DNA from: Selenomonas ruminantium subsp. ruminantium ATCC 12561 | GTDB taxonomy: Bacteria; Bacillota; Negativicutes; Selenomonadales; Selenomonadaceae | NCBI RefSeq assembly: GCF_000424065.1 | Contig: NZ_AUJE01000034.1 | Span: 1-42,194, forward strand | Length of the DNA: 42,194 nt | Direction: 5' to 3' | In this document: positions 1-42,194 of the stretch, one piece after another | How the letters are laid out: every line of letters begins with the position of its first letter | How positions within the stretch are numbered: the stretch's first letter is position 1 | The notes under the pieces: model-generated | The model's database searches: none | What the model was told of the DNA's origin: nothing | What the model saw: the letters and a program-made list of their open reading frames with translations, nothing else | Made by a program: the position numbers and the translations under genes

Positions 1-65
1 CCCCTGACAACGTATGACCTGGATACCTTTATCACGAACTTGCCGACAAACTGCAATTTAATCTA

Positions 66-163
66 CGCAATAAGCCCGCGGGACTGGTAATGTTTCTCGC
101 AGCTTTTGACAAGTCTGTCTATAGAGAAGAAAAATATCACCAGCCCCACGGGCATCTTTACGC
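66..163. repeat. Palindromic repeat, copy A
   Basis: An imperfect inverted repeat has arms at about 74-98 and 124-153. The loop, around 101-120, reads roughly GCTTTTGACAAGTCTGTCT. The same architecture and loop recur in copies B and C near 26.2-26.4 kb. The element ends about 30 bases from the stop of the first gene, on that gene's 3' side. A reading frame can be drawn through it, but the repeat itself explains that frame. Function is unknown; it may be a REP/BIME-like or MITE-like hairpin. Confidence 0.75.
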
Positions 164-190
164 TTCGCTGTTCCACGCACTAAAGCTAAA

Positions 191-916
191 TCATTGCACC
201 TTGATAACCCCCGGCTGCACAATCTTCCACGCGCCCAGCCGCTGGGTAAAACGTGCGGGGAGTTTAACCTGAATCTGTTTGAAACTGCCTTTTTCATAAT
301 TAGAGGCAAAAGTTTCCTTCATTCCCTTACGGTTATGCAATTCCGCATTATACTCCACCAAAGGATTCGGTACCACGACAAAAGTTTCCTCTTTTCCTGG
401 AACTTGCCAAGCCCAAAAATTACTAAGTTCCACTTCATCCACGGGTGCATACAACGGACTTCCTCCACCGGTCTCTGTATCGGAGGTTTCCACACAAATC
501 AGCAAATGCAAGCGGTTATTGCGCACGAAATCCTCACAAGCCTTCGCGGCCTTAGGCACTTCCATGCTGTTGGCCAAATTATTATAATCGTCCACAAACC
601 TCTGCCAAACCTCCTGTTTTAATGCTCCTTCATCTGCACTAGCCGAAGCCACATTAAAAGCCGATTTGGGTACGCCCTTATCCACAGGAACAGCTTCCTT
701 GAACTGATATTTAACCAGCTGCTCCTTTATGCCCTTTATCTCTCGCTGCATGGATTTGAACTCCCGTTCCAAATCCTCTATCTTAGCTATTTTTTCCCGA
801 TTACTGATATGAACTGAATAATTATAAGAGATTCCCACTAAGGCAACAAAACTGATAACCCCCACCAATATCAGCACAATATGCGCTACCATCGGGGGAA
901 ATAATCCTGCTTCCAT
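191..916 (-). CDS. Membrane-anchored protein of unknown function
   Basis: I do not recognise this 241-residue protein. It has one N-terminal hydrophobic segment at about residues 9-32 with little ahead of it, so it is probably an inner-membrane anchor with the rest facing outward. A charged, coiled-coil-like stretch follows at about 38-70 (KIEDLEREFKSMQREIKGIK). The C-terminal half is soluble, mixed alpha/beta in composition, and contains several aromatic residues. The ATG at 916 follows a weak GGGG-type ribosome site. The gene lies 18 bases downstream of the next gene on the same strand, which has the same plan (membrane anchor, charged linker, globular tail), so the two are probably one transcript and may act together at the envelope. 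Palindromic repeat copy A follows its stop. Confidence 0.7.
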   Translation of the reverse strand: MEAGLFPPMVAHIVLILVGVISFVALVGISYNYSVHISNREKIAKIEDLEREFKSMQREIKGIKEQLVKYQFKEAVPVDKGVPKSAFNVASASADEGALKQEVWQRFVDDYNNLANSMEVPKAAKACEDFVRNNRLHLLICVETSDTETGGGSPLYAPVDEVELSNFWAWQVPGKEETFVVVPNPLVEYNAELHNRKGMKETFASNYEKGSFKQIQVKLPARFTQRLGAWKIVQPGVIKVQ

Positions 917-934
917 ACAATCACCCCATCCTCA

Positions 935-1654
935 TCATTTCTGCTGTTTTTTGCCATTGAAAATATCACAAAGCTCTATCATATTCTTTATACGTGTAGC
1001 CTCCGTAGCCGACAACATGCGGTCATCATTAGAGCCTCCCTTTACACCTATCATTAAAATTTTTCCTGCCAACTGATCGCCAACTTCCCGCATTCCCTTC
1101 AAAGTCTCCGGGTCCGCCACCTGATCACACCATTCCATAATCCCGCTATTGGTATTAGACGTTACGACATTGCCGCTAGCTCTTACGAAATAAATATCTT
1201 CTTCCGTGACCTGCAAGCCCACTCCTTTAAAATTCATCGGCTGCCTGCCACGATGCCGCAAAATTACATGAATTACTGCCGTTCCTCCAGCATCCCGGAC
1301 AAGATATGGTTGTAAGAAGATACCATCTTCTATGGGATCTTCATAACGGTAATAAGTAGCTCCATCCATTTCCTTGCTCACCAGCATATCTGCTGTCAGG
1401 CCGCGGATAACCTGATCCGGTTCCTCTGCCCTTCCTGTACGCTTGTCGAGCAATTCCTGCTTACGACGGGCTTTCTCTTTGGCCTTGGCCTCCTTCTCCT
1501 CTTTAGCCTTTAATTCTGCCTGTTTAGCTGCGTCCTTCTTATCCTGTTCTGCCTGAACGATAGCCCTTGTCTGATCATATTGAATTGCAGCATAATAACC
1601 TCCAGCTCCTGCTACGGCAACAACCAGCAGTACCAAAAAGATATATTTCGCCAT
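935..1654 (-). CDS. Membrane-anchored protein with charged coiled-coil linker, unknown function
   Basis: This unrecognised protein of about 239 residues has an N-terminal membrane segment (residues about 4-24, rich in Leu, Val, Ala and Gly). A Lys/Glu/Ala-rich helix follows at about 30-75 and looks like a coiled coil, then a globular domain of about 160 residues with two Cys (in MEWCDQ and ELCDIF). I chose the ATG at 1654 because AAGGAG sits about 8 bases upstream; an upstream in-frame ATG at 1693 has no ribosome site. It precedes the other membrane-anchored gene by 18 bases, which suggests a two-gene operon. The product may sit in the periplasm attached to the inner membrane. No catalytic motif was visible. 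Confidence 0.7.
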   Translation of the reverse strand: MAKYIFLVLLVVAVAGAGGYYAAIQYDQTRAIVQAEQDKKDAAKQAELKAKEEKEAKAKEKARRKQELLDKRTGRAEEPDQVIRGLTADMLVSKEMDGATYYRYEDPIEDGIFLQPYLVRDAGGTAVIHVILRHRGRQPMNFKGVGLQVTEEDIYFVRASGNVVTSNTNSGIMEWCDQVADPETLKGMREVGDQLAGKILMIGVKGGSNDDRMLSATEATRIKNMIELCDIFNGKKQQK

Positions 1655-1737
1655 AACAGACACTCCTTCCCTGTGCAAAGTGACACTTTTCATTGTAGTT
1701 ATACGCCCCGAATACAGAAATTTCCTGCAAAATATAG

Positions 1738-1772
1738 AAAAAACTGAGACTATGAATAAACATAGCCTCAGT
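1738..1772 (-). terminator. Rho-independent terminator of the amylase transcript
   Basis: On the minus strand an 11-bp stem (CTGAGGCTATG pairing with CATAGTCTCAG, one G-U pair) with a TTTATT loop is followed by six T. It lies about 20 bases after the amylase stop codon and marks the end of the starch locus. Confidence 0.9.
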
Positions 1773-1793
1773 AAGGGGATATAAAGGGATTAT

Positions 1794-4700
1794 TTATTTT
1801 ACCAGCATTAACCCCTGGTTAGGGTTCAAATGAAGCTTAATACGCCCCTCGGACACCATTGCCGCCTGACCTGTAAGCTGGTCTGTAAGCACAGTCCCAT
1901 CAGCGGCGAAGGATGCCGGCAGTTCCACGTCCGTGTCTTTGCCACGATTTAAAACAATCACCGCAGCTTCACCTTTATCATTGGTCCTGGCAAAAGCATA
2001 AACATCACCTTTTGCCAGCAGCGTCTCTACATCACCATGAGCGAAAAGCTGCTTATGCTGCTGCCGCACAGCAATAACCTGCCGATAGAATTCCACCAGG
2101 TCCTTGTCCTCCCGCCCCCAAGGGTAAGTGCGGCGACAATCCGGATCTGCACTGCCATAGACACCGGCTTCATCTCCATAATAAATGGTGGGCATGCCGG
2201 GATACCCCATCAGGAACATGGCCGCCAGTTTCAGCCGGGCCTTGCCTAAGCGGTAGTCAAAGTCCTGCCGGGAAGCCTGCGCCACATTTTCCTTGCCGCC
2301 GCCAAACTTATAGATGGCGCGGACCGTATCATGGGAATCCACGATATTCATCAGATTGTACAGAGCTTCCTTGGGATAGTTCTGCCGCAGCACCGTCAGT
2401 TCATCATCACAGGCTTCTGCCTTGCCCTGATTCAGGAAAAGATCGCCGACAGCAAAGGACAGTTTGTAGTTCATGACAGAGTCAAACTGGTCGCCAGTCA
2501 GGAACTGGGAGCCGTCCTGCCAGATTTCGCCCAGCAGCATGGGCTCATCCCCGGACTTGGTGCGGATGGACTTTACCGATTTGCGGACATTCTGCCAGAA
2601 GCCCGGCGGCACTTCCTTGGCCACATCCAGCCGCCAGCTGGACAGGCCATCATCAAACCACTTCATGATGACACCCTTCTGCCCGTTCCGTCCCCGCAGC
2701 AGATAATCACCCAAATCGGATACCTGTGTCCCGGCTTCACTGCCGGGATAATCCGCATCACGGAATGGCGTCAGGCTGTCAAAGCCCTGCCAATCATGAT
2801 AGGCATACTTCGCCCCCATGCTATCCTTCGTCTTTTCATTACGGATTTCAAACCAGTTTTCCCAATGCCAGGGCGAGAATACTTGTCCTTCAGCTTCCAG
2901 CTGTTTCTTTGCCTCAGCCTTAGCCGCCTCAAGCTTCATATGCTTATCATTCATCAGGTCGTAGATCCGGGACCAGTATTCATAGGCGCCCACGGTCTTG
3001 TACTTGCCATAGCGGTCAAAGTAGATGGAGTCATCCCCCACATGGTTGAACACGCCGTCCATGATGAGGTGCATGCCCCGCTTCTGCATTTCTGCGGCCA
3101 GGGTCTGCAACTCCTTCTCCGTGCCCAGCATGGGGTCGATATGACCGTAATCCACCGCATCATAGCGATGATTGGAGCAGGCGGCCGACAGGGGATTCAC
3201 ATAGATGGCCGTAATGCCCAGCTTCTGCAGATAGTCCAGCTTCTGGGTGATGCCGGCAATATCGCCGCCAAAGAAATCATTGCATTCCCATTTGTCCCCA
3301 TCCGCTGCGGGAGACTTGCTAGCATTGGCCGGCAGATCCGTCCAGTCACGGTGCTGCACGGGCTGATTGCCCCGGGCCGTGGTCCGGGCATTATCATTGG
3401 ACGGATCCCCATTGAAGAACCGGTCTGGGAAAATCTGATAGGCCACCGCTTCCTTGGCCCAGTCCGGGGTATGGTAGTCAGCACTGTACACCGTCAGCTG
3501 GAAGGGCTTAGCCCCCCGCAGTTTAAGGGCGCCCGTATGGCCCGGCTTATCATCATCGCCGTATTCCTTGGTATCATCCAACACGAACTTATAGCCATAG
3601 ATGCCATTTTCCTGCGGACGGATGGTGACTTCCCAATAATCCCGCCCGCCGTGGCTTTCCTTCAAAGCCAGCGGATATTCCATTTTCGTGCCGGCGGCAT
3701 AGTCTGGATTGTACTCATCGCCACCATTAGCCGTAATCTTTGCCTTGTAAAGCACGGCTTTGACATTTGCGGCTTCATCCTTGCCCACAGCCAGCCGCAG
3801 CGTTACCGGAGATCCTGCCTTGATAGCTTCAAAGGGCACGCGGTAAGCCTTGCTCCAGCTATCATGCTCCACCAGCTTTTCCGAAATGCGCCCATCATCC
3901 GCGATCAAGCGGTTTTCCTTGCTATCATAATAGAATGTCACCGCGCCATCTTTTTTGATATGCACCGTCTGCGTCAAGGGCTTTTTGCCCTTCTGCGCCA
4001 CTTTGACCTCGTAGCTGCCAGCTTTCAGCTCCACCGTCTGCTGATAGAACTCCGCCAGCTGCAAGTCCTGCATGGTGTCGTCCTTGAGCGCCCCGAAACT
4101 GCCGCTGAGCTTGGGCAGGCTGGCAGCATCCAGCAGCTTGTAACTCGTGCTGTCGGCAATGGCATGCGTTTTATCATTGTAATAGAACGTAACCTTCTGC
4201 GCCTTGGGCAAAGTCAGCTGCACATTGGCACCGTCAAAATTGCCGCCAAGTCCATAATTCTCTGCCCAGCTGCCGCCCACGGCAATCTTGTAATAGTAAG
4301 TTCCGGCGGGCAGATCCACGGACAGACTGTAGGTATCATGCCCCAGCGGCTTCATCCGGGTGGCCATATCGCCCGGGTCCCAATCCTTCTGGGCGCCGGC
4401 CTTGGACTGCACGGTTCCGGCCAGCACAACCACACGCCCCTGTGCCGCTTCTGCCTTTTTCGCTGCGGCCTGATCCGCCTCCATGCCCTCGTAGCTGACC
4501 GTAGTTTCATGGCTCAGGCTGTCATAGGTAAAGGTGACTTCTTTCTCCGCCGCAAGTTTCAGGCTGATATTGCCGCCATCACGGGCACCGCCTGCACCGT
4601 AATTCTCATTCCAGCTGCCGCCGATGGCAACCTTGAATTCATAATTACCCTTGGGCAGTTTGCCTTTAAGCTGATACTTGCCATTGCCCACAGGCTGCAT

Positions 4701-4922
4701 GATTGTAGCACCATCAGCAGGTGCCCAGTCTGTGCCAGCCCCGAGCTTGCTCTGCACCGTGCCCACCAGCACCACATCCGCGGCACCTACGGCTGCGGCT
4801 TCCGCCACAGAAAAGCTTCTCACGGGGGCGGCAAGGTCTGCCGGCATCCACACTGGTGCGGCCAAAAGCCCGAAGGCCAAGGACATGCTGACGGCCTGAC
4901 GTAAATATTTTTCGCGACTCAT
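1794..4922 (-). CDS. Secreted alpha-amylase/amylopullulanase with tandem X25 modules (GH13)
   Basis: This enzyme of 1042 residues should cut alpha-1,4 and possibly alpha-1,6 bonds of starch or pullulan outside the inner membrane. A signal peptide covers about residues 1-43. Two related beta modules follow at about 49-145 and 163-258, with repeated GTVQSK, DW.P and GGSW.ENYG motifs typical of pullulanase X25 modules. A third, shorter beta segment lies at about 270-345 and a CBM34-like N-domain at about 352-480. The GH13 barrel has region I DGVFNHVGD, region II WRLDVAKE (nucleophile about D766), region III GEIW (acid/base about E799) and region IV NIVDSHD (about D862). A small beta domain closes the chain. 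The ATG at 4922 has GAGGAG 8 bases upstream. The porin gene lies 27 bases upstream, so they are likely cotranscribed. There is no SLH domain or lipobox, so it may be periplasmic or released. Exact bond specificity is inferred. Confidence 0.9.
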   Translation of the reverse strand: MSREKYLRQAVSMSLAFGLLAAPVWMPADLAAPVRSFSVAEAAAVGAADVVLVGTVQSKLGAGTDWAPADGATIMQPVGNGKYQLKGKLPKGNYEFKVAIGGSWNENYGAGGARDGGNISLKLAAEKEVTFTYDSLSHETTVSYEGMEADQAAAKKAEAAQGRVVVLAGTVQSKAGAQKDWDPGDMATRMKPLGHDTYSLSVDLPAGTYYYKIAVGGSWAENYGLGGNFDGANVQLTLPKAQKVTFYYNDKTHAIADSTSYKLLDAASLPKLSGSFGALKDDTMQDLQLAEFYQQTVELKAGSYEVKVAQKGKKPLTQTVHIKKDGAVTFYYDSKENRLIADDGRISEKLVEHDSWSKAYRVPFEAIKAGSPVTLRLAVGKDEAANVKAVLYKAKITANGGDEYNPDYAAGTKMEYPLALKESHGGRDYWEVTIRPQENGIYGYKFVLDDTKEYGDDDKPGHTGALKLRGAKPFQLTVYSADYHTPDWAKEAVAYQIFPDRFFNGDPSNDNARTTARGNQPVQHRDWTDLPANASKSPAADGDKWECNDFFGGDIAGITQKLDYLQKLGITAIYVNPLSAACSNHRYDAVDYGHIDPMLGTEKELQTLAAEMQKRGMHLIMDGVFNHVGDDSIYFDRYGKYKTVGAYEYWSRIYDLMNDKHMKLEAAKAEAKKQLEAEGQVFSPWHWENWFEIRNEKTKDSMGAKYAYHDWQGFDSLTPFRDADYPGSEAGTQVSDLGDYLLRGRNGQKGVIMKWFDDGLSSWRLDVAKEVPPGFWQNVRKSVKSIRTKSGDEPMLLGEIWQDGSQFLTGDQFDSVMNYKLSFAVGDLFLNQGKAEACDDELTVLRQNYPKEALYNLMNIVDSHDTVRAIYKFGGGKENVAQASRQDFDYRLGKARLKLAAMFLMGYPGMPTIYYGDEAGVYGSADPDCRRTYPWGREDKDLVEFYRQVIAVRQQHKQLFAHGDVETLLAKGDVYAFARTNDKGEAAVIVLNRGKDTDVELPASFAADGTVLTDQLTGQAAMVSEGRIKLHLNPNQGLMLVK

Positions 4923-4949
4923 CAATATAGCTCCTCTCAAATCAGGGAA

Positions 4950-6470
4950 TCAGAAATGGAAGTCCAGCCAACTGCGCAGTATGCGGCGGTTATGGGTGGA
5001 AGCTCCCGCCCAGCTGTTGTTGGTATTTTCGGTCAGCTGGGCATACATGGTTTCCCATTCCACATTCTTCCAGGGAACGCATTTGAAACCATAGTACCAG
5101 CCTCTGACGCCATTGATGCCGGTTGGTTCGCGGGTCGCCCACTCGTCATCATGTCCCAGATCCGCCAGGCAGCCGAGATTGACCCATTTCGCATAAAGGC
5201 CATAGCTGCCCACCTTGTTGATATCCGCGCCCCGGTATTCAATCTTGACCGCCAGGTCCCGGTTGGCTTTGCCGTTCTGCGCCCAGTTATTATAGGGCTT
5301 ATTGACATCGGCATCGGATTGGACAATCGAACCGGTGATGGCCAAATCCTTCAGGGGCTTTACCTTTAGGTCCAGTCCATAGAAATTCTTGGCACCGGAA
5401 TAATAGCCACTGTTAAGATCGTTTTCATCCAAAGTGTGCTGGAGAACCCGGGCATAAGCCACATTGGCATCCACATATTTGCCCAAAGGACCCCAGAAAT
5501 CGATTGCGGCAGAAATCGGTGCCCGGTTGGTATAATACTTCGTGTCGGTAACCTGCAAGACACCAGCAGCATTCGGCGCCACCGTTTCCACCGTCTGGCT
5601 CCAATCCGCTGACGGCTTGAAATACTGGCCGCTGAACCACCATCCATGTCCTTTAGGGATCGCATGATAGGTGGCAACACCATCAATCTGACCGCCCAGC
5701 AACAAGTTCTGCATACCGATGCCATTCCACTTGCGGCCGATGTTGGTATACCAGTCATGATTCTTGCCTAAAGCCAGTTCTACCCAGATGTTGGAGATGG
5801 AGCCGTTATGATTGGCATCATTGTTGGCATTATCACGGTCCTGTGCCGAAACGCCCTTATTGATCGTATAGGCCTGGCCATTCTGAGTCTTGACCACCTG
5901 TGTGGTCAGATATTCCCGATCACGGAAACGTGCATTCTTCTCAATCGTAAAGCGCGCCGTCATATGAGGATTGACTTTCAGGGAACCTTCCAAATCCATA
6001 TAGAACCGATTATTATAATCGCCGCCATAGCCATCATTCTTCAGGCCATTGTCGTTGCCCATCTGCACCCGGGCCAGGCCATGAAGCTGGAAGCGATCCG
6101 TCTTTTCCTTCAATTCCTTGATATCCTTGTCATGCGCATCCACACGCCGTTTCAACGTATCAAGTTCACCGGAATATTCTGCGGAAAGTTTGTCCAGCAC
6201 AGCCTTATCACCAAAGCTCGTATCCTTCTTCTGCATGGCCTTGGCCACGATGGAGGCCACCTCATAGCGGGTCATGGTACGTCCGCCCTGGAAAGTGCTG
6301 TCGCCCATGCCTTCAATGACGCCTTCCTTTGCCAGATAATCCAAGGCTTCATAGCTCCAATGATCCTTGGGGACATCGGTGAAACTATCAGCACTGGCAG
6401 CATAGACCTGCCCCATAGCCCCCACGGTCAACCCGGCTAAGATTGCGGCAACTTTCCTGTTCATTTTCAT
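4950..6470 (-). CDS. SLH-domain outer-membrane porin
   Basis: This 506-residue protein has a signal peptide (cleavage about after VYA24) and one S-layer homology domain (residues about 29-80, FTDVPKDHWSYEAL to RYEVASIVAKAM). A coiled coil follows at about 90-126, then a region rich in beta-strand, Tyr, Trp and Gly running to the terminal WLDFHF. The C-terminal Phe is the usual outer-membrane assembly signal. In Negativicutes such proteins (Selenomonas Mep45 type) bind peptidoglycan through SLH and form the barrel in the outer membrane. The ATG at 6470 has GGGAG 8 bases upstream and beats an upstream in-frame start at 6509. Its place between the cytoplasmic alpha-glucosidase/HAD pair and the secreted amylase suggests it admits maltodextrins; that substrate is inference. 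The region before it holds an AT-rich palindrome (TATATTAATATA) that probably belongs to its promoter. Confidence 0.9.
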   Translation of the reverse strand: MKMNRKVAAILAGLTVGAMGQVYAASADSFTDVPKDHWSYEALDYLAKEGVIEGMGDSTFQGGRTMTRYEVASIVAKAMQKKDTSFGDKAVLDKLSAEYSGELDTLKRRVDAHDKDIKELKEKTDRFQLHGLARVQMGNDNGLKNDGYGGDYNNRFYMDLEGSLKVNPHMTARFTIEKNARFRDREYLTTQVVKTQNGQAYTINKGVSAQDRDNANNDANHNGSISNIWVELALGKNHDWYTNIGRKWNGIGMQNLLLGGQIDGVATYHAIPKGHGWWFSGQYFKPSADWSQTVETVAPNAAGVLQVTDTKYYTNRAPISAAIDFWGPLGKYVDANVAYARVLQHTLDENDLNSGYYSGAKNFYGLDLKVKPLKDLAITGSIVQSDADVNKPYNNWAQNGKANRDLAVKIEYRGADINKVGSYGLYAKWVNLGCLADLGHDDEWATREPTGINGVRGWYYGFKCVPWKNVEWETMYAQLTENTNNSWAGASTHNRRILRSWLDFHF

Positions 6471-6528
6471 ACCCAAAGCTCCCTTTCTCCAACTACAACA
6501 CATATTCATATATTAATATATTCATTCA

Positions 6529-6549
6529 GACTCCTCCCATAAAGGAGTC
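6529..6549 (-). terminator. Weak hairpin between HAD gene and porin gene
   Basis: A 7-bp stem (GACTCCT with AGGAGTC) with a 7-base loop follows the HAD stop. No clear T-run follows on the minus strand, so it may only partly stop transcription or may stabilise mRNA. It leaves open whether the PTS-GH13-HAD transcript continues into the porin and amylase genes. Confidence 0.35.
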
Positions 6550-6562
6550 CTTTATGCAATTG

Positions 6563-7336
6563 TCATAAATTCGCCAGCAGCATGCCGCCAACGGAGGAAT
6601 ACACTGCCCTAGCCTTTTCTTTGATGACTTCCCTGGCCGTATCTACCGTGAAGCCGGCGAAGGTTTCCAGCATGGGCAGGTCATTGCTCTCATCACCGAT
6701 GGCATAGACCTCGGCATCCTCCCAATCCATCAGCTCCAGCAGCTTCTTAATTCCCTGACTCTTGCTGACCCCGGCAGGGGTGATATCCACGCTGCAGCCA
6801 TTGGGGTAGGCCGTCACATATTCACCATACTTCTCATTGATGATGGCGCTGGTCTCATCTGCCTCACTGGCTTCGTGATAGCCCAGGCAGAACTGATGGA
6901 TCCGGGGCAGGCTCATGATGTCCTGCTCCTGTATCTTCACAATGGGAAAATCCCACTCCAGCGCCTCCCGCATGATCCAGGAGCCTTCCCGCTCGTGGTA
7001 GAGATATGTCTTGTCCACGGCGGAAAAGGCAAAGTGGAAGGAACGGCGCACGGAAGGCTCCCGCACGATTTCCGTCAGCACTTTCAAGGGAATGTTGCCC
7101 TGCCACAGGGGCGTGCCATCGGCCCGAAGGATGATTCCGCCATTATTGCAGATGGCATAATCGGACTCAATGCCATAGTATTTCAGCTGTGGGCTAAGCA
7201 TGCCGTAGTCCCGGCCGCTGACTACGCCAAATTTATGGCCCGCCGCCCGCCAGGCCTTCACGCCCTCCACGTCCTCGGCCGCAATGGTTCGCTGACGGAA
7301 CAAGGTTCCATCATAATCGCTTGCGCCTATCTTCAT
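6563..7336 (-). CDS. Cof-type HAD-superfamily sugar phosphatase
   Basis: This 257-residue cytoplasmic phosphatase belongs to the Cof/IIB branch of the HAD family, whose members remove phosphate from sugar phosphates and similar small molecules. Motif I is DYDGT (nucleophile D7, acid D9), a Ser sits in VVSGRD near residue 40, the motif III Lys is about K192 (GVSKSQG) and motif IV is GDESND at 214-219. The long insert between motifs II and III is the type IIB cap. Its ATG overlaps the stop of the upstream alpha-glucosidase gene as ATGA, so translation is coupled. Behind a PTS permease and an alpha-glucosidase, a role in dephosphorylating an imported sugar phosphate (for example maltose 6'-phosphate) is attractive but is inference. 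Confidence 0.9.
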   Translation of the reverse strand: MKIGASDYDGTLFRQRTIAAEDVEGVKAWRAAGHKFGVVSGRDYGMLSPQLKYYGIESDYAICNNGGIILRADGTPLWQGNIPLKVLTEIVREPSVRRSFHFAFSAVDKTYLYHEREGSWIMREALEWDFPIVKIQEQDIMSLPRIHQFCLGYHEASEADETSAIINEKYGEYVTAYPNGCSVDITPAGVSKSQGIKKLLELMDWEDAEVYAIGDESNDLPMLETFAGFTVDTAREVIKEKARAVYSSVGGMLLANL

Positions 7337-9027
7337 AAAGCTTCACCTGTTTCCTTGATGTAAATCACTGCTTCATAGGGGCGCAGCTTCCCTTGCCTGC
7401 TATCCGGCAGGCTGGACAGCAGCAGCCGGGCATCCTGCAGTTCCGGCAAATCATAAGCCTCGTCCTGCCCGGTGAAATTCACCAGGGTATAGACCTCCCG
7501 GCAGCCGAAGTGACGCCTGAAAGCCATAACAGCAGGATCATCTGCCAATAGCTCTTTGTAATCGCCCTGCTGCAATACACCTGCTGCTTCACCGGTTTGC
7601 CGCAGAGCGGCCAGCTGGCGATAGAAGCTCAGCACGGAATCGTCCTCCAATGCTTCGCTTTCCACACATTGCCGGCTGAAATCTTCATGCACCGGCAGCC
7701 ATGGGACGCCGGCCGAGAAGCCGGCATTCTTCCCCCTTGTCCACTGCATGGGGGTGCGGGCATTGTCCCGGCTGTAGCGATGGACTATCGTCATCGCCTC
7801 TGCCGGACTTTTTCCTTCGGCTAAAGCCAGTTCATACTGCCCATGGGAAGAAATGTCGTTATAAGCCTCAATATTCTCCCATGCCGTATTGCCCAGCCCT
7901 AGTTCCTGCCCCTGATAAATAAACGGGGTTCCGCGCAGCGTCATCAGCACGGCAGCCATAGCCTTTGCCGCCAGTTTTTTATCGGCATCTGCCGGAAAAT
8001 AATGTTCCACGCAGCGCATCTGATCGTGATTTTCAAAAAATGCAGGATACCAGCCATTGTCAGCCGTAGCGTTCTGACTGGCTGACAGAACCTTTTTCAA
8101 TTCAGGAATAATCTTGGGTGTGTACCCTGTTGCATGGCTCCAAAGTTCTCCATCCGGGAATTCCAGATTCATATGGGAAAATTCAAAGAGCATATCAAAC
8201 GCGCCCTTTTCGCCCACCCATTTGTCCAAATCCTCGGGACTTACGCCATTGGCTTCTGCTACCGTGAAAATATCGTGTCCCTTAAATACCTTGTCCCTGA
8301 ACTCATAGAGGAAGTCCAAAATCCCTGGGGTACTCGCAATCATGGAATGGATATTGACCATACCGTCATCACTATCCGGCTCGCCATCCACAAACTGCTC
8401 CGGCTTCTTGATGTAGACAATGGCATCAATGCGGAAGCCGCCTACGCCCTTGTCCAGCCAAAAATTGGCCGCATCATAGAGTGCCTGCCGCACAGCAGGA
8501 TTTTCCCAATTCAAATCCGGCTGTGCTTCGGCAAAGGTATGCAGATAATACTGCTGACGGGCTTCACACCAGGTCCAGGCACTGCCGCCAAAAATGGAAC
8601 GCCAGTTCGTGGGCGCTGAGCCATCCGGCTTTGCATCCCGCCAAATATACCAGTCTGCATGTGCGCTGTCCCGCGAGCTTGCCGAATCGATAAACCACGG
8701 ATGCTTATCGGAAGAATGGTTATAGACCAAATCCATCACCATGCGAATATTCCGCTTCTTACCTTCGGCAATCAACTCCTCCATATCGGCCATCGTACCA
8801 TACGAGGGGTCAATGGCCGTAAAATCGGCAATATCATAACCATTGTCTACCATGGGCGAAGGGTATACCGGCGTCAGCCATATTGCCCCGACGCCCAAGG
8901 TTTTCAGATAGTCCAATTTGGCTGTAATGCCTTTGATATCCCCCGTGCCACTACCTGTGGTATCGAGAAAACTCTTGGGGTAAACCTGATATACATTTGC
9001 TTTCTGCCACCATTTTAGCTTATTCAT
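7333..9027 (-). CDS. Cytoplasmic GH13 alpha-glucosidase (oligo-1,6-glucosidase / DexB / TreC type)
   Basis: This 564-residue enzyme without a signal peptide hydrolyses short alpha-glucosides in the cytoplasm. It starts with the family's WWQKANVYQVYPKSF. The conserved regions are MDLVYNHSSDKHPWF (about 98-112), GFRIDAI (nucleophile about D201), TVAEANGV (acid/base about E258) and FFENHDQMR (about D335). Length and motifs fit GH13 subfamily 31, which includes oligo-1,6-glucosidase, glucan 1,6-alpha-glucosidase and the closely related trehalose-6-phosphate hydrolase. I cannot choose between free and phosphorylated substrate. The ribosome site (AAGGA) is modest. It follows the PTS gene by 80 bases, with a strong stem between them, and overlaps the HAD phosphatase by four bases. 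It probably splits maltose, isomaltose or their phosphates delivered by the PTS. Confidence 0.9.
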   Translation of the reverse strand: MNKLKWWQKANVYQVYPKSFLDTTGSGTGDIKGITAKLDYLKTLGVGAIWLTPVYPSPMVDNGYDIADFTAIDPSYGTMADMEELIAEGKKRNIRMVMDLVYNHSSDKHPWFIDSASSRDSAHADWYIWRDAKPDGSAPTNWRSIFGGSAWTWCEARQQYYLHTFAEAQPDLNWENPAVRQALYDAANFWLDKGVGGFRIDAIVYIKKPEQFVDGEPDSDDGMVNIHSMIASTPGILDFLYEFRDKVFKGHDIFTVAEANGVSPEDLDKWVGEKGAFDMLFEFSHMNLEFPDGELWSHATGYTPKIIPELKKVLSASQNATADNGWYPAFFENHDQMRCVEHYFPADADKKLAAKAMAAVLMTLRGTPFIYQGQELGLGNTAWENIEAYNDISSHGQYELALAEGKSPAEAMTIVHRYSRDNARTPMQWTRGKNAGFSAGVPWLPVHEDFSRQCVESEALEDDSVLSFYRQLAALRQTGEAAGVLQQGDYKELLADDPAVMAFRRHFGCREVYTLVNFTGQDEAYDLPELQDARLLLSSLPDSRQGKLRPYEAVIYIKETGEAL

Positions 9028-9081
9028 GTTACTTATATCCTTTATCTAAGAACGTTTCCTAATCCGTCCGTTTGGGCTGCC

Positions 9082-9102
9082 GCCTTCCCCTGAGGGGAAG
9101 GC
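9082..9102 (-). other. Strong stem-loop between PTS and alpha-glucosidase genes
   Basis: A perfect 9-bp stem (GCCTTCCCC with GGGGAAGGC) with a 3-base loop. No T-run follows on the transcribed strand, so it is probably an mRNA-processing or stability element rather than a terminator. Confidence 0.5.
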
Positions 9103-9107
9103 TTTGC

Positions 9108-11225
9108 TCAAAAGACCAACACCGGTGTTTCGTTGCATTTGACTTCCGCATCTTCATGTTTCTGCATCTGCGGATAATCCGCGCTGTTGGTCACTGCCAT
9201 GATAACCGTAGTCTGATAACCGGCATCCTTAATCACCTGCTGGTCAAACTGAATCAGCGGCGTACCGGCCTTTACCGTATCGCCAGCCTTGACCAAAGCC
9301 TTAAAGCCCTGACCATTTAACTTCACCGTGTCAATGCCGATATGGATAAGGAGTTCTGCACCATTCTGCAGGCGCAGACCGATGGCATGCAGGCTTTCCT
9401 CCATAATCATGGTGACTTCTGCATCGGCAGGAGCAAATACGGTATCGCCCTCAGGTTCAATGGCAATGCCATCGCCCATCATCTTCTGGGAAAACATATC
9501 GTCATTGACTTCGCTCATATCCATCAGTCTGCCGGATACACAGGCACTTAATTTCATGGCCAGACTGTTGTCCAAAGCAGCCGTTTCTTTTGCTGCCGGC
9601 TGCGCTGCCGTGCTGTCAATCTTTTCACCCTTCAGCAAGGCATCAAAATAGCTGCGTACCTGAGGTACAGAAAGACCCACAATAACCTGAATGGCCTTGC
9701 CGTTTTTCACGAGACCGAAAGCACCGGCCTTGGTAAACTTGCCAACGGCTGCAACCTTATCCGGGTCAGCAACCGTTACCCGCAGACGAGTAGCACAGTT
9801 GGTGACTTCACGGATGTTGTCCGGGCCGCCCAGGCAATCGAGGAACACCTTCGCCTTGATGGCCAGCGCATTATCGGCCAGGCCCATTTCTTCCATTTCC
9901 TTCTTGGCCTGATATTCAGCCTTGGAGAACAATTTATCCTCCACATCATCAGCCGTACGGCCGGGAGTTGCATAATCAAATTTCAGAATCAACGTACGGA
10001 AAACCACAAAGTATATCGCGGTAAAACACAAACCGATTACAATCTGCATGATATACGTTCCGGCATGATACTGGAACAGCGGTATCCAGTTCTGCACAAA
10101 GGCATCAATCAAGCCGCCGCCAAAGTTACCGGCAAGGCCCATGGCATAAAGCGCCGAAGACAGGCAAGCCGAAAGAATTGCATGCACCAGATAAAGCAGC
10201 GGTGCCACAAACAGGAAGGTAAATTCCAACGGTTCCGTAATGCCGCAAATAACAGCCGTAAGCGTTGCCGGGATAAGGAGTGCCGCCGTCTTCTTCCGTT
10301 TTTCCGGCTTAGCACACATATAGATGGCGAGTGCTGCTCCCGGCAGGCCAAATACCTTGGAACTGCCATGCAGGGCAAAACCGCCCTCCGGGAAAAGGTC
10401 TGCCAAAGACTTGCCGCTGACGGCAAAATCATTCAGATGCTGCAGCCAGTAGGCCTGAATGCCGCCATCGCAGACAGCCGGACCAAAGATAAACGGCAGA
10501 TAGATGAAGTGATGTAACCCTGCCGGCAGCAGAATGCGTTCCGAGAACGTATACGCCCAAACACCGACCAACCCACTGGTCTTCAGGAAATCCTGGAACT
10601 GCATAATGGCATGCTGTACAGCCGGCCATACCATACAAAAGAGAAATGCAATGGGAATCATCACCGCAAAACCTACCGCCACGACAAAAGCAGGCCCTTT
10701 GAAAATCCCCAGCCAGTCGGGAATATTCGTATCATAAAAGCGATTGTGCAGATACGCCGTCATGCAGGCGATGAAGATGGCGCCGAGCATGCCCATGTCC
10801 AACGTCTTGATATTGGCAATCATGGCAAGCCCCGTACCTGCACCTGCTGCCTGACTGTAATCCACGCCGAAGTATGCGCCATGCAAGCTCAGGAACCCGG
10901 CAATGAAATAGTTAAACAGCATATAGATGACGAAACCTTCCATCGCACAACGGGCAGGTTCCTTTTTCGCAAAACCGATGGGTACGGCTATGGCAAAGAG
11001 AATGGGCATCTGGGCAAATACCGTCCAGGCTCCCTGTTCCACCACAAACCAAAAATCGTACCATACTGTTCCCTGAGCGGCTATACTCCCCAATATGCCC
11101 TCATTCTTACAGATGATGGATAATGCTACCGTCAAGCCAAAGAATGCAAACAGGATGACTGGCGTATACATCGCGCCGCCAAACCGCTGCATACCCTGCA
11201 TCAAACGGTCTTTACTGATTGTCAT
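9108..11225 (-). CDS. PTS alpha-glucoside permease, IICB-IIA fusion (glucose family)
   Basis: This 705-residue permease imports and phosphorylates a sugar using phosphate from HPr. An N-terminal IIC membrane domain (about 15-420) carries about ten hydrophobic segments and the GITEPLEF signature at about 328-335. A IIB domain follows (about 450-530) with the phospho-Cys in TNCATRLR (about C477). A C-terminal IIA(Glc/Crr-like) domain (about 575-700) carries HAIGL (about H613) and the phospho-His in LLIHIGIDTV (about H628). The sequence resembles alpha-glucoside/maltose permeases of the Glc family (MalX, AglA, GlvC group). I chose the ATG at 11225 because AGGGGG lies 7-8 bases upstream and the longer frame runs back through a terminator hairpin. 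The linked RpiR regulator and GH13 enzyme support maltose or another alpha-glucoside as substrate. Confidence 0.92.
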   Translation of the reverse strand: MTISKDRLMQGMQRFGGAMYTPVILFAFFGLTVALSIICKNEGILGSIAAQGTVWYDFWFVVEQGAWTVFAQMPILFAIAVPIGFAKKEPARCAMEGFVIYMLFNYFIAGFLSLHGAYFGVDYSQAAGAGTGLAMIANIKTLDMGMLGAIFIACMTAYLHNRFYDTNIPDWLGIFKGPAFVVAVGFAVMIPIAFLFCMVWPAVQHAIMQFQDFLKTSGLVGVWAYTFSERILLPAGLHHFIYLPFIFGPAVCDGGIQAYWLQHLNDFAVSGKSLADLFPEGGFALHGSSKVFGLPGAALAIYMCAKPEKRKKTAALLIPATLTAVICGITEPLEFTFLFVAPLLYLVHAILSACLSSALYAMGLAGNFGGGLIDAFVQNWIPLFQYHAGTYIMQIVIGLCFTAIYFVVFRTLILKFDYATPGRTADDVEDKLFSKAEYQAKKEMEEMGLADNALAIKAKVFLDCLGGPDNIREVTNCATRLRVTVADPDKVAAVGKFTKAGAFGLVKNGKAIQVIVGLSVPQVRSYFDALLKGEKIDSTAAQPAAKETAALDNSLAMKLSACVSGRLMDMSEVNDDMFSQKMMGDGIAIEPEGDTVFAPADAEVTMIMEESLHAIGLRLQNGAELLIHIGIDTVKLNGQGFKALVKAGDTVKAGTPLIQFDQQVIKDAGYQTTVIMAVTNSADYPQMQKHEDAEVKCNETPVLVF

Positions 11226-11261
11226 TGTAATGCCCCCTAATTCATTATGATTTAGTATTGC

Positions 11262-11277
11262 TTCGCTAATTAGAGAA
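11262..11277. promoter_or_regulatory. Candidate operator before the PTS gene
   Basis: A near-palindrome TTCGCTAATTAGAGAA with a perfect CTAATTAG core lies between the regulator's terminator and the PTS ribosome site, where an operator is expected. The upstream RpiR protein is the obvious candidate binder, but nothing in the sequence proves it. Confidence 0.35.
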
Positions 11278-11283
11278 TAGCGC

Positions 11284-11318
11284 AAAAAGCCCGCGAACAC
11301 AATAGTTTCGCGGGCTTT
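11284..11318 (-). terminator. Terminator of the RpiR regulator gene
   Basis: A perfect 12-bp stem (AAAGCCCGCGAA with TTCGCGGGCTTT, 11286-11297 and 11307-11318) is followed on the minus strand by TTTTT. It separates the regulator from the PTS operon, which therefore needs its own promoter at about 11226-11285. Confidence 0.9.
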
Positions 11319-11374
11319 CGGCACATCAGCCATTGCCTGTATTTTGTTCCATTTCCTGTACTTTGTTCCAGCCC

Positions 11375-12145
11375 CTATTGCACCTTGCGCTGCAGGTACA
11401 TCCGGTACTTCACATACCAGACTTCCACCAGGATGAAATAGGGCATCATCGACTGAAAGGCCGTATGCTCATCATCGGCATCGTAGAGCTGAAAACGTGC
11501 CGGCGAAACGTAGAGATTCACCGTAGAAAGACTGGCTAAGGTATTGTCATGCAGTTTCGTAATAGAAATAAAGGGTACATCCAGCAATTGCAGCTGCCGG
11601 GCAAAATCCACCACCAACGAGGTCTCCCCGGACAGCGAAACAAAGATAAAGAGATCATCTGCAGTAAGGCTGCGGGCAATAGACATAAACTCCTCCCGCC
11701 CGCTGATTTCATAAATCAGCACATTATCGTAAAAGAACAGGCGCTTTAACTCCTGCGCCACATTGCTCTGCACATAGCCGGAAGCAAAGATAAACACCCT
11801 GTTGGCTTCGTGAATCAAGCGGCTGGCACTGTCAAAATTCCGCTTAAAGACCTTGCTCGCGGTCTGGGCATAGAAATTCTGCAAGTCCTCCAACACGTCT
11901 TCTTTATAATAGACATGCGTTTCATCTTCCATCTTGAGTACTGCCTTCAAATCTCCAAAACCGTCAAAGCCCAGTTTTTGGGCAAAGCGCACAATGGTTG
12001 TTGACGACACGGCACAATTTTTTGCCAGTTCGTGAATGGAGATATGACGTGCTTCTGCCCGATGCTTCACTATGTATTTATAGATGACCATATCGGTATC
12101 GTTCAAGTTTTGCCGATGCTGATTAATGATTTCTTCCAATCGCAT
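11375..12145 (-). CDS. RpiR-family transcriptional regulator (MalR/GlvR-like)
   Basis: This 256-residue regulator has an N-terminal RpiR helix-turn-helix (about 1-75, with SIHELAKNCAVSSTTIVRFAQKLGF). A SIS sugar-phosphate-binding domain follows (about 105-240, with FASGYVQSNVAQEL and FVSLSGET). RpiR proteins sense phosphorylated sugars; relatives GlvR and MalR control maltose/alpha-glucoside PTS operons. The ATG at 12145 has a GGGGGG-rich ribosome site 5-6 bases upstream. A strong terminator ends the gene just before the PTS permease on the same strand, so it is transcribed separately from its likely target. It is divergent from the sigma-factor gene, and the shared region contains an inverted repeat that could be its operator. 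Whether it activates or represses cannot be read here. Confidence 0.9.
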   Translation of the reverse strand: MRLEEIINQHRQNLNDTDMVIYKYIVKHRAEARHISIHELAKNCAVSSTTIVRFAQKLGFDGFGDLKAVLKMEDETHVYYKEDVLEDLQNFYAQTASKVFKRNFDSASRLIHEANRVFIFASGYVQSNVAQELKRLFFYDNVLIYEISGREEFMSIARSLTADDLFIFVSLSGETSLVVDFARQLQLLDVPFISITKLHDNTLASLSTVNLYVSPARFQLYDADDEHTAFQSMMPYFILVEVWYVKYRMYLQRKVQ

Positions 12146-12206
12146 ACAAATCCCCCCATATCTGCCCTAAGTATAGCAAAATTACAAGCATTGCGCCAAA
12201 TATTTA

Positions 12207-12237
12207 TGACGAAATCCCGCTAAATCCTTCTTCGTCA
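12207..12237. promoter_or_regulatory. Inverted repeat in the divergent rpiR / sigma-factor promoter region
   Basis: Perfect 7-base arms TGACGAA (12207-12213) and TTCGTCA (12231-12237) lie 24 bases apart from start to start, in the region shared by two divergent genes. The spacing puts both arms near the same helix face, which would suit a dimeric regulator. The binding protein is unknown. Confidence 0.4.
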
Positions 12238-12288
12238 AAAATGCCCCTGAATACTACACTAAAACCAACAAAAATATGGGAGGATTGC

Positions 12289-12867
12289 ATGATGTACAGC
12301 CTGACCGAAGAAAATGAACTCATTGCCCTTGCCCAACAGGGCAGTACCGCAGCCTGCGAAAAATTGCTGGACGCCTATGCCGGACTACTCAAAAATATGC
12401 GCCATCGCTATGCCCACACGCCTACCGGAAAAATTCTGGATGATGATATGCAGGGCATTTTGCAATTAGCCTTCATGGAAGCCATTCATTCCTTTGAAAC
12501 AAAAGTCGGCATACACTTTGCCGCCTTTCTGCAAAGCCGCCTGCACGGCGCCATATACAAGGCATTCAAGAACGCCTGCAGTTACAGCAGCCACACAGCC
12601 CATCCCACTTCGCCTGACGATACGGACAGCAGTTCCTTCTTCGATACGCTGGAAAATCATACCCCCACCCCAGAACGCCAATTATTGGCACATGACAAAA
12701 TCCAGACAATCTTAACCGGATTAACCCCAACAGAAAAAGAACTGCTGTACCTTATCTACGTACGTGAACTGCCGCAAAAAACTGCCGCCCGCCTGCTAAA
12801 TATCAGCACACAGGCCGTAAGCAAGCGAAAGCAAAAGTTAATCGCCAAAATAAAAAAACTCGCCTAA
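12289..12867 (+). CDS. Small sigma-70-family RNA polymerase sigma factor
   Basis: This protein of about 192 residues has a sigma region 2-like segment (about 10-95, including DDMQGILQLAFMEAIHSFE and FAAFLQSRLHGAIYKAFK). A Ser/Thr/Pro-rich linker follows at about 100-130, then a region 4 helix-turn-helix (about 140-190, LTPTEKELLYLIYVRELPQKTAARLLNISTQAVSKRKQK). It lacks regions 1.1 and 3, so it is an alternative sigma factor or a sigma-like regulator. Two adjacent ATGs (12289, 12292) follow GGGAGGA at 5 and 8 bases; either may be used. No anti-sigma gene is adjacent. Its stop codon lies inside the loop of a bidirectional terminator. Its target genes cannot be inferred here. Confidence 0.85.
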   Translation: MMYSLTEENELIALAQQGSTAACEKLLDAYAGLLKNMRHRYAHTPTGKILDDDMQGILQLAFMEAIHSFETKVGIHFAAFLQSRLHGAIYKAFKNACSYSSHTAHPTSPDDTDSSSFFDTLENHTPTPERQLLAHDKIQTILTGLTPTEKELLYLIYVRELPQKTAARLLNISTQAVSKRKQKLIAKIKKLA

Positions 12868-12879
12868 GCGAGTTTTTTT
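12852..12879. terminator. Bidirectional terminator between convergent genes
   Basis: The stem AAAAAAACTCGC with GCGAGTTTTTTT and a four-base loop (CTAA) carries A- and T-runs on both sides, so it can work on either strand. It serves the sigma-factor gene (plus), whose stop lies in the loop, and the export-protein gene (minus). Confidence 0.92.
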
Positions 12880-12886
12880 ATTTACC

Positions 12887-13717
12887 TTAATCCGTTACAG
12901 CCTTGTAATAAGTCCAAGCCTGGAAATACGGCAAAATATCTTCCTGCCAGAAAATTGCATTGGTCTTCGGCACATAGACGATATCCCCATCCTGCACAAA
13001 GACATTCTGCGTCAAATCATGACGGCGAATAAAGTTCTTGATATTCAGCTGACGATAGTACATCGTGCCATCAACAACACGGATAACCTGCACTCTCGTG
13101 CTGCGGCCATACTTGGTAATACCACCGGCAGAAGCCAATGCCGCATAGGCATTCAAATTATCGATATTCATGTTCTGAATACCAGGATTTTTTACTTCCC
13201 CCATGACATAGACTTTACGTGGCCCATAGGATTTAACAGACAGATACATCTCAGGGATTTTCACATAACGGCTCAATTTCTCACGGATAAGCTCCGTTGC
13301 CTCATCCAAGGTCAAGCCAGCCAGTTTCACACTGCCGACATAAGGAAGCGAGGCCTTACCATCCGGGCCAATCTGTACCGAATCCGCTTCGCCTTTTTCA
13401 TTGGCAGAAGAACCCGTCGTATAGCCCAAACCATTAGGAAAGCCCAATACGCTCAGTACGATGACATCGTATTTTGCCAGACGATAATCCCCCGTCAACT
13501 GACCAGTCTTTAAGCCAGCAACCGTAAAAACATCCTCGTTTTCCACATAATTTTCCGACGCGGGCACAACATTGTCCGTATTTTTAACTTCCACGGACTT
13601 ATAACCAGCAGTCTCACTCATCACTGCGCCAGCCTCGGACGCAGCCTGCACGGAGCTGCCGGTCAGACAGAGCACTGCTGCCAGCAGGCAACTGCAAAAC
13701 AAATCTTTTCTTGCCAT
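12887..13717 (-). CDS. Periplasmic polysaccharide export protein (Wza-like, SLBB)
   Basis: This 276-residue exported protein has a signal peptide (about 1-25, ending VQA). A polysaccharide-export domain follows at about 70-150 (GDYRLAKYDVIVLSVLGFP, IGPDGKASLPYVGSVKLAGLTLDEATELI), then an SLBB domain at about 155-245 (KVYVMGEVKNPGIQNM, LASAGGITKYGRS, VQDGDIVYVPK). Wza-type proteins form the outer-membrane channel for capsule or exopolysaccharide. There is no clear lipobox, unlike classical Wza, and no capsule synthesis genes are next to it, so it may be an isolated export component. The ribosome site GAGGGAG lies 7 bases before the ATG. A LacI regulator gene lies 80 bases upstream on the same strand. 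Confidence 0.88.
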   Translation of the reverse strand: MARKDLFCSCLLAAVLCLTGSSVQAASEAGAVMSETAGYKSVEVKNTDNVVPASENYVENEDVFTVAGLKTGQLTGDYRLAKYDVIVLSVLGFPNGLGYTTGSSANEKGEADSVQIGPDGKASLPYVGSVKLAGLTLDEATELIREKLSRYVKIPEMYLSVKSYGPRKVYVMGEVKNPGIQNMNIDNLNAYAALASAGGITKYGRSTRVQVIRVVDGTMYYRQLNIKNFIRRHDLTQNVFVQDGDIVYVPKTNAIFWQEDILPYFQAWTYYKAVTD

Positions 13718-13797
13718 TATGACACTCCCTCAAAAGTCGATTTCATTTCTATTCCATTTGATTATAACGCTTAACACTTATGACCGTCAACCAGCAT

Positions 13798-14841
13798 TCA
13801 TATTATTGACGGCAAAGAGGTTGAATTTACAGGCAAAGTTTTTTCCATGAGATTCTGCACACTTTCCCGCTCAACAAAAAGCAGCGGCATATCTAGATTC
13901 GTCTCTCCCTCTTCTCCACCGCGCAGGATATTAAGCAGATAACTGGCAGCCTTCATGCCCATAAGTTCATAATCAAAAGCTACAGTAGTCAGTGCCGGAT
14001 AAACGACAGCGCCGACATCGTAACCACCAAAGCCTGCTACCGATATATCCCCGGGAACTTTAACCCCGCGCTCATGGAAATAGCGAAGTATACCCAAACT
14101 GATATTATCTGTAGCCCCTACAACCACACTGGGTGCTAATTTACGAATTTCTTCTGCCCGATTGTAAGCAGACAAAAAATCAAAACCCGTTTCTACAAAA
14201 TCCACCTTCGCATCGGTACGTCCCTCGCAAAAGCCTGCGACAAAACCTTCCTTGCGCTCGATGCCTACCGCTTCATCGCTTTCCGTTACCCCGGCAAACA
14301 CAGCGTGCTTATGCCCCATCTGCTGCAAATACACCCCCATACGGTGACCGGCTGCCGCATCATCGATCTTCAGGCAGTGAACCGATGCGTTTTTCTGCCC
14401 TGTGTAAAGAATTGGCAACGCCCATTCCTGCGCACGACGTACATGTTCAGCAGTAAGTCCGACAGAATCAACTAAAATAGCATCGACACCCTGCTGCTGC
14501 AGTTTTTGCATGCTTTCCAATTCTTTTTTGCTGGAAAGCTGACTCACCAGCAAGATGCTCTGATACCCTTCCGGCTCCAGTACACGGGTAATCCCGGAAA
14601 GCAGCTTGCCCACAGTCACCGAGTCCATACGCGGGAGCACAATGCCAATCAGCTTGCTTTCCCGGGTCTTCAAGCGCTTGGCAAAAAAATTCGACTGAAA
14701 CCCCGTTTGCTCAATCGCCTTGCGCACCTTGGCCTGCTTTTCTGCACTGATATAGCCATTGTTCAAATAGCGGGAAACCGTGCTTTTCGAAACCCCCGCC
14801 AAATCTGCCACATCTTTGATGGTTACTTTTTGTTGTTCCAT
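13798..14841 (-). CDS. LacI-family transcriptional regulator
   Basis: This repressor of about 347 residues has an N-terminal LacI helix-turn-helix (VTIKDVADLAGVSKSTVSRYLN, about 6-27) with the hinge helix near 50-58. A periplasmic-binding-like effector domain follows (about 60-335; LIGIVLPRMDSVTVGKLLSGI, GVDAILVDSV, PGDISVAGFGGYDVG). The ATG at 14841 has GGAG 6 bases upstream; a TTG four codons earlier has no better site. Relatives respond to sugars such as sucrose or fructose derivatives, but the effector cannot be named. It ends 80 bases before the export-protein gene on the same strand. A half-site TGTAAACG before its start resembles LacI-type operators and could mean self-regulation. Confidence 0.9.
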   Translation of the reverse strand: MEQQKVTIKDVADLAGVSKSTVSRYLNNGYISAEKQAKVRKAIEQTGFQSNFFAKRLKTRESKLIGIVLPRMDSVTVGKLLSGITRVLEPEGYQSILLVSQLSSKKELESMQKLQQQGVDAILVDSVGLTAEHVRRAQEWALPILYTGQKNASVHCLKIDDAAAGHRMGVYLQQMGHKHAVFAGVTESDEAVGIERKEGFVAGFCEGRTDAKVDFVETGFDFLSAYNRAEEIRKLAPSVVVGATDNISLGILRYFHERGVKVPGDISVAGFGGYDVGAVVYPALTTVAFDYELMGMKAASYLLNILRGGEEGETNLDMPLLFVERESVQNLMEKTLPVNSTSLPSII

Positions 14842-14913
14842 ATATATCTCCAATTTCTGTTTTCGTTACGTTTACAATTACTATATTAGGAGATTTTACA
14901 AAAAAAAGCAAGA

Positions 14914-14939
14914 AAAATGTGGAACTAATTCCACATTTT
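14914..14939 (-). terminator. Terminator at the end of the folate-ung operon
   Basis: The stem AAAATGTGGAA with TTCCACATTTT and a four-base loop overlaps the ung stop codon. T-rich sequence follows on the minus strand (TCTTGC then a T8 run). Confidence 0.75.
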
Positions 14940-15612
14940 ATAGATTCGGCAGCTGCCAGTTAATCGGCTCCTGTCCCGTACGCTCTAAAAATGCATTGAC
15001 CTGGGAAAAAGGACGGCTGCCAAAGAACCCGCGGAAGGCCGACAGCGGACTCGGATGCGGTGATTCCACGATAAAGTGCTGCGGATTGGTAATCATAACC
15101 TTCTTACGTCGTGCAGGAGAGCCCCAGAGGATGAACGCCATCGGCTTTTCGCGTTCATTCAGCAGCGAGATAATCTTGTCTGTAAACGTTTCCCAGCCCT
15201 TTCCCTGATGCGATGCCGCCTGATGGGCCCGCACGGTAAGCACGGTGTTTAGCAGCAATACGCCCTGCTCCGCCCAGGGCTTCAAACAGCCATTATTCGG
15301 CACCGTACAGCCTAAATCCGTGGAAAGTTCTTTAAAGATATTGATAAGCGACGGTGGCGGCTCCACACCCGGCTGTACCGAAAACGACAGCCCATGCGCC
15401 TGTCCGTCCCCATGATAAGGGTCCTGCCCTAATATGACCACCTTCGTATCGGCATAACTCGTATAATGCAGGGCATTAAAAATCGAATACATATCCGGAA
15501 AAATCTGACGGGTGCGGTATTCGCTAATCAAAAACTGCCGCAGTTCCCGATAGTAAGGCTTGGCCATTTCGTCCCGCAAAAGGTCAGCCCAGTCATTATG
15601 AAAAATCTCCAT
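14938..15612 (-). CDS. ung: Uracil-DNA glycosylase, family 1
   Basis: This 224-residue enzyme removes uracil from DNA to start base-excision repair. The water-activating motif [17 protein letters not shown] is at about 62-78 (D64). The uracil-binding Asn lies in LLLNTVLTV (about 119-127). [14 protein letters not shown] carries the catalytic His (about H186). Length is normal for Ung. The ATG at 15612 has GGAG 11 bases upstream, rather far, but the N-terminus ([10 protein letters not shown]) matches the family start. It lies 51 bases after the FolK-DHFR gene on the same strand and is probably the last gene of the folate operon. The linkage fits its job: folate supply sets dTMP levels and hence uracil entry into DNA. 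Confidence 0.96.
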
Positions 15613-15663
15613 GAAATTACCAACTCCTCGAATTCGATACTAAAGTGGTTCCGCCCATGCAGG

Positions 15664-16662
15664 TCATTTAGCGACGGGACAAAAATAGTCAGCCCCTGCC
15701 CGTAAGAGCCTGACAAATGAAAGCCCACTCCGAGCCTCCCTTGCCGCCTCGAAAAAACCTTCGTGAGCCGGAAAGAATGTATCCGCCGCAAGCTCCCCCG
15801 CAACTTCCGTCAGCCAAATCTCCTTCGCATAAGGCAGCAGCAGCGCGTAAATCTCCCCGCCCCCCATGCAGATAAACTTCCTGTCCGGTTCATCCATGCG
15901 CAGCTTCCCCAACATCGTCCAAAGTTCAGCCAGATTGCGGCATACCAATACATCGTCCCGCACAAGGCTCCGGGATAACACAATATTTATCCGCCCCGGC
16001 AAAGGCTTTCCTCCCGGCAATGATTCGAGCGTTTTCCGCCCCATAATCACGACCTGTCCGAGAGTTTTCTGCCGAAAATGCCGCATATCCTCCGCATGAT
16101 GTACGAGCAATTTGCCCTGCCGCCCAATGCCCATCTGGTCATCCACACAGGCAATCATCGACAAGGGATATGGCTCACAAAGTTCTGCGGCAGGGTGGAT
16201 TTCCTGCTGCTGAATTGATTCTTCCCGGCACCAATCCGCAATCTTACGCCCCTGCAACACTAAATCCGGCGCAATATCCCGCAAAGGCCTGAGCACAAAA
16301 ACCCTCTCCGTCACATAGGGATGGGGCAGTTTTAAATCCTCCGTATCCGAAGCAAAATTCTCTGCCCAAAGCAAGTCAATATCAATGGTGCGCGCACCCC
16401 AATGTTCATGGCGCACCCGTCCTAAGTCCAGTTCAATCTGTTGGGTCTTATGCAAAAAGTTCAGCGGCGACAGTTCTGTTTCCACCATCGCCACCGTATT
16501 GATAAATGCAGGCTGCTCCAGATTGCCCCAAGGGGCAGTCTCATAGAATGGCGCTACCGCTTTTAAGGCTGTCTGGGGCAAACAGGCAATTTGCCGCAGG
16601 GCCTCCCGCAATGTTTCCCCGCGATTGCCTAAATTTGCCCCCAAACTCAAATAGATTTTCAT
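15664..16662 (-). CDS. folK: FolK-DHFR fusion (HPPK plus dihydrofolate reductase)
   Basis: This 332-residue bifunctional protein acts at two folate steps. Residues 1 to about 160 are HPPK (FolK), which pyrophosphorylates 6-hydroxymethyl-dihydropterin: SLGANLGNR at 6-14, FYETAPWG at 39-46 and RTIDIDLLW at 91-99. Residues about 166-332 are dihydrofolate reductase: SMIACVDDQMGIG, acid in AEDM (D192), VVIMGRKTLESLP, INIVLSRS and GGGEIY (267-272). The usual PW pair before the acidic residue is replaced by LV (GKLLVHH), a variant seen in some Firmicutes enzymes. The frame is continuous across the junction. The ATG at 16662 follows the folB stop by one base, with GGAG just upstream. It catalyses the step before FolP and the final reduction to tetrahydrofolate. 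Confidence 0.92.
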   Translation of the reverse strand: MKIYLSLGANLGNRGETLREALRQIACLPQTALKAVAPFYETAPWGNLEQPAFINTVAMVETELSPLNFLHKTQQIELDLGRVRHEHWGARTIDIDLLWAENFASDTEDLKLPHPYVTERVFVLRPLRDIAPDLVLQGRKIADWCREESIQQQEIHPAAELCEPYPLSMIACVDDQMGIGRQGKLLVHHAEDMRHFRQKTLGQVVIMGRKTLESLPGGKPLPGRINIVLSRSLVRDDVLVCRNLAELWTMLGKLRMDEPDRKFICMGGGEIYALLLPYAKEIWLTEVAGELAADTFFPAHEGFFEAAREARSGLSFVRLLRAGADYFCPVAK

Positions 16663-16663
16663 A

Positions 16664-17026
16664 TCAGCTCCGCGAACGCACTACGCTGATGGCAGCATCC
16701 GTAAATCTTCCCGGCAGCGGTGCATGGGGCTTATGTACCGTAACCCGCACCTTTTCCACCAGGCGGAAATCTTTCAAAATAGTCTGCGCGATTTCTTCGC
16801 CGACCACTTCAATAAGCTTGCGCGGTTCGCCTTCCACGATTTTCTTGGCCACATCATAAACCTCTGCATAGTTCACCGTAGCCGCCAGCTTATCGGATTT
16901 GCCCGCTTCCTTCAAATCCAGATACATGGAAATATCCACGATAAATTCCTGTCCCATCTGCCGCTCACTAGGCAGGCAGCCATGATAACCATAGAAATTT
17001 AAGCCCGTCAGTTTAATCTTATCCAT
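16664..17026 (-). CDS. folB: Dihydroneopterin aldolase
   Basis: This 120-residue FolB converts dihydroneopterin to 6-hydroxymethyl-dihydropterin and glycolaldehyde. Visible family features are GLNFYGYHGCLPSERQMGQEFIVD near the start, VNYAEVYDVAKKIVEGEPRKLIEVVGEEIA in the middle, and VRVTVHKPHAPLPGRF carrying the conserved active-site Lys. The ATG at 17026 has GGAG 8 bases upstream; a GTG three codons earlier would be too close to that site. It overlaps the end of folP by 8 bases and ends one base before the FolK-DHFR gene, so translation through the operon is probably coupled. Confidence 0.95.
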   Translation of the reverse strand: MDKIKLTGLNFYGYHGCLPSERQMGQEFIVDISMYLDLKEAGKSDKLAATVNYAEVYDVAKKIVEGEPRKLIEVVGEEIAQTILKDFRLVEKVRVTVHKPHAPLPGRFTDAAISVVRSRS

Positions 17027-17876
17027 TTTCCTCACTCCTTAGAATAACATCGGTCATCCGGCACATCCGCACAATAGGCTTCACATCATGCACCCGCACG
17101 ATGGACGCGCCCTTCATAATGCCAACTACGCAGGCTGCCCCCGTGGCCTCCATGCGTTCCTCCACAGGCAGATTCAACGTCTTGCCGATAAAGCTCTTGC
17201 GGCTGGCGGCCAGCAGTAGTGGATATTCTTTTCCCGCCACCTTCAGTAGTTCTTCCTGCCGCCGCAAAACCTCCACATTCTGCTCAGCAGTCTTGCCAAA
17301 GCCAATTCCGGGGTCAAAGATAAACTGTTCCGCCTGCATGCCGACAGCCCGGCCAATGCGCAGGGATTCCCGGAAAAAGTCCTGCATGGAACCAATAATA
17401 TCGCCGCTGTACTCCGTGCCATTTTGATTGTGCATCACAATCACGGGCAGGCCGCATTCCGCCGCCACTTTGGCCATAGCCCCCGGTTCAGCCGCATACT
17501 GCAGGCCCCAGATATCGTTGAGGATATGCGCCCCGGCGTTAGCCGCCGCCCGCGCAGTTTCCGCCTTAAACGTGTCCACCGATATTGGCACTGGTGAATT
17601 TTTGAGGATTTCTTCCAGCAAGGGCATGAGCCGTTCCATTTCCTCACTGGCCGGCATCGGCGTAAAGCCCGGACGGCTGGATTCAGCCCCCACATCAATG
17701 ATATCGGCGCCATCTGCCACCATTTCCTCCAAATGACGCAGCGCCTTGTCCCGCGTATTGAACCGGCCGCCATCGGAAAAGGAATCCGGTGTGATATTGA
17801 GTATGCCCATGACCAGCGTTTTTTCGCCCAAGGTCAGGCTCTTGCCATCAGCAAATGTGTATTTCCGTTGTACCAT
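17019..17876 (-). CDS. folP: Dihydropteroate synthase
   Basis: This 285-residue enzyme joins hydroxymethyl-dihydropterin pyrophosphate to p-aminobenzoate; it is the sulfonamide target. Signatures are VMGILNITPDSFSDGGRF (about 22-39), DIIDVGAESSRPG (about 56-68), ILNDIWGLQ, FDPGIGFGKT and ASRKSFIGKTL. The ATG at 17876 overlaps the folE stop as TAATG, with GGAGG about 10 bases upstream. A longer in-frame start at 17906 would run back into folE. Gene order (folE, folP, folB, folK/DHFR) groups nearly the whole pathway from GTP. Confidence 0.96.
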   Translation of the reverse strand: MVQRKYTFADGKSLTLGEKTLVMGILNITPDSFSDGGRFNTRDKALRHLEEMVADGADIIDVGAESSRPGFTPMPASEEMERLMPLLEEILKNSPVPISVDTFKAETARAAANAGAHILNDIWGLQYAAEPGAMAKVAAECGLPVIVMHNQNGTEYSGDIIGSMQDFFRESLRIGRAVGMQAEQFIFDPGIGFGKTAEQNVEVLRRQEELLKVAGKEYPLLLAASRKSFIGKTLNLPVEERMEATGAACVVGIMKGASIVRVHDVKPIVRMCRMTDVILRSEENG

Positions 17877-18442
17877 TATGCTTTTTCTCCTCCCAAAATC
17901 ATCCATGCCTGTTGATAAAGGGCGGTATCTTCCTTAAATACGCCATTACATTCCGATGTCACCGTGCGGGTGCCATGTGCCAAATCTCCCCGCATGGTCA
18001 TGCAGAGCTGCTGGGCCTCCACGATGACCAGTACGCCGCGGGCCCCCAAATCCTTCTGCACGGCCGCCGCAATCTGTGCGGTGAGCCGTTCCTGCAGCTG
18101 GGGCTGATGGGAAAGCTGTTCCACCAGTTTCGAGAACTTGCTGAAACCTGCCACCCGTCCTTTCTCCGGCAAGTATGCAATGCTGGCTTCCCCGAAAAAC
18201 GGCACCAGATGATGTTCGCACATGGAATAAAACGGCACATGGCGCACCGCCACAATGCCATCCGAACCGGCATCAAATGTTTCGCCCCAGATTTTGTCCG
18301 TGTCCTTATCTATACCATTAAAGAGGAACTCATACATCTGCGCCACTCGTGCCGGTGTCTTTTCCATGCCTCGTGCTTTAATGTCCACGCCTACGGCCTC
18401 CAAAAATTCAGCCATAGCCTTTATCGCCCGCTCATTTGCCAA
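17876..18442 (-). CDS. folE: GTP cyclohydrolase I, probable TTG start
   Basis: This enzyme of about 188 residues converts GTP to dihydroneopterin triphosphate, the first step of folate synthesis. Visible motifs are GVDIKARGMEKTPARVAQMYEF, the zinc ligands in MCEHHLVPFFG, GRVAGFSKFSKLVEQLSHQPQLQERLT and a third zinc Cys in QLCMTMRG. No ATG fits the family N-terminus. I chose the TTG at 18442 because GGGGAGG lies at 18450-18456, seven bases upstream. A longer frame from a TTG at 18460 would place the ribosome site inside the gene. A run of nine T in the mRNA-sense strand joins the ribosome site to the start codon. The upstream 109-base divergent region holds a TATTAT-like -10 on the minus strand. 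It is the first gene of the folate operon. Confidence 0.95.
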   Translation of the reverse strand: MANERAIKAMAEFLEAVGVDIKARGMEKTPARVAQMYEFLFNGIDKDTDKIWGETFDAGSDGIVAVRHVPFYSMCEHHLVPFFGEASIAYLPEKGRVAGFSKFSKLVEQLSHQPQLQERLTAQIAAAVQKDLGARGVLVIVEAQQLCMTMRGDLAHGTRTVTSECNGVFKEDTALYQQAWMILGGEKA

Positions 18443-18569
18443 AAAAAAACCTCCCCGCAACTTTCTCCCTATAATATACTACAAACCTCCTCTATAAGCT
18501 AGATTTCTGTAGCATTTTATCCGCAGCTGCGCTATGATGATAAGGAATAGTTTATTGGAGGTTTTTTCT

Positions 18570-19280
18570 ATGACAGACTTGCTTGATGTTCATACCCATA
18601 CCATTGCCAGTGTTCATGCTTACAGCACCCTGCGGGAAATGATTACCGCCGCCAAGGAAAAGGGGCTAAAGCTTATCGGCATTTCCGACCACGCGCCCTC
18701 CATGCCCGGTGCCTTTCATGAATTCTACTTCTGCAATTTCAAGGTCATTCGCCGCGATGCCTACGGCATTGACTTAATCATGGGCGTAGAGCTCAATATC
18801 ATTGACTTTGCCGGCTCCACGGACTTGCGTCAGGAATTTTTAGACCGTATGGATTATGCGATTGCCAGCCTGCATGACCCCTGCATCCGTCCTGGCACTC
18901 GCGAACAGAATACCGCCGCCCTGATTGGCGCCATGAAAAATCCCAAAGTAAAGATTATCGGCCATCCCGACAATCCCAAATATCCTGTAGATTTTGATGC
19001 GCTGGCCCAAGCCGCCAAGGAAAACCATGTGCTGCTCGAATGCAACAACAGCTCCTATATGCCCGGCGGCAGCCGTCAGGGTTCCCGCGAACTGGCAGGA
19101 GAACTGCTCGCCGCCTGCAAGAAACACGGCACGATGGTGATTATGGGCAGCGATGCCCACATTGATTTGGATGTTGGCAATCATGCCTGCGCGCAGGAAC
19201 TCATAAAAAAATACCAGTTCCCGGAGGAACTGGTGATAAACAACAGACCTGAACTGCTCAAAGAATGGATAGCCCAATAA
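18570..19280 (+). CDS. PHP-domain phosphoesterase (YcdX-like)
   Basis: This 236-residue enzyme is a metal-dependent PHP phosphoesterase, related to E. coli YcdX, which binds three zinc ions. Metal-ligand motifs are DVHTHTIASVHAY (H8, H10, H16), GISDHAPSM (about 39-47), the acidic MGVELNI, IGHPDNPKYPVD and GSDAHID. The ATG at 18570 has GGAGG 8 bases upstream; an upstream in-frame ATG at 18534 lacks one. It is divergent from folE and convergent with the amidase gene, with three bases between their stops. Its physiological substrate is not known from sequence. A hairpin inside its 3' coding part (about 19211-19233) is not a terminator. Confidence 0.9.
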   Translation: MTDLLDVHTHTIASVHAYSTLREMITAAKEKGLKLIGISDHAPSMPGAFHEFYFCNFKVIRRDAYGIDLIMGVELNIIDFAGSTDLRQEFLDRMDYAIASLHDPCIRPGTREQNTAALIGAMKNPKVKIIGHPDNPKYPVDFDALAQAAKENHVLLECNNSSYMPGGSRQGSRELAGELLAACKKHGTMVIMGSDAHIDLDVGNHACAQELIKKYQFPEELVINNRPELLKEWIAQ

Positions 19281-19283
19281 ATA

Positions 19284-19880
19284 TTATTTGCCCGTATAGC
19301 GGTAAACTTCCGTCCAGCCCCGCCCATAGGCACTATAGCAGTCGATTTCCCCGCCCTGGTCGCCAGTGTGGTATTCGCCGCCTTTGGGGTTGTTTACTCC
19401 ACGGGCTTCGACGGTTTTGCCATCACCGATATAAATGGCGACATGAGCTTCCGGACGGCAGAGGATATCGCCGCGCTGCAGATTATCCTTTACCTCGGCC
19501 CAGGAATACTTCGTAAAGCCGCCGATTTTCTGCAAATCCGGCCAAATGGTATCCGCATCACCGGTGAGCTGCTTGCCGTCGTACAGCTTGTAATAATCCG
19601 GATTTTTCTGCCAGGCGGCAATTATGGGAAAGCCTGCCTGCTCAAGGGCATGGTAGACCAGGGAGGAACAATCGTAGTCCGGGCCTTCCCGCGACCCCGT
19701 ATAAGGATTATTGGCCGTGGCATTTTCTGCCCCTTGGGAATAACCATGCCGGTTATCTGCCGCGATCTGCAGGGCCCAAACCACCGCTTTTTCCATGGGA
19801 TTTACCGCAGCAAAAGCGCTGTTTCCCACAAGCAGACTCATAAACAAGGCTGTCAGCAGGCAGCCAATTTTTTTTCGCAT
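19284..19880 (-). CDS. Secreted peptidoglycan amidase/endopeptidase (NlpC/P60-like, Amidase_5 type)
   Basis: This 198-residue exported protein has a signal peptide (about 1-24, ending AFA) and a Cys-His cell-wall hydrolase domain. The sequence HGYSQG...GPDYDCSSLVYHALEQAG carries the nucleophile C71, and EAHVAIYIGDG carries the His (about H146). The layout resembles the Amidase_5/phage-type peptidoglycan hydrolases, a NlpC/P60-like group. It would cut peptide bonds or amide links in peptidoglycan from the periplasmic side. AAGGAG lies 10 bases before the ATG. No phage genes are nearby, so it is probably a resident cell-wall remodelling enzyme. Bond specificity is not resolved. Confidence 0.85.
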   Translation of the reverse strand: MRKKIGCLLTALFMSLLVGNSAFAAVNPMEKAVVWALQIAADNRHGYSQGAENATANNPYTGSREGPDYDCSSLVYHALEQAGFPIIAAWQKNPDYYKLYDGKQLTGDADTIWPDLQKIGGFTKYSWAEVKDNLQRGDILCRPEAHVAIYIGDGKTVEARGVNNPKGGEYHTGDQGGEIDCYSAYGRGWTEVYRYTGK

Positions 19881-19981
19881 TTACTTCAAACTCCTTTTCA
19901 CCAAACAATGTCTTTAATAAACAACATCATTATAACGCCGGTGTTCCAATTTGCCAAAGATAAAATATCGGTTCTATTCCA

Positions 19982-20924
19982 CTATATTTCCAAAGAAGTT
20001 ATGCTCGCGGACAATTCCTGCAAATGCTCCTGCGTATGTTTTATGCGCAGTTTGCCCAGTTCGCTGTTCTGCAAATCCGTAGTAACCAAAAGATGTAAAA
20101 AGCGGATATAGGCCGGCACCTTGATTCTTTCCTCTATTTCACGCAGTTTTGCCTCCGTGCCAAAATAAAGTTCCAAAAGCCTGCGGCAAATAAACCTGCA
20201 GCGCAGCGACCTTTTCGAGCATCTCATCCCGGGCAAAGGGCAAATCACCCATGTCCAGTTCCGTATCATGAACCTGTTTCAGGCAGGAAACATACAGCCA
20301 GGTAAGTTCGTCTAATTTTTCCGGACAGTCTTCATATTCGAGAATCCAATCGTTAAAGCTTTTGGCCTGCAATAATTCAAAGACCGAACCATAGGTATCG
20401 CCTACCCGTACAATATCATAGGATATCGCCGTAGGAATCCCCTTGATAAACGCTTTCTTTGCGCGGGCCTGCTCACGTTTGATTACAGGAATACTTTCCT
20501 CATTGGCATAGACCTTGACCACCGTCTCGGGATTTAACCGATAGACCTTGCCAAAAAAACCGGCACCGATAACCGGACATCCCTCCACACTGATTTCCCG
20601 CAAAGCCTTTTGCACATCAACAAAAGTCGTGAACCCGGTCATATCCAAAATATCATAAACATCCTTGGAAACCTCTATCAGCGAAACCGGCGCATGTTTG
20701 CGCAGCTTTTCTTCCTTTATCACCTGCATGATAATCCTCAACCCCGCCGAGGAAATATAGGTCAAATCTTTGGCATCAAAAACCAGTGCCGTATAATCAC
20801 GCACTGCTGCCCGTTGTTCGGCAATCTTCTGCGCCACAGCCGATGCATTATCGGCATTTATCACCCCTGCCAGGGGAATCAGCAACACGCTGTTGTCTAT
20901 CCTGCTTTTCTTTACACTTTCCAT
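19982..20924 (-). pseudogene. Broken STAS - aminoglycoside-kinase-like gene (internal deletion/frameshift)
   Basis: The main frame starts at the ATG at 20924 with AAGGAGG 6 bases upstream. It encodes a STAS domain (about 5-105; phospho-acceptor Ser in YISSAGLR, S58/S59) followed by the start of a small-molecule-kinase-like fold. That fold has a Gly loop (IGAGFFGKVYRL), Lys (VVKVYA) and a helix ending VAALQVYLPQ, of the TIGR02172/APH type. The frame then changes and stops at 20139. A second frame carries on from about 20185 to 19982 with a family-like tail (LLELYFGTEAKLREIEERIKV, FLHLLVTTDLQNSELGKLRI). The catalytic HGDxH loop and metal-binding Asp expected between these parts are absent from every frame. 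I read this as an internal deletion with frameshift. A truncated STAS protein may still be made. Confidence 0.75.
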
Positions 20925-21005
20925 AAGCAGCCTCCTTTGCCCACACGCCTGCAGCTCTTATAGAAAAAATTCTACCGTCCCGCACAAAATCCCTGCCCGC
21001 ATAGC

Positions 21006-21042
21006 AAAAACCGCTCCGCACCAAAGTGCCTGAGCGGTTTTT
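21006..21042 (-). terminator. Terminator of the furanose ABC transporter operon
   Basis: A perfect 11-bp stem (AAAAACCGCTC at 21006-21016 with GAGCGGTTTTT at 21032-21042) lies about 20 bases after the last permease gene, with a T-run at the stem base on the minus strand. Confidence 0.85.
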
Positions 21043-21063
21043 CGCTATTCATAAAATAATTTG

Positions 21064-22098
21064 TCAGCTTTGCACAGCAGCTGCCGGCGGTTCCTTGGGT
21101 GTTTCCATGGAACGCTTGGACGAGAGTTTGCTCTTCTGTTCCGTAATCAAAGCCTGCATGATGATAAACACGCAGAGCAGTGCACCGACCACAATCTTGG
21201 TCCACCAGGCCGACAGGGTTCCCTGGAAGCTGATAAAGGTCAGGATTACACCCTGAATCAGCACACCGATAAGGGCACCAGGGATAAAGCCTACGCCGCC
21301 GGTCAACAGCGTACCGCCGATAACCGAGGACGCAATGGCATCCATTTCCATGCCCAGACCATGCAGGTTATAGCCCGTCAGCATAATCAGACTGTAGGCA
21401 AGGCCGCCCATAGATGCACAGAAACCAGAAATAGCGTAAACCATAACCTTCGTGCGGAATACCGGCAAACCCATAAGCGCTGCCGACGATTCGCTGCCAC
21501 CGATGGCAAATACCGCCCGGCCAAATTTCGTAAAGCCCAGCACCAAAGCCGCAATGGCAATCATGATGAGTGCCACCACTGCACCAATGGACACAAACCC
21601 CACACCCAAATCAATGCGGTAGCTAGCCAGTGCCACCCAATCGGGATTGACAATCTGAATCGTATCCTGCGAGATAACCGCCGTGAGGCCGCGGCAGAAG
21701 AACATGCCTGCCAGCGTGATGATAAAGGGCTGCAAGTCAAATTTCGTGATGATATAGCCCTGTACCGCACCGAACACCGTGCCCATAACGAGTACCAACA
21801 GCACGGCCAAGCCAAGAGGAATCCCCGTATTGGCGAGCAGCCAGGCCAGCACCATGCAGACCAGTGCCAGCACTGCACCCACGGAAAGGTCAATACCCGC
21901 GATAATCAGCGTAAACGTAATACCAATCGTAACGATGATGAGCGCCGCATTATCGATAAAGAGGTTCAAAAAAACCTGCGGCCGCATAAAGCCCTTGTAA
22001 ATGGCCATGCCTGCTCCATAGAGAATCACAAAGAGCGCCAAGGTTACAAAAAAGGAGAAATACTTGGAAGCAATCATCTGATTGAGTTTGCTGCTCAT
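21064..22098 (-). CDS. yjfF: Furanose ABC importer, permease (YjfF-like)
   Basis: This 344-residue inner-membrane permease of the ribose/galactofuranose type has about 8-10 hydrophobic segments. It shows the family motifs GIDLSVGAVLAL, FDLQPFIITLAGMFFCRGLTAVIS, AIGGSESSAALMGL and ASSVIGGTLLTGGVGFIPG, and a C-terminal SFQGTLSAWWTKIVVG close to E. coli YjfF. With the second permease it forms the channel through which furanose sugar passes, driven by the ATPase. The ATG overlaps the stop of the upstream permease gene as ATGA, so translation is coupled. It is last in the operon and is followed by a terminator. Confidence 0.92.
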   Translation of the reverse strand: MSSKLNQMIASKYFSFFVTLALFVILYGAGMAIYKGFMRPQVFLNLFIDNAALIIVTIGITFTLIIAGIDLSVGAVLALVCMVLAWLLANTGIPLGLAVLLVLVMGTVFGAVQGYIITKFDLQPFIITLAGMFFCRGLTAVISQDTIQIVNPDWVALASYRIDLGVGFVSIGAVVALIMIAIAALVLGFTKFGRAVFAIGGSESSAALMGLPVFRTKVMVYAISGFCASMGGLAYSLIMLTGYNLHGLGMEMDAIASSVIGGTLLTGGVGFIPGALIGVLIQGVILTFISFQGTLSAWWTKIVVGALLCVFIIMQALITEQKSKLSSKRSMETPKEPPAAAVQS

Positions 22099-23168
22099 AA
22101 TTGCTTCACCGCCTTTCCGAATACTGCTTTGTTATCGTTTTTTTGTTGGGAATGGCGGGAAGCCTTCCACTTATCAAACATTTCCTGTGCCTTCTTGGAC
22201 TGAATCAGGCAGATGATGATAACCGCAGCCGCCTTGACCACCGGCAGCTGGTCAGCCGAAACGCCCAGCGCATACATGGTCGTGGTCAGGGTCTGAATGG
22301 TGATGGCACCGATTACGGAGCCGCCCACATAGAACTTGCCGCCGGAAAGCAGCGTACCGCCCAAAGCTACCGCGAGAATCGCATCCATTTCCATATTCAG
22401 GCCCGCATTATTGGCATCAGCCGCCCGAATCAGGGAGCTTTCAATCAGGCCCGATACACCGGCGCAAAGACCGGAGAAAGCATATACCAGAAAGATAACC
22501 ATGGTAACATTGATACCCGCATATCTTGCCGCCGTGGGATTAATGCCTACGGACTGCACAAACAGACCGATACTGGTTTTCTTCATCAGAACAGCTACCA
22601 AAAGCACCATCGCCAAGGCAATGAAAATATTGGTCGGCAGGGGCATATTGGGCAAGAAGCCGGCAATGTACTCAAAGGGTTTATAATATACGGTGATAAT
22701 CTGCCCTTCCGTCATGAGCTGTGCCACACCACGGCCAGCCGTCATCAGAATCAGCGTTGCCACAACGGCCTGAATCTTGAACTTCGCAACGAGCAGGCCA
22801 TTCCACATACCGCAGAGCACGCCGACGCCTACAGCCGCCAACATAGCGACCGTCATGGGCATTTCCGCTACACCGTCGCCACGGCCGCCAATCAAGGTGC
22901 AGACCACAGCTGCCGAAATCGCTACCACCGCACCAACGGAAATATCAATACCGCTGGTCGCAATAACGAAGGTCATGCCCAGCGCCAAAATAATCAGCGA
23001 GCAGGAACGATTCAAAATATCGACCAAACGACCATATAAATGACCATCCTCAGTCATCTGTATCGTCAAAAATCCATCGACAAACAGGGTATTGAATATG
23101 AGCAGTACCGTAAGTGCCACCACGGGCAGGAAAAGGGAACTGCCACTGAATTTTTTCAGCATTTCCAT
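22095..23168 (-). CDS. ytfT: Furanose ABC importer, permease (YtfT-like)
   Basis: This 357-residue permease has about 8-10 membrane segments. Characteristic motifs are LYGRLVDILNRSCSLIILALGM, ATSGIDISVGAVVAIS, FKIQAVVATLILMTAGRGVAQLMTEGQI, SVGINPTAARYAGINV and RAADANNAGLNMEMDAILAVALGG. These match the YtfT half of the E. coli galactofuranose importer better than RbsC. It starts at an ATG overlapping the ATPase stop as TGATG, with GGAGG 9 bases upstream, and overlaps the next permease by four bases. Gene order (Q-R-T-F) equals the E. coli ytfQRT-yjfF operon. Confidence 0.92.
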   Translation of the reverse strand: MEMLKKFSGSSLFLPVVALTVLLIFNTLFVDGFLTIQMTEDGHLYGRLVDILNRSCSLIILALGMTFVIATSGIDISVGAVVAISAAVVCTLIGGRGDGVAEMPMTVAMLAAVGVGVLCGMWNGLLVAKFKIQAVVATLILMTAGRGVAQLMTEGQIITVYYKPFEYIAGFLPNMPLPTNIFIALAMVLLVAVLMKKTSIGLFVQSVGINPTAARYAGINVTMVIFLVYAFSGLCAGVSGLIESSLIRAADANNAGLNMEMDAILAVALGGTLLSGGKFYVGGSVIGAITIQTLTTTMYALGVSADQLPVVKAAAVIIICLIQSKKAQEMFDKWKASRHSQQKNDNKAVFGKAVKQL

Positions 23169-24676
23169 CAGGCTGCACCTCCTGCAATGGCCTTCATCAC
23201 GCCATCCGAACTGATATCCGAACCAGTAAGTTCTGCCACTTTGCGCCTGTCACGCATAACGACGAGTTTCGTACAGGTACGCACCATTTCGTCCATTTCC
23301 GAAGAAATGAACACCACCGCCATGCCCTTTTTCTTGGCCAGCGAAATGGCCATCTTCTGAATCTCCGTCTTCGTGCCTACGTCAATGCCGCGGGTCGGCT
23401 CATCGAGAATGAGCAAATCAGGCTGCGTAGCCAGCCAGCGAGCGATAATGACCTTCTGCTGATTGCCGCCTGAAAGGTTCTTCACGAGCTGTTCGCGGCT
23501 CGAAACCTTGATGCGTAAAAGCTTGATACAGTCATCGGCAATCTTGACCTGTTCCTCATAGGGAATATGGCGCAGGATTCCGTCTTTGGCCTGCATAGCC
23601 AGAATGATATTTTCCCGCACCGACAAGTCGCCAATAATACCGGACAACTTGCGGTCTTCGGGGCAGAACCCGATTTTCTGCTCCATGGCATTCATGGGAT
23701 TCTTAAGATGCAGCTTCTTGCCATTGATAGAAAGCGAGCCCTTGTTGATTTCGTTGATGCCGAACAGCAGTTCTGCAGTTTCCGTGCGCCCAGAGCCTAA
23801 GAGCCCGGCAAAACCGATAACCTCACCCTTGTGAATCTGCACATCTACTTCATTGAGCTTGCCCACCGCGCCAATGCCCTTGGCATCTAAGAATACTTCG
23901 TCGCTCGGTACGCTCTTTTCGGCAAAATTATCCATATCCTTGACTTCGTTGAGGTCTTTGCCGACCATCTTAGCGATGAGTTCCAAACGGGGCAGTTTTG
24001 CCGTTTCATAAGCACCTACCAGCTCGCCGTTACGCAGTACCGTGATATGGTCGCAGATCTCATAGATTTGGTCGAGGAAATGAGAGATAAAGATAATACC
24101 TAAGCCCTGCTTTTGCAGCTGCCGCATAATCTTGAACAGATGGGCAGTTTCTTCTTCATTCAGGGAAGATGTCGGCTCGTCCAAAATCAGAATCTTGGCA
24201 TCCACATCCACAGCGCGAGCAATGGCAATCATCTGCTGCAAAGCCACGGAATAGTTGTCCAAAGTCTTGGTTACATCAATATGTACATCCAACTTAGCCA
24301 GCAGCTCTGCCGCCCGCTGATTAATGGTCTTCCAATCAATCATGCCAAATTTACGCGGTTCACGGCCGATAAAAATGTTTTCCGCCACCGTCAGATTCGA
24401 GCAGAGGTTTACTTCCTGATAAACGGTCGAAATGCCGCAATCCTGTGCATCTTTCGGGGTCTTCGGATTGATGGCCTTGCCATTTAAGAAAACCGTTCCA
24501 CCATCTCTGGGATATACGCCGGTCAGCACCTTGACCAAAGTGGATTTGCCGGCGCCATTTTCACCCATCAGGGAATGAATTTCGCCTGCATGCAAGGTAA
24601 AGTCCACATTGGATAGTGCCCGCACACCAGGGAATTCCTTGGTGATATGCCGCATTTCCAGTAGTGCCTGTGCCAT
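23168..24676 (-). CDS. ytfR: Furanose ABC importer, double ATPase (YtfR-like)
   Basis: This 502-residue cytoplasmic subunit carries two ABC ATPase domains, as in RbsA, MglA and YtfR. The first has Walker A GENGAGKST (38-46), a degenerate signature (NYSVALQQMIAIARA) and Walker B ILILDEPTSSL. The second has a degenerate Walker A (LLGSGRTETAEL), a canonical signature LSGGNQQKVIIARW and LLILDEPTRGIDVGTK. It energises sugar import through the two permeases. The ATG at 24676 has AAGGAG 8 bases upstream; a GTG at 24685 would be too close to that site. It overlaps the next gene by one base. About 97 bases containing a strong stem separate it from ytfQ, which probably lets the binding protein be made in excess. 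Confidence 0.95.
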   Translation of the reverse strand: MAQALLEMRHITKEFPGVRALSNVDFTLHAGEIHSLMGENGAGKSTLVKVLTGVYPRDGGTVFLNGKAINPKTPKDAQDCGISTVYQEVNLCSNLTVAENIFIGREPRKFGMIDWKTINQRAAELLAKLDVHIDVTKTLDNYSVALQQMIAIARAVDVDAKILILDEPTSSLNEEETAHLFKIMRQLQKQGLGIIFISHFLDQIYEICDHITVLRNGELVGAYETAKLPRLELIAKMVGKDLNEVKDMDNFAEKSVPSDEVFLDAKGIGAVGKLNEVDVQIHKGEVIGFAGLLGSGRTETAELLFGINEINKGSLSINGKKLHLKNPMNAMEQKIGFCPEDRKLSGIIGDLSVRENIILAMQAKDGILRHIPYEEQVKIADDCIKLLRIKVSSREQLVKNLSGGNQQKVIIARWLATQPDLLILDEPTRGIDVGTKTEIQKMAISLAKKKGMAVVFISSEMDEMVRTCTKLVVMRDRRKVAELTGSDISSDGVMKAIAGGAA

Positions 24677-24715
24677 AGATGTCACTCCTTATGCGCTAAT
24701 ATAGGTATAAATAAA

Positions 24716-24750
24716 GCCGTGTCCGCACACATACGCTGTACGGGCACGGC
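24716..24750 (-). terminator. Intercistronic stem-loop after the binding-protein gene
   Basis: A 10-bp stem (GCCGTGCCCG pairing with CGGACACGGC on the minus strand) is followed by TTTATTT. It probably acts as a partial terminator or 3' stabiliser that raises ytfQ mRNA over the ATPase and permease genes. Confidence 0.7.
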
Positions 24751-24773
24751 CTTGCATTTACTTGAATCTCAGC

Positions 24774-25796
24774 TTAGTATTTGCGTTCCGGCAGGGTCTT
24801 TTCTGCTACATCAGCAGGGAAGACACCTTCGTCAACATAAACCAGTTTGTCAACTTTTTCACCGGCAAGAATCTTCTTAGCCGTTTCCATCAGGAGTTTG
24901 CCCTGCAGCGGGTTGCATTCTACCGTGCAGTTTGCTTTGCCTTCAATCATAGCCTGGAACATACCTTTTACGCCATCAATGGAGATAATGGTGATGTCTT
25001 TGCCGGGTTTGAGGCCAGCTTTTTCGATTGCCTGAATAGCACCGAGAGCCATATCATCGTTATGAGCAAAGAGAATGTCGATTTTCGGACCATAGGATTT
25101 CAGGAAAGATTCCATAACTTCCTGGCCTTTCTGACGGGTGAATTCACCAGTCTGGGATGCAAGGATGTTATATTTGCCAGCATTCGGGGATTTTGCCATA
25201 GCATCTTTGAAGCCTTCCTGACGGCGGATAGCTACGGAAGAACCAACCGTACCTTCGAGAACAACTACGTTGTACTGGCTGCCACCATCACGCGGGGTCT
25301 TCTTTTCTTTAGCCATGTATTCATCAATCCATTTGAATACGTTGTTGCCTTCTTTTACGGAGTCGGTACCGATTTTAGCAACATAGAGGCTGTCATCGGC
25401 CAGTTTCACATCGCGGTCAACAACGACAACGGGGATTTTGGCATCTTTTGCTTCTTTGAGTACCGTATCCCAGCCCGTTTCTACGATGGGCACGAAAGCG
25501 ATAATATCTACGCCCTGTGCAATAAAGGAACGAATAGCTTTAATCTGATTTTCCTGTTTCTGCTGTGCATCCGAGAACTGCAGGTTGATGCCAGCTTCTT
25601 CTGCTGCTTTCTTGATGGATTCCGTGTTCGCCGTTCTCCATTCGGATTCCGCTCCGATCTGGGAGAAACCCATCGTAATCTTCTTGTCGCCGCCGCCAGA
25701 CTTGCCGCTGTCTTTGGCCTGTTCACCACCACCGCCACAGCCGGCAGCTACAATCATCATAACGCTTGCTAGTAATAATGCTATGAGCTTTTTCAT
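24774..25796 (-). CDS. ytfQ: Furanose ABC importer, substrate-binding lipoprotein (YtfQ-like)
   Basis: This 340-residue exported lipoprotein has a lipobox ending at C20 (MMIVAAGC) and a Gly-rich linker. A type I periplasmic-binding fold follows with motifs shared with E. coli YtfQ: MGFSQIGAESEWRTANTESIKKAA, QKQENQIKAIRSFIAQGVDIIAF, ETGWDTVLKEAKDAKIPVVVVDRD, LEGTVGSSVAIRRQEGF and FAHNDDMALGAIQAIEKAGLKPG. YtfQ binds galactofuranose; beside araA and araB the natural ligand here may be L-arabinose or another pentose in furanose form, which is inference. AAAGGAGA lies about 7 bases before the ATG. It is the first gene of the Q-R-T-F operon and is preceded by a 608-base region holding candidate operators and repeats. 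Confidence 0.94.
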   Translation of the reverse strand: MKKLIALLLASVMMIVAAGCGGGGEQAKDSGKSGGGDKKITMGFSQIGAESEWRTANTESIKKAAEEAGINLQFSDAQQKQENQIKAIRSFIAQGVDIIAFVPIVETGWDTVLKEAKDAKIPVVVVDRDVKLADDSLYVAKIGTDSVKEGNNVFKWIDEYMAKEKKTPRDGGSQYNVVVLEGTVGSSVAIRRQEGFKDAMAKSPNAGKYNILASQTGEFTRQKGQEVMESFLKSYGPKIDILFAHNDDMALGAIQAIEKAGLKPGKDITIISIDGVKGMFQAMIEGKANCTVECNPLQGKLLMETAKKILAGEKVDKLVYVDEGVFPADVAEKTLPERKY

Positions 25797-25907
25797 CTCA
25801 TCGTCTCCTTTGCTACATCATGATTCCGCGTGTGACTCCTGCACCTATCTCTTGCCCTGCCCCCTTTGCGATCAGCCTTGCGCAGTTTGCTGCTGCAACC
25901 CGCCATC

Positions 25908-25921
25908 TGTTCTCGTGCACA
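25908..25921. promoter_or_regulatory. Weak copy of the TGTGTTCGAGCACA motif upstream of ytfQ
   Basis: TGTTCTCGTGCACA matches 11 of 14 positions of the motif before the sugar symporter gene. It lies about 110 bases upstream of the ytfQ start, a reasonable operator position. Confidence 0.3.
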
Positions 25922-26068
25922 TATTAAATTGCACGCAATATAGTCTTTTAGCAAAACTCAGACAATTAAACATAGACAACGTTATTGCTCAGCCTAGCCA
26001 CAACTTTTTCTATCTAATACGATACTCTTTTGCACCGTATTTGTCAATATGTTTTTATTCTTTATTTT

Positions 26069-26080
26069 TGTTCGAACACA
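26069..26080. promoter_or_regulatory. Candidate pentose operator upstream of ytfQ
   Basis: TGTTCGAACACA contains the perfect palindrome GTTCGAAC and is nearly identical to TGTTCGAGCACA before the MFS symporter gene at 31119. Both are followed by ATTT and T-rich sequence. It lies about 270 bases upstream of ytfQ, so if used it acts at a distance or marks the true promoter. Confidence 0.5.
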
Positions 26081-26105
26081 TTTTTTATTGTTTCACTGCC
26101 ACTGC

Positions 26106-26147
26106 AACGCAGCAAGCCAGCCCCCTTTGGCGCCTTACTATGACGCT
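26106..26147. repeat. Palindromic repeat, internally deleted copy
   Basis: The left end of the repeat (ACGCAGCAAGCC) is joined directly to its right end (AGCCCCCTTTGGCGCCTTAC); the loop and inner arms are missing. It is followed by GACGCTGTT, similar to the flank of copy A. Confidence 0.5.
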
Positions 26148-26161
26148 GTTACCCCACTGCT

Positions 26162-26260
26162 ACGCAGTAAGCCCACGGGTATTGGTGATATTTTCCGCAG
26201 CGTTTGACAAGCCTGCCTAAGCGAAGAAAAAATATTGCCAGCCCCCTTGAGCGCCTTTGC
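26162..26260. repeat. Palindromic repeat, copy B
   Basis: This copy has the same plan as copies A and C: ACGCAGTAAGCCC at the left, an inner arm GGTGATATTTTCCGC, the loop AGCGTTTGACAAGCCTGCCT and the opposite arm at 26221-26240 (GCGAAGAAAAAATATTGCCA). The right end is CAGCCCCCTTGAGCGCC. Arms are less perfect than in copy C. Confidence 0.75.
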
Positions 26261-26293
26261 ATTTCGATGTAAGAGTAAGACAAACAGCCAACT

Positions 26294-26390
26294 GCGCAGT
26301 AAGCCCGGCGGCTGATAATGCTTTTCCGTCGCGTTTGACAAGCCTGTCTAAGCAGAGGAAAAGTATTATCAGCCGCCGGGCGTCTTACGC
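26294..26390. repeat. Palindromic repeat, copy C (best conserved)
   Basis: A very strong hairpin: a 25-base arm at 26303-26327 pairs with 26357-26381 with one mismatch, and the outer GTAAG/CTTAC bases extend it. The loop contains GCGTTTGACAAGCCTGTCTA, shared with copies A and B. It lies about 15 bases after the araA stop on the minus strand, so in RNA it could protect or end the araA message. Confidence 0.85.
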
Positions 26391-26404
26391 CTACGATGTA
26401 AACC

Positions 26405-27829
26405 TTAGCAAATCTCCACCAGATTCATGCCCAGCATCACGCCCAAATCATGAATCTGTTCTTCCGTCAGACGGAAGGAAAGCACCGTATGATGGCCGCC
26501 GCCAGCCTTAATCCATTCCGTGGAGCCCTTCTTCAAGCCGCATTTCGGCGTCCAGAGCTGTTTTGCTACCGGCAGATGCGGCGTTTCCGCTTCAGCCTTG
26601 CGGCAGTCAACCGGATAGCTGATCAGACGGAAGCCATCACGGAAGTCAGCCACCGTCACATCGACAGCTTCACCGTCAGCACCGGTAAATACCAGACGAG
26701 CCGGGTCATCCTTGCCGCCGATATCGAGCGGATGCACTTCCACTTTCGGTTTATCGCTGGCAATGGTCGGGTCAACTTCGAGCATATGCGCACCAAGGAT
26801 TGCTTCATGGCCTTTGCGCAGGTCGAGCGTATAGTCTTCCATAAATACCGTACGGTCATTATGGGCCATAATTTTCAAAAGACGGGCCAGGGCAGCATGC
26901 TTCCAGTCACCTTCAGCAGCAAAGCCATAGCCGTCACGCATCAGAAGCTGAGCAGCCAGACCAGGCAGCTGTTTGAGACCCTTCAAATCCTGGAAGTTCG
27001 TGCAGAACGCATTGTAGCCTCTGTCATCCAGGAATTTCTTGATGCCCAGATATTCACGCAGCTGATAGCGTACAGATGCCTCAAATTTATCCTGCGGGTT
27101 GTCCTGCGGATTGAGCGTGTACATTTCGGAAAGTTTCTTGTATTCTGCATCAATGTCTGCTTCAGAAACAGCATCTACCTCATCCACGAGTTCGCCTACC
27201 GGCCAATAGTCAACCGTCCAGCCGAGCTGAATCTGAGCTTCTACCTTGTCGCCTTCCGTAACAGCTACATCACGCATGGTATCGCCGAAACGGCAGACAC
27301 GGATATGGAAGCTTTCGTTATAAGCTACAGCCACATCCTGCCAGGAAGCGATTTCCTGCTGTACTTCTTCATCGCCCCAGTAGCCATAGACAATCTTGTT
27401 GTTGATGTTCAGACGGGAGTTCAGATAGCCGTATTCACGGTCACCATGCGCACTCTGGTTGAGGTTCATGTAGTCAAAGTCAATCGTTGCATAGGGAATT
27501 TCATTGAGATACTGCGTAGCCAGATGCAGCAGCGGTTTCTGCAGCAGTTTCGTGCCACGAATCCAGTTCTTTGCCGGCGAGAATGTGTGCATCCAGGTAA
27601 TCACACCAGCTACTTCATCATGGTAGTTAACATCCTTCATAAACTGCGTGATGCCATCAGCCGTAGTCATAACACCTTTGCAAACCACCTTATACGGCAG
27701 CTTGCCGCTGGCATTCAATTTGTCCACAATGTCCTGCGTGTCACGCTCAACATTCTTGAGCTGTTCCTCGCCATAAAGATGCTGACTGCCCGCTACAAAC
27801 CAGAATTCATAATTTTTTACTTCCAACAT
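26405..27829 (-). CDS. araA: L-arabinose isomerase
   Basis: This 474-residue enzyme interconverts L-arabinose and L-ribulose in the cytoplasm using Mn2+. It opens with the family's [16 protein letters not shown]. The four metal ligands are visible at about E306 ([13 protein letters not shown]), E331 ([10 protein letters not shown]), H348 (GAHMLEV) and H447 ([10 protein letters not shown]). Length is as expected (about 475-500). The ribosome site GAAGGGAAG is moderate. On the same strand it follows araB after a 178-base gap filled with hairpins, and it is followed by a palindromic repeat cluster and then the ytfQRT-yjfF importer. It feeds L-ribulose to the AraB-like kinase; the next enzyme (AraD) is not in the window. 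Confidence 0.97.
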
Positions 27830-27893
27830 GCTAATACTTCCCTTCTATGCATCTGCCCAAACATGTTACTAAGAAATGATACCTCTATACCGT

Positions 27894-27997
27894 CACCTGG
27901 CGCCCACGGAAGGGCGCAGGTGGACGTAAATCCCCGGACGGGATTTCAGTCCACGTTTTCTTTTGGGTACTTTTCTTTGCTGCCAAAGAAAAGTACC
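27894..27997. repeat. Three consecutive hairpins between araB and araA
   Basis: Hairpin 1 pairs CACCTGGCGCCC (27894-27905) with GGGCGCAGGTG (27912-27922). Hairpin 2 pairs GTGGAC and AAATCCC (27920-27934) with GGGATTT and GTCCAC (27940-27954). Hairpin 3 is a perfect 14-bp stem with a four-base loop, GGTACTTTTCTTTG (27966-27979) with CAAAGAAAAGTACC (27984-27997). No gene fits here. It may be a mobile intergenic repeat or an mRNA-processing element. Confidence 0.7.
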
Positions 27998-28007
27998 ACC
28001 ACGCACC

Positions 28008-29612
28008 TTACTTATCCGCAACTAACTGCCCTGCCTGTTGTTCCAAAGCCAAGCCCGCCTGATAGTTGGCGATGAACTTTTTGCATCCTTCCACACCTGC
28101 CGCATTCGGCGTCAGCGTAGTGCTCTGCGGATTCTTGAACACCTTGCTGTCGAGGAAGTCCGGCAGACTTTCCTTAGCACCTTCCTTGGCATAAACCGCC
28201 AGCACTGCCATGCCCCAAGGGCCGCCCTCACTAGCCGTATCCATTACGGTAATGGGAATCCCCAGACTGTCGGCGAGTACCTGCTGCGCGATGACCGGCG
28301 TCTTAAAGAGTCCGCCCTGAGCCACCATCACATCGGTCTTGACGCCTTCATCCTGAATGAGCACATCCATGCCGATTTTCAGCGGCGCAAACGAACCATA
28401 TAACTGTGCCAGCATGAAGTTGCCCAGATTCATATGACTGTGCGGCGTCCGCACAAACAGTGGGCGTCCAGCTTCCACCTTGGTGATATTTTCCCCGGAC
28501 AGACAGCTGTAATTCACGAGCCCGCCGGCATCCTTATCGGCACCTACTGTCGTATTGAAGAGCGTGCTGTAGAGTTTTGCCGGTGTCTGCTCATGGCCGA
28601 TAGCCTTGGCAAATTCGCCGAACATATTGACCCAGGCATTGATATCCGAAGAACAGTTATTGACATGCACCATGGCCACATTGGCACCATCGGGGGTTGT
28701 GACGATGTCAATATCCCGATGCACAGCCTTTAACGGTTCATCCAATACATTCATAGAGAACGCCGACGTGCCGACAGAAATATTGCCTGTGCGCTTGCGC
28801 ACGCTGTTTGTCGATACCATGCCGGTACCGGCATCGCCTTCCGGCGGTGCCATGAGAGCCCCGGCCTGCAAGGTTCCGCTCGGGTCAAGAAGTTTTGCCC
28901 CAGCCTCTGTCAGATGGCCAGCCTCCACGCCAGCCCGCAGGGATTTCGGCAGCACAGCAATCAGATTCCACGGCTGTTTGGCGACTTCCGGCAAGCTGTC
29001 AAAGATTTTGACCATGCCTGCATCATAATCACCCGTTGCCTCATCAATGGGGAACATGCCCGAAGCATCACCTACGCCCAAGACCTTTTCCCCACAGAGC
29101 TGCCAGTGAATATAGCCTGCCAGCGTCGTCAGGAAGTCAATGTCCTTGACATGTTCCTCACCATTTAGGATGGCCTGATACAGATGGGCAATGCTCCACC
29201 GCTGCGGAATGTTGAACTTCAGCGCTTCCGTCAGCTTGTCTGCCGCAACGCCAGTAATGTTATTGCGCCAGGTGCGGAAAGGAGCCAGCTGTTTGCCGTC
29301 CTTGTCAAAGGGCAGATAGCCGTGCATCATCGCACTGATGCCAATGGAACCAATCTGCGTGAGGGACACATGATAGCGGCTCTTTACATCCGCCGCCAGC
29401 TCCTTAAAGCAGGTCTGGATGCCCCTCCAGGCTTCGGACATTTCATATGTCCAAATGCCATCGACCAGCTGATTTTCCCATTCAAAGCTGGCGCTTGCCA
29501 AGGTTTCGCAAGCATCGTTCACGAGCACGGCTTTGATACGGGTGGAGCCCAGCTCCACCCCCAGTGCCGTGGCACCACTTTCGATGCATGCCGCATTTTT
29601 TACCAAGTCCAT
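28008..29612 (-). CDS. araB: FGGY-family ribulokinase (AraB-like)
   Basis: This sugar kinase of 534 residues phosphorylates L-ribulose to L-ribulose 5-phosphate with ATP. N-terminal ATPase-fold motifs are ALGVELGSTRIKAVLVND (about 15-32), IGSIGISAMMHGYLPFDKDG and APFRTWRN. Later motifs are GVGDASGMFPID, the phosphate loop NISVGTSAFSMNVL, and VAQGGLFKTPVIAQQVLADSLG near the C-terminus. FGGY specificity is hard to read from sequence; araA next door makes ribulose the best guess, with xylulose possible. The ATG at 29612 has AGGAGG 9 bases upstream; the TTG two codons earlier is less likely. It lies 35 bases after the MFS symporter gene, so the two are probably cotranscribed. Confidence 0.88.
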   Translation of the reverse strand: MDLVKNAACIESGATALGVELGSTRIKAVLVNDACETLASASFEWENQLVDGIWTYEMSEAWRGIQTCFKELAADVKSRYHVSLTQIGSIGISAMMHGYLPFDKDGKQLAPFRTWRNNITGVAADKLTEALKFNIPQRWSIAHLYQAILNGEEHVKDIDFLTTLAGYIHWQLCGEKVLGVGDASGMFPIDEATGDYDAGMVKIFDSLPEVAKQPWNLIAVLPKSLRAGVEAGHLTEAGAKLLDPSGTLQAGALMAPPEGDAGTGMVSTNSVRKRTGNISVGTSAFSMNVLDEPLKAVHRDIDIVTTPDGANVAMVHVNNCSSDINAWVNMFGEFAKAIGHEQTPAKLYSTLFNTTVGADKDAGGLVNYSCLSGENITKVEAGRPLFVRTPHSHMNLGNFMLAQLYGSFAPLKIGMDVLIQDEGVKTDVMVAQGGLFKTPVIAQQVLADSLGIPITVMDTASEGGPWGMAVLAVYAKEGAKESLPDFLDSKVFKNPQSTTLTPNAAGVEGCKKFIANYQAGLALEQQAGQLVADK

Positions 29613-29647
29613 AACCAATAGCCTCCTATATGATGATGGTTATCTAT

Positions 29648-31075
29648 TTAGCCCATATTTATCGCTGGGCAGGCTTCATCTTTTTTTCCGTGTGCAATCC
29701 CCGCTGCTTCAATTTCTTCCAACGTTGCACCACGCGTTTCCGGTACACAGGTCCGGATAAAGGCTACGCCCAACAGGCAGATGCAGCCAAAGATGGCAAA
29801 TACGGCGGCCTGCGAAATGCTGGCGGTCATAATTGGGAACAACAGACCAACCAGGAAAGAGCCAATCCAGTTAAAGGAGGAAGCCATACCGGATGCACGG
29901 CCGCGGATTGCCAGGGGGAATATTTCACCAACAATAACCCAGGTAAGGGGTGCCCAGGTAAAGGAGTAAAAAGCAACATACACACAGAGAAAACCAACAA
30001 TCATCATGGGGTCCGTATCCGGCACTATACTGTTGATTACAGCCGGCAGGATGAAGGACAAGCCCATAACCGTGCCGCCCAGCGTGAGCAGCGTACGGCG
30101 TTTGAAACGGTCTGCGATAGCCAGGAATACCAGAGAACCAAGTACCAACAGGATACCCTGAATGATGGGCCACATCAGCTGGGAACTGGCAGCCTGCCCC
30201 GTAGCCTGTTCCACAATCAACGGAATGTAATAGAATATCGCATTAGCGCCCTGGAACTGCTGGAAGGCAGCCACACCAACACCAGCCGTAACCAGATAGC
30301 GGTATTTGTCGGAAAGAAGGGTGCTCAGCGAAGTATTGGCAGCAGCTGCCGTTTCTTCCTGAGCGGTTTCCTGAATGTCGCAGAGTTCCGCCTCCACTTC
30401 GTTTTTTTCACGGATAAAGCCGAGTACCTGACGGGCTTCTTCAACTTTGCCATGACGAACCAGGAAACGCGGAGATTCCGGCAGACGAAGTACGCCTAAG
30501 AACAAAATGATTGCAGGCACTGCAGCCAGACTAAGCATCAGTCTCCAGGCAATGGTTTCCGGCATATCCTTCAATAGGAAGTCAACGACATAGGACAGCA
30601 GCATGCCGGACACAATCATGGTCTGATTGATACCGGAGAGACGCCCGCGCAGACGTGCCGGAGACATTTCCGACATATACGCCGGTACGAGAGCCGAAGC
30701 TGCACCAACAGCCAAGCCCAAAAGCACGCGCACAGCAATCAGGTAAAGCGAACCATCCTGCGGCGCCAGGCCGGATAAAATCGAACCAACGACGAAAATA
30801 AGTGCTGATAAAAGAATCATCTTGCGACGGCCGAGCTTATCGGAAAGCTGTCCCGCCAGTGCCCCACCAAAAATGGCACCAAACATAACCGAAGAAGTGA
30901 TCCAACCGATAATGCTGGCGTTACCGGCCAGTCCCCAGTCATTCTGCAGAAAGGGCAAAGCACCGGTCATAACGCCGATATCGTAACCGAAAAGAATACC
31001 ACCAAACGAACCAAAGAAATAAATGAATGCGCTGGAGATTTTCTTCTCCGCTACACTAGAGGAACCCATTGTCAT
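29648..31075 (-). CDS. MFS sugar:proton symporter (AraE/XylE family)
   Basis: This 475-residue inner-membrane protein has 12 predicted segments of the sugar porter family. Motifs include GSFGGILFGYDIGVMTGALPF near the start, GQLSDKLGRRKMIL, RVLLGLAVGAASALVPAYMSE, PESPRFLVRHGK in the central loop, FQQFQGANAIFYYIP and the C-terminal VPETRGATLEEIE. It probably imports arabinose or xylose with protons. The ATG at 31075 has GAGG 10 bases upstream; the second ATG at 31069 would be 16 away. It is the first gene of the symporter-araB-araA group and is preceded by a TGTGTTCGAGCACA palindrome. Together with the ABC importer it gives the locus both a low-cost and a high-affinity uptake route. Confidence 0.93.
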   Translation of the reverse strand: MTMGSSSVAEKKISSAFIYFFGSFGGILFGYDIGVMTGALPFLQNDWGLAGNASIIGWITSSVMFGAIFGGALAGQLSDKLGRRKMILLSALIFVVGSILSGLAPQDGSLYLIAVRVLLGLAVGAASALVPAYMSEMSPARLRGRLSGINQTMIVSGMLLSYVVDFLLKDMPETIAWRLMLSLAAVPAIILFLGVLRLPESPRFLVRHGKVEEARQVLGFIREKNEVEAELCDIQETAQEETAAAANTSLSTLLSDKYRYLVTAGVGVAAFQQFQGANAIFYYIPLIVEQATGQAASSQLMWPIIQGILLVLGSLVFLAIADRFKRRTLLTLGGTVMGLSFILPAVINSIVPDTDPMMIVGFLCVYVAFYSFTWAPLTWVIVGEIFPLAIRGRASGMASSFNWIGSFLVGLLFPIMTASISQAAVFAIFGCICLLGVAFIRTCVPETRGATLEEIEAAGIAHGKKDEACPAINMG

Positions 31076-31116
31076 TGTGTACTAACCTCGTTTCTTTGTT
31101 TTGATTTAAGTCTTCC

Positions 31117-31130
31117 TGTGTTCGAGCACA
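31117..31130. promoter_or_regulatory. Candidate pentose operator before the symporter gene
   Basis: TGTGTTCGAGCACA is almost perfectly palindromic around TCGA. It lies about 42 bases upstream of the symporter start and is followed by TTTATAATAT, which contains a -10-like TATAAT. Its near copy at 26069 lies before ytfQ. Confidence 0.55.
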
Positions 31131-31235
31131 TTTATAATATAACATCGTGCAATCGCTTTGTCAATCTTTTTATTGTTTTTTATTTGTGCTTTATTTATGT
31201 TTCTTTATGGTATTTTCAGTAAATTCTTTTTTTTA

Positions 31236-31267
31236 GCCGGCGCCGTTAGAAAAAAATCGGTGCCGGC
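31236..31267 (-). terminator. GC-rich hairpin after the LysR gene
   Basis: A 10-bp stem (GCCGGCACCG with CGGCGCCGGC on the minus strand) lies just after the LysR stop. No T-run follows on that strand, so termination is likely but unproved. Confidence 0.5.
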
Positions 31268-31274
31268 ATAGTGG

Positions 31275-32159
31275 TCAATGGGTGCAATTGCTGGTAATTT
31301 CCTTGAGGTATTTAATGAGCAGGCGTTCATCATCATAGACCTGACGGCCCTTCTTGGTGACGATGCCAGAGTTAATATAGAAGGGCTGTTCTAGCGGAAT
31401 GACGACCAAATCATCGCGCTGCAGGATGGCCTGACGCGTCAGAAAGGTTGAACCAATCCCCGTCCGCACGAGATTTTTGATGGTATGCAGATAAGGAGAA
31501 TAATGTATCACCTGCGGCTTCTGTTCGGCTTTGGCGTACATATCATGTACCATACGGTAGACAAAGAAGCTGCTGTCCAATAAAACCAATGGTTCTTCCA
31601 AAACATCTTTTATCGTGATGGATTTTTTGGCCGCCAACGGATTTTGGGGACTAGTGACCAAACAGCATTCGCAGGCAAAGAGCTTTTCATAGTTCAGCTT
31701 CTGACTGAAGCCATCTTCATAGTTGGTAAAGGCAATATCGAGCTTCTCCTCCTCGACCATATGCAGAGCCGATATGCCGCCGGATTCGATAATGTCCAAA
31801 CGGATTTCCGGATGCTGCTGGCGGAACTCGCCTAATATCCGCGGCAGAAATTGTGTACCTAACTGCAAAGGCATCGCCATGCGAATATGGTTGCGATTGT
31901 GTGCCATATCCTGAATTTCATCATCGAGCTGATCGATTTGGTCTAAAATGTGTTTGACTTTGCCAAGTAATTTGCCACCTTCATTGGTAATAATAATCTT
32001 TCTCCCTTCTCGATGGAAGAGATTTAATCCCGTCTCCGCTTCCAATGTCTGCATGGCCACGCTGATGGTCGGCTGGGAAACATGTAGATGTTCTGCAGCC
32101 TTGGTGATATTCTGCCATTGGCAGACTTCGTAGAAATAACGCATTTGTATAAGCGTCAT
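31275..32159 (-). CDS. LysR-family transcriptional regulator at the head of the pentose locus
   Basis: This 294-residue regulator has an N-terminal winged helix-turn-helix (about 1-60; MRYFYEVCQWQNITKAAEHLHVSQPTISVAMQTLE) and a LysR effector domain (about 90-290; IRMAMPLQLGTQFLPRILGEF, VRTGIGSTFLTRQAI). GAGGTG lies about 8 bases before the ATG. It points into the symporter-araB-araA genes and is divergent from the CpdB-like nucleotidase. No AraC or AraR regulator occurs in the window, so it could control the pentose genes, the nucleotidase, or itself; sequence alone does not decide. The palindrome AGGACATATGTCCT in the divergent region is a candidate site. Confidence 0.9.
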   Translation of the reverse strand: MTLIQMRYFYEVCQWQNITKAAEHLHVSQPTISVAMQTLEAETGLNLFHREGRKIIITNEGGKLLGKVKHILDQIDQLDDEIQDMAHNRNHIRMAMPLQLGTQFLPRILGEFRQQHPEIRLDIIESGGISALHMVEEEKLDIAFTNYEDGFSQKLNYEKLFACECCLVTSPQNPLAAKKSITIKDVLEEPLVLLDSSFFVYRMVHDMYAKAEQKPQVIHYSPYLHTIKNLVRTGIGSTFLTRQAILQRDDLVVIPLEQPFYINSGIVTKKGRQVYDDERLLIKYLKEITSNCTH

Positions 32160-32249
32160 CGCGTTTCACCTCTTATTTCCATTTTTTACTATTATAACAT
32201 ATTTATTCTTTGAAACTCCTTTATTTAATACATTGCCTGGCGATAAATC

Positions 32250-32292
32250 AGGACATATGTCCTTGCTTATTTACACTTATTCTATATATAAT
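32250..32292 (+). promoter_or_regulatory. Promoter with overlapping palindromic operator, upstream of the CpdB-like gene
   Basis: A perfect 14-base palindrome AGGACATATGTCCT (32250-32263) abuts a -35-like TTGCTT (32263-32268). An 18-base spacer and a consensus -10 TATAAT (32287-32292) follow. The start codon lies about 55 bases downstream of the -10. A regulator bound to the palindrome would touch RNA polymerase; the divergent LysR protein is the natural candidate. Confidence 0.6.
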
Positions 32293-32347
32293 TTAATCGA
32301 AATATTCGTGATTGTTATCAATGTGAATAATTATAGGGGTAATCATT

Positions 32348-34009
32348 ATGTTTGGAAAACGTTCTTGCAAGACCTTTGCGTTGGCTGTATTAACAGCTGC
32401 TATCACATCCGGCACAGCCTTTGCTGGTAACTTGACGGTATTTTCGACCTCCGATATTCACGGCAGTATCGTCGGCTGGAATTACTTCACCTCCAAGCCT
32501 GCCGATGTCGGCCTGGCTAAAATCAGTACCATCATCAAGGAAGCCCGCAGCCAGAAAGGTGCCAAGGACGATATTCTCGTCATCGACGGCGGCGATATTC
32601 TTCAGGGTACACCACTGGATACCTATATGGTGCAGCATCCCAACGAGTGGAAAACGCACCCCATGTTTGATGCCTTCAACACCATTGGCTATGATGCCAT
32701 TGAGCTCGGAAACCATGAATTTAACTTTGGTTTGGATTTCCTCAAAAAAGCCATTGGCAAAAATAAAAATGTCCTTGCTGCCAACGTAATCGACGATAAG
32801 ACCGTCAAAACCTGGAAAGCCGTACAGCCTTACCTCTTGAAGACCGTCAATATCGATGGCGAGAAAGTAAAGGTCGGCATTATCGGCACCGATACCCCCG
32901 CTATCCCCATGTTTGAAGATCCTTCACACTATGCAGGGGTACATTTTGTCGATCAGGTACCGGTATTCCGCCAGTGCATCAAAGAACTGCAGGCAAAAGG
33001 CGCGGATATCATCATTGGTATCACGCACTCCGGTGTGCCTCGTGATGACCGCGGCGGCGAAGAAAATCAGGTAGTCGATATCGCCAAAGCCTGCCCGGAA
33101 CTTTCACTGCTCATTTGTGCTCATAACCATGTCGTCATTGATAACCAATCCGGCGTAATCGGACCGGATGGCACTAACTACCAGAAATCCGTCATCAACG
33201 GCGTGCCCGTAATTGAAAGCGGCAAAGACGGAAAATTCCTAGGCAAGAGCGTACTCACCATCAACAAGGAAAATGGCAAATGGAAAGTAAATAACGTATC
33301 TACTCAGGCACTCTCCATGAAAGGTGTAGCGGATGATCCGCAGATTGTAAAACAAGTCGCCCCCTGGCATGAAAAGACCTTGAAACATCTGCAGACTGTA
33401 ATCGGCGAAGCCTCTGACACCTACCTTGGGGCAGAGTCCAACCATCAAGACTCCGCTATTGTCGACCTGATCAATGAAGTACAGCGCCATTATGCTGGCA
33501 CGCAATTATCCGCAGCAGCGTCCTTTAACACCAGCCAGAACATCAATAAGGGCAAGATTACCCTGCAGGATTTGTCCGGCCTCTACATCTATGAGAACTA
33601 TCTCTATGGCATCGAAATCAACGGGGCTGAATTACGCAAATACATGGAACACGCAGCCAGCTTCTATGGCAAGTCCCCGGACTACAATTACGATATGATG
33701 CAAGGCGTGGATTACACCATCGATTTGACCAAGCCTGTCGGTCAGCGTATCACCAAGCTGCAGTATCAGGGCAAGGATGTAAAAGACACCGATACGTTCA
33801 CCATGGCCATCAACGACTACCGCATGAATGGCGGCAGCGGCTATATTGAAGCTATGGGCTATACCAATGGCAGAAAGCCCAAAGTTGTCTTTGACTCCAT
33901 GCGCAAATATGGCGATGACGGCCAGATGCGCAGTCTCATGATTCGCTACGTTCAGGAAAAAGGCACCATCACGCCAACCTGCGACCATAACTGGAATGTA
34001 ATTAAATAA
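32348..34009 (+). CDS. Periplasmic 5'-nucleotidase / 2',3'-cyclic phosphodiesterase (CpdB-like)
   Basis: This 553-residue exported enzyme has a signal peptide (about 1-26, AFA). A metallophosphatase domain follows with two-metal motifs TSDIHGSIVGWNYF (D36, H38), VIDGGDILQGTP, LGNHEFNFGLDFL, THSGVP and CAHNHVV. A C-terminal 5'-nucleotidase domain (about 350-540; AAASFNTSQNINKG, LYIYENYLYGIEINGAELR, YRMNGGSG) completes it. The spacing of the N-terminal motifs resembles CpdB more than UshA, so 2',3'-cyclic nucleotides and nucleotides are likely substrates in the periplasm, supplying phosphate or nucleosides. AGGGG lies 8 bases before the ATG. It is divergent from the LysR gene, has its own promoter and a terminator, and so is monocistronic. 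Confidence 0.9.
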   Translation: MFGKRSCKTFALAVLTAAITSGTAFAGNLTVFSTSDIHGSIVGWNYFTSKPADVGLAKISTIIKEARSQKGAKDDILVIDGGDILQGTPLDTYMVQHPNEWKTHPMFDAFNTIGYDAIELGNHEFNFGLDFLKKAIGKNKNVLAANVIDDKTVKTWKAVQPYLLKTVNIDGEKVKVGIIGTDTPAIPMFEDPSHYAGVHFVDQVPVFRQCIKELQAKGADIIIGITHSGVPRDDRGGEENQVVDIAKACPELSLLICAHNHVVIDNQSGVIGPDGTNYQKSVINGVPVIESGKDGKFLGKSVLTINKENGKWKVNNVSTQALSMKGVADDPQIVKQVAPWHEKTLKHLQTVIGEASDTYLGAESNHQDSAIVDLINEVQRHYAGTQLSAAASFNTSQNINKGKITLQDLSGLYIYENYLYGIEINGAELRKYMEHAASFYGKSPDYNYDMMQGVDYTIDLTKPVGQRITKLQYQGKDVKDTDTFTMAINDYRMNGGSGYIEAMGYTNGRKPKVVFDSMRKYGDDGQMRSLMIRYVQEKGTITPTCDHNWNVIK

Positions 34010-34020
34010 GTTCCCCTTCA

Positions 34021-34047
34021 AAAGCCCTGACATCTTCAGGGCTTTTG
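34021..34047 (+). terminator. Terminator of the CpdB-like gene
   Basis: A perfect 11-bp stem (AAAAGCCCTGA with TCAGGGCTTTT) with a 5-base loop lies 12 bases after the stop, with T residues at the stem base. Confidence 0.9.
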
Positions 34048-34104
34048 GTATATACATAGATTAATTTTATAGGAAAAACTTATACGCTTATCAAAAAACC
34101 ATAT

Positions 34105-34133
34105 TTTACAGGCCATATTTTCTGTGGCATAAT
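34105..34133 (+). promoter_or_regulatory. Orphan sigma-70 promoter
   Basis: TTTACA (34105-34110), a 17-base spacer and CATAAT (34128-34133) form a good promoter. No gene start or ribosome site follows before the terminator at 34216-34244, so it probably drives a small RNA. Confidence 0.6.
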
Positions 34134-34139
34134 ATCACA

Positions 34140-34246
34140 TATCGAAGACATGAGATTATATAAATATTGTATATTCTCTCTTCCTTTCCATAACACAACA
34201 TCACATCCGAAGAAACCAGCTCAATCCCCTTGGGCTGGCTTTTTCA
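34140..34246 (+). ncRNA. Candidate small RNA
   Basis: A transcript of about 105 nt is predicted from the orphan promoter to an intrinsic terminator: CCAGCTC (34216-34222) pairs with GGGCTGG (34232-34238), followed by CTTTTT. I see no open frame with a ribosome site inside. It sits between the CpdB-like gene and sbcD. An alternative is that it is a leader remnant for sbcD stopped by attenuation. Confidence 0.45.
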
Positions 34247-34262
34247 TGCGTCCGTTTAGCGG

Positions 34263-34268
34263 TATAAT
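34263..34268 (+). promoter_or_regulatory. Probable -10 box for sbcDC
   Basis: A consensus TATAAT lies about 36 bases before the sbcD start; the matching -35 is weak (TTTTTC region). The sbcD ribosome site is AGGAGG. Confidence 0.5.
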
Positions 34269-34304
34269 ATATAAAGATATTTACCGTACAGGAGGCACAT
34301 AGCC

Positions 34305-35471
34305 ATGAAATTCTTTCACCTATCCGACCTGCATATCGGTCTGAAGTTGGTCAACCATGACCTGACTGCGGATCAGAAACATATATTGGCACAAATCGTT
34401 ACAAAAGCCCGCGAACGCCAGCCAGAGGCTGTCGTAATCGCAGGTGATATCTATGATAAGGCCATCCCCTCAGCAGAAGCAGTTAGCCTCTTTGATTTCT
34501 TTATCACCCAACTTCATCAAGCAGTTCCGCATGCGGAAATTATGCTGATTTCCGGCAATCATGACAGCGCTCAGCGCGTCAATATTTTCCGACAGGTGTT
34601 GTCCAACCAAAAAATCCACTTGATTGGCCTGCCACCTATGGAGGAAGATGAGTCCATCACTAAGGTTACTATGCAGGATGAATATGGAGATATCCATTTT
34701 TATCTACTCCCTTTTGTAAAACCTTCCATGGTCAAGACTATCACTGGCACTGACGAAAATGGCAATAACCTTTCCTATGACGCCGCTCTTCATGCACTTG
34801 TTGCACGTGAAACACTTGACCAAACACAGCGCAATGTATTGGTAAGCCACCAATTTTATCTTTCGACCGGCAGCAGTGCTGATGAAATCACCCGCAGTGA
34901 TTCCGAAATCATCACGGTCGGCAATATCGACTCCGTCAACGGCGATCTGCTCGAACAATTTGATTATGCTGCCCTTGGCCATATCCATAAGGCGCAGCGT
35001 CTCAACGGCAAGGACTGCTTCCGCTACTGCGGTACGCCGCTGGCCTGCTCCATCAGTGAAGCTGGACAGGAAAAAGGCATTATCGAAGTCGAAATGGGTG
35101 CCAAAGGCATTGTAAAAACCACTGTTCTTCCCCTTTCTCCCCTGCATGCAGTGCGAAAAATCAAGGACACCTTGGAAAATGTTCTCGCAGCCCCTTCGCA
35201 GGATTATGTCAGCATTACGCTGACCGATGAGCAGGATTTGGATATTTTCGATATGCAGGACCGGCTGAACGCGGCTTTCCCCAACCTGCTGGAAATCCGG
35301 CGCGCTGTCCAAAAAGTTGTAAATTATAAGGATGCGATTGCACCGCAGGAACATCTTTCCCCCTTTGCCTTATGTAAGACCTTCTTAGGGCAATTAGACG
35401 AGGAGGATGAATCGCTGCTTGCCGATATCATCAACACGGTACAAGACGCGCGCACGGAGGACAGACCATGA
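34305..35471 (+). CDS. sbcD: SbcD (Mre11-like) nuclease subunit
   Basis: This 388-residue metallophosphoesterase is the nuclease half of the SbcCD complex, which cuts hairpins and protein-blocked DNA ends. Motifs are HLSDLHIG (5-12), VIAGDIYDKAIPS, LISGNHDSAQR, VLVSHQFYLSTG and YAALGHIHKAQRL. AGGAGG lies 9 bases before the ATG. The stop overlaps the sbcC start as ATGA, giving coupled translation of the two subunits. A ParB-type parS site (34799-34814) lies inside the coding sequence. Length is usual for the family. Confidence 0.97.
   Translation: MKFFHLSDLHIGLKLVNHDLTADQKHILAQIVTKARERQPEAVVIAGDIYDKAIPSAEAVSLFDFFITQLHQAVPHAEIMLISGNHDSAQRVNIFRQVLSNQKIHLIGLPPMEEDESITKVTMQDEYGDIHFYLLPFVKPSMVKTITGTDENGNNLSYDAALHALVARETLDQTQRNVLVSHQFYLSTGSSADEITRSDSEIITVGNIDSVNGDLLEQFDYAALGHIHKAQRLNGKDCFRYCGTPLACSISEAGQEKGIIEVEMGAKGIVKTTVLPLSPLHAVRKIKDTLENVLAAPSQDYVSITLTDEQDLDIFDMQDRLNAAFPNLLEIRRAVQKVVNYKDAIAPQEHLSPFALCKTFLGQLDEEDESLLADIINTVQDARTEDRP
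34799..34814. other. parS site 1 (inside sbcD)
   Basis: TGTTGCACGTGAAACA is the exact reverse complement of the sites at 38696 and 40506 and differs by one base from the consensus TGTTTCACGTGAAACA. ParB binds such sites and spreads to load SMC near the origin. Confidence 0.88.
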
Positions 35472-38400
35472 AACCACTAAAACTTACCCTGCAAGCCTTT
35501 AGCTCTTATGGGGCAAAAACCGAAATTGACTTTTCCATCCCCCAGCAAAATTTATTCCTGATTACAGGCGATACCGGCGCCGGAAAAACCACCATCTTTG
35601 ATGCGCTGGTCTTTGCCCTCTATGGCGAAAACAGCTCCAATACCAACAAAAAAGCCAGCACCGACTTGCAAAGCCAGTACATCGGCCGGGATGTAACGCC
35701 GTTTGTCGAGCTAACCTTCAGCGAAAAGGAGCGCGGCGAGGAACAAATCTACACCGTCCACCGTGTTCCCCACCACTTTCGCAAGCGCCTGCGCGGGCAG
35801 GGTGCCGATATCGAAACGAAAGAAGAACTCGCCCTGACCCTACCCGATGGCAGCAACTTCAATGGCAAAATTGGCGAAATCAATGCCAAGCTGCAAGATA
35901 TCGTGGGACTGACCAAGGAACAATTCATGCAGGTCGGCATGATTGCGCAGGGTGAATTCATGGAACTTCTGCGGCTGGATTCCAGCAAGAAAAAAGAAAT
36001 CTTCCGCCGCCTCTTTGACACGGAAATCTTTGAGCGCATTGTCGCTGAATTAAAAACGCGCAACGCCGCGATGCAGGATGAAATGAAAAACCTCATACAG
36101 CGCTGTCAGGGAATGGTTGAAGGCCTCTCCCTGCCTGCAGAAGCCAATGCGGACTTGCTTTCCCTAAAAGCGCGTATTCAGCAGGCTAAAACGGTGAGCA
36201 TTGTCGATATCGAAGAACTGCTGGAAAAACTCACTCCATTCTGCGCAGAATTACAGGAGCAGGCACAAGCTATGGAAAAAGACTATGCCGAGGCCACCAT
36301 GCAGCGTGATAGAAGCAAGCAGGCCTACGATACAGCCCTGGCTCTGGCAAAAGCCTACGCAGAACTAGACCACATTACCACACAGGAAAGCGACCTTATC
36401 AGCCAAAAGGATATGCAGACGCAAAAAGACCAGCTCGGTCAAGCCATAAATGCGGCTTATAAAATCGCGGCCCACTATCAACGCTGGCAAGATAAACAAA
36501 ACAGCCTGAACCAGCTCAGCGCGCAGAAGACACAGCAGGAAGAAGCCCTGCCCCTATTAAATGCCGCCGCCAAAACAGCCCAAGAGGAACTGGAACAGGC
36601 AAAAAAACTTCACCAGTCAGCCCTGCAGGATTTTAGTTCCCTGGAAACCAGCGTAAAGGCCGCCCTGAACAGGCTGCATCAGTTAAAAGCCTTACAGGCA
36701 CAAGAATATACACTACAAGAACAATTGCAGACGGCCCAGACTAAACTAACTACTGCCCGTCAGCAAGAAACCGCTTTTAACGAACAGGTAAAAGCATGGC
36801 ATAAGCGCCGTGATGAACTGGCCAGCGTCAGCGAAAAAGCAGAAAAATGCCAACATCAGTTGGAACGTCTGCAAAATTGGCAAAACGACCATCTACGCCT
36901 GACCGCCCTGCAACAGGAAATCGAAAAGGCAAACCAGGCTGCCACGCAGGCACAAGCAGTCTATAAACAGGCACATGCCAAACACCAGCAGGCACAGGAA
37001 AATTATCTTACCCAACAAAAGCTTTTTCTCGACGCACAGGCCGGCCTGCTGGCAGAAACACTCGCAGAGGGAATCCCCTGCCCAGTATGCGGCTCTACGA
37101 CGCACCCTGCTCCCCATCGCCTAAATGAAGATACCAAACCATTAGAACGGCAGGAATTGCAAAAACTTGCCCAACAGGTCGACAAACTAAACCAACAGCA
37201 AACACAGCTTGCTGAACAAGCCGGCAAGGCCAGCAATCATTTACAAAACACCCAGCAGCAATTTTCCGAAGGACTGACTAAGCTCGCGCAAAACCTTGCC
37301 CAGTATATTTCCCTGCCGGATGCACCTCAGTTAGCGGATATAACGCCTCACCTCAGCAAATGGCAAAGCATGCTGCAACAAAAACAGGCAGAATTGAAAA
37401 AACAAGCTGCCGAGCAGCAAGCGCTTCAACAACACATTGAGCAAAGCGATGAAAAAACAAACCAGCTAAAAGAAACGGTAACACAAGCCGAGCAGACTTA
37501 TCATCAAATCGACAACACATTAAAGGAACTGAAAGGACAACAAAAAACACTGGCCGCCCAAAACACCTATGAAAGCGCAGAAGCAGCCGAAAAAGCCTTA
37601 GCAGCTGCCCAGCTCAAACTTACTGAAGCAGAACAAAACGCAAAGCAGGCAGAGTCAAAAAACACCCATGCCAGCGCAGCACGCCAACAGGCCGAAACCC
37701 TACTAAATGACGCTAGCGAAAAAATCCCCCATCTGACGACAGAAAAGGATAACTCCCTAAAAGAGTATCAGGAAATCTGTACCCAGCTCAGCATGCAGGA
37801 AAATCGCTGGCAAGCATTAGTTCATGAATACAGCATTACGGACGGCGAAAAAATGCTGCAAGAGGTACAAGCATATAACAATCTGCTGAACAACCTCCAA
37901 GGTCGAAAAGAGGCCCAAACCGCCCTTATCGCCGGGCACCCTCGCCCTGAGCTGGATAAATGCCAAGAGGCTCAAGAAAAAGCACATGATGAATGGCAGA
38001 AACTATCCCAACAGCTGCAAACCTGCCAGCAAATGCTTTCACATAATCAAAAAACAGCCGATTCCCTGCAAAAGGCGCTGAGCGCACGAACAGATAAACT
38101 CGCCAGTGCTGCCCGCTTGGAAGGACTTTACAACCGCTTGTCTGGTAAAATCTCCGGTTATCGTATGGACATTGAAACCTTTGTGCAGCGTCACTATCTG
38201 ACGCAAATTCTCGCCGCGGCGAACCGGCATTTTTCCGAAATGTCCGCCGGACAATTCGAACTGCGCCTTATCGCCATTGATGATGCCGGTCAGGGCAAAA
38301 ATCGTGGTCTTGACCTGATGGTCTACTCCACCGTCACGGGCAAGGTACGGGATATCAAAACCCTCTCCGGCGGTGAATCCTTTATGGCTGCCCTATCTTT

Positions 38401-38656
38401 AGCACTGGGACTTGCCGACCAGATTCAGGCTAATACATCTGCCATCAATCTCGATATCATGTTTATCGATGAAGGGTTCGGCTCCCTTGACGACCACTCC
38501 CGCAGTCAGGCCATCAAAGTCCTCAAGCGCCTTTCCAATGGCGACAAATTGATTGGCATTATCTCCCATGTAACCGAACTAAAACAGGAAATTGACAATC
38601 AGCTTATCGTCCGCAAAAATGATAAAGGCAGCCATGTAGAATGGCAAATCAGCTAA
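35468..38656 (+). CDS. sbcC: SbcC (Rad50-like) SMC-family ATPase subunit
   Basis: This 1062-residue partner of SbcD is a DNA-repair ATPase. The N-terminal half ATPase has Walker A GDTGAGKTT (34-42). Very long Gln/Ala/Lys/Glu-rich coiled coils follow (about 180-530 and 560-900), broken by a zinc hook CPVC at 538-541 that joins two molecules. The C-terminal half ATPase has the signature LSGGES (966-971) and Walker B IMFIDEGFGSLDD (E1002). ATP-driven opening controls access of SbcD to DNA ends. It overlaps sbcD by four bases and ends in a strong terminator. The Gln-rich coil is long but within the family range. Confidence 0.97.
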   Translation: MKPLKLTLQAFSSYGAKTEIDFSIPQQNLFLITGDTGAGKTTIFDALVFALYGENSSNTNKKASTDLQSQYIGRDVTPFVELTFSEKERGEEQIYTVHRVPHHFRKRLRGQGADIETKEELALTLPDGSNFNGKIGEINAKLQDIVGLTKEQFMQVGMIAQGEFMELLRLDSSKKKEIFRRLFDTEIFERIVAELKTRNAAMQDEMKNLIQRCQGMVEGLSLPAEANADLLSLKARIQQAKTVSIVDIEELLEKLTPFCAELQEQAQAMEKDYAEATMQRDRSKQAYDTALALAKAYAELDHITTQESDLISQKDMQTQKDQLGQAINAAYKIAAHYQRWQDKQNSLNQLSAQKTQQEEALPLLNAAAKTAQEELEQAKKLHQSALQDFSSLETSVKAALNRLHQLKALQAQEYTLQEQLQTAQTKLTTARQQETAFNEQVKAWHKRRDELASVSEKAEKCQHQLERLQNWQNDHLRLTALQQEIEKANQAATQAQAVYKQAHAKHQQAQENYLTQQKLFLDAQAGLLAETLAEGIPCPVCGSTTHPAPHRLNEDTKPLERQELQKLAQQVDKLNQQQTQLAEQAGKASNHLQNTQQQFSEGLTKLAQNLAQYISLPDAPQLADITPHLSKWQSMLQQKQAELKKQAAEQQALQQHIEQSDEKTNQLKETVTQAEQTYHQIDNTLKELKGQQKTLAAQNTYESAEAAEKALAAAQLKLTEAEQNAKQAESKNTHASAARQQAETLLNDASEKIPHLTTEKDNSLKEYQEICTQLSMQENRWQALVHEYSITDGEKMLQEVQAYNNLLNNLQGRKEAQTALIAGHPRPELDKCQEAQEKAHDEWQKLSQQLQTCQQMLSHNQKTADSLQKALSARTDKLASAARLEGLYNRLSGKISGYRMDIETFVQRHYLTQILAAANRHFSEMSAGQFELRLIAIDDAGQGKNRGLDLMVYSTVTGKVRDIKTLSGGESFMAALSLALGLADQIQANTSAINLDIMFIDEGFGSLDDHSRSQAIKVLKRLSNGDKLIGIISHVTELKQEIDNQLIVRKNDKGSHVEWQIS

Positions 38657-38658
38657 AC

Positions 38659-38696
38659 AAAATCCCCTGCAAGCCTTACAGCTTGCAGGGGATTTT
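38659..38696. terminator. Bidirectional terminator after sbcC and the racemase gene
   Basis: A perfect 16-bp stem (AAAATCCCCTGCAAGC with GCTTGCAGGGGATTTT) with a 6-base loop lies between convergent genes, with A/T ends on both sides. A parS site begins at its right end. Confidence 0.92.
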
Positions 38697-38711
38697 GTTT
38701 CACGTGCAACA
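38696..38711. other. parS site 2
   Basis: TGTTTCACGTGCAACA differs from the parS consensus by one base. It abuts the sbcC terminator and lies outside genes. Confidence 0.9.
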
Positions 38712-38717
38712 TTAACT

Positions 38718-39428
38718 TTATGCAATCAGTGTATCGTTTGCCTCTTCTTCCTTAGCAAACCTAATAGCCGCTTTAGCCAGCTCATCTGTAGCGTCGATAA
38801 ATTCGCCTTGCAGCTTATACATGGATACTGCCACGGGAACTTCTGTACAGCCCAGAATGAACGCCTCTGCACCAGCGTTTTGCATTTCTGCTAATAATTC
38901 TTTTACTGCACGGGTATCATAATTCTCGTTATTTGCCTTGACTCCTTGGTAAATCATATCATCAATCAGATGTTGTTTATCCGTTGGCGGGGTAATGCAC
39001 TGAATCCCTCTCGCCTCTAACTTCTTCTGATAAAGACCAGTAGAAACTGTCCCTGTGGTCGCCAGCAGCCCTACGGACTTAAAGCCCTTTTCCAAGGCGC
39101 TGTTCGTGGTTACATCAATGATGGATAACACCGGAATACTGATTTGCGGCAGAATTTCCGGCAGAAAATAGTGTGCCGTATTGCAAGCAATAATGATAAA
39201 ATCAGCACCGGCCATCATCAGCCGCTTGGCCGTTTTCACCATTTCCGGTGCCGGCGATGCCCCCTGTCCCATAATGGCTTTCGTCCGGTCAGGAATCTGG
39301 GAATTGTTATCCACCAGCATGGGAATATGCTCCTGGTCCTTGCTTGCCGGAGTTGCCAAAATGATTTTCTTCATCAAATCCACCGTAGCCATTGGCCCCA
39401 TACCGCCCATAATCCCGATTGTTTTCAT
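38718..39428 (-). CDS. Aspartate/glutamate racemase family protein
   Basis: This 236-residue cofactor-free racemase has an Asp/Glu racemase fold. Features are TIGIMGGMGPMATVDLMKKI at the start, VDNNSQIPDRTKAI, catalytic Cys pair C82 (IIIACNTAHYF) and C194 (FILGCTEVPVA), and SIIDVTTNSALE. The GGMGP start and two Cys place it with the YgeA/RacX branch, which can act on Asp or on other amino acids. The ATG at 39428 has GGAGGAG 8 bases upstream. It is divergent from a LysR gene, which likely controls it. A role in making D-amino acids for the cell wall is possible. Confidence 0.9.
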   Translation of the reverse strand: MKTIGIMGGMGPMATVDLMKKIILATPASKDQEHIPMLVDNNSQIPDRTKAIMGQGASPAPEMVKTAKRLMMAGADFIIIACNTAHYFLPEILPQISIPVLSIIDVTTNSALEKGFKSVGLLATTGTVSTGLYQKKLEARGIQCITPPTDKQHLIDDMIYQGVKANNENYDTRAVKELLAEMQNAGAEAFILGCTEVPVAVSMYKLQGEFIDATDELAKAAIRFAKEEEANDTLIA

Positions 39429-39569
39429 CTCGCTCACTCCTCCGTAAACTCCAAGCAGATTGGCGTACGTTCATCTTGCTTAAAGCATATCATTAGCATA
39501 AAATATAATCAAATACTTATAACTATATAAAAGATATAAAATAAATTTATATGACAAGGAGTGATTCGC

Positions 39570-40505
39570 ATGACCGGTATGGAGTATGTTTATACCATCT
39601 ATGAAGAAAAGAGTTTTTCTGCGGCCGCAAAAAAACTCTATATGACACAGCCGGCTTTATCGGCCGCCGTAAAAAAAATAGAAGGCGAACTAGGTTTGCC
39701 CATTTTTGACCGTTCCCATTCGCCCCTGCGGCTCACCGATGCTGGACAAGCCTATATTGAAGCCACCGAAAAAATATTTCAGATACAGAAAAACCTGCAC
39801 CGCTATATCACGGATTTGGCTGAACTGGAAAGCGGCAGTCTGGTCATCGGTGGGACGAATTTCGTAACAGCATGCTTTTTGCCGCGTTTAATCAAAAGCT
39901 TCAATGAGCAGCACCCCAACATAAATATTTCTGTGATTGAATCCAGCAGTGCAGAATTATTCGCCGGCTTAAAACAAGGCAGCATTGATATCGTCATCGA
40001 CAGCGGCGAATGCAACATCAAAGAATTTGAATCCCTGACTTTTTTCACCGACCGCATTATGCTGGCTGTGCCACAGGACTATGCGCCCGCCAACCTAAAA
40101 TCCTTTTCCCGCCAGGAAATCATTGCCGGAAAACATTTACAACCGAGCGGGGAGGCTGTGGATTTACAGCAATTTCGTGAACTCCCCTTTCTGCTGCTAG
40201 GCAAGGGCAATGACATGTATCGCCGAACGATGGCGTTATTCCGCGAAGCAGGCATTACGCCGCAGGTACGCCTATACCTCAATCAGCTAATGACGGCCTA
40301 TCATATGGCAGCCACGGGCTTAGGCGCCACCTTACTCACCGATACCCTTATCCGCATGGCAGCCCCCAATGACCATCTGCGTTACTACCTGCTGAACCAT
40401 CCGTTAATGCAGAGGGAAATATTTATCGCTATCCCGCGCAGCGTTTATCACCCCAAAGCCATTCAAGCCTTTTGGAACAATGTCGCCCAATTCGACCAGC
40501 CATAA
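39570..40505 (+). CDS. LysR-family regulator divergent from the racemase gene
   Basis: This 311-residue regulator has an N-terminal helix-turn-helix (MEYVYTIYEEKSFSAAAKKLYMTQPALSAAVKKIE). Its effector domain (about 88-300) includes LVIGGTNFVTACFLPRLIKSF, LKQGSIDIVIDSGE and AATGLGATLLTDTLI. The ATG at 39570 has AAGGAG 8 bases upstream; the GTG three codons earlier is too close. The 141-base region shared with the racemase gene is very AT-rich. The divergent layout is classical for a LysR gene controlling its neighbour. A parS site starts directly after its stop codon. Confidence 0.9.
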   Translation: MTGMEYVYTIYEEKSFSAAAKKLYMTQPALSAAVKKIEGELGLPIFDRSHSPLRLTDAGQAYIEATEKIFQIQKNLHRYITDLAELESGSLVIGGTNFVTACFLPRLIKSFNEQHPNINISVIESSSAELFAGLKQGSIDIVIDSGECNIKEFESLTFFTDRIMLAVPQDYAPANLKSFSRQEIIAGKHLQPSGEAVDLQQFRELPFLLLGKGNDMYRRTMALFREAGITPQVRLYLNQLMTAYHMAATGLGATLLTDTLIRMAAPNDHLRYYLLNHPLMQREIFIAIPRSVYHPKAIQAFWNNVAQFDQP

Positions 40506-40521
40506 TGTTTCACGTGCAACA
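40506..40521. other. parS site 3
   Basis: TGTTTCACGTGCAACA is identical to site 2. It starts at the base after the LysR stop codon. Confidence 0.9.
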
Positions 40522-40632
40522 ATATGCTATAAACAAAAGATTACTTCTTCACAAGGATTTTGGACAGCAAGCAGCGAATATTCCAAGCATAGCCGTGTTC
40601 ACTTACTATTGTTTAAGGGAGGTAATTTTTTT

Positions 40633-41715
40633 ATGCGTAACAAGAAACTCTGCGCTGCTGTATTAGCTGCAACTATCGGTTTTGGTTTTATGGCCAGCGC
40701 CCCCAGTTCTGAAGCAGCTACGCGCGCAGAACTGGCTCAGATTTCGGTTAACCAGAAAGGCACCAACTTCCAGTATTGGAATAAAGATGCCAAATCCTAT
40801 CAGGCCCTTGTAAGCTATGTAAAAGATGTCACCAATCCAAAGAGCAAAAACTTCATCCCTGTAGAAGACCGTATTGCGGTATTCGATTTGGACGGTACGT
40901 TGATTTGCGAAACGACGCCTTCCTATTTTGAATGGATGATGTATCTCGAACGCGCACTTAATGACCCCACCTACACACCGAAAGCAGAAGATCGCGAATA
41001 CGCCAAAGTCGTAAAAAAAGCTATCTATGAAACCGGCATCCCCGGTGATATGGAACGCAAAGAAGCAAAATCCCAGGCATCGGTATTTGCTGGCATGACG
41101 CTGCCGGAATATGAAGCTTATGTCAAGAAATTCATGGAAACACCGGCTGAAGGCATGAATAACCTAAAACGCGGTGATTCCTTCTACCTTCCGATGGTTG
41201 AAGTCGTATCCTATCTCCATGCCAACAATTTCAAGATTTTCATTGTCTCCGGCTCTGACCGTCAGGCTCTGCGTATTCTGACCGATGGCATTATGCCGAT
41301 TGAAAAGGACAACATCATCGGCACCGATGTTTGGAATCTGGCCTCCCATCAGGGCAATACCGACGGGCTGGACTACCTCTATGAGAAAAACGATGAAGTC
41401 ATCCGCGGCGAATTCGTCCTCAAAGATGTCAAGATGAACAAGGTTTCCAACATTGCCCGCGAAATCGGCAAGCAGCCGGTACTCGCCTTTGGCAATTCCT
41501 CTGGTGATTCCAGTATGTTCAACTACACCATCACCAACAATAAATACAAGGCACTTGCCTTCTCCCTGCTCTGTGATGATACCGAACGCGAACTGGGCAA
41601 CCAGAAGAAAGCCGACAAGATGCGTGCTTCCTGCGAAAAATACGGTTGGATTCCCGTATCCATGCGCGACGATTTCAAGACGATTTACGGCGATAATGTA
41701 ACCCGCGCAAAATAA
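40633..41715 (+). CDS. Exported HAD-family phosphatase
   Basis: This 360-residue protein has a signal peptide (about 1-28, SSEAA) and a HAD phosphatase fold with motif I DLDGT (D85, D87), motif II VSGSD (about 205-209) and motif IV FGNSSGDSSMF (GDSS from about 291). The cap inserted between motifs I and II is helical and long. It resembles bacterial SerB-like/acid phosphatase HAD proteins that act in the periplasm on phosphomonoesters; its substrate is unknown. GGGAGG lies 10 bases before the ATG. It is monocistronic, with its own terminator, and lies between two parS sites and next to an IS element end. A longer in-frame start at 40480 would run back through parS site 3 and is rejected. Confidence 0.88.
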   Translation: MRNKKLCAAVLAATIGFGFMASAPSSEAATRAELAQISVNQKGTNFQYWNKDAKSYQALVSYVKDVTNPKSKNFIPVEDRIAVFDLDGTLICETTPSYFEWMMYLERALNDPTYTPKAEDREYAKVVKKAIYETGIPGDMERKEAKSQASVFAGMTLPEYEAYVKKFMETPAEGMNNLKRGDSFYLPMVEVVSYLHANNFKIFIVSGSDRQALRILTDGIMPIEKDNIIGTDVWNLASHQGNTDGLDYLYEKNDEVIRGEFVLKDVKMNKVSNIAREIGKQPVLAFGNSSGDSSMFNYTITNNKYKALAFSLLCDDTERELGNQKKADKMRASCEKYGWIPVSMRDDFKTIYGDNVTRAK

Positions 41716-41742
41716 ACAATATTCTCTATCTATAAACCTATG

Positions 41743-41796
41743 AGGCTGTGAAAATCTGCTGCGTTATTGATGATGGCGGGATTTTCACAGCCTTTT
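41743..41796 (+). terminator. Terminator of the exported phosphatase gene
   Basis: A 14-bp stem (AGGCTGTGAAAATC with GATTTTCACAGCCT) with a 23-base loop is followed by TTTT. It lies 28 bases after the stop. Confidence 0.85.
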
Positions 41797-41811
41797 GTTT
41801 CACGTGAAACA
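41796..41811. other. parS site 4 (perfect)
   Basis: TGTTTCACGTGAAACA is the exact palindromic consensus of chromosomal parS. It follows the phosphatase terminator. Confidence 0.93.
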
Positions 41812-41860
41812 AAAATTCACCTACAAGGAAAAAGCGCATCGTCTAGCGAATACATAGCTC

Positions 41861-41989
41861 TTGACACTCCCCATGCCTAAAGGCAGGGGATTCTTGGTTC
41901 GCTGAACACTGCGGCCTAGCCGTAACCAGTTCGACTTACACGTTCTCCCCAAGCGTAAATTCCCGTGTGTCCCACGGTACTAATTTATG
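41861..41989 (-). ncRNA. Probable omega-RNA (TnpB guide RNA) region
   Basis: The noncoding stretch between the tnpB stop and the element end is the usual place of the reRNA/omega-RNA scaffold that guides TnpB. Its 3' part holds the GGGG-hairpin. In this orientation the guide would be read from about 41860 downward, that is, the sequence next to parS site 4. The exact 5' boundary is unknown. Confidence 0.55.
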
Positions 41990-42193
41990 TTAAGCAACCT
42001 GTTTTTGTTCTATTGCCTTTCGCAGTATATTTATTGCTGCATTGGCATCTCGGTCATGATGTGAACCACATGCAGGGCAAGTCCAATCCCTGATACCAAG
42101 ATTCTTAGTTTCCTTGTTCTGGTATCCGCATTTTGAACAGGTCTGGCTTGACGGGTAGAATGTATCTACCTTCAAAATTTCAGAGCCATGCAA
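41990..42193 (-). CDS. TnpB, C-terminal fragment (cut by window edge)
   Basis: The last 67 residues of an IS200/IS605-family TnpB, an RNA-guided nuclease. The zinc finger is visible as CSKCGYQNKE and CPACGS, with the preceding TFYPSSQTCSKCGY. The RuvC-III motif is HDRDANAAINIL, with the catalytic Asp intact. The rest lies outside the window, so it is not possible to tell if the gene is complete. The Met at 42193 is internal. Confidence 0.92.
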   Translation of the reverse strand: MHGSEILKVDTFYPSSQTCSKCGYQNKETKNLGIRDWTCPACGSHHDRDANAAINILRKAIEQKQVA

Positions 42194-42194
42194 T

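Follow-up and report, generated by a model that had tools for sequence, protein, structure and literature searches.

A probable starch/maltose utilisation operon in Selenomonas ruminantium that carries its own SLH outer-membrane porin

Among the described systems closest to the locus reported here, the Sus of Bacteroidota (a SusCD-type PUL) is built on a TonB-linked SusC/SusD pump under the regulator SusR, and a gpPUL is defined by a glycan-degrading enzyme, an ABC or PTS transporter and a transcription factor in one locus. The glv operon of B. subtilis combines an RpiR regulator, a TIGR02005-type PTS and a GH4 maltose-6'-phosphate glucosidase, and in the MalT-MapP-MalP route of Enterococcus faecalis maltose is imported by a PTS, dephosphorylated and then cleaved by maltose phosphorylase. 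The passage of polysaccharide products across the outer membrane of diderm Firmicutes seems to have been little studied; in passages of two papers on OmpM, SLH porins figure as tethers and as pores of a general kind (PMC10628300, PMC5007114), with OmpM1 described as a general diffusion channel (PMC10628300) and OmpM-type porin genes placed in an envelope gene cluster (PMC5007114).

The window, that is, the whole 42,194-nucleotide stretch of Selenomonas ruminantium DNA that was analysed, carries six closely packed genes on the minus strand from 12145 to 1794, in the order rpiR, PTS IICBA, GH13, HAD, SLH porin and X25-GH13 amylase, the gaps between the listed open reading frames being, in order, 41, 80, -4 (an overlap), 53 and 9 bases. 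The sequence-only reading had seen in them one operon-like set in which a regulator and a PTS are joined by enzymes for processing in the cytoplasm, an SLH porin and an exported amylase; we find the six reading frames at the same places and on the same strand, the set has this composition, and the family calls are borne out by Pfam and TIGRFAM profile scores.

12170..12199, minus strand: promoter-like site upstream of rpiR (TTGGCG, 18 nt, TATACT, with TG ahead of the -10; consensus match)
11375..12145, minus strand: RpiR-family regulator with SIS sugar-phosphate domain (Pfam HTH_6 77.2 bits, SIS 63.4 bits)
9108..11333, minus strand: PTS enzyme IICBA of alpha-glucoside type (TIGR02005 752.9 bits; EIIC, EIIB and EIIA domains)
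7333..9027, minus strand: cytoplasmic GH13, predicted alpha-1,4-glucosidase, maltase-like (best PDB match alpha-glucosidase 2ze0)
6563..7336, minus strand: HAD-IIB (Cof-type) phosphatase (Pfam Hydrolase_3 122.3 bits; 4-base overlap with GH13)
4950..6509, minus strand: OmpM-class SLH outer-membrane porin (Pfam SLH 40.6 bits, cut-off 20.8)
1794..4940, minus strand: neopullulanase/amylase-like X25-GH13 enzyme (Pfam X25 210 bits, Alpha-amylase 172.3; signal peptide)
1743..1772, minus strand: terminator-like hairpin after the amylase, at the operon end (12 pairs, loop of 6, T tail)

We consider it likely that the locus serves a diderm Firmicute as an operon for the use of starch and maltose, equipped with an outer-membrane pore of its own. 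Gene order, spacing, families, conservation, porin–amylase linkage, porin clade and predicted porin fold are all read from sequence. The biochemical steps and the induction of the operon, which we infer, would be these: the X25-GH13 enzyme would leave the cytoplasm across the inner membrane and cut alpha-glucan to maltose-size sugars; the OmpM-class porin, presumably anchored in the cell wall through its SLH domain, would let these cross the outer membrane; the alpha-glucoside PTS would import and phosphorylate them, giving maltose-6'-phosphate; the HAD phosphatase would take off the phosphate; and the GH13 alpha-1,4-glucosidase would cleave maltose to glucose. RpiR, with its SIS domain as the sensor of a sugar phosphate, would control the gene set, which is presumably co-transcribed and, as we suppose, specific for starch.

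Like Sus, the locus groups an extracytoplasmic alpha-glucan enzyme with an uptake protein of the outer membrane, with processing inside the cell and with regulation, but it has an SLH porin, a PTS and RpiR where Sus has its TonB-linked pump and SusR; a Pfam scan of the six operon and four flanking proteins found neither SusC nor SusD, and hence no adjacent susC/susD pair by which a Sus-type PUL is recognised. By its Pfam and TIGR02005 matches it unites the glycan-degrading enzyme, PTS and transcription factor of a gpPUL, and it adds an outer-membrane pore, for which monoderms have no use. With the glv/mal operons it shares an RpiR regulator together with a TIGR02005 PTS, but it contains no GH4, which is replaced here by HAD and GH13, and a porin and an amylase are added. 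PTS import of maltose with dephosphorylation ahead of cleavage would recall the E. faecalis route, which differs in using maltose phosphorylase, where the present locus has a HAD phosphatase and a GH13 hydrolase, and in having no porin. No described counterpart was found in the open-access literature, and the locus is a new variant of the glycan utilisation locus.

Chance grouping of the genes is excluded by conservation: of 45 related PTS genes, 42 have HAD nearby, 39 have RpiR, 22 have the porin and 15 have the amylase; the three loci that miss HAD all end at a contig edge, and the porin is adjacent in 15 of the 15 amylase-bearing loci. Among the things that the sequence-only reading named as refuting it was a porin that, in relatives, lies apart from the amylase. 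Checked by sequence, this is not the case: in a survey sample of 250 Negativicutes genomes the amylase occurs in 28, 27 of which could be judged for a neighbouring porin, and in 26 of these 27 an SLH porin of the same type adjoins it (in G248 the amylase has no adjacent porin). For 22 of the 26 porin–amylase pairs the PTS is on the same contig, in families f1, f2 and f6, and in two genomes (G093, G123) the pair lies apart from the PTS, a count that leaves out G134, where pair and PTS are each close to the end of a contig and could be adjacent. In G004 and G017 (L011) porin and amylase are missing together, and HAD is then directly next to the gene that follows the amylase in the window. The gene set is not fixed among relatives: 32 of 69 PTS-bearing genomes are without a porin of the starch-locus type, four Megasphaera loci (L028, L029, L033, L046) have the porin and no amylase there, and five genomes (G025, G070, G097, G115, G130) have a porin of the starch-locus type (E 1e-50) away from any same-family PTS.

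The porin has its likely start at 6470 (MKMNRK...), a signal peptide as judged by eye, and a C-terminal Phe. Its AlphaFold model (pLDDT 72.2, with extra strand pieces) has OmpM1 (8bys) as its best fold match (Z 26.8, 309 residues, rmsd 3.1), the next porins following at Z about 19, and the sequence match to 8bys is confined to residues 18–137. With an N-terminal SLH domain (Pfam) and, in the predicted model, an OmpM porin barrel, the protein is a probable member of the OmpM class, whose members bind polyamine-modified peptidoglycan, and it resembles OmpM/Mep45 in its SLH domain, helical stalk and barrel. A LamB-like porin with the 18-strand maltoporin fold was considered but is not preferred: the model and fold searches favour OmpM1 and general porins. 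LamB was absent among the matches listed, an absence that does not count against it.

Because it is predicted to fold like a general porin, the protein need not be specific, and we give almost even weight to its being an ordinary OmpM paralogue for general diffusion and outer-membrane tethering, whose place in the operon raises its dose with the sugar and confers no selectivity; SLH porins are matched 3 to 21 times in genomes of the same genus, which agrees with this, as does the general diffusion ascribed to OmpM1 in a passage of PMC10628300. However, in a quick tree with SH-aLRT support the clade of the porin holds, in the sample, only sugar-operon porins (9 of 9 rows, SH-aLRT 100), the five sampled starch-type porins forming a single clade (SH-aLRT 100) whose sister is the porins of beta-glucoside operons. 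Trp after residue 130 amounts to 4.7% in these five, whereas 71 porins that do not belong to sugar operons have 1.8%; between starch-type and other porins, length differs weakly, and total aromatic content and net charge of the barrels do not differ. The position beside PTS-GH13 is retained in families f1, f2, f4 and f6. The separate clade, the higher Trp and the catabolic operon, in place of the envelope gene cluster described in PMC5007114, distinguish the porin from OmpM/Mep45.

Nor is the arrangement confined to starch. Of 119 operon neighbours of other SLH porins, 13 were GH1, GH3, GH32 or PTS-IIC genes, compared with 2 (GH4/PTS) of 341 control genes, and other SLH porins were found in beta-glucoside, GH32 and MFS-GH3 operons, which suggests that SLH porins in sugar operons are a general means of sugar uptake in diderm Firmicutes. 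More tentatively, we propose that Negativicutes have outer-membrane sugar loci of their own, in which tethered OmpM-type porins have become tailored to substrates, with starch/maltose and beta-glucoside branches in one clade, separate GH32 and other recruitments, and PTS or MFS importers. If this is true, the protein that tethers the outer membrane would also be an inducible, substrate-matched sugar gate. The linkage of porin and starch enzyme, together with the beta-glucoside sister clade, makes substrate-specific uptake through tethered porins testable in Selenomonas, Mitsuokella and Megasphaera.

The amylase has two full X25 domains and one degenerate one (at 55–145, 169–263 and 288–344) as well as the motifs of the catalytic region, and its best PDB match is the neopullulanase/alpha-amylase II 1jf5. 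It had been called secreted; what the sequence shows is a signal peptide. The amylase may act outside the cell, and we judge it only marginally more probable that the enzyme is not periplasmic, as MalS and SusA are, trimming to maltose for the PTS the maltodextrins that enter through the porin from other rumen organisms. A periplasmic amylase would fit the signal peptide without a lipobox (none by eye in the window amylase and 15 relatives), the Pfam scan of window proteins, in which it matched neither SLH nor any other anchor family, the match to a neopullulanase, and the two secretins of the genome, beside neither of which a type II secretion cluster was recognised. The X25 domain is, however, linked with the binding of starch polymer, and the one to three full copies per enzyme in the window and its relatives suit contact with polymer outside the cell. 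As read by eye from their neighbours, one secretin lies in a Tad-type pilus cluster and the other in a PilQ-like context beside haem genes; that no outer-membrane route for the amylase was recognised among these contexts is an observation against the explanation we prefer.

In the cytoplasm, the GH13 enzyme falls below the TreC equivalog cut-off (TIGR02403, 556.2 against 799.05 bits; the genome's own TreC scores 825.6), and by this measure it is not a trehalose-6-phosphate hydrolase but a predicted alpha-1,4-glucosidase; GFRIDAI stands at the presumed nucleophile in all seven locus enzymes aligned. The HAD protein has YidA (1rkq) as its sole relative in the PDB at E 1e-10 and is a candidate maltose-6'-phosphate phosphatase. 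Since some sister operons have GH4 instead of HAD, and the S. ruminantium genome (99.97% complete) gave no match to GH4 (PF02056) anywhere, the phosphate is probably removed by HAD and the maltose then split by GH13, an order of action in which our confidence is evenly balanced; the predicted PTS route for maltose would thus employ a HAD phosphatase in place of the GH4 enzyme. Eight loci of the same class carry a TIGR02005-type PTS and GH4 without GH13 or HAD (with RpiR inside the fetched stretch in seven), and four porin–amylase operons (L058, L063, L064, L154) have GH4 and lack HAD, the GH4 of L063 matching the maltose-6'-phosphate glucosidase 1u8x at E 5e-221. A strict exchange of HAD for GH4 is weakened, because these four retain GH13, L153 has GH4, GH13 and HAD together, and G019 has GH4 downstream of its porin–amylase pair.

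A less probable but still serious alternative is that GH13 itself, as a TreC-like enzyme, hydrolyses maltose-6'-phosphate, and that HAD acts on a different sugar phosphate. The enzyme passes the PRK10933 phosphotrehalase subfamily model (539.5, cut-off 535), and it has a loop (HMNLEFPDGELW) in common with TreC (HHLKVDYPGGEKW) that is missing in 2ze0, an alpha-1,4-glucosidase. Its failure at the equivalog cut-off speaks for the maltase instead, as do the lysines of the TreC loop, presumably with a role in phosphate binding, which GH13 does not retain, and the Ala that follows the presumed nucleophile, as it does in 2ze0.

The permease is an alpha-glucoside PTS, its TIGR02005 score lying above the curated cut-off of 607.3. 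Many homologues begin at the position of its residue 37, an internal ATG that may be the true start. Because some related operons carry maltose-6'-phosphate glucosidase (GH4) without HAD, maltose-6'-phosphate is the most likely phosphorylated intermediate. Import of another alpha-glucoside (isomaltose, sucrose isomers), with the starch enzyme an accidental neighbour, is improbable: TIGR02005 permeases accept several alpha-glucosides and PTS-GH13-HAD occurs without the amylase in many related loci, but the contig shared by most porin–amylase pairs with the PTS argues against accident. A trehalose operon was also rejected; the genome has a separate PTS-TreC (TreB/TreC) pair elsewhere, and the PTS-GH13 of the operon is therefore not the trehalose system. 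Genome-wide, there are three SBP_bac_8 and five SBP_bac_1 matches (ABC substrate-binding families; C5 is PotABCD-like by eye), and an ABC maltodextrin importer may be another route in the same genome.

Over the whole region, the frequency of promoter- and terminator-like sites does not exceed that in shuffles. The TGCTATACT stretch of the rpiR promoter-like site is identical in eight of 13 aligned sequences (the window counted), varied in four and absent in one. An RpiR operator at the inverted repeat TGACGAA/TTCGTCA upstream of rpiR was dropped as a candidate, the repeat not being conserved. At the other end, the hairpin at 1772–1743 lies near 1738, where the sequence-only reading had set the left boundary of the locus.

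All six minus-strand reading frames of the proposed starch-to-cytoplasm locus were found where the sequence-only reading had placed them, and its family assignments were upheld by Pfam and NCBIfam:

11375-12145, minus strand, RpiR regulator
9108-11333, minus strand, PTS IICBA permease of the alpha-glucoside type
7333-9027, minus strand, GH13
6563-7336, minus strand, HAD
4950-6509, minus strand, SLH porin
1794-4940, minus strand, X25-GH13 amylase

Gaps between neighbouring frames do not exceed 80 bases, and HAD and GH13 overlap by 4. Upstream of rpiR there is a promoter-like site with TG ahead of TATACT, whose stretch TGCTATACT was identical in eight of 13 aligned sequences (the window counted), varied in four and absent from one; 3' of the amylase gene, at 1772-1743, lies a hairpin of 12 pairs that ends in a T tail. 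In the scan overall, sites were no more frequent than in shuffled sequence, and weight was therefore placed on the position and conservation of these sites rather than on the match alone. The window makes up contig C30 of a genome with a size of 3.39 Mb and a completeness of 99.97%, and the nearest relatives of its PTS (98-99% identity) come from genomes named Selenomonas ruminantium. Upstream of the locus (12241-14853) are a divergent sigma-like gene, a Wza-like export gene and a LacI regulator, which recur in the related loci L004, L005, L011 and L039. Past the terminator-like hairpin (191-1693), two genes of 252 and 241 aa are retained downstream in several relatives, including L011, which lacks porin and amylase; a Pfam scan of the 252-aa gene, the first of the pair, gave no match.

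With the PTS as query, the scan of genome contigs yielded 45 loci. HAD was present in 42, the remaining three stopping at a contig edge, and RpiR in 39. An SLH porin was found in 22 (two being truncated where the contig stops), which is a lower bound because several porin-less loci also stop early, and the amylase in 15, always directly 3' of the porin. Four Megasphaera loci (L028, L029, L033 and L046) have the porin and no amylase at the locus. Genomes G004 (L059) and G017 (L011, L060) lack both members of the porin-amylase pair, since the gene that in the window comes next to the amylase on its 3' side follows HAD directly there. Two PTS genes look broken or misassembled, one matching as two halves approximately 490 bases apart (L042:10001-12626) and the other in two overlapping frames (L041:1804-3916).

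Among 250 Negativicutes genomes with a completeness of 80% or more, 69 have the PTS (E 1e-150 or better), 38 the starch-locus porin type (E 1e-50) and 28 the amylase (E 1e-100). The porin match adjoins the amylase in 25 of these 28 genomes, and G019 is the 26th, from its fetched contig; G248 has the amylase without a neighbouring porin, and G212, where the contig start cuts the locus, was left out of the linkage count. The linkage of porin and amylase thus holds in relatives, the two lying side by side in 26 of 27 judgeable genomes. Of these 26 genomes, 22 have the PTS on the contig of the pair; G093 and G123 carry the pair in surroundings other than the PTS locus, and contig ends interrupt G134 and G019, which count neither way. 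The amylase is absent from the other 12 porin genomes, seven with the porin close to the PTS (G024, G053, G216, G220, G222, G236 and G245) and five with it elsewhere (G025, G070, G097, G115 and G130), and a porin of this type is lacking from 32 of the 69 genomes with the PTS. The locus is real, conserved and operon-like.

A trehalose pair lies elsewhere in the genome, namely a PTS 52.6% identical to Escherichia coli TreB and a GH13 over the TreC cut-off. The window GH13 is below that cut-off and has GFRIDAI at the position of GLRLDVV in E. coli TreC, an enzyme whose loop lysines have a role in phosphate binding; its nearest solved structure is 2ze0, known as an alpha-1,4-glucosidase. In eight loci (L148-L152, L158, L160 and L161), a PTS of the same family stands with GH4 without GH13 or HAD nearby, in variable gene order and with RpiR in seven, and the glv operon of Bacillus subtilis is a known RpiR/PTS/GH4 maltose operon. 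L160 and L161 (G005 and G015, same genus) are second, maltose-type RpiR-GH4-PTS operons besides a locus of the window's kind. Four loci (L058, L063, L064 and L154) combine PTS, GH13, porin, amylase and GH4 with HAD absent, and a GH4-bearing, HAD-less locus also occurs in families f6 (genus g28, genomes of 5.1-5.4 Mb) and f2 (g24); L153 has GH4, GH13 and HAD all with the PTS, and in G019 GH4 follows porin and amylase. The L063 GH4 matches the maltose-6'-phosphate glucosidase 1u8x. GH4 is found in seven of 22 genomes of the genus, and a search of the whole genome of the window's own strain found none. Taken together, the loci with GH4 for HAD, the 1u8x match and the GH4-less genome point to maltose-6'-phosphate as the product of PTS import and make HAD, for which YidA is the sole solved relative at E 1e-10, a likely candidate for its phosphatase. 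In the MapP route of Enterococcus faecalis, PTS import of maltose is followed by dephosphorylation before cleavage.

Inspection by eye of the amylase in the window and 15 relatives showed a signal peptide and no lipobox; a Pfam scan of the window's amylase found no SLH or other anchor family. X25 domains are linked with starch binding, and the amylases MalS and SusA are periplasmic. The genome has two secretins, one in an apparent Tad-type pilus cluster and one beside haem genes, as judged by eye from the neighbours. Its other GH13 matches are TreC, a 674-aa frame (C10), a short frame (C25) and two frames in a glgB-glgA-like neighbourhood, one of which (1165 aa) is 34% identical to the window amylase and has no signal peptide by eye.

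A structure model built from an alignment of 19 locus porins (mean pLDDT 72.2) found Veillonella parvula OmpM1 as its best solved relative (VIA Z 26.8, rmsd 3.1 over 309 residues; Foldseek E 2.9e-16), followed by other porins at Z of approximately 19, and the sequence-level match of the window porin to OmpM covers SLH and stalk only. Because of this fold match and the SLH and stalk match, we assign the modelled porin to the OmpM class; a role as maltoporin would go beyond this assignment. A tree was computed for 85 SLH porins (360-620 aa) taken from the surroundings of matches in 18 genomes that represent 17 genera (quick search with SH-aLRT, without bootstrap; one 321-aa match excluded). In it, the five porins of starch-type loci, including that of the amylase-less, Megasphaera-type L074, form one clade (SH-aLRT 100). 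Its sister comprises four porins from GH1 or cellobiose-PTS operons, and the nine together again form a clade (SH-aLRT 100). Five sugar-operon porins fall outside it (L050, L087, L089, L090 and L105, L087 being counted on a weak PTS match of 22 bits), and 71 of the 85 sit outside such operons. Past residue 130, the five starch-type porins contain 4.7% tryptophan, compared with 3.3% for the nine other porins of sugar operons and 1.8% for the 71 remaining ones (Mann-Whitney p approximately 2e-4 each, the porins not being independent), and four of the five outside the nine-porin clade lie above the median of the rest. LamB has an aromatic slide. Total aromatic content did not differ between starch-type and other porins, and the tryptophan could belong to the membrane girdle; its enrichment is therefore only a hint.

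This sugar-operon clade of tethered porins is of more interest than the single locus. A gpPUL is defined by a glycan-degrading enzyme, an ABC or PTS transporter and a transcription factor in one locus, and Sus comprises SusC/SusD, a TonB-linked pump and the regulator SusR. The open-access literature searched, which included PMC10628300, PMC9585023, PMC11046441, PMC5573736 and PMC5007114 and leaves most subscription papers outside, yielded no account of a sugar operon with an SLH porin.

We compared 119 operon neighbours of SLH porins outside starch-type loci with 119 genes drawn at random from 13 of those genomes by Pfam, tallying the first 25 families listed; families not seen in the control tally could still have one or two members there. 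MFS transporters numbered 10 among the neighbours and two among the random genes, and the neighbours included GH1 and PTS EIIC (five each) and GH32 and GH3 (two each). When scored by reference proteins for GH1, GH3, GH32, GH4 and PTS-IIC, 13 of 119 neighbours matched (three being the reference proteins themselves), compared with two of 341 control genes, which are one GH4-PTS pair (Fisher p 9e-7). Phytase-like (PTPlike_phytase), POT (PTR2) and peptide-binding ABC (SBP_bac_5) neighbours, two of each, suggest that operon-bound SLH porins may extend beyond sugars. The window's own genome has 3-5 SLH-porin matches and same-genus genomes up to 21, many in tandem; the low number stems either from genuine loss or from tandem copies that the assembly dropped. 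Two further sugar operons are:

L050:3378-7932 (contig C13, own genome), MFS, SLH porin and GH3 in that order, consecutively; a second sugar-linked SLH porin of the genome
L067:5210-13947 (genome G070), apparent beta-glucan operon with, consecutively, RpiR-like gene, 461-aa frame in the EIIC place, SLH porin, two small frames in the IIB/IIA places, GH1, GH16 and GH9

For L067, Pfam scores identify GH1, GH16 and GH9, and BLAST matches identify the RpiR-like gene and the porin; the PTS genes were assigned from their size and from the parallel with L066, where EIIC and IIB were scored. Its GH16 and GH9 have signal-like N termini, and L067 corresponds, for beta-glucan, to the locus in the window.
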